49,180 nt of DNA from Roseburia sp. (lineage in GTDB: Bacteria > Bacillota > Clostridia > Lachnospirales > Lachnospiraceae). The notes below the pieces were generated by a model. That model worked only from the letters and a program-made list of their open reading frames with translations, did not search any database and had not been told where the DNA came from. Each line of letters starts with the position of its first letter. Position 1 is the stretch's first letter. The translations under genes were made by a program, and so were the position numbers. Below are positions 1 through 49,180 of the stretch, piece after piece. Where the stretch lies: the NCBI GenBank assembly GCA_023662875.1, contig JAMPIG010000016.1:1-49180 (forward strand). The letters are read 5' to 3'.

Positions 1-824
1 AGGGCGGCAAGCTGGCGGGCGACGCCGGCGCAGGCGATATCCTGCTGCTGGATGTAACGCCCCTGTCCCTGTCGATCGAGACCATGGGAGGCGTAGCGAC
101 CAGGCTGATTGAGAGAAATACGACAATCCCGACAAAGAAGAGCCAGATCTTCTCTACGGCGGCGGATAACCAGACAGCCGTGGATATCAATGTAGTACAG
201 GGCGAGAGACAGTTCGCGAAGGACAACAAGTCTCTGGGACAGTTCAGGCTGGACGGCATCCCGCCTGCAAGAAGAGGCGTTCCTCAGATCGAGGTTACCT
301 TCGATATCGACGCCAACGGTATTGTAAATGTATCCGCGAAGGATCTGGGAACCGGCAAGGAACAGCATATCACGATTACCGCAGGCTCCAATATGTCCGA
401 CGACGAGATCGAGAGAGCGGTAAAGGAAGCGGCCGAGTTTGAGGCCCAGGACAAGAAGCGCAAGGAAGCCATTGAGGCCAGAAACGACGCGGATTCCTTC
501 GTCTTCCAGACAGAGAAGGCACTGGAGGAGGTCGGCGATAAGCTGAGCGACAGCGATAAGTCCGCTGTACAGGCTGATCTGGCGGCGGTAAAGGCGATTC
601 TGGATCGGACGAAGGATCAGGAGCTGACCGACAGCGATCTCGACGAGCTGAAGGCGGCAAAGGAGAAGCTGACCAACAGCGCGCAGTCCCTCTTTACTAA
701 GATGTACGAGAATATGCAGCAGGCTCAGCAGGGCGGCGCAGGCCCGGATATGAGCGGCGCGGCGGATAATTCTTCCTCCGCTCCCGAGGACGACGTCATC
801 GACGGAGACTTCAGAGAATTATAA
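1..824 (+). CDS. dnaK: Chaperone DnaK (Hsp70), C-terminal part
   Basis: The gene is open at the left edge; the reading frame starts at base 3, so about 274 residues are visible and roughly the first 350 lie outside. The visible part begins at the end of the ATPase domain (linker-like [14 protein letters not shown]) and continues through the peptide-binding beta-sandwich ([33 protein letters not shown]) into the helical lid. It ends in a Gly/Ala-rich tail with the conserved acidic terminus ([12 protein letters not shown]). DnaK is the ATP-driven cytosolic folding chaperone that works with DnaJ and GrpE. dnaJ follows 83 nt downstream, the usual hrcA-grpE-dnaK-dnaJ order. Family identity is certain; only the upstream part and the promoter are missing. 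Confidence 0.98.
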
Positions 825-834
825 GGTCAACGAA

Positions 835-869
835 TTCTCCAGGGTGAGTGAAAATCTCACCCTGGAGAA
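835..869 (+). promoter_or_regulatory. Perfect 14-bp stem-loop between dnaK and dnaJ
   Basis: The arms TTCTCCAGGGTGAG (835-848) and CTCACCCTGGAGAA (856-869) are exact reverse complements around a 7-nt loop. No T-run follows, so this is more likely a partial attenuator or an mRNA-stabilising/processing hairpin than a full terminator. It would allow dnaK to be expressed above dnaJ. Confidence 0.7.
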
Positions 870-907
870 ACTTGGGTTTATGTTTTCAGAAAGGCATGAT
901 TATCAGT

Positions 908-2092
908 ATGGCAGAACAAAAGCGAGATTATTACGAGGTTCTTGGCGTAGAAAAAAATGCCGATGACGCCGCGATTAAAAAAGCATATCGTGTTTTGGCG
1001 AAAAAATATCATCCGGATATGAACCCGGGGGACACGGAAGCCGAAAAGAAATTCAAGGAAGCGTCGGAGGCTTACGCGGTTCTCAGCGATCCCGATAAGA
1101 GACGCCAGTATGACCAGTTTGGCCATGCCGCTTTTGACGGAATGGGCGGAGGAGCGGGAGGCTTTGACTTCAGCGGTACGGATTTCAGCGATATATTCGG
1201 CGATATATTTGGCGATTTCTTTGGCGGAGGGAGCCGCCGCAGCCAGAACAGCAACGGGCCGATGAAGGGGGCGAACCTGCGAACCAGCGTCCGCCTTACC
1301 TTTGAGGAGGCGGTCTTCGGCTGCAAAAAGGAAATTGAGCTGACGATAAAGGAGACCTGTAAAACCTGTAACGGATCCGGCGCAAAGCCGGGTACGAGCC
1401 CCGAGACCTGTTCCAAGTGCGGCGGCAAGGGCCAGGTAGTCTATACCCAGCAGTCCTTTTTTGGGACGGTTCGCAATGTGCAGACCTGCCCGGAGTGCCA
1501 GGGAAGCGGAAAGGTGATCAAGGAGAAGTGCGCGGACTGCCGCGGAACCGGCTACATCCCTATGAAAAAGAGGTATTCGGTGGATATTCCCGCCGGAATC
1601 GATAACGGCCAGTCTATCCGGGAACCGGGTCTCGGAGAACCCGGCGTCAACGGCGGCCCCAGAGGAGACGCGCTGATCGAGGTAATCGTCGGAAGGCATC
1701 CGATCTTCCAGCGGCAGGACTTCAATATCTACTCTACCGTTCCCGTCTCCTTCGCCATAGCGGCGTTGGGCGGCGAGATTCTGATCGATACGGTGGACGG
1801 AAAGGTTGTCTACGACGTAAAGGCGGGGACGCAGACGGATACCAGAGTCCGGCTGCGTGAAAAGGGCGTACCTTCCTGGCGGAATAAAAATGTCCGGGGC
1901 GACCACTATGTAACGCTTGTGGTTCAGGTTCCTGATAAGCTGAGCCATGAGGCGAAGGAGCTGCTGCGCCAGTTTGACGAGGCGACGGGCGACACGCTGA
2001 ACGAGGCGGCTCGGGCGACCGCGGAGAAGAATTCCGGCGATAATAAGGAGAATAACGGTAAGGACGGGAAAAAGAAGAAGTTTTGGAAGTAG
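908..2092 (+). CDS. dnaJ: Chaperone DnaJ (Hsp40)
   Basis: Cytosolic co-chaperone that stimulates DnaK ATP hydrolysis and delivers unfolded clients. The product is 394 residues from the start [14 protein letters not shown], the canonical DnaJ N-terminus. An in-frame ATG lies 12 nt upstream at 896, and the AAAGG at 890-894 fits either start. The J domain carries the HPD signature (KKYHPDMNP). A Gly/Phe-rich region follows ([19 protein letters not shown]). Four CxxCxGxG zinc repeats are present ([32 protein letters not shown]). The C-terminal substrate-binding domains follow, ending in a Lys-rich tail. Length and architecture are those of a full type I DnaJ. Confidence 0.98.
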
Positions 2093-2104
2093 AAGAGCAG
2101 GACA

Positions 2105-2136
2105 GGGGCTGCCGCAAGGGTGCGGCGGCTCTTTTT
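2105..2136 (+). terminator. Rho-independent terminator after dnaJ
   Basis: GGGGCTGCCGC (2106-2115 region) pairs through G-U wobbles with GCGGCGGCTC (2122-2131) around AAGGGT and is followed by TTTTT (2132-2136). It closes the dnaK-dnaJ operon. Confidence 0.8.
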
Positions 2137-2177
2137 CATGACAATAGAATTCGAGAGGTTTCGACGAATCAGGCATA

Positions 2178-2207
2178 TTTACATTGGCAGGGAATTCATG
2201 ATATACT
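2178..2207 (+). promoter_or_regulatory. Sigma-A-type promoter before the membrane-protein run
   Basis: TTTACA (2178-2183) and TATACT (2202-2207) are separated by 18 nt, each one mismatch from consensus. The site lies between the dnaJ terminator and the first membrane-protein gene, so it probably drives the genes from 2338 onward. Confidence 0.55.
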
Positions 2208-2337
2208 TGTCTATACCGAAACCGAAACATTTTTCCAAGCAGGCGGATTTTGCGGAACGTCAGCCTTTTACGGAGCAACAGACTTGAATGCGGCGTCCGC
2301 GGCAGGTGCAAAGCGGACTGTAAACAGGGAGGAGCAA

Positions 2338-3559
2338 ATGAAAAAAGCAGGTGAGTTTTGCAGGGCAATATGGATTGCAGTGTACCTGTTGCTGACTTTG
2401 ACGCTCGCAGTCCTGATCATCGCCTGCGTTACAGAGCCGCAGCATAATCTCCTGGCCGGGCAGATGGCGCTGGGAACCGTCCTGGGAGGGGCTTTTCTGA
2501 TTGCAGCCCTTTTCTTATGGGAGAGATACCTTCCTCAGAAGATCGCAGGGAACCCATGGCTTTATTACGGACTTCTGATTCTTTACGGAATCTCGCTTTA
2601 CGGAGTAAGCTGTTTTTGCAGAAACAGTCCGGACTCTTTTGCGGATTATCAGCAGGTTTGGGCGGGTGCGGCCGAGCTGGCGGCCGGGGAAGGACTGTCG
2701 CAGGAGTGGTATTTTAAAATATATGCCAACAATATTAAACCCATGCTTCTATTGAGCGTGCTGTTCCGCGCTTCGGCGGAAGGCCTGGCTCTTTTTAGTG
2801 TTTCTGGCTCTGGGATACGGCTTGATCAGCTGCTGGGCCGAAACCTACGAGATTACACAGAAGGCCAGGGAGACCAGGGAACCGATGATAGACTGGATTG
2901 CTCTGGGGATGAAGGGAGATGGCAGTTGGGAAGCGAATGCCGAGTATGGCAGTTATGTGAGAGCGTTGCCGACCAAGGCGGAAAAAGCAGAATATACCAG
3001 GGCATATATTTGGGAGAACCGGCGCGAATTTGTGAATCCGTCTCATTTGCTGCAGAAACTTAGATGGAATTTCGCAAGCGGCAATCTTGGCACAAAGGAT
3101 TATGCATATTCAGCGCTGCAGCCCGGCAACATTATCTGGGAAGCCTTCTCTCCCTGGGGAAACAATTATTGGAGAACCTCTCAGCTTTGTTTCTGTTATC
3201 TTTTCGCGATCTATCTGGTCATTTTAGGGGGGGCAGTATGTACCTTCCTGGCGCTGCTTCGGAAAAAAGAGGTTCCTCTGATAAAGAGAATCGCGGATCT
3301 CGCGCTGCTGGGAAATATTATTTTTCTGATGATCTGGGAGGCCAACAACAGGCAGCTGTATAATCAGGCACCTGTGATCCTTCTCGGCGGATTCTTGAAT
3401 ATCATGATGATTCTCGGGTGTCTGCGGAGGAGGGGGCGGAAGCCGTTGAGAGCCATAGAGGGAGTTGTTTCGGCGGCGGCTGACAGCGCAGGTCAAAAAG
3501 CGGCGGAACCGTCAGTCGCAGCGGGGCGTCAGAAAAGAGGAGCTGCCTTCAGGCGATAA
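2338..3559 (+). pseudogene. Broken polytopic glycosyltransferase-like membrane protein
   Basis: Two halves of one protein lie in different frames. The N-terminal half (2338 to about 2770) gives three membrane helices and then a loop ending in NNIKPMLLLSVLFRA. The C-terminal half, in the next frame from about 2770 to the stop at 3557-3559, starts inside a helix (KAWLFLVFLALGYGLISCW). It continues with a long extracellular-looking loop (EITQKARETREPMIDW to WEAFSPWGNNYWRTSQ) and three further helices. The first frame continues only as nonsense to 3063. The junction lacks the membrane helices expected between the two halves, so an internal deletion that also changed frame is the simplest reading. 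The intact protein would be an integral membrane protein of the GT-C/sugar-transfer type; this is an inference from topology and neighbours. No slippery heptamer for recoding was seen. Confidence 0.75.
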
Positions 3560-3596
3560 GAAACAGGAAAACGGCGCGGAAGGAGTCGGGGGAGGA

Positions 3597-5192
3597 ATGA
3601 GGATTACGATGAATCTCAGATGGAAAATTCAGAAAAAAAATTATGCTACGCTTCTCTTTTTCGTCTTGATGGCGATAGGGATTGCCGCCCGCGTGATCGG
3701 ATTCGGCGTCGTTCCCGGCGACCTGAATCAGGACGAGGCTTATGCGGGCTATGAAGCCTATTCGCTCCTGATTTACGGCATGGATTCTGCGGGCTATCGG
3801 TTTCCGGTGTATCTGTATACCTGGGGGAGCGGGATGAGCGCCCTGAATACTTACCTGATGATGCCCTTTATAGCGCTGTTCGGGCCGAAAATCTGGGTGA
3901 TCCGGCTGCCGCAGCTGATCATCGCCTGCCTGACTCTATGGGTGGTTTATCTGCTCGCAAGGAGGATGTTTGACGAGAGGATCGCGCTGTTTACCCTGTT
4001 TCTGCTGGCGATCTGTCCGTGGCATATCACCATGTCGCGCTGGGGACTGGACGCCAATCTTGCGCCGGGCTTCCTGATTTTTGCCCTGTACTTTTATATC
4101 AGGGGGCTGGAAAACTCTAAGTACCTGATGTTATCCTCGCTGATGTACGGGCTTTCGCTGTACTGTTACGCTACGATCTGGGCGATTGTGCCGGTTCTTA
4201 TCGCGGCGGAGTTTTTGTACGGGCTGTATGTGAAAAAGCTCCGCCTCGACCGTTATGTAGTTCTCTCCGTTCTGATTCTGGGAGCGACGGCCCTGCCGCT
4301 TATATTATTTCTGTTGGTTAATATGGGGGTGCTGGAGGAAATCCGCCTTCCGTTTCTTTCGATTCCCAGGCTCCTGTATATGAGAAGCGACGATATGGAG
4401 CTGAATTTGGCGGTTCTTGTAGAACGGGCGAAGAATGTCTGGCGGTTGATGAAGGTACAGTCGGATAATATCGTGGCGGACGGTACGGAGGAATACGGTA
4501 TTTATTATTCCGGCACATTATCCTTCTTTATGCTGGGCGTCTATTATTGCCTGCGGACGTGGCTGAAAAAAGTACGCCGCAGAGAATATGCGCCGGAGTT
4601 TTTGCTTTTGCTCCAGACGGCGGCGGGTATCGGTTTGGGGATGCTGCTGACACGCACGACTATTTACCGCAATAATATTCTGTTTATCCCGATGGTGATG
4701 ATCGCGGCCCGGGGAGTGTGCTATCTTTTTGAGCTGATCAATATCCGGGAGCTGATTCTGCCGGTTCTGTACTATCTTGTGATGTTCGCGGGCTTTATGC
4801 ACTATTACTTTACGGACTACGCGGATCTGGCAGCCTATCCTTTCTGCCGCGGGCTGGAGGCGGCGGTAGAGGAGGCGGCGTCTTACGAGGGGCCGATCTA
4901 TTATAGCCGGGGGATCGAGCATTCCAGAATCCTTTTTCTGACCCGGGAACCGGTTCAGAATTTTATCGATACGGTGGAATACTATTATTATCCCGCCCGA
5001 TATCTTGAGGCAAAGTCCTTCAGCCGTTACAGCTGTGAGTTTGACGCGGAAAATCCGGATGTCAACGCGACCTATCTGTTGGGAAGGAACGTAGACTGGG
5101 ATTTCTACGAGGAACAGGGATTTACGGTGCATCGGTACGATTGGTTCGCGGTGGCGCATCACCCGGACAACGTGCATCAGGGTGGGGAGTGA
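3597..5192 (+). CDS. GT39-like polytopic glycosyltransferase
   Basis: A 531-residue integral membrane protein with about ten hydrophobic helices. The first extracytoplasmic loop carries an acidic motif (DLNQDEAYAGYEAY) typical of GT-C/GT39 enzymes, which use a lipid-phosphate sugar donor at the outer face of the membrane. The C-terminal third is soluble and Tyr-rich (VEYYYYPARYLEAKSF). The start at 3597 lies behind AGGAGT at 3581; a second ATG at 3609 behind GGAGGA is equally possible. It overlaps an open stretch of the next gene and sits in a run of similar proteins, suggesting surface polysaccharide or protein glycosylation. The acceptor and the sugar cannot be told from sequence. Confidence 0.8.
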   Translation: MRITMNLRWKIQKKNYATLLFFVLMAIGIAARVIGFGVVPGDLNQDEAYAGYEAYSLLIYGMDSAGYRFPVYLYTWGSGMSALNTYLMMPFIALFGPKIWVIRLPQLIIACLTLWVVYLLARRMFDERIALFTLFLLAICPWHITMSRWGLDANLAPGFLIFALYFYIRGLENSKYLMLSSLMYGLSLYCYATIWAIVPVLIAAEFLYGLYVKKLRLDRYVVLSVLILGATALPLILFLLVNMGVLEEIRLPFLSIPRLLYMRSDDMELNLAVLVERAKNVWRLMKVQSDNIVADGTEEYGIYYSGTLSFFMLGVYYCLRTWLKKVRRREYAPEFLLLLQTAAGIGLGMLLTRTTIYRNNILFIPMVMIAARGVCYLFELINIRELILPVLYYLVMFAGFMHYYFTDYADLAAYPFCRGLEAAVEEAASYEGPIYYSRGIEHSRILFLTREPVQNFIDTVEYYYYPARYLEAKSFSRYSCEFDAENPDVNATYLLGRNVDWDFYEEQGFTVHRYDWFAVAHHPDNVHQGGE

Positions 5193-5226
5193 ATACAGAG
5201 TGGACGCAGCGAGTGGGTGGGTAGAA

Positions 5227-6882
5227 ATGAAAAAGGCAATATTAGCATGGATCGTTTTAATGGCGGCGGGGGTTCTTTCCTTCCTTTACTGGGGAAACCG
5301 AAAGGAAATATGGTTCTGCGACGAAATATTCAGCTATGAATCCGCTAACGGCTTTGAGGAGGTCTGGCCTGCCACGCGCACGGGAGAGTGGATGACGGGG
5401 AAGGATGTGGAAGCCTTTTTTTCAGCGGATTCGGAGCGGCTTTCGCTGAATGAGATTACCGTGCGTTTATATAATGACCACGTCCCGCTGTATTTCTGGC
5501 TGTTCCGCATGGTCTCGTTTTTCTTTTTTAAGGGCAGCGGCTCCATGTGGATCGGATTGAGTATAAATCTGGCGTTTTATCTTGTGTTTCTGGGGCTGGG
5601 ATATTGGAGCTTTTATAAGCTGACCGGCAAGCCCTGGCTTTCCTGCGTCGCGATGGCTTTGGCCGGCGTTACGAACCGCCTGATTCTGGAGCAGATAACG
5701 ATGCTGCGGATGTATATGATGCTCTTGCTGGCGGAGTGCCTTCTGCTTCTGGCGGGAGCGTGGATTCTGAAGAACGCAGGAGAGAAAAGACTGTCGCCGG
5801 GAATCTGGATTTATCTCTATCCGGTCAGCGTGTTCGGTTTTTTGACCCATTATGATTACTGGATTTTTTACGCGGTGACTGCGGCGGCGGTCTGCCTGTG
5901 GCTTTTGCTGGCGGCGGTTCGAAAGAGCGGAAAGAGGTTTCTTTTTACGGGGGAAGTCCGTTATGTACTGGCCTGGGCAGGCTGCTTTATCGTCTCGCTT
6001 CTTACGACGATCTGGCTGTTTCCCTATTGCAGGTGGAATCTGAACCGCGGGAAGGGGCAGATGGCGTTGCGGTCGGTCTTTGACTTTTCCCGGGAGAAGC
6101 TCGATAAAATCGTCTGGGGCTATCGGAGGCTGTCCGCTTCCGTCTTCGGGGAGGGGATACCCTGGGGAATCGGGCTGCTGCTTCTTTTTGGATGCATAGC
6201 TGGCGGGCTGCTGGTTCTGTACCGGAAAAGGGAGAAGAAAAAGCTGGCCGGGCTGTGTCTGACCGTATTGATCTGCCAGCTGTATCAGTTTGCGGTATGC
6301 TTCACCATGCCGGCCGGGTGGGAGGAGCGGTATCTCTGGTGTGTCTTTACCCTTATGACGCTTTGCGCGGCCTACGGGGTTCTGCTGGTTTGCGGGGAGG
6401 CTGCCGTCGGCCTGCGGGGCGGAGAGAGGGGAGCAGTTTCCGGCCTGCGGGGCAGGAAGAGGCGGATAGCCGCAGGATATGCCGCCGCGGCGCTTCTGAC
6501 GGCTGGAATCCTCGCTGGCGAATTCCGGGTGATCGATCACGGGAACGGAGTGGCATACTTATTCGAGCCGGGGAGAGAGTTGTCCGTTTTGAGGGAAAAC
6601 AGCAGCATTCCCTGGGTGGTATACGGAGAGATGGAGAAGGGATATTCCTATTATGACTGGACGATTCCGGAGCGTATCTGCTTTTTGAATCCGGCCAATA
6701 TGGAAGAAAATGTTGAAGCGATCCGGGAATTGCAGGGGCAGGAAGAGTGTATTTTGTATATCTTTGAGGAGAACCTGGCGGAGGCGACAGAGCTGTTGGA
6801 GAGACAGCTTGGGAAGGAGCTTCAGGTACGGTATCTGATGAAGAGCACTTATTCATCGGTTTATCGGGTTGAAATAAAGTAG
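5227..6882 (+). CDS. GT39-like polytopic glycosyltransferase
   Basis: A 551-residue integral membrane protein. A signal-anchor helix (AILAWIVLMAAGVLSFLYW) is followed by the GT-C-type acidic motif WFCDEIFSYESANGFEEVW in the first outer loop, about nine more helices, and a soluble C-terminal domain. The ATG at 5227 gives a normal helix-first N-terminus; a GTG at 5182 in the same frame would overlap the previous gene. Seven nt separate it from the following O-antigen-ligase-like gene, so the two are co-transcribed. The low-complexity segment GLRGGERGAVSGLRGRKRR near residue 400 lies between two helices. Function as a lipid-linked sugar transferase is inferred from the motif and topology. Confidence 0.8.
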   Translation: MKKAILAWIVLMAAGVLSFLYWGNRKEIWFCDEIFSYESANGFEEVWPATRTGEWMTGKDVEAFFSADSERLSLNEITVRLYNDHVPLYFWLFRMVSFFFFKGSGSMWIGLSINLAFYLVFLGLGYWSFYKLTGKPWLSCVAMALAGVTNRLILEQITMLRMYMMLLLAECLLLLAGAWILKNAGEKRLSPGIWIYLYPVSVFGFLTHYDYWIFYAVTAAAVCLWLLLAAVRKSGKRFLFTGEVRYVLAWAGCFIVSLLTTIWLFPYCRWNLNRGKGQMALRSVFDFSREKLDKIVWGYRRLSASVFGEGIPWGIGLLLLFGCIAGGLLVLYRKREKKKLAGLCLTVLICQLYQFAVCFTMPAGWEERYLWCVFTLMTLCAAYGVLLVCGEAAVGLRGGERGAVSGLRGRKRRIAAGYAAAALLTAGILAGEFRVIDHGNGVAYLFEPGRELSVLRENSSIPWVVYGEMEKGYSYYDWTIPERICFLNPANMEENVEAIRELQGQEECILYIFEENLAEATELLERQLGKELQVRYLMKSTYSSVYRVEIK

Positions 6883-6889
6883 GCGGAAT

Positions 6890-8857
6890 ATGCGAAGACA
6901 GAAGGAATTTTTGGGACTGCTCTGCAGCCTTTATATGATCGGGATGACGGTATTGCTGCCGCTTTACACGGGAGGCACTTTTTCGGATCTGGGGGATACG
7001 AAATATGTGATGTTCCGAAATCTGACTCTGCTGTGCCTGGGAGTATGGCTGGTAATCTCCGCGGCGGAGGGGCTGGGAGAGCTGGTCAGGATGCTGCGGC
7101 ACGCGGGTTCCGGCTGGAGGAACGAAGAGGAACGCTTCGATGAGGAGCATTCCGGCAGGCCGCGGTGCCTGAGCGTCACGGATGTCTTTATGCTGCTGTA
7201 CGGAGGGGCGGTTCTGATATCCGCCCTCTGCAGCCAATACGAGAGGACGCCTTGGACAGGCTATCACGAATGGTATATGGGTGCGGTTTCCCAGCTGCTG
7301 TTTGTGGGGATCTATTTTTTTATTTCAAGATGCTACGACGGGAAACGCTATCCGGTTTTTCTGGGGATCGGCGGTTTTTCCCTGGTGATTTTTTTCGGGA
7401 TTCTGCACCGTCTTGGCGTGGATCCGCTGGGACTGTTGAAGGATTTTGGCACAATGGCCTGGACCTATAGCCATATGTTGTCAACCGTGGGGAATATCAA
7501 CTGGTTTTGCGGGTATGTCAGTGTGACGCTGGCGCTGCCGACGGCGCTTTATCTGAAGTGCGAGAGCAGGTGGCGGCGGGCCGCGCTGTATCTCGTCAGC
7601 GTAGCCGGACTTTTTCTGCTCTTTATCCAGGGCAGCGATATCGGCGTGATTCTGACGGCGGTCTGCCTGCTGGTCTGCCTGGTCTGGGGACTCGGGGACG
7701 GGACGGTTTTCCGCAGAACTTTTTTATTGCTGGCGGGGATGGCGTTCCTGCTCCCCTGCTATAGCCGATTGGCGGCGCTACTGGGCGAAAGCGCGCTGAT
7801 GGCCTTGCCGGAGGACAGTATAGGCTGGCGGGTCATCGGAAGTAATCTGTGGTGGATTGTGGGAGCCGGAGCGCTGGGGTTGTGGGCCTTGCTGTGGAGA
7901 TCGGACGCGGGGGCGCGGGGAGCCTGGAACCTGAGGCGGCCGGACGCAGGGATGCGGGGAGCCTGGAACCCGAGGCGGCCGGACGCGGGGGCGCAAAGGA
8001 CATGGAGTCCCTGGAGATCGGACGCAGGGACGCGGGAGAATTGGGAATGTTGCGTGAGGTCGTCAGAGAATCGTGAGGGAGGCGGGCGTCTTAACGTCCG
8101 AGTTACTCGTCTCCAGGTAGCCGGAGTCGTTTTGCTGCTCCTGGCGCTGGCGGGCGGAGCGGCCTTTTTCCTTGCAGGGCAGCCGACGGGCGAAATGTGG
8201 GGAAACGGACGGGGTGCCTTATGGCGGACGGCGCTGCAGGGCTTTCGCCGGAACGGGCCGCTGCAAAAGCTGATCGGCGTAGGGCCGGACTGCTTTGCGG
8301 AATATACTTACTCCGTTTTTTCAAGGGATGCTTTTCCAGAGCTGGAGGGCAGATGGGCGGGGACTGTGTATGCCAACGCCCATAATGAGTGGTTGAATCA
8401 TCTGATAAACCTTGGTATCATAGGAACAGGCTGTTATCTGGGGATTTTTCTCTCCGGGGCGGTGCGGTATCGAAGGCGGCTGCCGGGTATTCTGGCGCTG
8501 GCTATGTACGGTACAGCTTCCCTGACAGGCTTCCAGCAGTGTATGAGTACGCCGCTGCTGTTCCTGATGCTGGGGCTGTGCGAGAGCGCCGAGGGGGGAG
8601 TGTCGCCGTCGGGCGGCCGGAAAGAAGGCGGAGAGCGGAAGGATGCGCTGCCATCGGGCGGCCGGGAAGAAGGCGGAGAGCGGAAGGATGCGCTGCCGTC
8701 GGGCGGCCGGGAAGAAGGCGGAGAGCGGAAGGATGCGCTGCCATCGGGCGGCCGGGAAGAAGGCGGAGAGCGGAAGGATGCGCTGCCGTCGGGCGGCCGG
8801 GAAGAAGACAGGAAGCGGGAGGATAACGATTATGAAGTGGATGAGATTTCGGATTAA
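6890..8857 (+). CDS. O-antigen ligase/polymerase-like (Wzy_C) membrane protein with two repeat arrays
   Basis: A 655-residue polytopic membrane protein. The C-terminal half contains the Wzy_C/WaaL-type loop with a conserved His in NAHNEWLNHLINLGIIG. Members of this family join or transfer lipid-linked glycan chains at the outer face of the membrane. The ATG at 6890 follows AGGCGG. Two minisatellites are inserted in frame: a 13-residue unit (R-x-DAG-x-R-x-x-W) about four times at residues 337-388, and a 15-residue unit (GGREEGGERKDALPS) about 4.4 times near the C-terminus. Both lie outside predicted helices, in loops or the tail, so the enzyme core may still work. The 3' end overlaps prmA by 26 nt. 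Substrate is unknown. Confidence 0.75.
   Translation: MRRQKEFLGLLCSLYMIGMTVLLPLYTGGTFSDLGDTKYVMFRNLTLLCLGVWLVISAAEGLGELVRMLRHAGSGWRNEEERFDEEHSGRPRCLSVTDVFMLLYGGAVLISALCSQYERTPWTGYHEWYMGAVSQLLFVGIYFFISRCYDGKRYPVFLGIGGFSLVIFFGILHRLGVDPLGLLKDFGTMAWTYSHMLSTVGNINWFCGYVSVTLALPTALYLKCESRWRRAALYLVSVAGLFLLFIQGSDIGVILTAVCLLVCLVWGLGDGTVFRRTFLLLAGMAFLLPCYSRLAALLGESALMALPEDSIGWRVIGSNLWWIVGAGALGLWALLWRSDAGARGAWNLRRPDAGMRGAWNPRRPDAGAQRTWSPWRSDAGTRENWECCVRSSENREGGGRLNVRVTRLQVAGVVLLLLALAGGAAFFLAGQPTGEMWGNGRGALWRTALQGFRRNGPLQKLIGVGPDCFAEYTYSVFSRDAFPELEGRWAGTVYANAHNEWLNHLINLGIIGTGCYLGIFLSGAVRYRRRLPGILALAMYGTASLTGFQQCMSTPLLFLMLGLCESAEGGVSPSGGRKEGGERKDALPSGGREEGGERKDALPSGGREEGGERKDALPSGGREEGGERKDALPSGGREEDRKREDNDYEVDEISD
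7898..8053 (+). repeat. 39-bp in-frame tandem repeat, 4 copies
   Basis: Units begin at 7898, 7937, 7976 and 8015. Each encodes 13 residues of the form R[SP]DAGxRxxWxxx. The first two are nearly identical and the last is diverged. The array sits in a loop of the Wzy_C-like protein. Confidence 0.85.
8611..8805 (+). repeat. 45-bp in-frame tandem repeat, about 4.4 copies
   Basis: Units start at 8611, 8656, 8701, 8746 and 8791 (partial). Copies 1 and 3 end in CCATC and copies 2 and 4 in CCGTC, so the array probably grew by duplicating a 90-bp pair. It encodes GGREEGGERKDALPS in the tail of the Wzy_C-like protein and lies just upstream of the prmA start. Confidence 0.95.
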
Positions 8858-9878
8858 GACGGTGACGGAGGCTGAGGATATTATAATCAGCGCTCTTTAC
8901 GATATAGGCCTGGAGGGCGCGCAGATCGAGGACAAGATACCGCTGACGGCGCTGGAGAAGGAGCAGATGTTTGTGGATATTCTTCCAGACGGGCCGGAGG
9001 ACGACGGGATAGCCTGGCTGAGTTTTTTTGTGGAGGAAAAGGAGGACGGCTGCCTCGAGCTTCAGGGAGAACTTACGGACGCGGATACGATTCTGGCGAG
9101 GATTCGGGAGGAATTGGAGGAGCTGCGGCTTTTCTGCGAGATCGGAGAGGGGACTGTTACGGCGGACGAGACGGAGGATCTGGATTGGATCAATAACTGG
9201 AAGCAGTATTTCCATCAGTTTTACATCGACGATATTCTGGTAATTCCATCCTGGGAAAAGATAGAGGCGGAAGACAAGGGCAGGATGACGCTGCATATTG
9301 ACCCGGGCACGGCCTTCGGCACGGGAATGCACGAAACCACGCAGCTTTGTATCCGACAGCTGCGGAAGTATGTAACGCCTCAGACCAGGCTGCTGGACGT
9401 TGGGACGGGAAGCGGAATTCTGGCGATCCTTTCGCTGATGTTCGGCGCGGAGCACGCGATGGGGACGGATCTGGATATCTGCGCGGAGGAGGCCGTAGCG
9501 CAGAACTGCGCCGCCAACGGGATTGAGCCGGGCCGGTTCGATATGATGATCGGAAATATAATAACGGACAAGACAGTACAGGACAGAGTGGGGTACGGCT
9601 GTTACGATATTGTGGCGGCAAATATTCTGGCGGAGGTGCTGGTTCCTCTGACGCCGGTGATCGTAAACCATCTGAAACCGGGAGGAATCTATATCATGTC
9701 GGGAATCATAGACGACAAGGAAGAGACGGTAGTAAGGGCTGTAAAGGCGGCGGGGCTGGAAGTTCTTGAGGTAACTTATCAGGGCGAGTGGGTCGGCGTA
9801 ACGGCGAGGAAGGACGGCTGCTGTGAAAGCCAGGCTCGGTGTAATCGGCTTTTCCGAATAGAGGCTTCAGGATTATAG
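8832..9878 (+). CDS. prmA: Ribosomal protein L11 methyltransferase
   Basis: SAM-dependent enzyme that trimethylates ribosomal protein L11 in the cytosol. The product is 348 residues. The N-terminal substrate-recognition domain (FRIKTVTEAEDIIISALY) is followed by DPGTAFGTGMHETT, a PrmA signature. The Rossmann methyltransferase core then shows motif I LLDVGTGSGILA and the catalytic-pocket NILAEVL. The ATG at 8832 is chosen because the family starts with MKW-x-[RE], and GGGAGG at 8818-8823 is 8 nt upstream; the longer open frame upstream is only the repeat array. It is followed by rsmE, a common clostridial pairing. The C-terminal about 20 residues after the core are not conserved-looking. Confidence 0.95.
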   Translation: MKWMRFRIKTVTEAEDIIISALYDIGLEGAQIEDKIPLTALEKEQMFVDILPDGPEDDGIAWLSFFVEEKEDGCLELQGELTDADTILARIREELEELRLFCEIGEGTVTADETEDLDWINNWKQYFHQFYIDDILVIPSWEKIEAEDKGRMTLHIDPGTAFGTGMHETTQLCIRQLRKYVTPQTRLLDVGTGSGILAILSLMFGAEHAMGTDLDICAEEAVAQNCAANGIEPGRFDMMIGNIITDKTVQDRVGYGCYDIVAANILAEVLVPLTPVIVNHLKPGGIYIMSGIIDDKEETVVRAVKAAGLEVLEVTYQGEWVGVTARKDGCCESQARCNRLFRIEASGL

Positions 9879-9937
9879 AATAAAATGGAAAGAGGACAAA
9901 AAACGGGGGAGTAAGATATCTCTGAGGAGGAATTTTT

Positions 9938-10696
9938 GTGTATCAATTTTTCGTAAAACCAGACCAGATTAATGCAGATGACAGGTGTGTCACAATTATC
10001 GGCAGCGACGTCAACCATATTAAGAATGTGCTTCGGATGAAGCCGGGGGAGGAGCTGAGCGTCAGCAACGGGCAGGACGGCCGGGAGTACCGCTGCGGGA
10101 TTGAGGCGCTGGAGGAGGACAGGGTAGTCTGTCGGCTGAGATTTATAAAAGAGGAAAATGTAGAGCTGTCCGCGAAGGTTTTCCTTTTTCAGGCGCTGCC
10201 GAAGGGCGACAAGATGGAGCTGATCGTACAGAAGGCGGTGGAGCTGGGCGTGCACGAGATTATCCCGGTGGCGGCCCGGCGCTGCGTCGTTCGTCTGGAC
10301 GGGAAAAAGGCGACGGCGAAGACGACCCGCTGGCAGGGAATCGCGGAGGCGGCCGCCAAGCAAAGTAAGAGGGGGATCATTCCCCGGGTGAGCGAGGTAA
10401 AGGACTTCCGGGAGGCGGTGAAGGAGGCAGCTGACATGGATGTCAGATTGATTCCCTACGAGCTTGCCGACGGGATGGAGAAGACAAAACGGATTCTGGA
10501 AGGGCTCCGGCCGGGCCAGAGGGCAGCGGTCTTTATCGGTCCGGAGGGCGGCTTTGAGGAGGAGGAAATCCGGCTGGCGGAGGAGAACGGAATCGAGCCC
10601 GTGACGCTGGGGAAAAGAATTCTTCGGACAGAGACCGCCGGGCTTGTCGCGCTCTCCTGGATTGGGTATGTTTTGGAAGGCACAGGGAGCGAATAG
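9938..10696 (+). CDS. rsmE: 16S rRNA (uracil-1498-N3)-methyltransferase
   Basis: SPOUT-class enzyme that methylates N3 of U1498 of 16S rRNA. The product is 252 residues. It uses a GTG start at 9938 with an excellent ribosome site (GAGGAGG, 9924-9930). An N-terminal PUA-like domain (GSDVNHIKNVLRMKPGEEL) is followed by the knotted SAM-binding domain with the family signatures KGDKMELIVQKAVELGV, FIGPEGGF and LGKRILRTETA. Full length. It lies between prmA and a cysteine desulfurase, in a block of translation-related modification genes. Confidence 0.96.
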   Translation: MYQFFVKPDQINADDRCVTIIGSDVNHIKNVLRMKPGEELSVSNGQDGREYRCGIEALEEDRVVCRLRFIKEENVELSAKVFLFQALPKGDKMELIVQKAVELGVHEIIPVAARRCVVRLDGKKATAKTTRWQGIAEAAAKQSKRGIIPRVSEVKDFREAVKEAADMDVRLIPYELADGMEKTKRILEGLRPGQRAAVFIGPEGGFEEEEIRLAEENGIEPVTLGKRILRTETAGLVALSWIGYVLEGTGSE

Positions 10697-10736
10697 CGCG
10701 CATATGCTATGTTATACGGACTTGGAGGAAAAGAAA

Positions 10737-11906
10737 ATGGAAGTGTATCTTGACAATTCCGCTACGACACGCGTCTTTCCGGAGGTGGCGGAATTGATGA
10801 CTAAAATAATGTGCGAAGACTACGGCAACCCTTCCAGCCTTCACAGGAAGGGAGTACAGGCGGAAAACTACCTGCGCCAGGCAAAGGGAACGCTGGCCAG
10901 GCTCCTGAAGGTAAACGAGAAGGAAATTTTCTTTACTTCGGGCGGAACGGAATCGGACAACATGGCGCTGACAGGATGCGCTTTTGCCAACGCCAGGCGG
11001 GGGAGACATATTGTTACGACCCAGGTGGAGCATCCGGCCGTATTGAAAACCTGCGCCTATCTGGAATCCGCCGGTTTCAGGGTGACATACCTGTCAGTTG
11101 ATTCCGCGGGGCGGATTTCCCTGGACGATCTGCGGCAAGCGATAGGTTCGGATACGATCCTGGTGTCCGTCATGCATACGAATAACGAGATCGGCGCGCT
11201 GCAGCCGGTAGCGGAGGCAGGAGCCCTGATCAAGCGTCTGAACCCGAATACGCTGTTTCATGTGGACGCCGTACAGGGCTTCGGCAAGGCGAAGATTTAT
11301 CCGAAGAAGCTGGGAATCGACCTGTTGTCCGCCAGCGGTCATAAGATCCACGGCCCCAAGGGAGTAGGACTTCTCTATATCAACGAGCGGGTAAAAATTC
11401 AGCCTCTGATCTACGGCGGAGGGCAGCAGATGAACCTCCGCTCCGGCACGGACAACGTACCCGGCGCGGCGGGCATGGCGAAGGCGGCGGAGCTGCTTTA
11501 CAATCATTATGAGGACGATCTGGAACGGCTTTATCAGTATAAGAAATATTTTATGGAAGGGGTACGCAGGATCGAAGGGGTACGCATCAACGGCCTGCTT
11601 CCGGGGAACCCGGACGGAAGCGGCACAGCGCCTCATATTGTCAGCGTATCCGTACCCGGGGTAAGAAGCGAGGTACTGCTGCACGCGCTGGAGGAGAAGG
11701 GGATCTATGTATCTGCGGGCAGCGCCTGCGCAGCGCGGAAGCCTCAGCCTTCGGCCACGTTGAAGGCCATCGGCGTGGAGAAACCCCTCCTGGAGTCCAC
11801 GATCCGCTTCAGCTTTTCCGTCTATACGACGAAGGAAGAATTGGACTATACTTTACAGGAAATGTATGATAAAATTCCTATGCTGAGAAGATACGCGCGG
11901 AAGTGA
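10737..11906 (+). CDS. Cysteine desulfurase (NifS/IscS family)
   Basis: PLP enzyme that takes sulfur from cysteine as a persulfide for thiolation or Fe-S cluster assembly. The product is 389 residues, starting MEVYLDNSATTRV, with GGAGG 8 nt upstream of the ATG. PLP-binding Lys203 is in SASGHKIHGPKG. The catalytic Cys331 is in the mobile loop SAGSACAARKPQPS. thiI follows after 112 nt. In Bacillus a dedicated desulfurase (NifZ) next to thiI supplies sulfur for 4-thiouridine, so this copy is probably the ThiI partner rather than the general Fe-S desulfurase. That role is inferred from context. Confidence 0.95.
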   Translation: MEVYLDNSATTRVFPEVAELMTKIMCEDYGNPSSLHRKGVQAENYLRQAKGTLARLLKVNEKEIFFTSGGTESDNMALTGCAFANARRGRHIVTTQVEHPAVLKTCAYLESAGFRVTYLSVDSAGRISLDDLRQAIGSDTILVSVMHTNNEIGALQPVAEAGALIKRLNPNTLFHVDAVQGFGKAKIYPKKLGIDLLSASGHKIHGPKGVGLLYINERVKIQPLIYGGGQQMNLRSGTDNVPGAAGMAKAAELLYNHYEDDLERLYQYKKYFMEGVRRIEGVRINGLLPGNPDGSGTAPHIVSVSVPGVRSEVLLHALEEKGIYVSAGSACAARKPQPSATLKAIGVEKPLLESTIRFSFSVYTTKEELDYTLQEMYDKIPMLRRYARK

Positions 11907-11907
11907 G

Positions 11908-12002
11908 GCCGTGCAGCCTTCTGAAGCGCGCCGGTCAGCGGCAGTAGGACTGAGCTTTTGCAGCGGCTTCAGAGGAAGTGCAGCTCTTTCGAGGCGCACG
12001 GC
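11908..12002 (+). promoter_or_regulatory. Nested inverted repeats in the thiI leader
   Basis: GCCGTGC (11908-11914) pairs with GCACGGC (11996-12002), and inside it CTGAAGC (11921-11927) pairs with GCTTCAG (11966-11972). The whole 112-nt gap could fold as one branched RNA just upstream of the thiI ribosome site. No known riboswitch was recognised. Confidence 0.4.
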
Positions 12003-12018
12003 GAAGAAAGGAATCGAT

Positions 12019-13197
12019 ATGTTTACTTCATTTTTGATAAAATATGCCGAGATCGGCGTAAAGGGGCGGAACCGCTATCTTTTTGAGGATGCGCTGGTTC
12101 ATCAGATCAAATTTTCCCTGAAAAAGTGCGAGGGAAAATTTCTGATCACCAAGGCCCAGGGGCGTATTTATGTAGAGGCTCAGGGGGAGTTTGACTATGA
12201 GGAGACGGTGGAGCATCTGAAGCATGTCTTCGGAATCTCCGGGATCTGTCCTATGGTTTATGTGGAGGACGAGGGCTTTGAAAAGCTCCGGGACAGGGTG
12301 CTCCGGTATATGGACGAGGTCTATCCCGACAAGAGGAAGACCTTTAAGGTGAATTGTCGGCGCGCCCGCAAGGATTATCCCATGGAATCCATGGAGGTAA
12401 ACGCGGCGCTGGGAGAGGCGCTTCTGGAGGCCTATCCCGAGCTGAGCGTCGATGTGCATCAGCCGGAGATATCCCTGAACGTAGAGATCCGGGAGAAGAT
12501 TTATCTCTACTCCGAGGTTATTCCGGGGCCGGGAGGGATGCCCGTGGGGACGGGCGGAAAGGCGATGCTGCTTTTATCCGGCGGCATCGACTCCCCTGTG
12601 GCGGGCTATATGATCGCGAAGCGCGGCGTCAAGATCGACGCGGTATATTTCCACGCGCCGCCCTATACCAGCGACCGGGCGAAGCAGAAGGTAGTCGATC
12701 TGGCCCGGCTGGTTTCCCGGTACACGGGGCCGATTTATCTTCACGTCATCAATTTTACGGACATTCAGCTCTATATCTACGAGAAGTGTCCGCATGAGGA
12801 GCTGACGATCATCATGCGCCGCTATATGATGCGGATCGCCGAGCATATTGCGAAGGAGACGGAGTGTCTGGGGCTGATCACGGGCGAGAGCATCGGGCAG
12901 GTATCCTCTCAGACCATGAGCTCGCTGGCGGCGACGAACGAGGTCTGCGAGCTGCCGGTTTACCGGCCGCTGATCGGATTTGACAAGGAGGAGATCGTAG
13001 CGGTATCGAAGAAGATCGATACCTTTGAGACGTCGATTCTGCCCTTTGAGGACTGCTGTACGATTTTTGTGGCCAAGCATCCCGTGACGAAGCCGAATAT
13101 CAATATTATCCGCCGCCATGAGCGGAATCTGGAGGAGAAAATCGAGGAGCTGGTAGAGGCCGCGCTGGAGGGGGACGAGCTGATTATAGTGGAGTGA
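12019..13197 (+). CDS. thiI: tRNA 4-thiouridine synthase ThiI
   Basis: Adenylates U8 of tRNA and transfers sulfur to make 4-thiouridine; it can also contribute sulfur to the thiazole of thiamine. The product is 392 residues, beginning MFTSFLIKYAEIGVKGRNR after AAAGGA. The order is ferredoxin-like domain, THUMP domain, then the PP-loop pyrophosphatase domain with SGGIDSP starting at residue 187 and the downstream GESIGQVSSQT motif. There is no C-terminal rhodanese domain, as is usual in Firmicutes, so sulfur must come directly from a desulfurase, most likely the one encoded just upstream. Confidence 0.97.
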   Translation: MFTSFLIKYAEIGVKGRNRYLFEDALVHQIKFSLKKCEGKFLITKAQGRIYVEAQGEFDYEETVEHLKHVFGISGICPMVYVEDEGFEKLRDRVLRYMDEVYPDKRKTFKVNCRRARKDYPMESMEVNAALGEALLEAYPELSVDVHQPEISLNVEIREKIYLYSEVIPGPGGMPVGTGGKAMLLLSGGIDSPVAGYMIAKRGVKIDAVYFHAPPYTSDRAKQKVVDLARLVSRYTGPIYLHVINFTDIQLYIYEKCPHEELTIIMRRYMMRIAEHIAKETECLGLITGESIGQVSSQTMSSLAATNEVCELPVYRPLIGFDKEEIVAVSKKIDTFETSILPFEDCCTIFVAKHPVTKPNINIIRRHERNLEEKIEELVEAALEGDELIIVE

Positions 13198-13240
13198 GGG
13201 CGGACGCGGGACGGGGCTGCGGCAGGGACGCCGGCGGGCA

Positions 13241-13355
13241 GCCTGCATTCCCGCTCAGACGCGCTTGCGCTTGGGGGCCGGACGTAGCGGACGCTAAGCT
13301 CGAAAGTACCTCGCTAAGCGCCGACGTCCGGCACAGTCTTCGCGGGAACGCAGGC
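13241..13355. repeat. Nested palindromic intergenic element
   Basis: This 115-bp structure fills the 308-bp gap between thiI and the HPr-like gene. The outer arms are GCCTGCATTCCCGC (13241-13254) and GCGGGAACGCAGGC (13342-13355), 13 of 14 paired. The inner arms are GCCGGACGT (13277-13285) and ACGTCCGGC (13324-13332). CGCTAAGC occurs twice between them. The rest of the gap is GC-rich with no credible gene. Confidence 0.6.
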
Positions 13356-13445
13356 CGTCCGTCGGCTGAGCTGCGGCGAAAGGGAGGCGGGCGCGCGCGG
13401 GCTGGGATTGCGGCGAAGGGACGCCGCCGGGCAGCCATGGGAACG

Positions 13446-13481
13446 AAAAAGGCTCCGGGCGCTGGCGCGTCCGGAGCCTTT
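13446..13481 (-). terminator. Terminator of the HPr-like gene
   Basis: AAAGGCTCCGG and CCGGAGCCTTT form an 11-bp stem with a 12-nt loop. Read on the - strand the stem is followed by a T-run (complement of AAAAA at 13446-13450). Confidence 0.88.
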
Positions 13482-13505
13482 AGTTACGGATTAGAGATGC
13501 AGAGT

Positions 13506-13736
13506 TTAGACGATGTATGCCTTGAGAATGCTCAGGACTTCGTCAACGCCCTCTTCCGCGTGGATGTTCAAGTCGATGGGCTTGGAAAGATCCAGGCTGA
13601 AGATTCCCATGATGGACTTGGCGTCGATGACGTATCTGCCGGACACTAAATCAAAGTCGTAATCAAATTTGGTAATATCATTTACGAAAGATTTTACTTT
13701 GTCGATGGAATTTAAAGAAATCTGTACGGTTTTCAT
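13506..13736 (-). CDS. HPr-like protein lacking the phosphocarrier histidine
   Basis: A 76-residue protein with the HPr fold pattern. The HPr regulatory-serine region is recognisable as VIDAKSIMGIFSLDLSKPIDL, corresponding to NLKSIMGVMSLG in HPr. The first helix, where HPr carries His15 in a HARPA motif, reads SIDKVKSFVND and has no His. It therefore should not carry phosphate from Enzyme I but could keep the Ser-46-type contact surface used with CcpA-like partners. That role is inferred. The start is supported by AGGAGG six nt upstream on the - strand, a promoter at 13775-13803 and its own terminator. It is the only credible - strand gene in the window and is transcribed away from mtaB. Confidence 0.85.
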   Translation of the reverse strand: MKTVQISLNSIDKVKSFVNDITKFDYDFDLVSGRYVIDAKSIMGIFSLDLSKPIDLNIHAEEGVDEVLSILKAYIV

Positions 13737-13774
13737 TGTTGGCCTCCTTTATGGTTTTCATATCTTCTGACTCC

Positions 13775-13803
13775 ATATTAAGGGCTTGGCTTTTAAAAGT
13801 CAA
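13775..13803 (-). promoter_or_regulatory. Promoter of the HPr-like gene with overlapping palindrome
   Basis: On the - strand TTGACT (13798-13803) and TAATAT (13775-13780) are 17 nt apart. The -35 lies in a near-perfect 20-bp palindrome, CTTGGCTTTTAAAAGTCAAG (13785-13804), in the divergent region shared with mtaB. Confidence 0.6.
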
Positions 13804-13836
13804 GGTTAAAACGATACAAAAAATGAGGAGGATCCT

Positions 13837-15342
13837 ATGAAAAGTGTAGCATTGCATAATTTGGGGTGTAAGGTAAATTTTTATGAGATGGAAGTTATGC
13901 AGCAAAAGTTACTGGAAAAGGGATATGAGATTGTAGCCTTTGATCAGAAGGCGGATATTTATATTATAAATACCTGCACGGTTACGAATATTGCGGACAG
14001 GAAGAGCAGGCAGATGCTGCACAGGGCCAGGCAGCTGAACCCGGAGGCTGTGGTAGTAGCGGTCGGGTGCTATGTACAGACGGGGCGGGAAGCGCTGGAG
14101 AAGGACGCAGGGGCGGATCTGATTATCGGAAACAACCGAAAGAAGGATATTGTGACGCTGCTGGAGGAGTATCTGGCCCGGCGGGAAGAAGAGGGGCTTC
14201 GAGGGGAAGAGGAGCTTCGGGAAGAAGAGGGGCTGCGGGGGAAAGAGGAGCTTCGGGAAGAAGAGAAGATTCGAGGGAAAGAGGAGCTTCCGGAAAAAGA
14301 ACGGCGGCTTCAAAAAAGGGGCGCGCTTTGGGAGGCGGTGGTTCCGGATATCAATCGTACCTACGAGTATGAAGAGATGCGGCTGAAGGAAAGCGCGGAG
14401 CATACGCGGGTCTATATCAAGATTCAGGACGGGTGTAATCAGTTTTGTTCCTACTGCGCGATTCCCTACGCCAGAGGGCGGGTGAGGAGCCGTCGGGCGG
14501 AGGATATTCTGGAGGAGATCCGGGGGGTGACGGAGCGGGGGTTCCGGGAGGTAGTGTTGACGGGTATTCATATCAGCTCCTACGGAATCGACCTGGAGGA
14601 GGAAGGCTGGCGGCAGGGCAGGAGTGTGCCGGTGTATCGCGGCGGGAGAAGGGATTACGGCGGCGCGGCGAAGCTCATCGATCTGGTGGAGAGGCTCCAC
14701 GGGATTCCGGGGCTGGAAAGAATCCGCCTGGGTTCGCTGGAGCCCAGGATTATAACGTCGGAGGCGGCGGAGAGGCTGGCGGCGCTGCCGAAGGTCTGCC
14801 CGCATTTTCATCTTTCCCTGCAAAGCGGCTGCGACGCCACGCTGCGGAGGATGAATAGACATTATACTGCCGGGGAATACTATACCAGTGTGCAGCATCT
14901 GCGCAAGGCATTCCAGGAACCGGCGATTACGACGGATGTGATCGTAGGGTTTCCCGGGGAGACGGAGGAGGAATTTGCCGCGACGAAGGAGTTCCTGGAA
15001 AAGGTTGGTTTTTATGAGATGCATATCTTCAAGTATTCGAAGCGACAGGGCACAGCCGCGGCCGGTATGGCGAATCAGGTTTCGGAGAAGGAGAAGGCAG
15101 TCCGGAGCAGGGAGCTGTCGGAGATGGAAAAGCGACAGTCCGCCGCTTTTCGCAGCAGATACATAGGCCGGGTGGCCGAGGTGCTTCTGGAGGATACCGA
15201 GGAGATCGACGGTCAGGTCTGGAGGACGGGGCATACGAAGGATTATGTCCGGGTAGCGGTCAGGGCGGCGGAAGCGCCTTCCGCCAATGAAATCGTAAAA
15301 ATTCCGGTGAGCGGTTTCCTGACAGAAGAAATTCTGCGGTAG
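13837..15342 (+). CDS. mtaB: tRNA t6A37 methylthiotransferase MtaB, with charged repeat insertion
   Basis: Radical-SAM enzyme that converts t6A37 to ms2t6A37 in tRNAs reading ANN codons. The product is 501 residues. The N-terminal UPF0004 domain has its three cluster cysteines at C11, C47 and C78 (LGCKVN, NTCTVT, VGCYVQ). The radical-SAM motif CNQFCSYC gives C200, C204 and C207. A TRAM-like C-terminal domain follows. The start has GAGGAGG upstream. Between the two domains, at about residues 117-160, is a Glu/Arg-rich repetitive insertion (units like [11 protein letters not shown]) not expected in the family; usual MtaB proteins are about 430-450 residues. A second extra segment ([18 protein letters not shown]) lies near residue 265. 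The catalytic core looks intact. Confidence 0.95.
14188..14310 (+). repeat. In-frame purine-rich repeat in mtaB
   Basis: GAGG-GCTTCGRGGGAAAGAGGAGCTTCGGGAAGA-type units of about 36 bp recur three times with divergence. They encode alternating EEEGLRG and KEELREE blocks in the linker between the UPF0004 and radical-SAM domains. Confidence 0.8.
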
Positions 15343-15424
15343 TCGAGCTTCATCGCTTGAATTTTGCGTGCAAATGAGTTATAGTAAAAAAATAGCAAGT
15401 ACTAAGCGGGGGAATGGGAAGTAT

Positions 15425-15706
15425 ATGCAGGATTTCGGAAACACGCAATATTTAGGGAGCACACAATATTTTAAGGTCGAGACGGAGCCGAGGACGGATG
15501 CCAGCCGGGTGCTGTCCGACGTCTATGAGGCGTTGACGGAGAAGGGCTATAATCCGATTAACCAGATCGTGGGGTACATTATGAGCGGCGACCCTGTTTA
15601 TATCACCAGCTACAAGAACGCGCGCAGCAAGATCATGAAGGTAGAGCGTGATGAGCTGGTAGAGGAATTGCTGACGGAATATATTCACGCGAAAAAATGG
15701 AAATAG
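15425..15706 (+). CDS. ireB: IreB family regulatory phosphoprotein
   Basis: Small cytosolic protein of 93 residues (formerly DUF965/UPF0297). In Enterococcus IreB is phosphorylated on N-terminal threonines by the PASTA kinase IreK and controls cephalosporin resistance and envelope homeostasis. The conserved core is present: [19 protein letters not shown], then [18 protein letters not shown] and [10 protein letters not shown]. The N-terminus contains two Thr-Gln-Tyr-x-x motifs ([11 protein letters not shown]) that could hold the phosphorylated Thr. The ATG at 15425 is chosen because family members start a few residues before this; GGGAAG lies upstream. ruvX follows 10 nt later, as in most Firmicutes. 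Confidence 0.95.
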
Positions 15707-15716
15707 GAGGCGGCTC

Positions 15717-16142
15717 ATGCGGATCATGGGGCTTGATTTCGGCTCAAAGACGGTAGGCGTCGCGGTCAGCGACAGCCTGCTTCTGACGGCCCAGGGGCTG
15801 GAAATTATTCGGCGCAAGGAAGAAAACAAACTGCGGCAGACGCTTGCGCGTATCGAAGCCCTGATTGTGGAATACGAGGTGACGGAGATCGTGCTGGGGC
15901 TTCCGAGGAATATGAACGCAACGGAAGGCGACAGGGTGCGACTGACTATGGAATTTAAAGAGAAGCTGGAGCGTCGAACGGGGCTTCCCGTGCATCTTTG
16001 GGACGAACGTCTGACGACGGTTTCCGCCAACAAGGCGATGATGGAGGCAGGCATCCGCCGGGAGAACCGGAAGGAATACGTCGATAAGATCGCAGCGACC
16101 CTGATCCTGCAGGGCTTTCTCGACAGGCGCGGCAAAGTATGA
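15717..16142 (+). CDS. ruvX: RuvX/YqgF pre-16S rRNA nuclease (Holliday-junction resolvase-like)
   Basis: 141-residue RNase H-fold protein. YqgF is essential in many bacteria and processes the 5' end of pre-16S rRNA; it was earlier called a putative Holliday junction resolvase. The first acidic motif is [16 protein letters not shown]. Then come [15 protein letters not shown], the Glu-containing [10 protein letters not shown], and the terminal acidic segment [16 protein letters not shown]. The ATG follows GGAGG. It is co-transcribed with ireB. The DUF1292 gene comes next after a 201-nt gap with two strong hairpins. Confidence 0.95.
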
Positions 16143-16161
16143 AAATCAGGGATTTTCATAG

Positions 16162-16189
16162 CAATAGAATCAAAAGGATGATTCTATTG
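16162..16189 (+). promoter_or_regulatory. Perfect 10-bp stem-loop after ruvX
   Basis: CAATAGAATC (16162-16171) and GATTCTATTG (16180-16189) pair around an 8-nt loop. A poor T-run follows (TCAAGTACTATT), so termination is possible but uncertain. Confidence 0.5.
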
Positions 16190-16244
16190 TCAAGTACTAT
16201 TGAATTTGAGCCTGCCGTTAGCAGACATGGGTATAAGTATGAGA

Positions 16245-16303
16245 AGAATTTCTAAGGCGTCTGCCGAACTGCGTTCGGCATAGGACGCCGCCTAAGAAAT
16301 TTT
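16245..16303. repeat. Long palindromic intergenic element
   Basis: An inner perfect hairpin TGCCGAAC-TGC-GTTCGGCA (16262-16280) is enclosed by AATTTCTAAGGCGTC (16247-16261) and GACGCCGCCTAAGAAATT (16284-16301), paired apart from small bulges. It resembles dispersed palindromic repeats seen in clostridial genomes; copy number cannot be judged here. Confidence 0.6.
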
Positions 16304-16343
16304 AAATCTCACACGGGAAGAACAGAAAGAAAACGAGGAAAGA

Positions 16344-16619
16344 ATGGCAAAATTAGAGAAGATTGTATTCAACCCGGAGGGGGAAGACCCGGTTGAGTTC
16401 TTTGTACTGGAGCAGACGCGGATCGGCGGGGTAAATTACATCCTGGTTACCGACTTTGAAGAGGGGGATGGGGAGGCCCTGATCTTGAAGGATCTCTCCG
16501 AGGACGGTGAAGAAGAGAGCGTCTTTGCCATCGTGTCGGACGACGAGGAGCTGTCCGCGGTAGCGGGCGTGTTCGAAAACATGATGGACGACGTGGAGTT
16601 TGTGCGGGACGGGGACTAA
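16344..16619 (+). CDS. DUF1292 family protein
   Basis: A 91-residue acidic protein with the DUF1292 (YrzB) pattern: I-V-F-N-P-E-G-E-D-P-V-E-F-F near the N-terminus, then NYILVTDFEEGDGEALILK and FAIVSDDEELSAVAGVFENM. Function is unknown. The order ireB-ruvX-DUF1292 is conserved across Firmicutes (yrzL-yrrK-yrzB in Bacillus), which supports the call. A GAGGAAAGA ribosome site precedes the ATG. Confidence 0.92.
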   Translation: MAKLEKIVFNPEGEDPVEFFVLEQTRIGGVNYILVTDFEEGDGEALILKDLSEDGEEESVFAIVSDDEELSAVAGVFENMMDDVEFVRDGD

Positions 16620-16801
16620 GCTGCCGCGGCGCAGAAGCCCGGCCGCCGCGAAAAAGAAACAGGAACGATACAGCCGAAAGAAATCAAATCGGATCGACCG
16701 GATGAATTCGGGGGACGGTTTTGCGTACTGTGAGGTGGGGAGTGCTCACAGGCGCGGGAAACGCCGTCGTCGGAAGGATTCTGTGCGGAGCCGGAGAAAG
16801 C

Positions 16802-16823
16802 TTTTCCTGCAGGAACAGGAAAA
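16802..16823 (+). promoter_or_regulatory. Hairpin in the 306-bp gap before RNase J
   Basis: TTTTCCTG and CAGGAAAA are perfect 8-bp arms around CAGGAA. The same gap (16620-16925) also holds a CGCGGCG/CGCCGCG stem at 16625-16650 and a GTATACA/TGTATGC repeat at 16847-16868. A TATAAA lies at 16873 without a convincing -35. No gene is credible; the open frames here are low-complexity Arg/Lys/Ser sequence. Confidence 0.45.
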
Positions 16824-16925
16824 CCGGATTTCAGGGCTGTTGCGCAGTATACATTCTGAAGTGTATGCGAATTATAAATTACTCCGCCTGTGAGAGGCCG
16901 GAGACAGAATATGGAGGAAATTTGA

Positions 16926-18599
16926 TTGAAGAAAAAAGAGAATAACAGCGGTTCCGGGCTGAAAATAATCCCTTTGGGAGGCCTGGAGCAGATTGGCCTG
17001 AACATTACTGCCTTTGAGTATGAGGACAGTATTATTGTGGTGGATTGCGGGTTGTCTTTTCCGGCGGACGATATGCTGGGAATCGATCTGGTGATTCCGG
17101 ATGTGACTTACCTGAAAGATAACATCGATAAGGTAAAGGGCTTTATGATTACCCACGGTCACGAGGATCATATCGGGGCGCTGCCTTATGTGCTGCGGGA
17201 CGTCAATGTCCCGATCTACGCGACGCGGCTTACTATGGGTATCATCGAGAACAAGCTGCGGGAGCATAATCTTCTGAAGGGGACGAAGCGCAAGGTTGTA
17301 AAATTCGGGCAGTCCATCAATCTGGGACAGTTCCGCGTGGAATACATCCGTACAAACCACAGCATCGTAGACGCGGCGGCGCTGGCGATCTACTCGCCGG
17401 CGGGAGTCGTTGTACACACAGGGGACTTCAAGGTAGATTATACGCCGGTGTTTGGGGACGCTATCGATCTGCAGCGGTTTGCGGAGCTGGGAAAGAAGGG
17501 CGTGCTGGCGCTGATGTGTGATTCCACCAACGCGGAGAGGCCGGGCTTTACGCCCTCCGAGCGGACGGTGGGGAAGACATTTGACAGTCTTTTCGAGGAG
17601 CACCGGGATACCAGAATTTTTGTCGCTACCTTTGCCTCCAACGTAGACAGGGTGCAGCAGATTATTAATACGGCCTATAAATTCGGCAAGAAGGTATGCG
17701 TGGAAGGCCGGAGCATGGTCAGTATCATCGAGACGGCCAGAAGTCTGGGATGTATTCAGATCCCGGAAAACACGCTGATCGAGCTGGAGCAGATGAAGAA
17801 TTATTCGGATGACCAGCAGGTCATCATTACGACGGGAAGCCAGGGGGAGAGCATGGCGGCCCTGAGCCGGATGGCGAGCGGAATGCACCGCAAGATTACC
17901 ATCGGCGCGGGCGACACGGTTATCTTTTCCTCAAACCCTATCCCCGGCAACGAGAAGTCTGTGACGAAGGTAATTAACGAGCTTCTGCGGAAGGGCGCGG
18001 ACGTCATCTTCCAGGACGCCCATGTATCGGGTCATGCCTGCCAGGAGGAGATCAAGCTGATCTATACCCTGGTGCAGCCGAAGTACGCGATACCGGTTCA
18101 CGGCGAATATAAGCATCTGACGGCGCAGGCGAAGATTGCCCGGAGCCTTGGGATCGACAAGGATAACATTTTCATCCTTTCTTCCGGAGACGTCCTTGAG
18201 CTGACGGAGGAGAAGGCGCGGATTACCGGGAAGGTGCCTGTCGGAGCGATTCTGGTAGACGGGCTGGGCGTGGGCGATGTGGGAAACGTCGTGCTGCGCG
18301 ACCGGCAGCATCTGGCCGAGGACGGAATCATGATCGTCGTCATGAGCCTGGATCGTTACAGCGGCCAGCTGATGGCGGGACCGGATATCGTGACCAGGGG
18401 CTTTGTCTATGTAAAGGAATCCGACGAGCTGATCGAGGAAGCCCGCGGCACGGTGGACGAGGCGATTCAAAGATGCCTGGATCGGGGCGTCACGGATTGG
18501 GGAAAGCTGAAGAATATAACAAAGGATACCCTCAGCGATTACGTCTGGAAGAAAACCAAGCGGCGTCCTATGATTCTTCCGATTATCATGGAGGTCTGA
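16926..18599 (+). CDS. Ribonuclease J
   Basis: Metallo-beta-lactamase/beta-CASP ribonuclease (5'-3' exo- and endonuclease) central to mRNA decay and rRNA maturation in Firmicutes. The product is 557 residues. It uses a TTG start at 16926 with GGAGG 8 nt upstream. The zinc-ligand motif HGHEDH spans residues 77-82, and further metal-ligand motifs are NHSIVDAAA, HTGDFK and CDSTNAE. The beta-CASP domain carries TTGSQGE and VSGHACQEE. The C-terminal domain is complete. Whether it corresponds to RNase J1 or J2 cannot be decided; the full set of metal ligands fits the active J1 type. Confidence 0.96.
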   Translation: MKKKENNSGSGLKIIPLGGLEQIGLNITAFEYEDSIIVVDCGLSFPADDMLGIDLVIPDVTYLKDNIDKVKGFMITHGHEDHIGALPYVLRDVNVPIYATRLTMGIIENKLREHNLLKGTKRKVVKFGQSINLGQFRVEYIRTNHSIVDAAALAIYSPAGVVVHTGDFKVDYTPVFGDAIDLQRFAELGKKGVLALMCDSTNAERPGFTPSERTVGKTFDSLFEEHRDTRIFVATFASNVDRVQQIINTAYKFGKKVCVEGRSMVSIIETARSLGCIQIPENTLIELEQMKNYSDDQQVIITTGSQGESMAALSRMASGMHRKITIGAGDTVIFSSNPIPGNEKSVTKVINELLRKGADVIFQDAHVSGHACQEEIKLIYTLVQPKYAIPVHGEYKHLTAQAKIARSLGIDKDNIFILSSGDVLELTEEKARITGKVPVGAILVDGLGVGDVGNVVLRDRQHLAEDGIMIVVMSLDRYSGQLMAGPDIVTRGFVYVKESDELIEEARGTVDEAIQRCLDRGVTDWGKLKNITKDTLSDYVWKKTKRRPMILPIIMEV

Positions 18600-18604
18600 A
18601 GCAT

Positions 18605-19105
18605 ATGTTCTTAAAAACATTGTGGAGCCGGAGGCGGAATACGGAGGGCGGAGAGCCGGAGAGAAAGAGCGGCGTCATCCGGGCCGAAGGCCCTGGGGAA
18701 GGGCAAGGATCCGGTCAGGGCGGAAACGCGGATGAAAAGGGGCGTGCCGGACAAAATAAAAAACAGGATGGAGACAGAAAAGGAATGAACGACTTGGATC
18801 AGGCTGTCGATAACTTTATCGAAGCCATTCTGGCAAGCGAGATCTATCGGACTTATCGGGCGGAGTTGGAGAAGGTGAAACAGGATCCGGAGTTGAAGAG
18901 TCAGATCGACGAATTTCGCAAACGGAATTTTCAGCTGCAGTCGAGCCGGGATGCGGACTATGAACAGTTGGATCGCTTTGAAAAGGAATATGAGAGCTTC
19001 CGGGAAGAGCCGCTGGTGGCGGACTTTCTGGCCGGGGAGCTGGATCTTTGCAGAAAGATGCAGGAGATCAGCTTACGCGTTGTAGAGGCGCTGAACTTTG
19101 AGTAA
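18605..19105 (+). CDS. YlbF/YmcA family protein
   Basis: The C-terminal 106 residues form the helical Com_YlbF (DUF964) domain (DLDQAVDNFIEAILASEIYRTY to QEISLRVVEALNFE). In Bacillus, YlbF-YmcA-YaaT proteins bind RNase Y and steer mRNA maturation, competence and biofilm formation. Its position right after RNase J fits an RNA-decay role. The start at 18605 has GGAGG 10 nt upstream, inside the end of the RNase J gene, and gives a 166-residue protein with a Gly/Lys/Glu low-complexity extension. The alternative ATG at 18785 (MNDLDQ) gives just the domain and matches the family length better. Confidence 0.8.
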   Translation: MFLKTLWSRRRNTEGGEPERKSGVIRAEGPGEGQGSGQGGNADEKGRAGQNKKQDGDRKGMNDLDQAVDNFIEAILASEIYRTYRAELEKVKQDPELKSQIDEFRKRNFQLQSSRDADYEQLDRFEKEYESFREEPLVADFLAGELDLCRKMQEISLRVVEALNFE

Positions 19106-19144
19106 GCTGCCAAATTCTATTGTTTGCGGCAAGGGAGGATAAGT

Positions 19145-19657
19145 ATGAAGGCGGGAAATATTATTATGGCGGTACTCGGCGCGATCCTGAGGGTAGTCGT
19201 CGCGATCGCGGCGGTCTTTGTAATATACCGGGGCGCTATGGTCTGCTATGAATACGGTTATCGCATTTTTACAGAGCCGGCCGTCTCCTCGGGGGAGGGG
19301 AGGACGGTGACTGTCGCGATTACGGAAAGCATGTCCGTCTCGGAGATCGGGGAGCTTTTTGAAAGCAGGGGTCTGGTACGCGACGCGAATCTCTTTACGA
19401 TTCAATATTACCTGTCGGAGTTCCGCAAGGAGGTAAAGCCCGGAGTATTTGAGCTGAGTACGTCGATGACGGCGGAAGAGATGATGGAGGCGATGGCGGA
19501 GGCCAGCCCGAAGGACGACGAGGATACGTCGGGGACGACCGGGAGCGAAGGGACATCGGGGACAACCGGCGGCGGAAAGGCGTCGGGAGCGGCCGCCGAC
19601 GGAGATGAGGCGGGAGAGACTGGAGATGCGCCCGGTAACGAAGGAGCCAGCGAATGA
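19145..19657 (+). CDS. Short MltG/YceG-like membrane protein lacking the catalytic domain
   Basis: 170 residues. A single N-terminal membrane helix (about residues 7-30) is followed by a LysM-like/YceG N-terminal subdomain (TESMSVSEIGELFESRGLV to KPGVFELSTSMTAEEMMEAM). A Gly/Ser/Thr/Asp-rich tail follows (DTSGTTGSEGTSGTTGGG). Full MltG is about 340-400 residues, and its catalytic Glu region is absent, so this cannot be a working transglycosylase by itself. The position before trmR matches yrrL (mltG) in Bacillus, so it is probably the reduced ortholog rather than a random fragment. It overlaps trmR by ATGA, and GGGAGGAT precedes the start. Confidence 0.7.
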   Translation: MKAGNIIMAVLGAILRVVVAIAAVFVIYRGAMVCYEYGYRIFTEPAVSSGEGRTVTVAITESMSVSEIGELFESRGLVRDANLFTIQYYLSEFRKEVKPGVFELSTSMTAEEMMEAMAEASPKDDEDTSGTTGSEGTSGTTGGGKASGAAADGDEAGETGDAPGNEGASE

Positions 19658-20307
19658 TTATAGATGAGAGGATGTCCGCCTTTATCGATTCCCTCGACAA
19701 GGGCAATACTCCTTTTTTGGATGAAATAGAAAAATGCGCTGTAGAGACAAAGGTTCCGGTCATCCGAAAACCGATGCAGAGCCTGTTGAAGTTTCTGCTG
19801 GCGTTCGCAAAGCCGAGGAGCATCCTGGAGGTCGGGACTGCCATCGGCTTTTCCGCGTTATTGATGAGCGAGTACGCCCCGGCGGAATGTCATATCACTA
19901 CGATTGAAAAATATGAAAAGAGGATTCCTGTTGCGCGGGAGAATTTCCGGCGGGTCGGGGCGGAGAGCCGTATTACCCTGCTGGAGGGCGACGCGGCGGA
20001 GATTCTGCGGGAGATGGAAGGAAGCTATGATTTGATTTTTATGGACGCGGCGAAGGGACAGTACATTCACTTCCTGCCGGATATCCTGCGGCTGCTCGCT
20101 CCCGGAGGACTGCTGGTCAGCGATAACGTCCTGCAGGACGGGGAGATTATCGAATCCCGGTTCGCCGTGACCCGGCGGAACCGCACGATTCATGCCCGGA
20201 TGCGGGAATATCTTTACGAATTGAAGCATCACGAGGGACTGGAGACGGTCATCCTCCCCGTGGGGGACGGGGCGACGCTGAGCGTCAAGTGTGCAAAGAT
20301 TTTCTAA
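19654..20307 (+). CDS. trmR: tRNA 5-hydroxyuridine methyltransferase (O-methyltransferase)
   Basis: 217-residue class I SAM methyltransferase of the O-methyltransferase 3 family: motif I ILEVGTAIGFSALLM, acidic EKYEKRIPVAREN, metal-site DLIFMDAAKGQY, and GGLLVSDNVLQDG. TrmR (YrrM) methylates 5-hydroxyuridine at the tRNA wobble position to mo5U. The U32 protein encoded next (TrhP type) makes the ho5U substrate, so the two form one pathway, as in yrrMNO of Bacillus. The start overlaps the previous stop (ATGA), implying translational coupling. Confidence 0.9.
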   Translation: MIIDERMSAFIDSLDKGNTPFLDEIEKCAVETKVPVIRKPMQSLLKFLLAFAKPRSILEVGTAIGFSALLMSEYAPAECHITTIEKYEKRIPVARENFRRVGAESRITLLEGDAAEILREMEGSYDLIFMDAAKGQYIHFLPDILRLLAPGGLLVSDNVLQDGEIIESRFAVTRRNRTIHARMREYLYELKHHEGLETVILPVGDGATLSVKCAKIF

Positions 20308-20355
20308 GCCAGTAAGAGGGGGCGTAGACCACCTCTTTGTGCGGGCATTCTTCCC

Positions 20356-20409
20356 GGGAACGATAGATTCTGTGGGAACGATAGATTCCGTGGGATCAAT
20401 AGATTCCGT
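20356..20409 (+). repeat. Three 18-bp tandem repeats between trmR and the U32 gene
   Basis: Units GGGAACGATAGATTCTGT (20356-20373), GGGAACGATAGATTCCGT (20374-20391) and GGGATCAATAGATTCCGT (20392-20409) differ at one to three positions. Two short hairpins follow: GCCATC-GAA-GATGGC and ATGCCGC-AG-GCGGCAT. Confidence 0.9.
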
Positions 20410-20486
20410 GGGAGCGGCTTGTGCCATCGAAGATGGCGCTGATGCCGCAGGCGGCATGACGGTAAGAATGAGAAAGGGATTTTAAG

Positions 20487-21932
20487 ATGGCGGACAGAAA
20501 GAAACCGGAGCTCCTGGTTCCGGCCGGAAGTCTCGAGGTACTGCGGACGGCGGTGATCTTCGGGGCGGACGCGGTATATATCGGCGGCGAGGCCTTCGGG
20601 CTACGTGCCAAGGCGAAAAATTTCAGTCGGGAGGAGATGGCGGAGGGAATCGCCTTCGCCCACGCCCACGGCGTAAAGGTATACGTTACGGCGAATATCC
20701 TCGCGCATAACGGCGATCTGGAGGAGGCGGGGGCCTACTTCGAGGAGCTTCGGGATATGAAGCCGGAGCGGTGCGACGCTCTTATCATCTCGGATCCGGG
20801 GATGTTTGAGATCGCGCGGGAGGTCTGGCCGGAGGCGGATATCCATATTTCGACCCAGGCAAACAATACGAATTACGGAACCTGTTTATTCTGGCGGCGG
20901 CTGGGAGCGAAGCGGGTCGTCTCGGCGAGGGAGCTGACGCTTGCGGAAATCAGAGAGATCCGGGGGCGGATACCGGAGGATATGGAGATCGAAAGCTTTG
21001 TGCACGGCTCTATGTGTATTTCCTATTCGGGCCGTTGTCTCCTCAGCAACTATTTTACGGGGAGAGACGCTAATCAGGGTGCCTGTACGCATCCCTGCCG
21101 CTGGAAGTACGCGGTGATGGAGGAGAGCAGGCCGGGGGAATTTCTGCCGGTTTATGAAAACGAGAGGGGAACCTATATTTTTAATTCCAAAGATTTATGT
21201 ATGATCGAGCATATCCCGGAGATGGCGGAGGCGGGAATCGACAGCTTTAAGATCGAGGGGCGGATGAAAAACGCCCTTTATGTCGCGACGGTGGCCCGAA
21301 CATATCGCAAAGCTATCGACGATTATTTTGCGTCGGAGGAGACCTATCGGAAAAATATGGAGTGGTACAGGGCGGAGATTTCCAAATGTACATACAGACA
21401 GTACTCTACCGGGTTCTATTTTGGCAAGCCCGATCAACATAACCAGATTTACGACGAAAGTACCTATGTGAATGAATATATTTACCTGGGGACGGTGGAG
21501 CAGGTCACGAAGGCGTCGGAAACGCCGGTGAAGGCGGCCGGGGACGCAGGGCAGGCGGGAGAAGAGCCGGAGAGAGAGCCGCGGAACGCAGGGCAGGCGG
21601 GAGAGGAACCGGAGAGAGAGCCGCGGAACGCAGGGCAGGCGGGAGAAGTACCGGAGAGAGAGCCGCGGGACGCAGGGCGGACGGAAGAAGGGCCGACAAC
21701 AGGGGCGGCCGGGGACTCGCTCCTGGCGCGGCTCGAGCAGAAGAATAAATTCGCGGTGGGCGACCGGATCGAGATTATGAAGCCAGACGGCAGGAATGTG
21801 TCGGCGACGGTGGAGGCGATGTACAATGAGGCGGGAGAGGCTGTGGATAACTGTCCTCACGCGGGACAGATCATCCGACTCAGGCTGTCAGCGATACCGG
21901 AACAGTATGATATATTGCGGAGGAGGGTATGA
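20487..21932 (+). CDS. U32 peptidase family tRNA hydroxylation protein (TrhP type)
   Basis: Member of the U32 family; TrhP/RlhA-type proteins act in prephenate-dependent RNA hydroxylation, here making 5-hydroxyuridine in tRNA for TrmR. The product is 481 residues. The U32 signature with conserved Cys is present (ESFVHGSMCISYSGRCLLSN), as are GACTHPCRWKY and KIEGRMKNALYVA. An in-frame 42-bp minisatellite inserts about 50 residues (AGQAGEEPEREPRN repeated) before the C-terminal beta-barrel-like domain (NKFAVGDRIEIMKPDGRN). Only one U32 gene is present here where Bacillus has two (yrrN, yrrO). The last codon overlaps the next start (ATGA). Confidence 0.88.
   Translation: MADRKKPELLVPAGSLEVLRTAVIFGADAVYIGGEAFGLRAKAKNFSREEMAEGIAFAHAHGVKVYVTANILAHNGDLEEAGAYFEELRDMKPERCDALIISDPGMFEIAREVWPEADIHISTQANNTNYGTCLFWRRLGAKRVVSARELTLAEIREIRGRIPEDMEIESFVHGSMCISYSGRCLLSNYFTGRDANQGACTHPCRWKYAVMEESRPGEFLPVYENERGTYIFNSKDLCMIEHIPEMAEAGIDSFKIEGRMKNALYVATVARTYRKAIDDYFASEETYRKNMEWYRAEISKCTYRQYSTGFYFGKPDQHNQIYDESTYVNEYIYLGTVEQVTKASETPVKAAGDAGQAGEEPEREPRNAGQAGEEPEREPRNAGQAGEVPEREPRDAGRTEEGPTTGAAGDSLLARLEQKNKFAVGDRIEIMKPDGRNVSATVEAMYNEAGEAVDNCPHAGQIIRLRLSAIPEQYDILRRRV
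21545..21680 (+). repeat. 42-bp in-frame tandem repeat, about 3.2 copies
   Basis: Units start at 21545, 21587, 21629 and 21671 (partial), encoding 14 residues of AGQAGEEPEREPRN type. The array lies between the U32 catalytic domain and its C-terminal domain. Confidence 0.93.
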
Positions 21933-23689
21933 GTTTAGCGAAGAAGGCCAGGACGCAGCGGCTGGAAGATCGTATTTTTATGATATTGATTTTGGGAAGC
22001 GTTCTGGTGAACATAAAAAATATTTTCACCGGCTTTGATTTGGATGCGGAATATGCGCTTGTCATGTCATACAGGATGGTGCGGGGAGACAGGATGTTTT
22101 TACAAATGTGGGAACCCCACCAGACGTCCGCCTTTTTGAGCGCGGCCCTTATATGGTTATATCTGACGCTCTTTCGTACAACTACGGGAATTGTCGTATA
22201 TATGAATTTGTCGGGGGTCATATTGAAGGGCGCTGTAACCCTGGTTCTATATCGGACGTTAAGAAAATACGCAAATAAAAAAACGCTTATATGCCTGTGT
22301 GTTTTTTATTTTACTTTCAATCCGAAAGGTATTTTGCTGCCGGAGTTTTCCAATATGCAGCTTTGGTTTTCTACCTTATTGTTTTGCAGCCTTTTTTACT
22401 ATATCCGAAATCAGGAGAAAAAAAGATGGCTGCTTTTGAGCGGAGTATTTTTATGCCTTGAGGTCTTGTCCTATCCGTCCTGCGCAATCGTATATTTTGG
22501 CGTCCTGATATGCCTGATTCTGTATGCCCGAAACAGGGCGGCGGATATACTGCTGCTGACCGGAGAGTGTGTTGTATGCGGCGGCCTTTATGTCTCCTAT
22601 TTTGTTTCGCAGATCGGGGCGAGCGAGCTTTGCGATAATATTGCGGAAATTATATCAGGCGATAAGTCGCACTCGGGCGGTACTGCGGCCAAATGGGCCG
22701 GATATGGAAGGGATCTGGCGGAAATATTAGTTGTCCTGCTTATTTTTGCGGCGCTGTCTTGGGGCGCGGTAAAGCTTTACGCCTTTGTAAAAGGCATGAG
22801 GGAGGGAAGAGGAAGGCTGCAGCCTCGAAAAGAATGGTACGTTGCGTGCTTTTTTGCATGTCATTTTATACAGGATTTGTTCTGTACCCTGAGAGGTACG
22901 GCGGGACTTGGATATCAGGCTACGATGTTTGTAATGTATGGCCATCTGATTGTTTATCTGCCCGTCTGTATTCTAGGCTGGACGCTGTGTAGATTTTGCA
23001 GCGAGGAGGAAAGCCAGGTCTGCAGGATGGGGATTGTGCTAAGTGTCTTCGGATTAGCGGCCACCCTGATCCTCTCCAATCTTACGGTATTCAGCACGCT
23101 TGCCTATGGGGCATTGGGCGTGTGCGTCGCTATGCTTCCGTGCGGAAACGTAATTGAAAGGGAAGTGGGGGGGGTAAGCAGGACGTTGCGTTATCTGCTG
23201 GTTTTATTCTGCGGACTCACAATATTCAGGGCCGGGTTTGGAAACTGCTCAATGACTGCGGAGGCAGGTGCCAACGTGTTTGGGATCAGGGGAATTGTGA
23301 AATCCGGCCCGGCGAAAGGACTCGTGTCGACATATATGGGTCCTTACATGATAAATACTGCAATGGAGGAGTGGGAGCAGTATATTGAAGAGGGCGACAG
23401 AATTCTGCTGGTAAAAAATAATTTAATGGTCGGTTTTTTGGGATACATGTATGAAAATACGGAAATTTGCGTGGATTCTACAATTTCTACGCCTACCTAT
23501 AATGAAAAGCTGAAGCGCTATTGGGAAAAGAATCCGCAGAAACAGCCGAATGTCGTTGCGGTAGAATGCTGGTATGGGGACTTGCGGGTTGCTGAGGACA
23601 GTTGGATTATGCAGTGGCTGGAGAACGAGTTCCTGGCGGACAGAGTGGTGGATGGAAAATATTGGAGATATTACCTGAAGGAAGAGTAA
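21929..23689 (+). CDS. Polytopic membrane protein, GT-C-like
   Basis: 586-residue integral membrane protein with roughly eleven hydrophobic helices and a soluble C-terminal domain of about 130 residues. The first outer loop contains Asp/Glu residues (GFDLDAEYALVMSYRMVRGD) and is followed by MWEPHQTS, in the position of the catalytic acidic loop of GT-C enzymes. This suggests a lipid-sugar-dependent glycosyltransferase, but no family signature is decisive. The start overlaps the U32 stop, and GGAGGAGG lies just upstream. Base composition is lower in GC than in its neighbours. Confidence 0.75.
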   Translation: MSLAKKARTQRLEDRIFMILILGSVLVNIKNIFTGFDLDAEYALVMSYRMVRGDRMFLQMWEPHQTSAFLSAALIWLYLTLFRTTTGIVVYMNLSGVILKGAVTLVLYRTLRKYANKKTLICLCVFYFTFNPKGILLPEFSNMQLWFSTLLFCSLFYYIRNQEKKRWLLLSGVFLCLEVLSYPSCAIVYFGVLICLILYARNRAADILLLTGECVVCGGLYVSYFVSQIGASELCDNIAEIISGDKSHSGGTAAKWAGYGRDLAEILVVLLIFAALSWGAVKLYAFVKGMREGRGRLQPRKEWYVACFFACHFIQDLFCTLRGTAGLGYQATMFVMYGHLIVYLPVCILGWTLCRFCSEEESQVCRMGIVLSVFGLAATLILSNLTVFSTLAYGALGVCVAMLPCGNVIEREVGGVSRTLRYLLVLFCGLTIFRAGFGNCSMTAEAGANVFGIRGIVKSGPAKGLVSTYMGPYMINTAMEEWEQYIEEGDRILLVKNNLMVGFLGYMYENTEICVDSTISTPTYNEKLKRYWEKNPQKQPNVVAVECWYGDLRVAEDSWIMQWLENEFLADRVVDGKYWRYYLKEE

Positions 23690-23702
23690 ATAAGGCAAGA
23701 TT

Positions 23703-25016
23703 ATGGGGAAAGAAAAGAAATTACGGATAGCGATTCATATTTTAACAGCGCTATATGGAGCGGCCTGCCTCTGGCTTTTTTACCGGCAGTCGATAGCGGA
23801 TCTGACTGTGGCGGGGGAGATCCCCTACCAGTCCGATCTGCCGCTGCATATCAGCATGATTATCGAGGACGGCTGGTATTACAGCTTTACGGCCTATGCC
23901 TACCGGCTGCTGTACGCGGTGTGCGGCGGGAGCACGCTGGGAATCGCGGCGTTTCTGGCGGCGGTCTGCGTGGGGACGGTGTACGCGGCGGAGGCGCTGG
24001 TCTGTCGGCTCGGGGAATATCGGGAGAAGAGCTGGGGCACGCTGCTCCTTTCCTTGAGCCTGAACTTTGTCATGCCGATTTACATCAGGGCGGTGGGAGA
24101 GTTCCGTTACGTCAGCTATCAGTCGGGAAATATCTGGCATAATTCAACCTACCTCTGTATGCGCCTGGCGGCTCTGCTGACCTTTCTTTATTACCTTCGA
24201 CTGGAGGAAAAGTACCGGCAGGGAATTACCTGGAAGGAATGGTGCGCCTTTGCCCTGCTGAATATCCTGTGTACCGGGATTAAGCCCAGCTTCCTGGTAG
24301 CCTTTTCGCCGATTATGGGAATATTCCTGCTGGCGGATCTGATTCGGAGAACGCCTCTTCGGCGGGTACTGGTCTTTGGCTCCGCCCTTCTGCCCAGCGG
24401 CCTGGTGCTGCTTTGGCAGAACGCTGTCCTGTTCGGGGAGGAGACGGGGAACGGGATCGCCTTCCGACCCTGGTATATTTTTTCCCTTCACGCTGCTATA
24501 ACAAAGCTGGCGGTAATCTGTTCGGCGCTGTTCTGTATCCTGACCGTAATTGTTACGCTGGGACAACTGAGGCGGGATCGAAGGTATCTCTTTATCGTAT
24601 TGATGGCGGCGCTGGGTTTTCTGGAGGCCCTCTGCCTTGTGGAGGAGGGAAGCCGCGCCGTAGACGGAAACTTCCTCTGGGGCTACAGCTTCTGCCTGTT
24701 CGTACTCTTCGCGGCCTGCGCGGTGAAATGCCTGGGGCTGGGGAGAGCCGGAGCGACGTTAAGCCGGATGAAGCGGGAAGGACTTTCAGGGTCGGGCGAA
24801 GAGAGAGCGGAAAATGCTCTGAAACTGGAAGGGACAGGACAAGAGGGAAGCCTGAAACCGGATGAGGCGGAATCGGGGAGCGACTCGGATTCTGGCGGGA
24901 TAAGACTGCGAAAGATCCTGCGGCTGGGTCTCGGACTGGTTTATGGCTGGCACCTGTACTGCGGTTTGTACTATTTTGTCAGGCTTGTGGGCGGCGCAAG
25001 CTTTTGGATGCGGTAG
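23703..25016 (+). CDS. Polytopic membrane protein of unknown function
   Basis: 437 residues with about ten hydrophobic helices. The first outer loop includes GEIPYQSDLPLHISMIIEDG, a DxPxH-type pattern reminiscent of GT-C-like proteins of clostridia. A polar insert (residues about 355-400, EERAENALKLEG to SDSDSGG) precedes the last helix. It lies 13 nt after another membrane protein and was probably acquired or expressed with it. The ribosome site is weak (AAGGCAAG). Role in glycan assembly is a guess from context. Confidence 0.65.
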   Translation: MGKEKKLRIAIHILTALYGAACLWLFYRQSIADLTVAGEIPYQSDLPLHISMIIEDGWYYSFTAYAYRLLYAVCGGSTLGIAAFLAAVCVGTVYAAEALVCRLGEYREKSWGTLLLSLSLNFVMPIYIRAVGEFRYVSYQSGNIWHNSTYLCMRLAALLTFLYYLRLEEKYRQGITWKEWCAFALLNILCTGIKPSFLVAFSPIMGIFLLADLIRRTPLRRVLVFGSALLPSGLVLLWQNAVLFGEETGNGIAFRPWYIFSLHAAITKLAVICSALFCILTVIVTLGQLRRDRRYLFIVLMAALGFLEALCLVEEGSRAVDGNFLWGYSFCLFVLFAACAVKCLGLGRAGATLSRMKREGLSGSGEERAENALKLEGTGQEGSLKPDEAESGSDSDSGGIRLRKILRLGLGLVYGWHLYCGLYYFVRLVGGASFWMR

Positions 25017-25109
25017 TCCTGGAAGAGAGAGAACGCATCGGGTGGGCGAGACGGGTTGTATATATAAGACGGGGTTGCGGGAAACAGAAGCAGGAGGAGA
25101 GCGAAGAAA

Positions 25110-27239
25110 ATGAGTGAAGTGATGAACGTAGAGGAGATTTTTGCCAGCAAGGTATTTACCCTGGGGAAGATGAAGGAAAGGCTGCCCAAGAGCACTTACA
25201 AGGAAGTGAAGAGGGTAATGGATCAGGGGGGAGAGCTCTCCCCCGCGGCGGCGGATATTGTGGCGAAGGCGATGAAGGATTGGGCGGTGGAGAACGGCGC
25301 GACCCACTATACCCACTGGTTCCAGCCGCTGACCGGGATCACGGCGGAAAAACACGACGCCTTTGTATCCCACCCGGACGACGAGGGAAGGATGCTGATG
25401 GAGTTTTCCGGGAAAGAGCTGATCAAGGGCGAGCCGGACGCCTCCTCCTTCCCCTCCGGCGGCCTGCGGGCTACCTTTGAGGCCAGGGGCTATACCGCCT
25501 GGGATATTACCTCCCCCGCCTTCCTGAAGGAGGATGCGACCGGGGTCATCCTCTGTATCCCTACGGCCTTCTGTTCCTATACCGGAGAGGCCCTGGATAA
25601 AAAGACGCCTCTTCTGCGGTCTATGGAGGCGATCAGCCAGCAGGCGCTGCGGATTGTCCGCCTGTTCGGCAATACGGAGGCGACGAAGGTTGTGGCAAGC
25701 GTAGGCCCGGAGCAGGAGTACTTCCTTGTAGACCGGGAAAAGTATCTGCAGAGAGAGGATCTGATCTTCGCGGGAAGAACCCTCTTCGGCGCGCCCGCGC
25801 CGAAGGGCCAGGAGATGGAGGACCACTATTTCGGCGCGATACGGGAGAGAATCGGTTCGTATATGAAAGACCTGAACATCGAGCTCTGGAAGCTGGGCGT
25901 AACGGCAAAGACCCAGCATAACGAGGTGGCTCCGGCGCAGCACGAGCTCGCGCCGATCTACGAGACCGCCAACATCGCTGTAGACCATAACCAGCTTGTC
26001 ATGGAGACGATGAAAAAGGTGGCGGGCCGCCACGGGCTGACCTGCCTGCTGCACGAGAAGCCCTTCGCCGGAGTCAGCGGCTCCGGAAAACATAACAACT
26101 GGTCCCTGGGGACGGACAACGGCGTAAACCTGCTGGATCCCGGTGACACCCCCAACGAGAATATTCAGTTTCTGCTGGTATTGGCCTGCATTATGAAGGC
26201 GGTGGATACCCATGCCGACCTGCTGCGGCAGAGCGCGGCGGACGTCGGAAACGACCACAGGCTGGGAGCCAGCGAGGCACCCCCGGCGATCATCTCGATT
26301 TTCCTGGGAGAACAGCTGGAGGACGTCGTAAAGCAGCTGGTCGAGACGGGGGAGGCCGCCCACCTCATCGGGGGCGGAAAGCTGCAGACCGGCGTGTCTA
26401 CCCTGCCCGACTTCGAGAAGGACGCTACGGATCGCAACAGAACCTCGCCCTTCGCCTTTACCGGCAACAAGTTTGAATTCCGCATGGTGGGCTCGGCGGA
26501 CTCCGTCGGCAGCCCGAACACAACCCTGAACGCTATCGTGGCGGAGGCATTCTGCGAGGCGGCGGACGTTCTGGAGGCGGCGGACGTTCTGGAGGCGGCG
26601 GACAACTTTGAGCTGGCGGTTCACGACCTGATCAAGGAGTACATGACCAGACACCAGAGGATTATTTTCAACGGCGACGGATACGCCGACGAATGGGTAG
26701 CCGAGGCGGAGAGAAGAGGACTTCCGAATATTAAGTCCATGATCGAAGCGGCCTCCACCCTGACCACGGACAAGGCGATCCGCCTGTTCGAGAAGTTCGG
26801 TATTTTCAGCCGCGCCGAGCTGGAATCCCGGGAGGAAATCATTTACGAGACCTACGCGAAAACCATCAACATCGAGGCGCTGACCATGATCGACATGGCC
26901 GGGAAACAGTACATCCCGGCGGTGATAAAATATACGAAATCCCTGGCGGATACCGTGATCGCCGTAAAGGAGGCCGGCGCGGACGCGTCCGTTCAGACCG
27001 GGCTGCTGCAGGAGGTCAGCGAAAAGCTTGCTTCGGCGAAGACTGCCCTGAGCCGCCTGGAAAAGCTTGCCGCGGAGGCCGCCGCGATAAAGGACGCGAA
27101 GAAACAGGCATTTTTCTATAAGGATTCCGTGAAGGAGGCCATGGACGCCCTGCGCGCGCCGGTGGACGCGCTGGAGATGATTGTAGATAAAAACGTCTGG
27201 CCGGTACCGTCTTACGGGGAGCTGACGTTTGAGGTGTAG
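25110..27239 (+). CDS. glnN: Glutamine synthetase type III
   Basis: ATP-dependent synthesis of glutamine from glutamate and ammonium in the cytosol. The product is 709 residues, the normal size of dodecameric GSIII. The GSIII N-terminal region includes [18 protein letters not shown]. The metal/glutamate site [10 protein letters not shown], the GSIII signature [16 protein letters not shown] and the substrate-binding [17 protein letters not shown] are all visible. A short duplication ([16 protein letters not shown]) before the C-terminal helical region is unusual. AGGAGGAG lies upstream of the ATG. No terminator with a T-run was seen, but a new promoter begins right after the stop. Confidence 0.97.
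26562..26604 (+). repeat. 18-bp in-frame duplication in glnN
   Basis: GCGGCGGACGTTCTGGAG occurs twice in tandem followed by a third start (GCGGCGGAC), encoding [16 protein letters not shown]. It is a small version of the expansions seen in other genes of the window. Confidence 0.85.
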
Positions 27240-27244
27240 GGGGC

Positions 27245-27287
27245 TTCCCAAATTGCCATAGATATGTTATACTTTAGTCAGACTAAA
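27245..27287 (+). promoter_or_regulatory. Promoter with overlapping operator-like palindrome before the Rpn gene
   Basis: TTCCCA (27245-27250) and TATACT (27268-27273) are 17 nt apart. A perfect palindrome TTTAGTC-A-GACTAAA (27273-27287) begins at the last base of the -10, where a repressor would block initiation. Confidence 0.5.
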
Positions 27288-27304
27288 TTTGCTATTTCAC
27301 TTTC

Positions 27305-27475
27305 CGCCGTGCGTTCCGCACGGCGAGGTTCTCTGCGTTCAGCGGAGAATTCAAAGGGACAGCTCGTCCCGCGATACAGCAAACCAAATAACTACAAAAG
27401 GCAGCGGACGGGAAGATGCGCCCTGATCTCTTTCCGCCTGCGGCAACCGCCGCTCTTGCGGCAGAAAGAGAGGAA
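27305..27475 (+). promoter_or_regulatory. String of stem-loops in the Rpn leader
   Basis: CGCCGTGCG-TTC-CGCACGGCG, then TTCTCTGC/GCGGAGAA, GGGAC-AGCTC-GTCCC, and CTTTC...GAAAG arms around GC-rich sequence follow one another between the promoter and the ATG. The about 200-nt leader is therefore highly structured. No known riboswitch was recognised. Confidence 0.45.
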
Positions 27476-27477
27476 AC

Positions 27478-28410
27478 ATGAGAAAAATGCAGACCCCTAA
27501 CGCATCGAACGCCTCCAGCGCACTGAACAACCCCAGCGCACCGAGCAGCCCCGGTGCACCAGCCCCCTACCTCCAAGCCACTGGCGAACTGCCTTTTACG
27601 CTGACTAACGATTACATGTTCCGGGCGTTTCTACAGACGAACAATAACGTCCTGCGGCACCTGACCTGCTCCCTGCTGCGCCTCCGCCCGGAGGAAGTAG
27701 AAGAAGTGAGGATCGAAAACCCTATCGAAATGGGGAAAACGCCGGGAGACAAGGAATTTGTTTTGGACGTAAAGATTTCCCTGAACAACCGGCGGATAAT
27801 CAATTACGAGATGCAGGTGATTCCCCGGGGAGACTGGCCGGAGAGGAGCCTGGTATACCTTTGCCGACAGTTTGACAGTCTCCACAAAGGGGATGCTTAT
27901 ACGAAGATTGAACCGGTCACGCATATCGGCTTCCTGGGCTTTACGCTCTTCAAGGACAAGCCGGAATTCTACGCTACTTATAAGATGTTAAATGTGAGAA
28001 ATCATAATCTTTATAGTGACAAGTTCACCCTTGGTGTGGTAGACTTAACTCAGATCGAGCTGGCTACGGAGGAGGACAGGGAATGGCGGACGGACTATTG
28101 GGCGTCCCTGTTCAAGGCCACCACCTGGGAGGAGGTAAAAAGGATGGCGGAGAAGGATACGATTATGGAAGATGCGGCGGATACTCTGCATCGATTGCTG
28201 CAGGACGACCGGGTCAGGGAGCAGTGCTGGGCGAGAGAGGATTATTACCGCACGATAAAGTGGTATGAGGATACGCAGAAAGAACAGGCCGCCGCCCTCG
28301 TAGAGAAGGATGTCGCCCTCGCAGAGCAGGCCGCCGAGATAGTGGAGAAGGATGCCGAGATTGCCCGCCTGCGGCGGCTTCTGGAAGAGAAGCAGGGAAA
28401 AAATTTATAA
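27478..28410 (+). CDS. Rpn family recombination-promoting nuclease/putative transposase
   Basis: 310 residues of the PD-(D/E)XK nuclease family (PDDEXK_2) annotated as Rpn or transposase-associated proteins. The core reads LTNDYMFRAFLQTNNNVLRHL, then DKEFVLDVKISLNNRRIINYEMQV with the likely catalytic Asp and E-x-Q, then R-x-L-x-Y. Rpn proteins are Mg/Ca-dependent DNA endonucleases that raise RecA-independent recombination; many copies occur per clostridial genome. The C-terminus is a coiled coil (VEKDVALAEQAAEIVEKDAEIARLRRLLEEK). The N-terminal Asn/Ser/Pro-rich 35 residues are low complexity. The ATG has GAGAGGAAAC upstream. Confidence 0.85.
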   Translation: MRKMQTPNASNASSALNNPSAPSSPGAPAPYLQATGELPFTLTNDYMFRAFLQTNNNVLRHLTCSLLRLRPEEVEEVRIENPIEMGKTPGDKEFVLDVKISLNNRRIINYEMQVIPRGDWPERSLVYLCRQFDSLHKGDAYTKIEPVTHIGFLGFTLFKDKPEFYATYKMLNVRNHNLYSDKFTLGVVDLTQIELATEEDREWRTDYWASLFKATTWEEVKRMAEKDTIMEDAADTLHRLLQDDRVREQCWAREDYYRTIKWYEDTQKEQAAALVEKDVALAEQAAEIVEKDAEIARLRRLLEEKQGKNL

Positions 28411-28431
28411 GCCCCACAAAAGAAACCTACT

Positions 28432-28478
28432 TTTGACGATTTCTTTGACGCTTTTTTTGACGGCAAAAATGCTATCGT
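28432..28478 (+). promoter_or_regulatory. Heptamer array A: three TTTGACG at 12-nt period, then a -10-like hexamer
   Basis: TTTGACG occurs at 28432-28438, 28444-28450 and 28456-28462, each exactly 12 nt apart. Ten nt after the last copy is TATCGT (28473-28478). Evenly spaced heptamers on one face of the helix close to a -10 are the binding pattern of OmpR-fold activators, including the SARP/BTAD class; such a regulator is encoded at 46972-48219. Confidence 0.6.
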
Positions 28479-28616
28479 TATGTAGTGATAAAAGGGCGCG
28501 GTATGCCATAGTATGCCCTGGAGGGTGTCGGATAGCGGCATATTCCGGGTTTTTGGGACGAAAAGAAGGGAAACCGTCGCAAAAAAATTTAAAAGTTACC
28601 TGAATTTGTTAATTTT

Positions 28617-28651
28617 TTTGACGCTTCTCTTGACCGCCCGTTTGTTATAGT
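28617..28651 (+). promoter_or_regulatory. Heptamer array B and -10 for the surface locus
   Basis: TTTGACG (28617-28623) and CTTGACC (28629-28635) are again 12 nt apart, and TATAGT (28646-28651, preceded by TGT as in an extended -10) again follows after exactly 10 nt. The predicted transcript would start about 25 nt before the coiled-coil gene at 28683. Confidence 0.6.
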
Positions 28652-28682
28652 TAATTTACAGCAGGGAGAAAGAGCGCTTTAA

Positions 28683-29339
28683 ATGGAAAATATAACCGAA
28701 AAAGAATTTTCAAAGCTGAAACGCCGCGACCTGCTGGAACTGCTACTCTCTCAGATTCAGGAAGACGACCGGTTGGAGCGCAAGGGCAACATTATGGCGG
28801 TACGAATCGCCAGGCAGGAAAAGAGCCTGACGCGCCTGAAGGAAAAGCTGGATGAGAAAGACGCGCAGATCGGAAATCTGAAGAGCAAGCTGGGCGAGAA
28901 GGACGAACAGATTGAAAAGCTGAAGAGTAAGCTGGACGAGAAGGACGCGCAGCTTGAAAAGCTGAAAAGGCGACTGGACGAGAAGGACAAAGAGCTTGCC
29001 GAGACGCAGGAAACCCTGCAGGCGGAACGCGAATCGAGGCAGATTGATATTATGGAGGCGGGCTCCATCGCGAACGCAGCCCTGAAGCTGAGCGGTATCT
29101 TCGAAGCGGCGCAGGACGCAGCCAACCGCTACCTGGAGAACCTGCAGGCGCGGACGGCGCGAGCGGGATTCACCGCCACCGGCGAGGCCCCACCAACCGC
29201 CAGCGAAACGCAGGCAGCCGCCAACGGCGAGACACCATCAACCGCCAGCGAAACGCAGGCAGCGGCCAACGGCGATGCCCCATCAACCGCCAGCGAGGCG
29301 CACTCAACCGCCGACGAACCGTCGACAGCCGCCGGTTGA
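28683..29339 (+). CDS. Coiled-coil protein with 14-residue repeats
   Basis: 218 residues, no signal peptide or membrane helix. An N-terminal helical region (residues 1-50) leads into four 14-residue coiled-coil repeats of the KLDEKDAQIEKLKS type (residues 55-110). A conserved-looking segment follows (DIMEAGSIANAALKLSGIF EAAQDAANRYL region), then three 15-residue repeats (TASETQAAANGE-type) to the end. Function unknown. As the first gene downstream of heptamer array B it may be a cytosolic scaffold for the secretion genes that follow, but nothing proves this. The same EKDAEI coil motif ends the Rpn protein upstream. The ribosome site is weak (GGGAG about 15 nt away). Confidence 0.75.
   Translation: MENITEKEFSKLKRRDLLELLLSQIQEDDRLERKGNIMAVRIARQEKSLTRLKEKLDEKDAQIGNLKSKLGEKDEQIEKLKSKLDEKDAQLEKLKRRLDEKDKELAETQETLQAERESRQIDIMEAGSIANAALKLSGIFEAAQDAANRYLENLQARTARAGFTATGEAPPTASETQAAANGETPSTASETQAAANGDAPSTASEAHSTADEPSTAAG
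28845..29012 (+). repeat. 42-bp coding repeats (coiled coil), 4 copies
   Basis: Units at 28845, 28887, 28929 and 28971 encode KLDEKDAQIGNLKS and three variants; DNA similarity is high between copies 1 and 3. Confidence 0.8.
29181..29315 (+). repeat. 45-bp coding repeats (tail), 3 copies
   Basis: Units at 29181, 29226 and 29271 start with GGCGA and encode 15 residues with TASETQAAAN. They lie in the C-terminal tail of the coiled-coil protein. Confidence 0.9.
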
Positions 29340-29378
29340 TAAAGGCGGAAAATAAACCCGCCCAGGAGGTACAGGCGG

Positions 29379-29960
29379 ATGGCAATCACTGACAGCAGAA
29401 TACCCTCTGCGGAAATCGTAGAAAAGCAGCTGCAGAAATCAAAGAGAAGACGCCTGATCTTCCAGCGGGCGATCGTTACGATCGGCGTACTGGCAACAGT
29501 AGCCGCGGCGGCGGTAATTATCGCAGTACTTTTCTTACAGGTATTTAAAATAGAAGGAAGATCGATGGCCGAGACCCTGCAGGAAGGGGATCTCGTCGTC
29601 GTCGAAGGGATATCAGGATTTCAGAAAGGCGACGTCGTCGCCTGCTACTACGGAAACGACGTGCTCGTCAAGCGGATCATCGCGACGGCGGGCGATACCG
29701 TTGAGATAGATGAGGAAGGCAACGTAACCGTAAACGGGGAATCGCTCGAAGAACCCTACGTCCGCGACAAGACGATCGGAAACTGCAATATCGAATTCCC
29801 CTGTACCGTACCGGAGGGCAGCAACTTCGTCCTCGGCGACTGCAGGTCGGTATCCATCGACTCCCGCAGCTCCGCAATCGGCTGTATCGAGGACAGAAAC
29901 ATTATCGGAAGAGTCATCTTCCGGATCTGGCCCATCGGCAGCGCGGGCAAGGTCAAATGA
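29379..29960 (+). CDS. lepB: Signal peptidase I (Ser/Lys type)
   Basis: 193-residue membrane-anchored serine protease that removes signal peptides of Sec-exported proteins. A basic N-terminus and one membrane helix (about residues 30-52) precede the catalytic Ser62 in EGRSMAETL. The catalytic Lys98 is in VLVKRIIATAGD. The GDNRxxSxDSR box appears as LGDCRSVSIDSRS, with Cys in place of Asn. AGGAGGT precedes the ATG. It lies directly before the giant adhesin and is presumably dedicated to this locus; the genome will have another general SPase. The second, Ser/His-type peptidase at 45136 suggests two separate substrate classes. Confidence 0.93.
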   Translation: MAITDSRIPSAEIVEKQLQKSKRRRLIFQRAIVTIGVLATVAAAAVIIAVLFLQVFKIEGRSMAETLQEGDLVVVEGISGFQKGDVVACYYGNDVLVKRIIATAGDTVEIDEEGNVTVNGESLEEPYVRDKTIGNCNIEFPCTVPEGSNFVLGDCRSVSIDSRSSAIGCIEDRNIIGRVIFRIWPIGSAGKVK

Positions 29961-29982
29961 CCGGCCGCCCGGCAACCAACCA

Positions 29983-29988
29983 TATAAT
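29983..29988 (+). promoter_or_regulatory. Consensus -10 without -35 in the adhesin leader
   Basis: A perfect TATAAT lies 91 nt before the adhesin ATG, but no -35 match was found 16-18 nt upstream. It may be an activator-dependent internal promoter or chance. Confidence 0.25.
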
Positions 29989-30079
29989 ATAGAAACAACA
30001 AAGATACGAACTCCGATTCAATATTCGGAAGACCTGGAAAGACTTCAGCTAGAAAGACATCAGGAAGGGAGACAGCGAG

Positions 30080-33000
30080 ATGGGAAATTTGGTAATCAAT
30101 CAGGCTGCAAAATTCTTGCGTGAGAGACGTAATACACGAAGGTGGATAGCGATTGTTCTCTGCCTGGCGCTGGTCGTTACATCAGGAACCTTCAGCGCCC
30201 TGACAAGACAGGGCCGCGCGCTGAGCGATACGAGCCGCAAGCTTGAATGCGCTTACGAAGTGCATCAACATACAGAAGATTGCTATAACGAAGCGGGAGA
30301 AGCCGTATGCGGATACGCGGATTACTGTGTGCATACCCATGCGGAAAACTGCTACGACAGCGAGGGCGCTCTCGTCTGCGCGCTGCCGGAAATCACGGCG
30401 CACGTCCACGACGAGTCCTGCTACGTCCCGGTGCAGACCGTGCAGAAGCTCCTGACCTGCAGCCAGGAGGAAACGACGGGCCATATTCATACGGACGACT
30501 GCTACGCAACCGAACAGGGCGAGCTGACCTGCGGCCTGGAAGAGCATCAGCATAATGACGGCTGCTATACCGTAACAGAGGATGTCAGCGGAAACGACGC
30601 CGCTGCAACCCTGATCTGCGAACAGGAAGAGCATACCCACGAAGACGGATGCTACGAGCAGAACACCGTCCTGACCTGCGAGACCGAAGAAGGCGCGGGC
30701 GCGCATCAGCATACCGACGACTGCTATACGGAAGCAGCGCCGGACGTCAGCGGAAACGATTTCAGCGGCACAGTAATCTGCGGCCAGCCGGAGCTTCATA
30801 CGCATGACGACAGCTGTTTCTTATCCGAGGACGAAGCGCACATCAGCCCGATCTGCGGGAAAATAGTTCTGGAGGAGCACGTTCATAACGACGATTGCTT
30901 CGCAACCGTATTCGAAGGCTTCGAGCTTACCGCTGAGGCGGTGGGCGTAACCCTTACCGTCAGCGTAACGGAGGAAGGCGTCCTTCCTGAGAATGCGACC
31001 GTTACCGTAGCTCCGATCGAACAGACCGAGGCGGGCGACAACGCGATTTATAATCAGATTCAGACCGGCCTGCAGACAGCCGTTGCCGAGAACACGGCGA
31101 TGGAGATGCTGTACTTTAAGGCTTATGAGATTCAGTTCTACGCGCTGAACGCGGAGGGCGTAAACGAGCGCATCCAGCCGCAGGGCGAAGTATCCGTAAG
31201 GCTCGACTTTGACAACGCGGCGCTCCCTGCGGAGATCGCGGAGAAGGATTCCATCCAGGTCGCGGGCGTAAAGCTTGCGGAGCTGAAGATTGCCGAGGTC
31301 GGCTATACGGCGGAGCTGAGAGACGACGCTTCGATTACGGCCGACGAAAATGTAACCCTGCAGACAGCGGAATTCAGCCTGACCCAGAGCGGCCCTGTCG
31401 CGGTATCCTGGATCGGTGAGCGGAACAAGTATTACTACGAGGATGACCAGGTCATCGTTACCGTCAGCGCGGCAGAAGACGGAATTATCCCGGAGGGCGC
31501 AAGCCTTCAGGTTATCCCGATCGTCGCACCGGACGAGAGATATATTCAGGTGGCGGAAAAGCTGATGGAGAAGGCCGAGAGCGAGGAGTACGATATCGCG
31601 GGCTTCCTGGCTTACGATATCTATTTCGCAGACGAGAACGGCGTTGAGATCGAGCCCAAAGGCGAAGTTAAGGTTACCATGGACTATAAGTACGCGGCTA
31701 CGCCGGAAACGCTGGATCAGTCGAACTTTGCCCTGCTGAACGAGATGGACGAAGAGACGGCGGAGGAAGTCGCAGAAGAAGCTCCCGCAGCGGCAGCGCC
31801 GATGCGCGCTCCGGCGAGACGCCCCGCTGCGGCGGCGGAGGCTCCGGAAGCGGAAGAGCCTGCGGCGGAGATTGACGCAGCTCCTGTTGAGATTACGGAT
31901 GATTCCGAGGGTGCGGCTACAACTCTTGGCGTTACCATTATGCACTTCGCTGAGGATGAGAACGGAGAGATTACGGTAGTAGACCTTGGCGCGGAGAATA
32001 AGGTTGAAACACTGGAGACTACGGAAGAACTGGCTGTTGAGAAGGCGGAGTTTGTAACGGATGGGTTTTCGATATTTGCAGTTACATGGAGTGCTTATAG
32101 TATAAGTGTAGAAATAAGATATGTTGAAGAAGATGAACATGGTAAGTATGTTCCTTTAGATGAAAGTTTGGTTTCGCATGATGCTGTCACGATGCGAGGT
32201 CGCAATATAATAGATTTTGCTAGTGAGGAGTATAAGCAAGCTGTCTCGGGTTATACGTTTGAAAGAATAGAAGCTTATAATGGTCGACAAATTAGCAAAC
32301 TTTCTGTGATTGAGCATGACCGGTACGGCTGGTCCGGTCATGCTTATACGACCAATGATCTTTGCTATGATACAGGCTATTGGGATGCAGATTCTGAAGG
32401 AAATGGGGTTTGGAACAAATTACCTTCATCTGCGAATGCAGGCAGTGCGACTAGCAGCACTGATGACGTTTGGGAAGAATGGGATTCTACTACTAAAATT
32501 GTCTATATTGTTTATAGAAAGACTCAAACGGGGACTGCGAACCCGGCAGAAGAACTTGGTGAACCGGATCACTCAAAGTATGTGAAGTACAATTCGGATA
32601 CAAAGGACTATACTTTGACACTGGACGTGACCGGGAAAACCGCGGGAACTGAGGCAGGGGTTGATGTGCTGCTGGTGCTTGATACGTCTGGTAGTATGGG
32701 CAATGCTGGTACAGAGGCGGGAGGCTATTATAATCTCCTTCCTCGTCTTAAGGAGATAGTAGGAACTCCTGATAGTCAGAGTAGCGATACAGTTATTGAT
32801 ACTATTTTAACCGATGGTTCGAAGAACAGAATGGCCTTGATCAGTTTTGCTAATAGCGCTAGCTTGAAAAAGGATTGGTGTGACGATACGAGCAAGAAAG
32901 ACTTGAAGAAGGCTGTTAAGGAGCTTTCGGCAAGTGGCGGTACTAATTGGTCTAATGCTATGTCTAAAGCAGAGGACACTTTAAAAAGTGCAGGGGGTAA

Positions 33001-36000
33001 TAATCAAAAGGTTGTAATTTTTGTATCGGATGGCGCACCTGGCGAGCGTGGCTATAGTAGTAGTTATTTTGAGAACGCATGTAACACTGTTAAAAATTCA
33101 ACGTACTTGAAAGACGCCAAGGTTTATTCGGTATATTTAACAACAGGCACAAGCACAGCGATGATCAATTTCGCTGGGTATATGAAGATGTATGGCATCG
33201 ATGCAGAAGCGATTGATGGAACTCAGGATATGAGTGGCACCATCATGAATGATGTGTTATCTTCGTTCATTTCTACCTACAGCGAAGTTGTGATTGCGGA
33301 TAAGCTGAGTGATTATGCGGAGTTTAGTCTGCCTGAGGGAGCAAGTGAACCTATGTTCACGGTGACCTACAAGAATGGAACTACGACAAAGACGTTTGAG
33401 CCGCGTACTGCTGGCGAGTATAATGAGGACGGCGTCAAGTATGAAATTACACGCAACGATAAGTCGGTTGTCTTTAAGGTATATGGCAAAGCAACAGGCA
33501 AGAAGGACGATAATGATGAGCCGATCTATGCGCTAGAGAATGGTGCCACCTATAGTATCAGCTATAATATTAAGACGTCAGAAAAAGCTGAGAGCGAGTA
33601 TAAAGCCACGGGTAATCCGGAGGGGATTTTCGGAGAAGAGACAACGGACGCCCCTGGAAACAGTACGAGCGTAGGGAAGAGAGGATTCCGTTCTAACGAA
33701 GGAGAAGGCGCTACGATTTCTTACAGCGAGAACGGTAAGGACAGTACACTAGGAACGAATTATAAGCATCCTGTAATTCAGACCCAGGCGGAGATTAATG
33801 ACAATCTGCTTCAAGTAGATAAAACTGCCAAGGTGAAGGATTGGTATGAGAGAACCTATGACATTACCATAACGGCGCAGTCTAAGGCGAAAGGAAGCGA
33901 AACGACAACAACTACGACGAATGCAGAGGTTATGCTGGTGCTGGATATGTCGTCTTCTATGTGTTTGAAAGCACAAGCGACTGATGAGAGTTTTGAACCG
34001 ACGTTTTTGGGTAACTTTGCAGCTGTCAAATCGACTTTGGATGAGTCGAAGATTTACTATAAAAATAAACAGGGTTATCAGAGTGGGTATCATACGCCTA
34101 AGAGGAGAGATGATAATAATCGGGTGGATAAAGGAGGTTATGGGTACGAATGGGATAATACAGATAAAGGAGTTTATAACTATTTAAAATATCCTATGGT
34201 TTACGTAAATGATATCTGGCAGTATTATGATGGTTCAAAATGGGTAACTGTTAAGGATACCGATCCGGTTGCTCAGTGGGATTCTCGCTTGACCGTGTTG
34301 AAGGAGAATATGATTGAGTTTATTAATCAACAGTCTTCAAACACAAAGGTAGGAGTGATTAGTTTCAGCGAGTCAGGATCAGCCAAGAATGAGTTTAGTT
34401 TTGCTGAATTGGCGGGCGAGAAGAGAACTGATTGCATCAAGAGTATTGCCAAGATGTATACAGATGGGGGGACTTATATAAATGATGCCTTGCAGACAGC
34501 AGGGAATACGCTGAGTACAGCAAAAAATGCGGGTTCAGACGCGAATCAGTACATTATTGTGTTCTGCGATGGTAATGTGAGTGATGGCGAAAATACAGTA
34601 ACCAATACGGCGAAAACTATTAAAGACAGAGGAGTAACAATTTACACAATAAGCTTTGGGGGTGATTTCGAAAAACTGGAGAATGTTCCATCTGATCCTA
34701 AGACTAAATATAAGTTAAGCGCATCGGATACCTCAAGCTTGAATACTGCACTTGGCGGCATCACGACAGAGATTAATAATTTTGATGCTGACATTGAAAA
34801 TGCAAAAGTTATTGATGTAATAGACCCTCGCTTTGAACTGGTCGATGTGAATGGGGTTCCGCTTAAGGATGGAGACGAGTATTACGGCGGTGTCATCAAG
34901 ACTATCGATAACAAACAGTGCATTGAATGGACTGGGGTAACGTTACCGAATTTGGCTAAGGAGGGTAATACTGAACCTTGGTCGAGAACAATAACCGTTA
35001 AAGCAAAAGATGGGTTTATCGGGGGAAACAATGTGCCGACCAACGTATCGCCGGATTCCAAGGTTATAGTCGGAAAGGACATTGGAAAGGAACTTCCGTT
35101 GCCGCATGTGAATGTTAAGATATCGAAGTCTGAGGCGGAAAAGACGGTAACGATCTATAAGGGCGACACTGTACCGACGGATGCTTCAATCTTTGAAGAT
35201 ATCTTAAGCGAGGCGAAGTTTGGAGAGTATTCCTTGCCTGAAGGTGTTAGCAATGATCTTAAATGGAATTTGTATGAGGTAAATGAAACGACGGAAACCA
35301 AGATTACAGAGGCCAGAAACCTGGATGACATAGGGGATGCATTGAAAGATGTAAAACCTGACTCAACGAAGGTTTATAAGTTGAAGGTAACCTACAACGC
35401 AGGAGACTGGACGGATTCAAGCAACGCTAATACAACTATTTCGGATAAGGTGTATTATAACGGTGATGAAGCAAGCGGACAGCATGAGGTAACGGTTTTC
35501 CAGGCAACCTATACAGTTAATGTTATCTCCGGAAGTTTGGCGATTGAAAAGGAGCTTACCGTCCCTACTGCAAAACAAACAGGCGAAACCTTTAGCTTTA
35601 CGGTAAAGAGACGGGTAGAAAGCCAGGTCGATACGGCAGAAGCTGAGGATAGCGAAGTAGATGCGCAGGCTGCGGAAGTCGAGGTTGGGACAACGGGCGC
35701 TGACGAAGCAGGAAGCCAGACAGCTGCCACACCGGAAGTAACGGAAGAGGTAGTCGCGATAGTAGAGATCACTGTTCCTGCGGGAAGTACAACCGGAACT
35801 GTTTCATCTATTAAGGACGCTGATGGGAAGGAAATTCCCGCTTCTGCTCTGTCGGAGCTCCCTCGGGGCGTGTATGTTATTGAAGAGGATGCTAAAGCTG
35901 GCTATGCGCTGAAGGATCTGCAAGCTGTAAAAACTGAGACGAATTGCTATAGTAGCGTACAGGATGGAAGAATTACATTTAAGCTGGGATATGATGTAGC

Positions 36001-36697
36001 AGGTGAGAATGTAATAAAACCTGAGTATAAGCAGACAGAGGATGCGTCCGGAAAATTGGTTGACTTTGTTGGAGCGGATGGCGAGAAGGTTATAATCGGC
36101 CGCAAGTACGCGGAAGCTGACGGCGGTAAAGTAGGTAAAGCGGAATTTACGAACGAACCGGTCTTTGACAACTGGAGTGTTGTAAAGTTAAGCAGCAGCG
36201 ATACCGTCGACAAGTCCTTAACTCTGGAAGGTGCAAGATTTGAGCTGACAAGAGCAGAAACGGACAGCATATCGGCCAAGACTTATGTTGGTATATCGAA
36301 TGCAAGTGGAGAGCTTGAGTGGTATGAAGCGGATGGTGAAACCAAACTTCGAGAAGGCGAAAAGCTGGAGGCTGGTACTTATATCTTGAGTGAGGCGAAA
36401 GCACCGGCAGGATATTCCAGAAGTGAGGTTACATGGACGCTTGAAATTACAGCGAACGGCTCGTTAAAGGCAATACCTAACGGAGTGGAAAGCAATAAGG
36501 GTTCGGATTATGAGGCGACTAACGAGCTGAAGCTTTACTTCTACAACGACGCTGTATACGCCCTTCCTAGCGCGGGCGGCGAAGGAATCTATTGGTATTC
36601 GATCGGAGGCACACTGCTGATGTTGGCAGGAGCACTGATCTTATATAAAAACAAAAAAAGGGAAGAGGAGGTATCGGCGAGCAAAAGGAAATATTAA
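30080..36697 (+). CDS. Giant LPxTG-type adhesin with C-HxH-C repeats and two VWA domains
   Basis: 2205-residue wall-anchored surface protein, probably the fibre-tip or ancillary pilin. In order: long signal peptide (about 1-48, RRWIAIVLCLALVVTSG); nine C-x(n)-HxHxxxC[YF] units (about 53-275); two beta-rich segments (about 278-445 and 450-570); an Ala/Pro/Glu linker (559-609). VWA domain 1 has MIDAS DTSGSM at 868-873, and VWA domain 2 has DMSSSM at 1289-1294. Two Cna/SpaA-like domains follow (about 1812-2017, 2027-2154). The sorting signal is LPSAGG from 2162, then a membrane helix and KNKKR tail; the T of LPxTG is replaced by A. GC content drops sharply near 32070 and recovers near 36550. It lies upstream of the major pilin and its sortases, fitting a VWA tip adhesin such as RrgA/GBS104 types. 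Confidence 0.9.
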   Translation: MGNLVINQAAKFLRERRNTRRWIAIVLCLALVVTSGTFSALTRQGRALSDTSRKLECAYEVHQHTEDCYNEAGEAVCGYADYCVHTHAENCYDSEGALVCALPEITAHVHDESCYVPVQTVQKLLTCSQEETTGHIHTDDCYATEQGELTCGLEEHQHNDGCYTVTEDVSGNDAAATLICEQEEHTHEDGCYEQNTVLTCETEEGAGAHQHTDDCYTEAAPDVSGNDFSGTVICGQPELHTHDDSCFLSEDEAHISPICGKIVLEEHVHNDDCFATVFEGFELTAEAVGVTLTVSVTEEGVLPENATVTVAPIEQTEAGDNAIYNQIQTGLQTAVAENTAMEMLYFKAYEIQFYALNAEGVNERIQPQGEVSVRLDFDNAALPAEIAEKDSIQVAGVKLAELKIAEVGYTAELRDDASITADENVTLQTAEFSLTQSGPVAVSWIGERNKYYYEDDQVIVTVSAAEDGIIPEGASLQVIPIVAPDERYIQVAEKLMEKAESEEYDIAGFLAYDIYFADENGVEIEPKGEVKVTMDYKYAATPETLDQSNFALLNEMDEETAEEVAEEAPAAAAPMRAPARRPAAAAEAPEAEEPAAEIDAAPVEITDDSEGAATTLGVTIMHFAEDENGEITVVDLGAENKVETLETTEELAVEKAEFVTDGFSIFAVTWSAYSISVEIRYVEEDEHGKYVPLDESLVSHDAVTMRGRNIIDFASEEYKQAVSGYTFERIEAYNGRQISKLSVIEHDRYGWSGHAYTTNDLCYDTGYWDADSEGNGVWNKLPSSANAGSATSSTDDVWEEWDSTTKIVYIVYRKTQTGTANPAEELGEPDHSKYVKYNSDTKDYTLTLDVTGKTAGTEAGVDVLLVLDTSGSMGNAGTEAGGYYNLLPRLKEIVGTPDSQSSDTVIDTILTDGSKNRMALISFANSASLKKDWCDDTSKKDLKKAVKELSASGGTNWSNAMSKAEDTLKSAGGNNQKVVIFVSDGAPGERGYSSSYFENACNTVKNSTYLKDAKVYSVYLTTGTSTAMINFAGYMKMYGIDAEAIDGTQDMSGTIMNDVLSSFISTYSEVVIADKLSDYAEFSLPEGASEPMFTVTYKNGTTTKTFEPRTAGEYNEDGVKYEITRNDKSVVFKVYGKATGKKDDNDEPIYALENGATYSISYNIKTSEKAESEYKATGNPEGIFGEETTDAPGNSTSVGKRGFRSNEGEGATISYSENGKDSTLGTNYKHPVIQTQAEINDNLLQVDKTAKVKDWYERTYDITITAQSKAKGSETTTTTTNAEVMLVLDMSSSMCLKAQATDESFEPTFLGNFAAVKSTLDESKIYYKNKQGYQSGYHTPKRRDDNNRVDKGGYGYEWDNTDKGVYNYLKYPMVYVNDIWQYYDGSKWVTVKDTDPVAQWDSRLTVLKENMIEFINQQSSNTKVGVISFSESGSAKNEFSFAELAGEKRTDCIKSIAKMYTDGGTYINDALQTAGNTLSTAKNAGSDANQYIIVFCDGNVSDGENTVTNTAKTIKDRGVTIYTISFGGDFEKLENVPSDPKTKYKLSASDTSSLNTALGGITTEINNFDADIENAKVIDVIDPRFELVDVNGVPLKDGDEYYGGVIKTIDNKQCIEWTGVTLPNLAKEGNTEPWSRTITVKAKDGFIGGNNVPTNVSPDSKVIVGKDIGKELPLPHVNVKISKSEAEKTVTIYKGDTVPTDASIFEDILSEAKFGEYSLPEGVSNDLKWNLYEVNETTETKITEARNLDDIGDALKDVKPDSTKVYKLKVTYNAGDWTDSSNANTTISDKVYYNGDEASGQHEVTVFQATYTVNVISGSLAIEKELTVPTAKQTGETFSFTVKRRVESQVDTAEAEDSEVDAQAAEVEVGTTGADEAGSQTAATPEVTEEVVAIVEITVPAGSTTGTVSSIKDADGKEIPASALSELPRGVYVIEEDAKAGYALKDLQAVKTETNCYSSVQDGRITFKLGYDVAGENVIKPEYKQTEDASGKLVDFVGADGEKVIIGRKYAEADGGKVGKAEFTNEPVFDNWSVVKLSSSDTVDKSLTLEGARFELTRAETDSISAKTYVGISNASGELEWYEADGETKLREGEKLEAGTYILSEAKAPAGYSRSEVTWTLEITANGSLKAIPNGVESNKGSDYEATNELKLYFYNDAVYALPSAGGEGIYWYSIGGTLLMLAGALILYKNKKREEEVSASKRKY

Positions 36698-36762
36698 ATT
36701 CTCGCGGCTCACCGAACCGCGAACGACCCAAAGAAAAAGATATTATGAAAACGGCTGAAGCG

Positions 36763-36782
36763 CGGCGGGCTTAAGCCCGCCG
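36763..36782. promoter_or_regulatory. Perfect 20-bp GC-rich palindrome before the major pilin gene
   Basis: CGGCGGGCTTAAGCCCGCCG is completely self-complementary. A second stem, TCGCGG/CCGCGA, is at 36702-36722. Together they separate the adhesin from the pilin transcript region and could attenuate, process or terminate; no T-run follows. Confidence 0.6.
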
Positions 36783-36840
36783 GATACCGAAGCCAAGGCA
36801 ACACAAGCTCTACAAAATAAAAAGAAAGAGGGAAAAAGGT

Positions 36841-38430
36841 ATGAAAAAGATGAAGAAGTTTTTAGCCATGTTCCTTGCAATGGCGATGGTGCTGGGAATG
36901 TCGTTGACGGCGCTGGCGGATGAGACGGCAGATGAGCCTGCAAAAATCAGCATTGTAAATTATCCTGATGGAGCAGACGATGCAGAAGTGAAGTACGATC
37001 AGATTATTGTAGAAGACAGAACTTCAGCGTTAGGCTGGAAATTTGAGGATGCTTTTCAAGATGCGTTTGTTAAAGCCTATTTGCAGAAGGAAACAGTTGC
37101 AGCTGGTGATGTAGATAAAGTTATAGCTGCGTTGATTGAAAATGGCAGACTCGAAGATGTTAATGGGCTGGTGGAGGAAGGCGAGGTTAATGACAGTGAG
37201 CCATTCGCAAGAGCCTTAGATGCAATTAAGAATATGCTTGGGAAGACACCCGATAACTCGAGTATTCCGGCTACAGCGATTGGCTTGTATGTAATTAATG
37301 TGCAGAAAACGGGATATACGTTTATTCCTATGGCGGTCTATGTTGGTACAGAATTTACTGGTGTAAAAGCTTCTGTAAAGGGTTCTAAGGATCAGGTTAA
37401 GAAGGAACTGGTTGGTACAGATGGTGCATCGGTATCTGAGGGCGATGAAGTAGAATATAAAGTAACAGCGCAGTATCCGTATTACTCGGCGAATGAAACT
37501 ACTACCACATTTGTTATAACAGATACATTAACCAATGCTGCTTTTAAGATGGTTGATAAAGTGGTAACCGAAGAAGTAGAAGGAGAAACTGTAACAAAGA
37601 CCGAAAAAGTAGCTGATGTTACTGTAAAGATTAATGGCGAGACTGTAACCACAGGATATACTCTTGCAACATCTAATAATGGTAGCGTACTCACTATTAC
37701 TTTTGACTATAACAACGATTATGCAGGCGACACAGTAGAAATTACTTATACTGCGATAGCAGGCGATGTAAGTAGTGTAGCAGGTATGAAGAATGAAGTA
37801 TCTTCTACCCTTAAGTCTGGTAGTACAACAGCTACAGTAGAGTCCGATACTGTTACCTTTACAGTGACGAAGCTCGGTGATGCTGGTGCAAAACTTGGCG
37901 GTGCTGGTTTCACTGTTTATGAAAAGGTTGCAGAGGCTACCACAGCTGATGCTCCTGAAAATACAGAAAAACTTGCTTTGATTAATAACAATAATACCGA
38001 TGACGAAGCTGATGATGTGTATGCTTGGGGAAAATCTCTTGGAGAGAGATTTACTGCGGAAACTGATGTTGCAGCTACAGCTAATACACCGGCTATTGCG
38101 AAAGGTGAAGTAACTTTCGATGGGCTGGATGCTCAGAAGACATATTATGTAAAGGAGACAACAGCTCCTTATGGATATTCCCTGAATGAGACTGTATATC
38201 AGTTAACGAGGGATACCACTAACGATAGCATCGATACAACAAGTACCCCTAATGTTACAGTGTATCATTTCACTAACTTTAATGGTCAAGATGTTACCGA
38301 CACCAAGCTCAACGCCCTTCCTTCCACCGGTGGCATCGGTACAACGATCTTCACGATCGGCGGCTGTGCAATCATGGTAGTAGCGGCAGGCCTCTTCTTC
38401 GCAACCCGTAAGAAATCTTCCGAGAAGTAA
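36841..38430 (+). CDS. Major pilin (isopeptide-forming fimbrial shaft protein)
   Basis: 529 residues. Signal peptide MKKMKKFLAMFLAMAMVLG to about residue 26 (ALADE). An N-terminal domain ends in IGLYVINVQKTGYTFIPM. A D2-type fimbrial isopeptide domain follows (SEGDEVEYKVTAQYPYY, TFVITDTLTNAAF), then a SpaA/Cna-type domain with an E-box (YYVKETTAPYGYS, Glu439). The sorting signal LPSTGG starts at residue 493 and is followed by a hydrophobic helix and RKKSSEK. This is the standard plan of a sortase-polymerised pilin shaft. The pilin-motif lysine is not certain; K in NVQKTGY is a candidate. Two class C sortases follow at once. The ends of the gene are GC-rich, the middle AT-rich. Confidence 0.93.
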   Translation: MKKMKKFLAMFLAMAMVLGMSLTALADETADEPAKISIVNYPDGADDAEVKYDQIIVEDRTSALGWKFEDAFQDAFVKAYLQKETVAAGDVDKVIAALIENGRLEDVNGLVEEGEVNDSEPFARALDAIKNMLGKTPDNSSIPATAIGLYVINVQKTGYTFIPMAVYVGTEFTGVKASVKGSKDQVKKELVGTDGASVSEGDEVEYKVTAQYPYYSANETTTTFVITDTLTNAAFKMVDKVVTEEVEGETVTKTEKVADVTVKINGETVTTGYTLATSNNGSVLTITFDYNNDYAGDTVEITYTAIAGDVSSVAGMKNEVSSTLKSGSTTATVESDTVTFTVTKLGDAGAKLGGAGFTVYEKVAEATTADAPENTEKLALINNNNTDDEADDVYAWGKSLGERFTAETDVAATANTPAIAKGEVTFDGLDAQKTYYVKETTAPYGYSLNETVYQLTRDTTNDSIDTTSTPNVTVYHFTNFNGQDVTDTKLNALPSTGGIGTTIFTIGGCAIMVVAAGLFFATRKKSSEK

Positions 38431-38469
38431 GAAGCGAGACGCTTGAAAAGCTTTAAGTTCTAAAATCTG

Positions 38470-38497
38470 ACCGTGGGCGGGACTTCCCGCCCGCGGT
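38470..38497 (+). promoter_or_regulatory. Strong stem-loop between major pilin and first sortase
   Basis: ACCGTGGGCGGG-ACTT-CCCGCCCGCGGT forms a 12-bp stem with one G-U pair and no following T-run. It probably protects the 3' end of the pilin mRNA or partly terminates, giving more pilin than sortase. Confidence 0.65.
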
Positions 38498-38528
38498 AAT
38501 AGAAAATACAACAGCAAGGAGAGATCGG

Positions 38529-39464
38529 ATGAAAAAGGTAATAAAATTTATTTTCGTTCCCATCCTGTTTCTCGCCGGTCTGTCCCTGCTGCTGTATCCG
38601 TTTATCTCGAACCAGTGGAATAATTACCGCCAGTCCCAGCTGATCAACAGCTACGACGAGACGGTAGCCGAGATGGAAAGCTCCGGCGCGATTGATTACG
38701 ACGCGGAGTGGGAGCGGGCGCAGGACTTTAACGAAAGCCTTGTCCCTTATATCCTTCCCGATTCCTTCGCGATAGCCGAGGCGACAGAGGAGAACCAGGA
38801 ATACCTGAGCTGCCTGAACCTGACCGGCGACGAGATGATGGGGTATGTAGAGATTCCGAAGATCAACGTAAAGATTCCGATCTATCATACGACGACGGAG
38901 GAAGTTTTACAGACAGCGGCGGGCCATCTGGAGGGGAGCTCCCTTCCGGTAGGCGGGGAGAGTACCCACGCAGTGATTTCGGCCCATCGGGGTCTGCCCA
39001 GCGCGGCGCTCTTTACTGATCTGGATCGTCTGGAAGAGGGAGATTATTTCCTCCTCTATATCCTGAACGAAGTCCTCTGTTATCAGGTAGACCAGACGAC
39101 GACCGTTGAGCCGACGGAGACGGAAGCGCTTTCGGTAGTAGAGGGCGAGGATCTGGTAACGCTCCTGACCTGTACGCCTTACGGCGTCAACAGTCACAGG
39201 CTCTTAGTCCGGGGCCACAGGGTTCCCTACGAGCCGAAGGAGGTTGAGCAGAGCGTACCTGGCGGCGGTTTGATCGCGGCTCCCAGTATACGGACGAATT
39301 ACCTGCTTTGGGTGATGATCGGGCTGGGAACGACCTTTGTCTTTATTCTGATTCTTTATTTTCTGGACAGGAAGCGGCGCAGGAAGCTGGCGGTAAGGCC
39401 GAAAGAGGCGGCCGTCGGAGACTTCGAGGTGGTAGACCTGGAGGAAGAGGACGGAGGGCAGTAA
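38529..39464 (+). CDS. Class C sortase 1 (pilin polymerase)
   Basis: 311-residue membrane transpeptidase that joins pilin subunits through the LPxTG threonine and a pilin lysine. N-terminal helix (about residues 5-25), then the SrtC signature WNNYRQSQLINSYDE. The core reads MGYVEIPKINVKIPIYH. Catalytic His153 is in SAHRGLPSA, Cys215 in LLTCTPYGVN and Arg224 in NSHRLLVRGHR. A second, C-terminal helix (about 257-280) followed by RKRRRK is typical of class C. No clear DPF/W lid motif was seen. AAGGAGA precedes the ATG. It is paralogous to the next gene. Confidence 0.95.
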   Translation: MKKVIKFIFVPILFLAGLSLLLYPFISNQWNNYRQSQLINSYDETVAEMESSGAIDYDAEWERAQDFNESLVPYILPDSFAIAEATEENQEYLSCLNLTGDEMMGYVEIPKINVKIPIYHTTTEEVLQTAAGHLEGSSLPVGGESTHAVISAHRGLPSAALFTDLDRLEEGDYFLLYILNEVLCYQVDQTTTVEPTETEALSVVEGEDLVTLLTCTPYGVNSHRLLVRGHRVPYEPKEVEQSVPGGGLIAAPSIRTNYLLWVMIGLGTTFVFILILYFLDRKRRRKLAVRPKEAAVGDFEVVDLEEEDGGQ

Positions 39465-39471
39465 GGAAGGA

Positions 39472-39487
39472 ACCCGCGAAAGCGGGT
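39472..39487 (+). promoter_or_regulatory. GNRA-tetraloop hairpin between the two sortases
   Basis: ACCCGC-GAAA-GCGGGT is a perfect 6-bp stem capped by a GAAA tetraloop. It ends two nt before the AAGGAG ribosome site of the second sortase and could modulate its translation. Confidence 0.5.
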
Positions 39488-39498
39488 AAGGAGTAGTT

Positions 39499-40182
39499 AT
39501 GGCAAGGAAGATTACAGGTGTGCTGTTTGTCCTCCTGTTTGTAGTGGGGTTGGGAATCCTGCTTTACCCGACGATTTCTGACCGGTGGAACGCCTACCGC
39601 CAGTCCCAGCTGATTTCGAATTACGAGGAGGCTGTAGCGCAGTTGGATCCGGAGACTCACGAGGAGATGTGGGTGCAGGCCCAGCAGTACAACGCGGGCC
39701 TCTGGCTCAAGGCGAATCGGTATGAGATGACCGACGAAGAGCGGGCGGAGTACGAGGGATGCCTGAATCTGGAGGGAAACGGAATCATGGGTTCGATCGA
39801 GATTCCGAAGATTAAATGTACGCTGCCGATTTACCACGGGACGGAGGAAGATGTATTACAGATCGCGGTAGGGCACTTAGAGGGAACCTCGCTTCCCGTC
39901 GGGGGAGAAGGAGTCCATTGCGTACTATCCGGCCATCGTGGCCTGCCCTCTGCAAAGCTTTTTACGAATCTGGATCAGCTGGAGATAGGAGATACCTTCC
40001 TGCTGAAGATTCTGGGGGAAACCCTGACCTACGAGATCGACCAGATCCTGACGGTTCTGCCGGAGGAGATGGAATCGCTGGAGCTGTTTGAAGGGGAAGA
40101 CTATTGTACCCTGGTAACCTGTACCCCCTACGGCGTCAACAGCCACAGGCTGCTGGTTCGGGGGAAGCGGGTCGCGGAGTAA
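39499..40182 (+). CDS. Class C sortase 2
   Basis: 227-residue paralog of the preceding sortase (shared WNAYRQSQLISNYEE, IPKIKCTLPIYHGT, NSHRLLVRGKR). Catalytic His146 is in SGHRGLPSA and Cys208 in LVTCTPYGVN; the Arg follows in NSHR. Unlike sortase 1 it stops right after the catalytic Arg strand and lacks the C-terminal membrane helix. It may therefore act on a different subunit, for example adding the tip or base pilin. It has an AAGGAG ribosome site. Confidence 0.94.
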   Translation: MARKITGVLFVLLFVVGLGILLYPTISDRWNAYRQSQLISNYEEAVAQLDPETHEEMWVQAQQYNAGLWLKANRYEMTDEERAEYEGCLNLEGNGIMGSIEIPKIKCTLPIYHGTEEDVLQIAVGHLEGTSLPVGGEGVHCVLSGHRGLPSAKLFTNLDQLEIGDTFLLKILGETLTYEIDQILTVLPEEMESLELFEGEDYCTLVTCTPYGVNSHRLLVRGKRVAE

Positions 40183-40271
40183 GAAGAGAAACAAGTTGGC
40201 GTTCCGTGGAAGGCGATAAGGCCGGAAGCGGTGGAGATAAGATAGAAAGACTGATCTAGGAGGATTCGCCT

Positions 40272-41546
40272 ATGAAAAGGAAAAAGAAATGGATGAGGAT
40301 GCTGGCGGCGACGGCGCTTGCGGTAGTTCTGGCCTTGCCCCTTAGCGCGATGGCGGATGTGACGCATGAGACGCTGAAGACGAATGAGCCGTGTAGTCTG
40401 AAAGTGACAGCGCCGGTAATCAATGACAGTGATCCGGTTCTTTGGGAGAAGCAGCTGAACGCTATCGATTGGAGCGCTGTTTCCGTAGAGCTTTATAGAG
40501 TGGCGGATGTAGAGAAGACGGCGGGGTATGACGATTACGATTATAAATCTGCTGTGGCTGCTGATGCGACGGATCCTTTTGCGGATATCGTTACCGCGGC
40601 GAACGAATATATTCGTTCTGAGACGGCGAAGACAGCGGAGCAGTGGGATGCCCTGGCAAGGCAGGCGGCTGAAACCGTCAGGAAAAGCTGGACTTCAGAG
40701 AGCGCGAATCGGATTAACGCTGCTTATACCGACAATGTTGCGAATGAAGTAACAGATATTACAGCAGGTCTCTATCTCCTTCTGATTCGCGACCCTGGTT
40801 CGGACTTTAAGATGGTAGGAGATAACGTTGTGACGGTCGTTCGGACGGCAAATTATGAATTCGAATTTGCTCCGGCGCTGGTGTCTCTGCCGATTCATCA
40901 GGAGACCACGGATGCCGCAGGCGCTTATAACGGGTATGTATGGAATTACAGCCCGTCTGTTACTCCGAAATACGGAATCGCCTACCGCTACGGCTCCCTG
41001 GAGATCGTAAAGAACCTCCTGACCTATCAGGGAGATGAGCCCGCGACTTTTGTCTTCCAGGTGGAATCCTCCTATACGGACGGTCGCGCAGCTGCGGATT
41101 TCAATTACAGCAATGTTGTAACCCTTTCCTTCGACGCGAACAGCCCCGCAAGCCAGACGATTCGTCTGGAAAATGCCTTCCCTATGGGCGCGCAGGTAAC
41201 CGTGACCGAGATTTACTCCGGCAGTACTTACGCGTTGACGGCGGGGGATGACGGAGAAAGGACGCTTACGCTGACAGAGAGCCCCGCGACGACCGACGCG
41301 GCCGGAAATATCGTAATCCCTGCGGATACGGTTCGGGCGGAGTTCACGAACGATTATAATTCCTCCGGCAATAACGGGGGAGCGGTTGTAAATTCCTTTA
41401 CGACAGACGGAAGTACCTGGACTTGGGAGCAAATCAGCAGGGATGCCAACGGACAGATGAACGTAACGGCGAGCGGCACTGCTCCGGTAACGCAGACGCA
41501 GCCGACAACGCCGGAACCCTCGGTAGAACCGGAAGCGGGAAACTAA
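40272..41546 (+). CDS. Minor pilin-like secreted protein without LPxTG
   Basis: 424 residues. Signal peptide KKWMRMLAATALAVVLALPLS to about residue 28 (AMAD). An N-terminal alpha/beta pilin-like domain ends in ITAGLYLLLIRDPGSDF. A Cna/SpaA-like domain follows (SLEIVKNLLTYQGDEPATFV to VRAEFTNDYNSS). The C-terminus is Thr/Pro-rich (TQPTTPEPSVEPEAGN) with no sorting motif and no membrane helix, so it must be retained by another subunit or be released. The order after two sortases suggests a basal or minor pilin that has lost, or never had, a wall-anchor signal. A strong AGGAGG precedes the start. Confidence 0.8.
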   Translation: MKRKKKWMRMLAATALAVVLALPLSAMADVTHETLKTNEPCSLKVTAPVINDSDPVLWEKQLNAIDWSAVSVELYRVADVEKTAGYDDYDYKSAVAADATDPFADIVTAANEYIRSETAKTAEQWDALARQAAETVRKSWTSESANRINAAYTDNVANEVTDITAGLYLLLIRDPGSDFKMVGDNVVTVVRTANYEFEFAPALVSLPIHQETTDAAGAYNGYVWNYSPSVTPKYGIAYRYGSLEIVKNLLTYQGDEPATFVFQVESSYTDGRAAADFNYSNVVTLSFDANSPASQTIRLENAFPMGAQVTVTEIYSGSTYALTAGDDGERTLTLTESPATTDAAGNIVIPADTVRAEFTNDYNSSGNNGGAVVNSFTTDGSTWTWEQISRDANGQMNVTASGTAPVTQTQPTTPEPSVEPEAGN

Positions 41547-41559
41547 GGAGGTAGATGAG

Positions 41560-42087
41560 ATGAAGAAAAGAAAAATGATTCTGACAGCTCTGGCAGCCTC
41601 GACCGTTCTGGTTTCCATGAGCCTGGCATCCGGCATAGAGAACGCCTGGGCCTACTTTACGACGAATACGAACGCGTCGGGCAGCCATACGGTGACCCTG
41701 GCGGATGAGATTACGAGAATAGACGAGAGCTTTGATTTCGCGGATTGGACGAAGACCCTTACGGTAACAAATCAGGATACCTCGGGACGCCCGGTATACG
41801 TTCGGGCGAAGGTCTTCAGCGGCGACAGCTACCCGGTAGCGGTTAGCGGAACGGGCTGGGGAGATAAGGCGCAGGACGACTATTATTACTACGGCTCTAT
41901 CCTTGAGATCGGCGCTTCGACCGGAGATCTGACGGCGAAGATCAACGGAGTGCCGCAGGAGATAACGGATCCCCAAAGCTTTAACGTCGTTATTATCTAC
42001 GAGACGACTCCGGTACAGTATGACGCGGCGGGAAACCCTTATGCGGACTGGAGCCTGACGCTTCAGACTGAGGAAGGAGGCAACTGA
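41560..42087 (+). CDS. Secreted protein with SipW-type signal peptide (TasA/camelysin-like) 1
   Basis: 175 residues. The N-terminus MKKRKMILTALAASTVLVS with ENAWAYFTTNTNASG matches the SipW-dependent signal pattern (hydrophobic helix, small residues, then A-Y/F-F-T). Such proteins are processed by SipW and form biofilm fibres in Bacillus (TasA, TapA). The body is one beta-rich domain (KTLTVTNQDTSGRPVYVRAKVF). AAGGAGGT precedes the ATG; the last base overlaps the next start. The cognate SipW-like peptidase is encoded at 45136. Fibre formation is inferred. Confidence 0.85.
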   Translation: MKKRKMILTALAASTVLVSMSLASGIENAWAYFTTNTNASGSHTVTLADEITRIDESFDFADWTKTLTVTNQDTSGRPVYVRAKVFSGDSYPVAVSGTGWGDKAQDDYYYYGSILEIGASTGDLTAKINGVPQEITDPQSFNVVIIYETTPVQYDAAGNPYADWSLTLQTEEGGN

Positions 42088-42905
42088 TGAAAAAGCTGAA
42101 AAAGATTTTAGCATCACCTGCCACAACGATCGTAGCCTTTGTTCTGGCGGCGGGGCTGCTCCTGTTCAGCTCCATCGGCGGCGCGCAGGCGGCTCTGACG
42201 GCCTACTCCGAGAATTACGTTTCTCAGTTTGAGTTGAACGATATCGGCGTGGCGCTGATTGAGAATGATATTATGATCGCTTCGGACGGCGCGCTTCTGG
42301 TCAATATGCTGACCAACGCTTCTAACCCTGAGGTACAGGATCCCCTGAAGCTGGGAAAACATTACGGGGAAGAGCTGAAGGTACAGAATACCGGGACGAT
42401 CGACCAGTATGTCAGGGTAAGCGTCTATAAGTACTGGACGGAGCCTAAAAAAGAGGGAGCCAAGGAGTCTGACAAATCACAGGAGCTAAGCCCTGACTTG
42501 ATTGGACTGTTGCTCAAGGGCGCGGATATTACATCCGACCAGGGCAGGAAGATGCTGGAGGAGAACGGCTGGCTGTTTGACGCGAGCGCCTCGACCGAGG
42601 AGCGTACCGTGCTCTATTATGCGAGACCCCTTGTTTCCGGCGAGGAAGGAAACGGCGAGGAGAGTTCTCTCTTCGCGGATGAGATTACAATCAGCGGTCA
42701 GGTAGCGCAGAAGGTTACCGAATCGACATCAAAGAACGATGCTGGACTGACAGTTATTAAGACGACCTACGCATACAACGGCTGTAACTTCTGCCTGGAG
42801 GTCAAGGTGGACGCCGTACAGGATCATAACGCGGAAGACGCGATTTTAAGCGCTTGGGGACGCAAGGTTACGATAGACGGTAACGGAACCTTAAGCCTGA
42901 ACTAG
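42087..42905 (+). CDS. Secreted protein with SipW-type signal peptide 2
   Basis: 272 residues. Signal region TTIVAFVLAAGLLLFSSIG followed by GAQAALTAYSENYVSQFELN, similar to the other SipW-type substrates. The domain opens with ELNDIGVALIENDI, then EELKVQNTGTIDQYVRVSVYKYW, a pattern common in TasA-like clostridial proteins. Two cysteines lie in NGCNFCLEV, which might form a CxxC disulfide or metal site. No wall-sorting signal. It overlaps the previous gene by one base (TGATG), so the two are translationally coupled and probably partners. Confidence 0.82.
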   Translation: MKKLKKILASPATTIVAFVLAAGLLLFSSIGGAQAALTAYSENYVSQFELNDIGVALIENDIMIASDGALLVNMLTNASNPEVQDPLKLGKHYGEELKVQNTGTIDQYVRVSVYKYWTEPKKEGAKESDKSQELSPDLIGLLLKGADITSDQGRKMLEENGWLFDASASTEERTVLYYARPLVSGEEGNGEESSLFADEITISGQVAQKVTESTSKNDAGLTVIKTTYAYNGCNFCLEVKVDAVQDHNAEDAILSAWGRKVTIDGNGTLSLN

Positions 42906-42918
42906 GGAGGGAGAGACT

Positions 42919-44775
42919 ATGGGAAAAAAGATTTTGACATTTGCTCTTGCCATGCTGTTGATCGTCTCTCTGCCAATCCGGGTAAACGCGGAGACCTTGA
43001 GCGCGAACGGCAGCGTTACCTTTACCGGTGAAAACCGGCTCGACAGCAATAACACGACCGACCTCGCTTCTACGATCGGTTCGATGCAGCCGGGCGACGA
43101 CCTTGTTATCACGATCGACGTAAAGAACGAGAGCAGCCTGACGGCAAACTATTATATGACGAACCAGGTTCTGCAGTCTCTGGAGGAAACCCAGAGCGCG
43201 AACGCAAGCGGCGGTTCTTATGAGTACACCCTGATTTATCAGGCTTCCGACGGGACGGAGACCGAGCTTTTCCGCAGTACCTCCCTCGGCGGCGAGGGGA
43301 CGACCGTAGACGGACGGGTCGGCCTGAAGGGCGCGACCAGCGGTTTGGAGGAGTATATCTCCCTGGAGACGCTCGCCCCCGGAAAGAGCGGACAGCTTAA
43401 ATTGACCGTCCTTCTCGACGGCGTAACCCAGGGCAACGATTACCAGAATACGGCGGCCCGCCTGCAGTTTAACTTTGCGGTAGATACCAGTACGGTAATC
43501 GAGCAGAACGTAACCAACGTTGTAACCAGAACCGAGACCGTCGAGGTCGTCGGCGACGGAAACGGAGACGGCGGACAGAGAACGAACCTCGTAAGAACAA
43601 GCGACGAAGCGAACCTTCTCCCCTTTATTATCGCGGCGGGTATCAGCGGATTGCTGCTCCTGTTCCTGGGGATTTTCGGAGTAAAAGAGAGAAAAAAGCA
43701 GCGTAAGAGCGGCGCGGTTATGGGTCTTTGCCTGGCGGTAGTCCTGGCGAGCCTTGCGCCCGTACAGACGCAGGCGGCGGCTTATACCTATACGGTACGC
43801 CTTTTTACGGGCGCGCAGGGTAAGATCGTCGAGGGGAACGTTGATAACCTTGTAAGATATTCCAACGGCGGGTCGGTTGCGGCGGAACAGGTAAAAGTCC
43901 TTGAGGATGGAACCTGCCTGCAGATCAGCGGACTGAAATACAACGATGAGCTCGTATTCAGCGCGAACGTCGCGGAAGGCGAGAACGCTACGATCGATCT
44001 GGTAGCGGATCCGAATACCGGGATTTCCAAGTACTATGTACAGGGCGTCCGGGAGAGCGGAAGCGAGAGAAACGCCGGTACAAGTAAGGTGACCGGGGAT
44101 ATGGATTTTGTCGTAGCTTATGGCGTTCAGGGCAATATGACCTACTACACAGTAAACTTTGTAGACCGGCAGGGCAATACCCTGATGCCCTCGCAGCGGT
44201 ATTCCGGAAAGATTGGCGACTATGCGGTCGTAGGTTACCGTTACATCGAGAATTACCAGCCCTACGCTTACAACCTTGGAAAGACCCTCTCCGAGAACGA
44301 GGCGGAGAATGTATTTAACTTTGAGTATACCATGCTTCCGACCGTTACGAACGTAACAACCCAGACCGTTACCGAGACAGTAACTGTAACGGTTCCCGGG
44401 GAAGAGGTCGAAGCGCCCGCTCCGGAAGAGCCGGTGAACGTAGTGCCTCCGGCACCTGGCCCGGAAGAAGAGCCGGAGCCGGAACCCGCGCCTGAGATCG
44501 AGATCGAGCCGGAGACCCCGCCTCTTGAGGATCAGCCGGAAGACTTTGTTGACCTTGACGCGGATCCTACCCCGTTAAGTCCAGGGCTGGATGGCGACGA
44601 GGATGAAGAAGACGGCGCAGGCTTATCCATCATGGATCTTGCGACCCCGCTGGCGGCTCTGCCGATCGGCGCGAAGGCCGGAATCGGAGCCGCGGTTGTC
44701 CTTGGCGCAGGCGCTCTGATCTGGTTCCTGGTAACCCGCAGGAAGAAAGAGAGCGGGAAGGAAGAGGCGAAGTAA
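42919..44775 (+). CDS. Fused two-part membrane-anchored surface protein
   Basis: 618 residues that read like two surface proteins joined in frame. Part 1: signal peptide (residues 1-25), camelysin/TasA-like beta domain, then an anchor helix LLPFIIAAGISGLLLLFLG (about 233-253) with the basic tail KERKKQRKSG. Part 2: a second signal-like helix (about 261-286, ending QTQAAAY), a beta domain, and a MucBP-like segment (YTVNFVDRQGNTLMPSQRYS, about 412-472). A Pro/Glu stalk follows, then LPIGAKAGIGAAVVL-type terminal helix and RRKK. Predicted topology has both parts outside and a short cytoplasmic hinge. Neither end has a true LPxTG. It may anchor the fibre to the membrane. Confidence 0.8.
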   Translation: MGKKILTFALAMLLIVSLPIRVNAETLSANGSVTFTGENRLDSNNTTDLASTIGSMQPGDDLVITIDVKNESSLTANYYMTNQVLQSLEETQSANASGGSYEYTLIYQASDGTETELFRSTSLGGEGTTVDGRVGLKGATSGLEEYISLETLAPGKSGQLKLTVLLDGVTQGNDYQNTAARLQFNFAVDTSTVIEQNVTNVVTRTETVEVVGDGNGDGGQRTNLVRTSDEANLLPFIIAAGISGLLLLFLGIFGVKERKKQRKSGAVMGLCLAVVLASLAPVQTQAAAYTYTVRLFTGAQGKIVEGNVDNLVRYSNGGSVAAEQVKVLEDGTCLQISGLKYNDELVFSANVAEGENATIDLVADPNTGISKYYVQGVRESGSERNAGTSKVTGDMDFVVAYGVQGNMTYYTVNFVDRQGNTLMPSQRYSGKIGDYAVVGYRYIENYQPYAYNLGKTLSENEAENVFNFEYTMLPTVTNVTTQTVTETVTVTVPGEEVEAPAPEEPVNVVPPAPGPEEEPEPEPAPEIEIEPETPPLEDQPEDFVDLDADPTPLSPGLDGDEDEEDGAGLSIMDLATPLAALPIGAKAGIGAAVVLGAGALIWFLVTRRKKESGKEEAK

Positions 44776-44913
44776 GGAAGCCTTGAAGCGCTGGAGCGAC
44801 CGGACTGGACGAGACGTAAAGAAGCTTTATTCCGGGGAAACCGATAGGGCTGAAGCGGCGGAGAGGTTTAAGGCCGGGAAATAACCGGTAAGAAAAGAAG
44901 ATTGAGAAACGAG

Positions 44914-45120
44914 AGAAATAAAAGGCATCTGGGGAGGAATCCCCGGATGCCTTGAAATAAAAGATGGGAAGAAAGCGTCCGGGAAGAAATTTCAGACGTT
45001 TTGAAATAAAGAAGAAAGTAACCGGAGAAAGCATTTCGGGAAAAATGCTCAGGCACCTTGAAATAAAGACTGAGAAGTAACCGGGAGAAAGCGTCTCGGG
45101 AAGAAGATTAGGAAATAACT
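44914..45120 (+). repeat. Degenerate array of hairpin units before sipW
   Basis: The 360-nt gap 44776-45135 contains no gene. Four diverged units of 50-60 bp each begin with GAAATAAA(G)A. The first contains a 13-bp stem (AAGGCATCTGGGG/CCCCGGATGCCTT, 44922-44953). Later ones hold AAAGCGTC/GACGTTTT and AGCATTT/AAATGCT stems. The start of the first unit resembles the 18-bp array at 48788. Confidence 0.6.
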
Positions 45121-45135
45121 TCGGAGAAGGTCGAG

Positions 45136-45708
45136 ATGGGAAACGGGGAATTATCCCGGAAGGAATCCGGGGATATTGCGAAGGATAAGGACGAAGAGAC
45201 ACAGGAAAAAGATACAAAACAGAGCGGCAGAAAGATCGCTTCTCATATCTGCCGTATAGCGGGAACAGTAATGATATTCGCTGTCGTTCTGGCCTGCCTC
45301 CCCGTCGCCGTGGCCCGGATCCGCGGCTGGCAGGTCTACCATGTCGTCAGCGGAAGCATGGAACCTCAAATCCCGATCGGAAGCCTCGTCTTCGCGGAGC
45401 CGGTTCCGCCCCGGGATATTCAGGCGGGAGACGTTATCGCTTTCTGGAGCGGAGGCTCCGTTATCGTCCACCGAGTGACCGAAAACCTCGCGGAGACGAG
45501 CGAGTTTTCGACGAAGGGCGACGCAAATACCGCGGAAGATATCCGCAAGACAAGCTATGCCGAATTAATCGGCCGCATAGCATATCATATCCCGTTCGCG
45601 GGCGCGCTCGTCACCTTGTATACGGACGCGAAGGGGCGCATATACGCCCTCTGCCTGGCAGCCTGCGGCGCGCTGCTGAACCTGCTGGCCGGGCGGCTGA
45701 GACGTTGA
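45136..45708 (+). CDS. sipW: SipW-type signal peptidase I (Ser/His)
   Basis: 190-residue membrane signal peptidase of the ER/archaeal type. A polar N-terminal segment (about 1-35) precedes a membrane helix (about 40-60). The catalytic Ser74 is in VVSGSMEPQIPIGS. The position of the bacterial Lys is taken by His112 in VIVHRVTEN, the hallmark of SipW. The acidic box is in TKGDANTAED. A second hydrophobic segment (about 165-185) lies at the C-terminus. It should process the SipW-type precursors encoded just upstream, as in Bacillus tapA-sipW-tasA. Confidence 0.93.
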   Translation: MGNGELSRKESGDIAKDKDEETQEKDTKQSGRKIASHICRIAGTVMIFAVVLACLPVAVARIRGWQVYHVVSGSMEPQIPIGSLVFAEPVPPRDIQAGDVIAFWSGGSVIVHRVTENLAETSEFSTKGDANTAEDIRKTSYAELIGRIAYHIPFAGALVTLYTDAKGRIYALCLAACGALLNLLAGRLRR

Positions 45709-45720
45709 AGCCGGACGTCT

Positions 45721-46017
45721 GCCGGGAAGTACAGAGGCCGGGAAAGACCGGGGAAACCGGGAAGCGCAGAAGACGGGAAAGACCGGAAAACGCCGGGAAG
45801 TACAGAAGCCAGGAAAGACCGGGGAACCGGGAAGCGCAGAAGACGGGAAAGACCGGGGAAACCGGGAAGCGCAGAAGTCGGGAAAGACTGGGGAAACCGG
45901 GGCACAGAAGCCAGGAAAGACCGGGCAACCGGGGCGCAGAAGCCGGGAAAGACCGGGGGAACCGGGAAGTACAGAAGCCGGAAAACGCCGAGAAGCGCAA
46001 ACGCCGGGAAGTCCGGG
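45721..46017 (+). repeat. 32-36-bp minisatellite between sipW and the class B sortase gene, about 9 copies
   Basis: The 356-nt gap 45709-46064 is almost entirely a purine-rich array of CCGGGAAGYRCAGAAG-type units. The first seven are 32-36 bp and the last two or three are shortened. Two alternating variants (GCGCAGAAGACGGG and TACAGAAGCCAGG) are visible. An open frame runs through it but has no ribosome site and encodes only Arg/Gly/Glu repeats. Confidence 0.85.
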
Positions 46018-46064
46018 GTTGACTCGGGAAGTTAGAAATTCAGGATACGGAGAAAGGTGAGAAT

Positions 46065-46883
46065 ATGGCGAAATGGATCCGCAGGATACTGCTGCTCATA
46101 TTGCTGGCAGTCTTCCTCTTCTCAATCGCATACATAGCCGTCATCTACTATCAGTATCGCGCCAACGACAGACTGTATGAGGAAATGGCGAAGCAGTTTA
46201 CCCTGCCCGTCAGCAGCCCGCTCCCGGAGCAGGGAGGCGAAGGCGGACAGACGGCGGATGACGGAGAAGCACAGCCGTCGGGCCTGCCCCCGATTTCCGT
46301 CGATTTTGAGGCGCTTAAGGGTCTGAACGAGGATATTATCGGGTGGCTGCACTGCGAAGGGACTGTGATCGATTACCCGGTTTTAAAGGGCGACAATAAC
46401 GACCAGTACCTCCGCCATAACTACGCGGGAGAGCGTGTTTCCGCCGGTTCGATTTTTGTAGAAGAAAAAAACCGCGAAAATCTTGAGGATTCTAATATTA
46501 TTATTTACGGTCACCACATGCGGAACGGCTCTATGTTCGCCTGCCTGGACGAGTACCAGGAGCAGGATTTCTATGAGGAGCATCCTGTAATGTGGCTGCT
46601 GACTCCGGAGCAGGACTATCGAATCCGGATTTTCAGCGCCTATACGACCTCTGGCTACTCAGATACCTATACGATCTACATGGGCCCCGGGGACGACCTG
46701 AAGGAATATTTGTTGAACTGCCTTTCCCAATCGGTATTCCAGTCGGAGATCGACGGGAAGGAGCTGGACGGGAGAGGAAAATATGTAGTCCTTTCGACAT
46801 GCGCCTACGATTTTGAGGATGCCAGATTTGTAGTCCACGGAATTATGGAGCCGGTCGAGAGCGCAGGCGGGAAGCCGCGATAG
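46065..46883 (+). CDS. Class B sortase
   Basis: 272-residue membrane transpeptidase. N-terminal helix (about residues 7-28), Pro/Gly-rich spacer, then the SrtB core: NEDIIGWLHCEGTVIDYPVL, DNNDQYLRHNY, catalytic His in IIIYGHHMRNGSMF (about 147-160), Cys246 in VLSTCAYDF and Arg in EDARFVVHG. Class B sortases attach NPQTN-type proteins or, in pilus loci, anchor the finished fibre to peptidoglycan. Since no other housekeeping sortase is in the window, a wall-anchoring role for this locus is plausible. AGAAAGGTGAG precedes the ATG. Confidence 0.95.
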   Translation: MAKWIRRILLLILLAVFLFSIAYIAVIYYQYRANDRLYEEMAKQFTLPVSSPLPEQGGEGGQTADDGEAQPSGLPPISVDFEALKGLNEDIIGWLHCEGTVIDYPVLKGDNNDQYLRHNYAGERVSAGSIFVEEKNRENLEDSNIIIYGHHMRNGSMFACLDEYQEQDFYEEHPVMWLLTPEQDYRIRIFSAYTTSGYSDTYTIYMGPGDDLKEYLLNCLSQSVFQSEIDGKELDGRGKYVVLSTCAYDFEDARFVVHGIMEPVESAGGKPR

Positions 46884-46971
46884 GAGAAACAGGAAAACAA
46901 ACCGGCGAGAGCCGGAATCAGATAAATAGAAGTCAGAGATCCACAGACAGAGATTGAGGACGGGATGCTTG

Positions 46972-48219
46972 ATGATCCAGGAAGACGGAACGCTATACGT
47001 TCAGATGTTTAATGGCTTTGCTATGTTTTGGAACGGAGAGCTGGTTACAGGAAGCGCGAAATCCAGTGAGTCGCAGTTCATGTACCTGATGCAGCTCCTT
47101 CTCCATAACAGACGCGACGGCGTGCGCAGAGAGGAATTGGAGCAGGTACTGTTCCAGGATAGGGACATTGCGGATACGCGACATGCCCTGCGAAGCGTGA
47201 TTTACAACGCGAGGAAGAGATTGCTGCAGGCTGGGCTGCCGGAGGGAGAGTATGTTGTTCAGAAGAAGGGTGTTTACTATTGGGGTGCCCCGGTGCCGGT
47301 AAGGGAGGACGCGGAGGAATTTGAGGAGGCTTATAAAGCCGCGGAGACCAGCGATGACAATGATGAAAAGCTGAGGCTGTATTTGAAAGCCTGCTATAGC
47401 TATACCGGTGATTTTCTGGCGAACCAGGCAGCCGTTCTCTGGGTAGCGCAGGAGGCAAACCGTTACAGAAAGATTTTTTCCGCCTGCGTCGAAAGGGCAG
47501 CCGTTCTCCTGCGTGAGAACGAAGAGTTCCGCCAGATGAAAGAGCTGGGGATTCGAGCGTCCAAAATTAATCCGCTGTCCGATTGGGAAACCGTTACCAT
47601 GGAAGCCCTGATTGCCATGGGACAGTACGAGGAGGCCCAGAAGCTCTATAGCGATACGGTTGAGCTCTACTTTCGGGAGCAGGGACTCCGGCCGTCAGGC
47701 AAGATGACAAAATTTTTCAATGAACTCGGCTCACAGATGAACCAGCGGTACGATACCCTTGATAATATCCAGGAGAACCTGGAGCAGGGGATGGGAGACG
47801 GCCAGGGCGGATATGTGTGCCCCTATCCGGTATTCGTAGGGATCTACCATATGATGATGCATATGATGGATCGCGGCGGACAGTCCGTTTTCCTGATGCT
47901 CTGCAGAATCGTAGACAGCAAGGGTAACCCCATGAAAGAGGGAAATAGCCTGGACGAGCTCACAGAGCGGCTGGGCGAAGCGATCAAACAGTCCACCCGC
48001 CGCAGCGACGTGATCACAAAGCATGGCAAAGGCCAGTATCTCGTCATCCTGCTGAACACGACCCGGGAAAACTGCGATATCGTAAAGAAACGTATCAACT
48101 GGCGTTTTATGGTGGGCAGACAGCGCACCGGCGTTCAATATTATGTAAACAGTGTATTCTCCACCCCGCGCTCGGCGGAAGATGTATTTGAGGCGGAGAA
48201 AAAGAAGAAGAACGGATAG
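46972..48219 (+). CDS. BTAD/SARP-type transcriptional regulator with degenerate GGDEF-like C-terminus
   Basis: 415 residues, cytosolic. The N-terminal winged-helix domain of OmpR/SARP type (FNGFAMFWNGELV to GEYVVQKKGVYYW, about residues 8-100) is followed by the TPR-like bacterial transcriptional activation domain (about 105-245). The C-terminal about 130 residues align in pattern with a GGDEF domain: SVFLMLCRIVD, then RRSDVITKHGKGQYLVILL where the active GG[DE]EF is GKGQY. It is thus catalytically dead but may bind a nucleotide or another domain. The ATG at 46972 is preferred; a TTG at 46954 would add six residues. It likely controls the surface locus, perhaps through the heptamers at 28432-28651. 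Confidence 0.85.
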   Translation: MIQEDGTLYVQMFNGFAMFWNGELVTGSAKSSESQFMYLMQLLLHNRRDGVRREELEQVLFQDRDIADTRHALRSVIYNARKRLLQAGLPEGEYVVQKKGVYYWGAPVPVREDAEEFEEAYKAAETSDDNDEKLRLYLKACYSYTGDFLANQAAVLWVAQEANRYRKIFSACVERAAVLLRENEEFRQMKELGIRASKINPLSDWETVTMEALIAMGQYEEAQKLYSDTVELYFREQGLRPSGKMTKFFNELGSQMNQRYDTLDNIQENLEQGMGDGQGGYVCPYPVFVGIYHMMMHMMDRGGQSVFLMLCRIVDSKGNPMKEGNSLDELTERLGEAIKQSTRRSDVITKHGKGQYLVILLNTTRENCDIVKKRINWRFMVGRQRTGVQYYVNSVFSTPRSAEDVFEAEKKKKNG

Positions 48220-48289
48220 AGGTCGGCTGGAGGAAGGAAACAGCCGGAGACAGAAGGAAAGCGGCTGGAAGCGGAAAAGAAGCGGGAAA

Positions 48290-48778
48290 ATGGATAAAGC
48301 AGAATTATACATTGGAAAACCGAATGGCGTGGTGCTGTGTGTAGATCGTCGGGAAAGCTGCGGCATAGCCGGAAGAATTTATCACTCGTACAGCCGGGAG
48401 GCGATACCCTTCTCCGGCATGGAGGATGTAATCTTCCAACTGGAGCGTTTTTTCGATTATTTAAACTTTCCCCATCCGACAACCAGCAACAGGTTGTTTT
48501 GCGAGGGAACAAAGCAGGAAATCACAAGACAGGAGAGGATAGCGATTATGAAGGACGAAGAATTATTAAATCAGCATGGAGATCTCGGAACCTTTCTCGT
48601 ACACGTACAGCACCGCCAGAACAGCAGCTGGCAGGGACGCATTACCTGGGTAGACCAGAAGAAGACAGTATATTTCCGCTCGGCGCTGGAGATGCTGAAG
48701 CTTGTTTCTGATGCGCTGGAATCTGTCAGTGACGACGATACGACCGACCCCTCCTGGCAGGACGCGCCGGAGGCGTAG
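48290..48778 (+). CDS. Conserved hypothetical protein at the end of the surface locus
   Basis: 162 residues, no signal peptide, no membrane helix. Not recognised. The N-terminal part (MDKAELYIGKPNGVVLCVD, SYSREAIPFSGMEDVIFQLERFFDYLNFP) and the C-terminal part (WQGRITWVDQKKTVYFRSALEMLKLVSDAL) look like well-ordered alpha/beta domains. The aromatic and acidic content suggests a protein-interaction module. It starts 70 nt after the regulator gene and is probably co-transcribed, so it may modulate it. The ATG at 48290 is the first with a plausible ribosome site (GCGGGAAAA); the frame is open upstream but basic and low complexity. Confidence 0.75.
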   Translation: MDKAELYIGKPNGVVLCVDRRESCGIAGRIYHSYSREAIPFSGMEDVIFQLERFFDYLNFPHPTTSNRLFCEGTKQEITRQERIAIMKDEELLNQHGDLGTFLVHVQHRQNSSWQGRITWVDQKKTVYFRSALEMLKLVSDALESVSDDDTTDPSWQDAPEA

Positions 48779-48787
48779 AAAGAATCC

Positions 48788-48928
48788 GGGAGAATAAAAG
48801 GCTCTGGGAGAATAAAAGGCTCTGGGAGAATAAAAGGCTCTGGGAGAATAAAAGGCTCTGGGAGAATAAAAGGCTCCGGGAGAATAAAAGGCACCGGGAG
48901 AATAAAAGGCTTCGGGAGAATAAATGGC
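48788..48928 (+). repeat. 18-bp tandem repeat, 7.8 copies
   Basis: GGGAGAATAAAAGGCTCT repeats head to tail from 48788. The first four units are identical, units 5-7 differ only in their last three bases, and the last is truncated. Every unit carries AATAAAAGG. It follows the stop of the last gene of the surface locus by nine nt. Confidence 0.97.
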
Positions 48929-48965
48929 ATGGCGGGAGTGCAGCGAAAATGACTCTCGCTATGCC
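48926..48965 (+). terminator. Stem-loop ending the surface locus
   Basis: GGCATGGCGGGAGT (48926-48939) and ACTCTCGCTATGCC (48952-48965) pair over 14 positions including two G-U pairs, with a 12-nt loop. There is no T-run, so it is a probable 3'-end structure rather than a classic terminator. Confidence 0.55.
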
Positions 48966-49180
48966 GGAAAAGCTTAAAAAGGCGAAAAATATCTTGCAAA
49001 ATTCTTTGGCGTATGTTAGTGTAAGCATACTGATTTTCCTAAATTTCTAAGGGCTTAACAGAATTTCAGTGATCTGTCAGGAGATTAATTCAAAGGAAAT
49101 CCCATTTTTATCTATGTGTTTCTAAAAATCGTTACTTTTCACGGGGTGGGAAAACAAATTGAATAATTACTTTAAGCACT
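48966..49180. other. AT-rich intergenic region at the window edge
   Basis: No gene is credible. An imperfect palindrome around GTATGTTA/TAAGCATAC lies at 49011-49030. AT content is much higher than in the flanking genes, as expected for a promoter region of a gene beyond the window. Confidence 0.4.

Follow-up and report, generated by a model that had tools for sequence, protein, structure and literature searches.

SARPs are known mostly from the antibiotic clusters of actinomycetes. In the excerpted text of a review (PMC10972967), they are likewise mostly activators of such clusters, and excerpts of PMC10936776 describe their sites as repeats that lie 11 or 22 bp apart in promoters without a good -35, the 3' repeat standing 8 bp from the -10. 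For AfsR of Streptomyces coelicolor, represented in the PDB at the afsS promoter (8hvr, 8k60), the same excerpts centre the afs box at -29.5, start its second repeat at -29 and name the residues R87, T88, S91, R92, R94 and K95, of which T88 and R92 contact bases. PimR, a SARP-LAL regulator of Streptomyces, has two operators at a single target promoter, one of three heptamers and one of two, and binds with one monomer per heptamer; its spacers are 4 and 3 nt long (11- and 10-nt units), and its main operator does not overlap the -35 (excerpts of PMC5930380). In EmbR of Mycobacterium tuberculosis (2fez, 2ff4), a SARP-like N-terminus is joined to a C-terminal sensory domain, given as FHA in the excerpts of PMC10936776. 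None of the literature matches listed concerned BTAD regulators of pili or the repeats described here.

The window, by which we mean the whole 49,180-nt stretch of Roseburia sp. DNA that was analysed, carries a sortase-pilus locus on its forward strand. The first gene after the promoter encodes a coiled-coil protein (28683..29339), relatives of which adjoin the same promoter in other species, and it is followed by genes for an S26 signal peptidase (29379..29960), a 2205-aa LPXTG surface protein with VWA and SpaA domains (30080..36697), a SpaH/EbpB-type LPXTG major pilin (36841..38430) and two sortases (38529..39464 and 39499..40182). Several proteins without a firm family are encoded on the same strand between the second sortase and a second S26 signal peptidase (45136..45708), which scored above the NCBIfam cut-off with an archaeal-type model and below the cut-off with the SipW model. 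A third sortase (46065..46883) then precedes P0002 (46972..48219), a BTAD/SARP-like regulator that is the last gene of the locus, on the strand of the pilus genes, and is the predicted binder of both operators described below. On the other side, adjoining the operator, we noted an Rpn/PD-(D/E)XK transposase-like gene at 27478-28410.

The original prediction had reported three TTTGACG heptamers at exact 12-nt spacing, a second set with the same spacing, and a TAT[AC]GTTA element 10 nt after the last heptamer of each set. Direct reading of the sequence confirmed all of these. Set 1 (28432..28478, forward strand) has TTTGACG starting at 28432, 28444 and 28456, while set 2 (28617..28651, forward strand) consists of TTTGACG at 28617 and CTTGACC at 28629, likewise 12 nt apart. 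Ten nucleotides past the last heptamer stand TATCGTTA at 28473 in set 1 and TATAGTTA at 28646 in set 2, so placed that the -10s are TATCGT (28473-28478) and TATAGT (28646-28651). We add to the earlier description that both -10s carry an upstream TGn, reading TGC TATCGT and TGT TATAGT, respectively. The ATG at 28683 lies 31 nt beyond the end of set 2, and the -10 of set 1 lies 173 nt upstream of that of set 2. Our main reading, to which we assign a probability of roughly 84%, is that the 12-nt-spaced heptamers would form the operator of the SARP-like activator encoded at 46972-48219, which would replace the -35 and switch on the pilus genes from 28683.

As one would expect if the repeats were chance or low-complexity T-rich sequence, T is abundant in the region and TTTGACG on its own shows no enrichment (10 copies in the window against 5.85 expected, with 9 of 100 shuffles reaching as many). 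Such an origin is of negligible probability. The window query, two TTGAC 12 nt apart placed 11 nt before TATNGTTA (TTGACN7TTGACN11TATNGTTA, up to 2 mismatches), matched only sets 1 and 2 in the window, and 0.00 matches were expected from 100 dinucleotide shuffles; in addition, the same promoter recurs in dozens of genomes, and period 12 alone is enriched at related loci, as detailed below. It is the spacing and the -10 that carry the signal, not lone TTTGACG. Across the window's own genome (3.72 Mb in 151 contigs, 92% complete), TTGACN7TTGACN11TANNNT with up to 1 mismatch gave 4 matches, of which sets 1 and 2 were perfect and the other two had one mismatch; the reversed control gave 1 forward and 2 reverse matches. 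A perfect pair, TTTGACGATTTCTTTGAC, on contig C96 was set aside since it lies inside an open reading frame and has no promoter, and on visual inspection the two matches on C72 and C86 likewise appeared to be coding.

The two sets differ in standing. Set 2 fits the family consensus and is, by sequence, a conserved candidate operator-promoter. No counterpart of the form of set 1, with TATCGT and three heptamers, was seen with an exact pattern, which would miss degenerate copies. On the family matrix set 1 scored 35.6, within the range of the sites from which the matrix was built (33.7-58.9) and above 24 null maxima of -23.7 to 5.4; it is probably an upstream copy of the candidate operator-promoter, with a secondary role.

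TTGAC agrees with the -35 consensus at five of six positions and is followed by a good -10, and the sets might therefore be read as ordinary sigma-70 promoters in which TTGAC is merely -35-like. We rejected this very unlikely reading on the spacers and on the hexamers at the usual distance. Between TTGACN and the -10 lie 10 nt for one heptamer and 22 nt for the other, and neither can thus be an ordinary -35; the same spacer lengths, instead of 16-18 nt, hold over 46 sites, for which they were fixed by the search pattern. The hexamers that do stand 16-18 nt before the -10 match TTGACA at only 0-3 of 6 bases in all 46 sites. Moreover, a single -35 would leave unexplained both the conserved duplicate 12 nt away and the other heptamers that occupy the same place in distant loci.

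The promoter is conserved. A search with the coiled-coil protein through 117 genomes found the same motif beside its relatives in three of them (L017, L039, L042). The strict pattern TTNGACN7TNGACN8TGNTATANT was found 14 times, in 10 of the 138 genomes searched in the genus, compared with 3 times for a control read backwards, and the form across the genus is TTWGACG-N5-TTWGAC-N8-TGnTATAnT. A tighter pattern retrieved 48 stretches among 84,980 genomes, 13 of which repeat loci already present in the genus scan; by record title, 47 come from Clostridia or groups within Clostridia and 1 from Anaerolineae. The original prediction had proposed a genome scan to test whether the motif precedes surface genes; tblastn of stretches up to 8 kb long placed a pilus-locus gene near the promoter in 40 of the 48, only a recombinase in 2 and neither in 6 (L103, L109, L114, L143, L147, L148). 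The matrix built from 46 distinct sites reads YTTWGACGYWTYYTTWGAC-N8-TGnTATAnT. The pattern provides a rule for finding promoters of uncharacterised pilus loci.

The motif occurs together with close relatives of the regulator. In the genus, a BTAD orthologue of at least 50% identity was present in 10 of the 138 genomes, which included 8 of the 10 motif genomes (p=7e-10). Motifs without a close BTAD were found in G058 (88% complete) and G019 (80% complete), and in G033 and G023 the BTAD gene lies on short contigs without the motif. Among 397 genomes sampled evenly across the family, the strict motif was found in 6 genomes (control 1), a BTAD of at least 43% identity in 14, from which a 145-residue fragment in G519 was left out, and both in 5 (p=1.5e-7). 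The sixth motif site of this sample lacks the heptamer G. Nine of the 14 BTAD genomes lack the strict motif, and three have TTGAT variants (G482, G533, G491). Among motif genomes reached by the DNA pattern, 27 of 30 encode a BTAD of at least 47% identity, the exceptions being L103, L143 and L147; the three identity cut-offs for a close BTAD (50%, 43% and 47%) were chosen after the lists had been seen. Both elements are present in 12 genomes of the genus and family scans, on one contig in 9 and there about 14-18 kb apart, and in two of these 9 (G026, G047) the promoter faces away from the operon. The link between regulator and target that the original prediction had drawn is supported by this co-occurrence (8/10 and 27/30 motif genomes), which could stem partly from co-inheritance of a locus. 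As a separate observation, L096 and L102 show the motif, a coiled-coil gene and a signal peptidase gene, followed by a BTAD of 24-25% identity; they have a second coiled-coil/signal-peptidase pair, and an RxxD pattern was not found in their BTADs.

OmpR-fold regulators besides SARPs bind direct repeats of near-helical period. The repeats could accordingly serve as operator for another regulator, such as an OmpR-type response regulator whose gene lies elsewhere, with the BTAD gene a mere passenger of the pilus locus, and linkage alone cannot single out the BTAD protein because the locus carries many linked genes. Close BTADs are, in addition, often without a consensus site upstream: with the family matrix, a site above 20 bits was present in 6 of 20 stretches (0.3-20 kb) upstream of close BTADs of 48-62% identity. 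Several of these stretches, though not most, end at contig ends; as they are mostly uncut, either the operator has drifted or the head of the operon lies elsewhere. A matrix scan of 40 stretches (L151-L190), mostly upstream of BTAD genes, gave more than 20 bits in 7 (L156, L173, L179, L183, L184, L187, L188), 6 of which belong to close BTADs. In the roughly 2.5 kb after the BTAD gene at 14 of the 20 loci, we found no consensus site, and period 12 did not stand out (2 sites at period 12, 4 at 13 and 2 at 14). Just after a close BTAD we noted, in two different genomes, a GGATAG...GGGATAG repeat of 12 nt with a -10-like hexamer (L280 near 143 and L285 near 87, BTAD-oriented), in a set where the count at period 12 is no higher than at other periods. 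All the same, a different regulator is an unlikely explanation, and three lines of evidence from diverged BTADs, given below, speak against it.

First, sites of the same geometry were found by walking from BTAD genes. We took 40 loci with BTADs 27-55% identical to P0002, going down the list of 61 matches outside the own genome, and assumed no heptamer: we counted as a site each 7-mer that recurred with 6 or 7 of its 7 bases identical, the repeat ending 9-11 nt ahead of a -10-like hexamer. In the 1500 nt past the BTAD stop, the sense strand yielded 23 sites of period 12, spread over 19 loci, and 0-2 for each other period from 8 to 18 (2 at period 11). On the antisense strand, the counts were 2 for period 12 and 0-4 for the others, and in the 1500 nt before the BTAD gene they were 3 and 0-4; dinucleotide shuffles yielded a mean of 0.54 period-12 sites and a maximum of 3 in 100 shuffles. 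The gap from heptamer to -10 peaks at 10 nt in these loci, and TGn precedes the -10 in 16 of the 23 period-12 sites, compared with 50 of 242 among all accepted -10s. In 17 of the 19 loci, the best period-12 site lies 53-759 nt after the BTAD stop, and three loci (L193, L200, L208) have two sites each, like the window. By the same rule, 21 of the 40 loci showed no period-12 site. The heptamers themselves differ and include TGTAATG, TGTAACG, AGTAACG, CGAAAGA/CGAAATA, CGAGGTA/CGAGATA, TGTGATA and TTTGATT. That the geometry is kept while the heptamer changes beside diverged BTADs (23 sites against 0-2) adds weight to the proposed regulator-target pair.

Second, the heptamer resembles those of the BTAD's relatives on the tree, even inside one genome. 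In the own genome, the BTAD gene on C96 has ATTAACG-N5-ATTAACC just past its stop, ahead of a pilus operon, and that on C64 has CGAGACA-N5-CGAGATA 1.5 kb past its stop, ahead of a very repetitive frame. The two BTADs on C118 have no period-12 site on the BTAD strand; a CGAGA-type operator was not found for the first of them, nor elsewhere in the own genome, with a pattern one nucleotide short of the C64 spacing. With regard to the surroundings of the C64 operator, an extremely repetitive frame occupies L233 9-2270 downstream of the CGAGAYA operator; the other strand probably encodes, judging by eye, a serine-rich repeat surface protein, and a gene beside the operator at L233 4328-5296 on the minus strand resembles, again by eye, the window's gene at 27478-28410. 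On a quick IQ-TREE tree of 55 BTADs, 28 of which were labelled by hand after the sites had been seen and with the matches in L199, L202, L216, L222 and L223 unlabelled, the heptamer class requires 5 changes (minimum 4), compared with a mean of 15.1 for shuffled labels and 0 of 200 shuffles as low. With mechanical labels (heptamer bases 4-5 in the 19 loci with sites within 1500 nt) plus 11 typed ones, 3 changes were needed against 10.4, again with 0 of 200 as low. The three rows of class NTTGATT do not cluster (43 of 500 shuffles as low), and the C64 heptamer, labelled GCGAGAC on the tree, is better read one nucleotide later as CGAGACA/CGAGATA. Three BTADs of the own genome fall in three parts of the tree and have three heptamers (TTTGACG, ATTAACG, CGAGAYA), each resembling those of its BTAD's tree neighbours; thus, the heptamer goes with the regulator and not with the genome.

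Third, the position that best separates the three large classes is a recognition-helix residue aligned with an AfsR base contact. By normalised mutual information over 24 rows, position 75 ranks best among positions 5-111 of the DNA-binding domain; positions 69-71 equal it in raw mutual information, and position 79 ranks seventh. Position 75 is S in TTWGACG, V or A in NNTAAYG and N in CGARRYA, and position 79 is N in TTWGACG, R (once Y) in NNTAAYG and R in CGARRYA. The profile alignment pairs positions 75 and 79 of P0002 with T88 and R92 of AfsR, and its AfsR stretch fits the residues named in the excerpts of PMC10936776. The third heptamer base is T or A where position 79 is N, and T in the NNTAAYG class, which is in line with the contact of AfsR R92 with that T as given in the excerpted source, in a register that assumes a transcript start 7 nt after the -10. 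One locus, L209, with TTTGATT beside an FNN helix, breaks the rule. Heptamer class follows the BTAD tree and changes jointly with the recognition helix, which further favours P0002 as the regulator and points to a readable regulator-operator code in which a few helix residues face a heptamer.

When the -10 is taken to start at -12, that is, with an assumed transcript start 7 nt after the -10, the 12-nt units span -41 to -30 and -29 to -18, so that the second repeat starts at about -29 and the centre, about -29.5, is that of the afs box. As in the AfsR system, paired direct repeats stand in place of a good -35. The 3' heptamer is 10 nt from the -10 as drawn, in a heptamer register uncertain by 1-2 nt, compared with the 8 bp of SARP sites. 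The triple and double operators of sets 1 and 2 are matched by those of PimR in the excerpts cited above, with 5-nt spacers here. The repeat unit differs from that of AfsR, being 12 nt and not 11 in the window and in the 46 TTWGAC sites (where the pattern fixed it), as does the extended -10; further differences are the degenerate GGDEF of P0002 in place of the NOD-TPR of AfsR, and the neighbouring genes, which are Lachnospiraceae sortase-pilus loci and not secondary-metabolite or antibiotic clusters. The suggestion of a SARP-type operator thus holds as regards two or three direct heptamer repeats that replace the -35, and fails as regards the period, which is neither of the classical 11 or 22 bp. 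Since SARP domains and a SARP-like manner of working are combined with a period outside the classical definition, we call this a SARP-like variant with a 12-nt period, in all likelihood a candidate controller of pili in Lachnospiraceae. In this major gut family, surface pili appear to be what the SARP architecture controls.

By analogy with AfsR, each heptamer would receive one protomer, so that two or more would line up head to tail over about -41 to -18 and, by recruiting sigma, stand in for the absent -35. The extended -10 promoter would then be switched on and the pilus genes transcribed from 28683, with set 2 as the main conserved promoter and set 1 as an extra triple site. The regulator gene comes last in the locus and shares its strand, so its product may also act on its own expression. 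What the sequences show is the arrangement with its conservation, the lack of a -35, the occurrence together with the regulator and the linked change of heptamer and recognition helix, whereas activation rather than repression, the length of the operon and this feedback are inferred only.

The claim that the window encodes a SARP/OmpR-fold protein at 46972-48219 was substantiated by domain and structure searches. BTAD (PF03704) scored 36.4 bits against a cut-off of 22.1, and Trans_reg_C (PF00486) reached 18.9 bits, under its cut-off of 26.2. An AlphaFold2 model from a 37-sequence alignment (pLDDT 84, pTM 0.58) shows a winged helix-turn-helix and a helical BTA domain, and a Foldseek search of the PDB ranks AfsR in transcription complexes (8k60, 8hvr) first, EmbR next and GGDEF proteins after them. 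AfsR, with which P0002 has the winged helix and BTA domain in common, matched with E values of 8e-10 to 2e-8, with a profile match over 5-251 and 18% identity in the structural alignment; EmbR matched with 3e-8, and differs in its targets as well as in its FHA C-terminus. P0002 is accordingly laid out as a winged helix (recognition helix 69-86), a BTA domain at 113-251 and a degenerate GGDEF-like C-terminus at about 285-395, and by this modelled order, an OmpR-type winged helix followed by BTAD, it is a predicted member of the SARP domain class.

The C-terminus scored 17.4 bits with the GGDEF Pfam model, under the cut-off, which some orthologues exceed, and GKGQY stands where GGDEF would be. 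R343, D346 and R374 are invariant in 37 of 37 aligned sequences, with a spacing identical to that of R359, D362 and R390, the residues of the PleD c-di-GMP inhibitory site in the excerpts of PMC7288161. An RxxD and a third arginine at the PleD spacing, together with a lost GGDEF, are the sequence marks of a c-di-GMP receptor, and P0002 is a possible one. A regular expression found RxxD in 44 of the 55 BTADs; the 11 others include G000C118b, G026C32 and G160C151, and at least 3 of the 11 (L194, L209, L213) show it in the alignment. In the own genome (92% complete), the two GGDEF proteins above the cut-off (L241 and L242; G000:C85 and C119) are both without a canonical GG[DE]EF, one reading DGDEF, which speaks against c-di-GMP gating. 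Among the BTAD-bearing relatives, in contrast, 11 of 12 have at least one canonical GGDEF motif in the loci read, which speaks for it. We regard gating of P0002 as a lead, and its GGDEF domain offers a specific c-di-GMP hypothesis.

A degenerate GGDEF with a triad like that of the I-site means that the activity of the BTAD protein could be gated, and it might then bind its sites chiefly as a repressor, or with a ligand deciding between activation and repression. This, too, seems improbable to us, as the sites take the place of the -35 without covering the -10, and as the paired units, under the assumed transcript start, share with the AfsR activator complex a centre at about -29.5. Returning to activation, we tentatively raise the possibility, doubtful as it is at present, that Lachnospiraceae have a large family of SARP-like activators fused to a catalytically dead GGDEF that binds c-di-GMP through its I-site. 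A few recognition-helix residues would let each paralogue read a heptamer of its own (TTWGACG, TTTGATT, TGTAATG and CGARRYA are examples), and one cell could draw on a single second-messenger pool to switch several pilus or adhesin loci independently, in some species with an invertible version of the same promoter ahead of them.

In fim-type switches, fimbrial promoters are invertible and served by tyrosine recombinases. The sister loci are alike in that the same promoter stands between inverted repeats, mostly beside a relative of tyrosine recombinases. Among 48 distinct sites, 12 are flanked by such repeats (19 or more of 22 bases matched; the best of the others reaches 17), and a wider search of 14 chosen sites added L110, L123 and L133 (18 of 18). 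In these 15 loci (also L090, L091, L092, L094, L095, L097, L101, L120, L121, L126, L127 and L148), whose repeat core is like TACCNCATAAT...ATTATGNGGTA, the promoter apparently lies inside an invertible segment. A tyrosine-recombinase match lies nearby in 13 of the 15, and that of L101, the one scanned, is XerC/D-like. In 8 loci, the promoter faces away from the pilus operon, and in 3 (L123, L127, L133) it faces into it, with the remaining 4 unassigned. Unlike these, the window has neither such repeats (best flanking arm match 14 of 22, and none of at least 15 of 18 in the wider search) nor a tblastn match to the recombinase of a sister locus, so that an invertible promoter in the window itself was ruled out; its promoter looks fixed ON. 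Some pilus-locus promoters are thus tied to an invertible switch in sister species. Finally, L110 and L123 lie on one contig (CAJTDB010000005.1) with identical promoters and inverted repeats in opposite orientation to the recombinase, representing either a real duplication or an assembly of both states.
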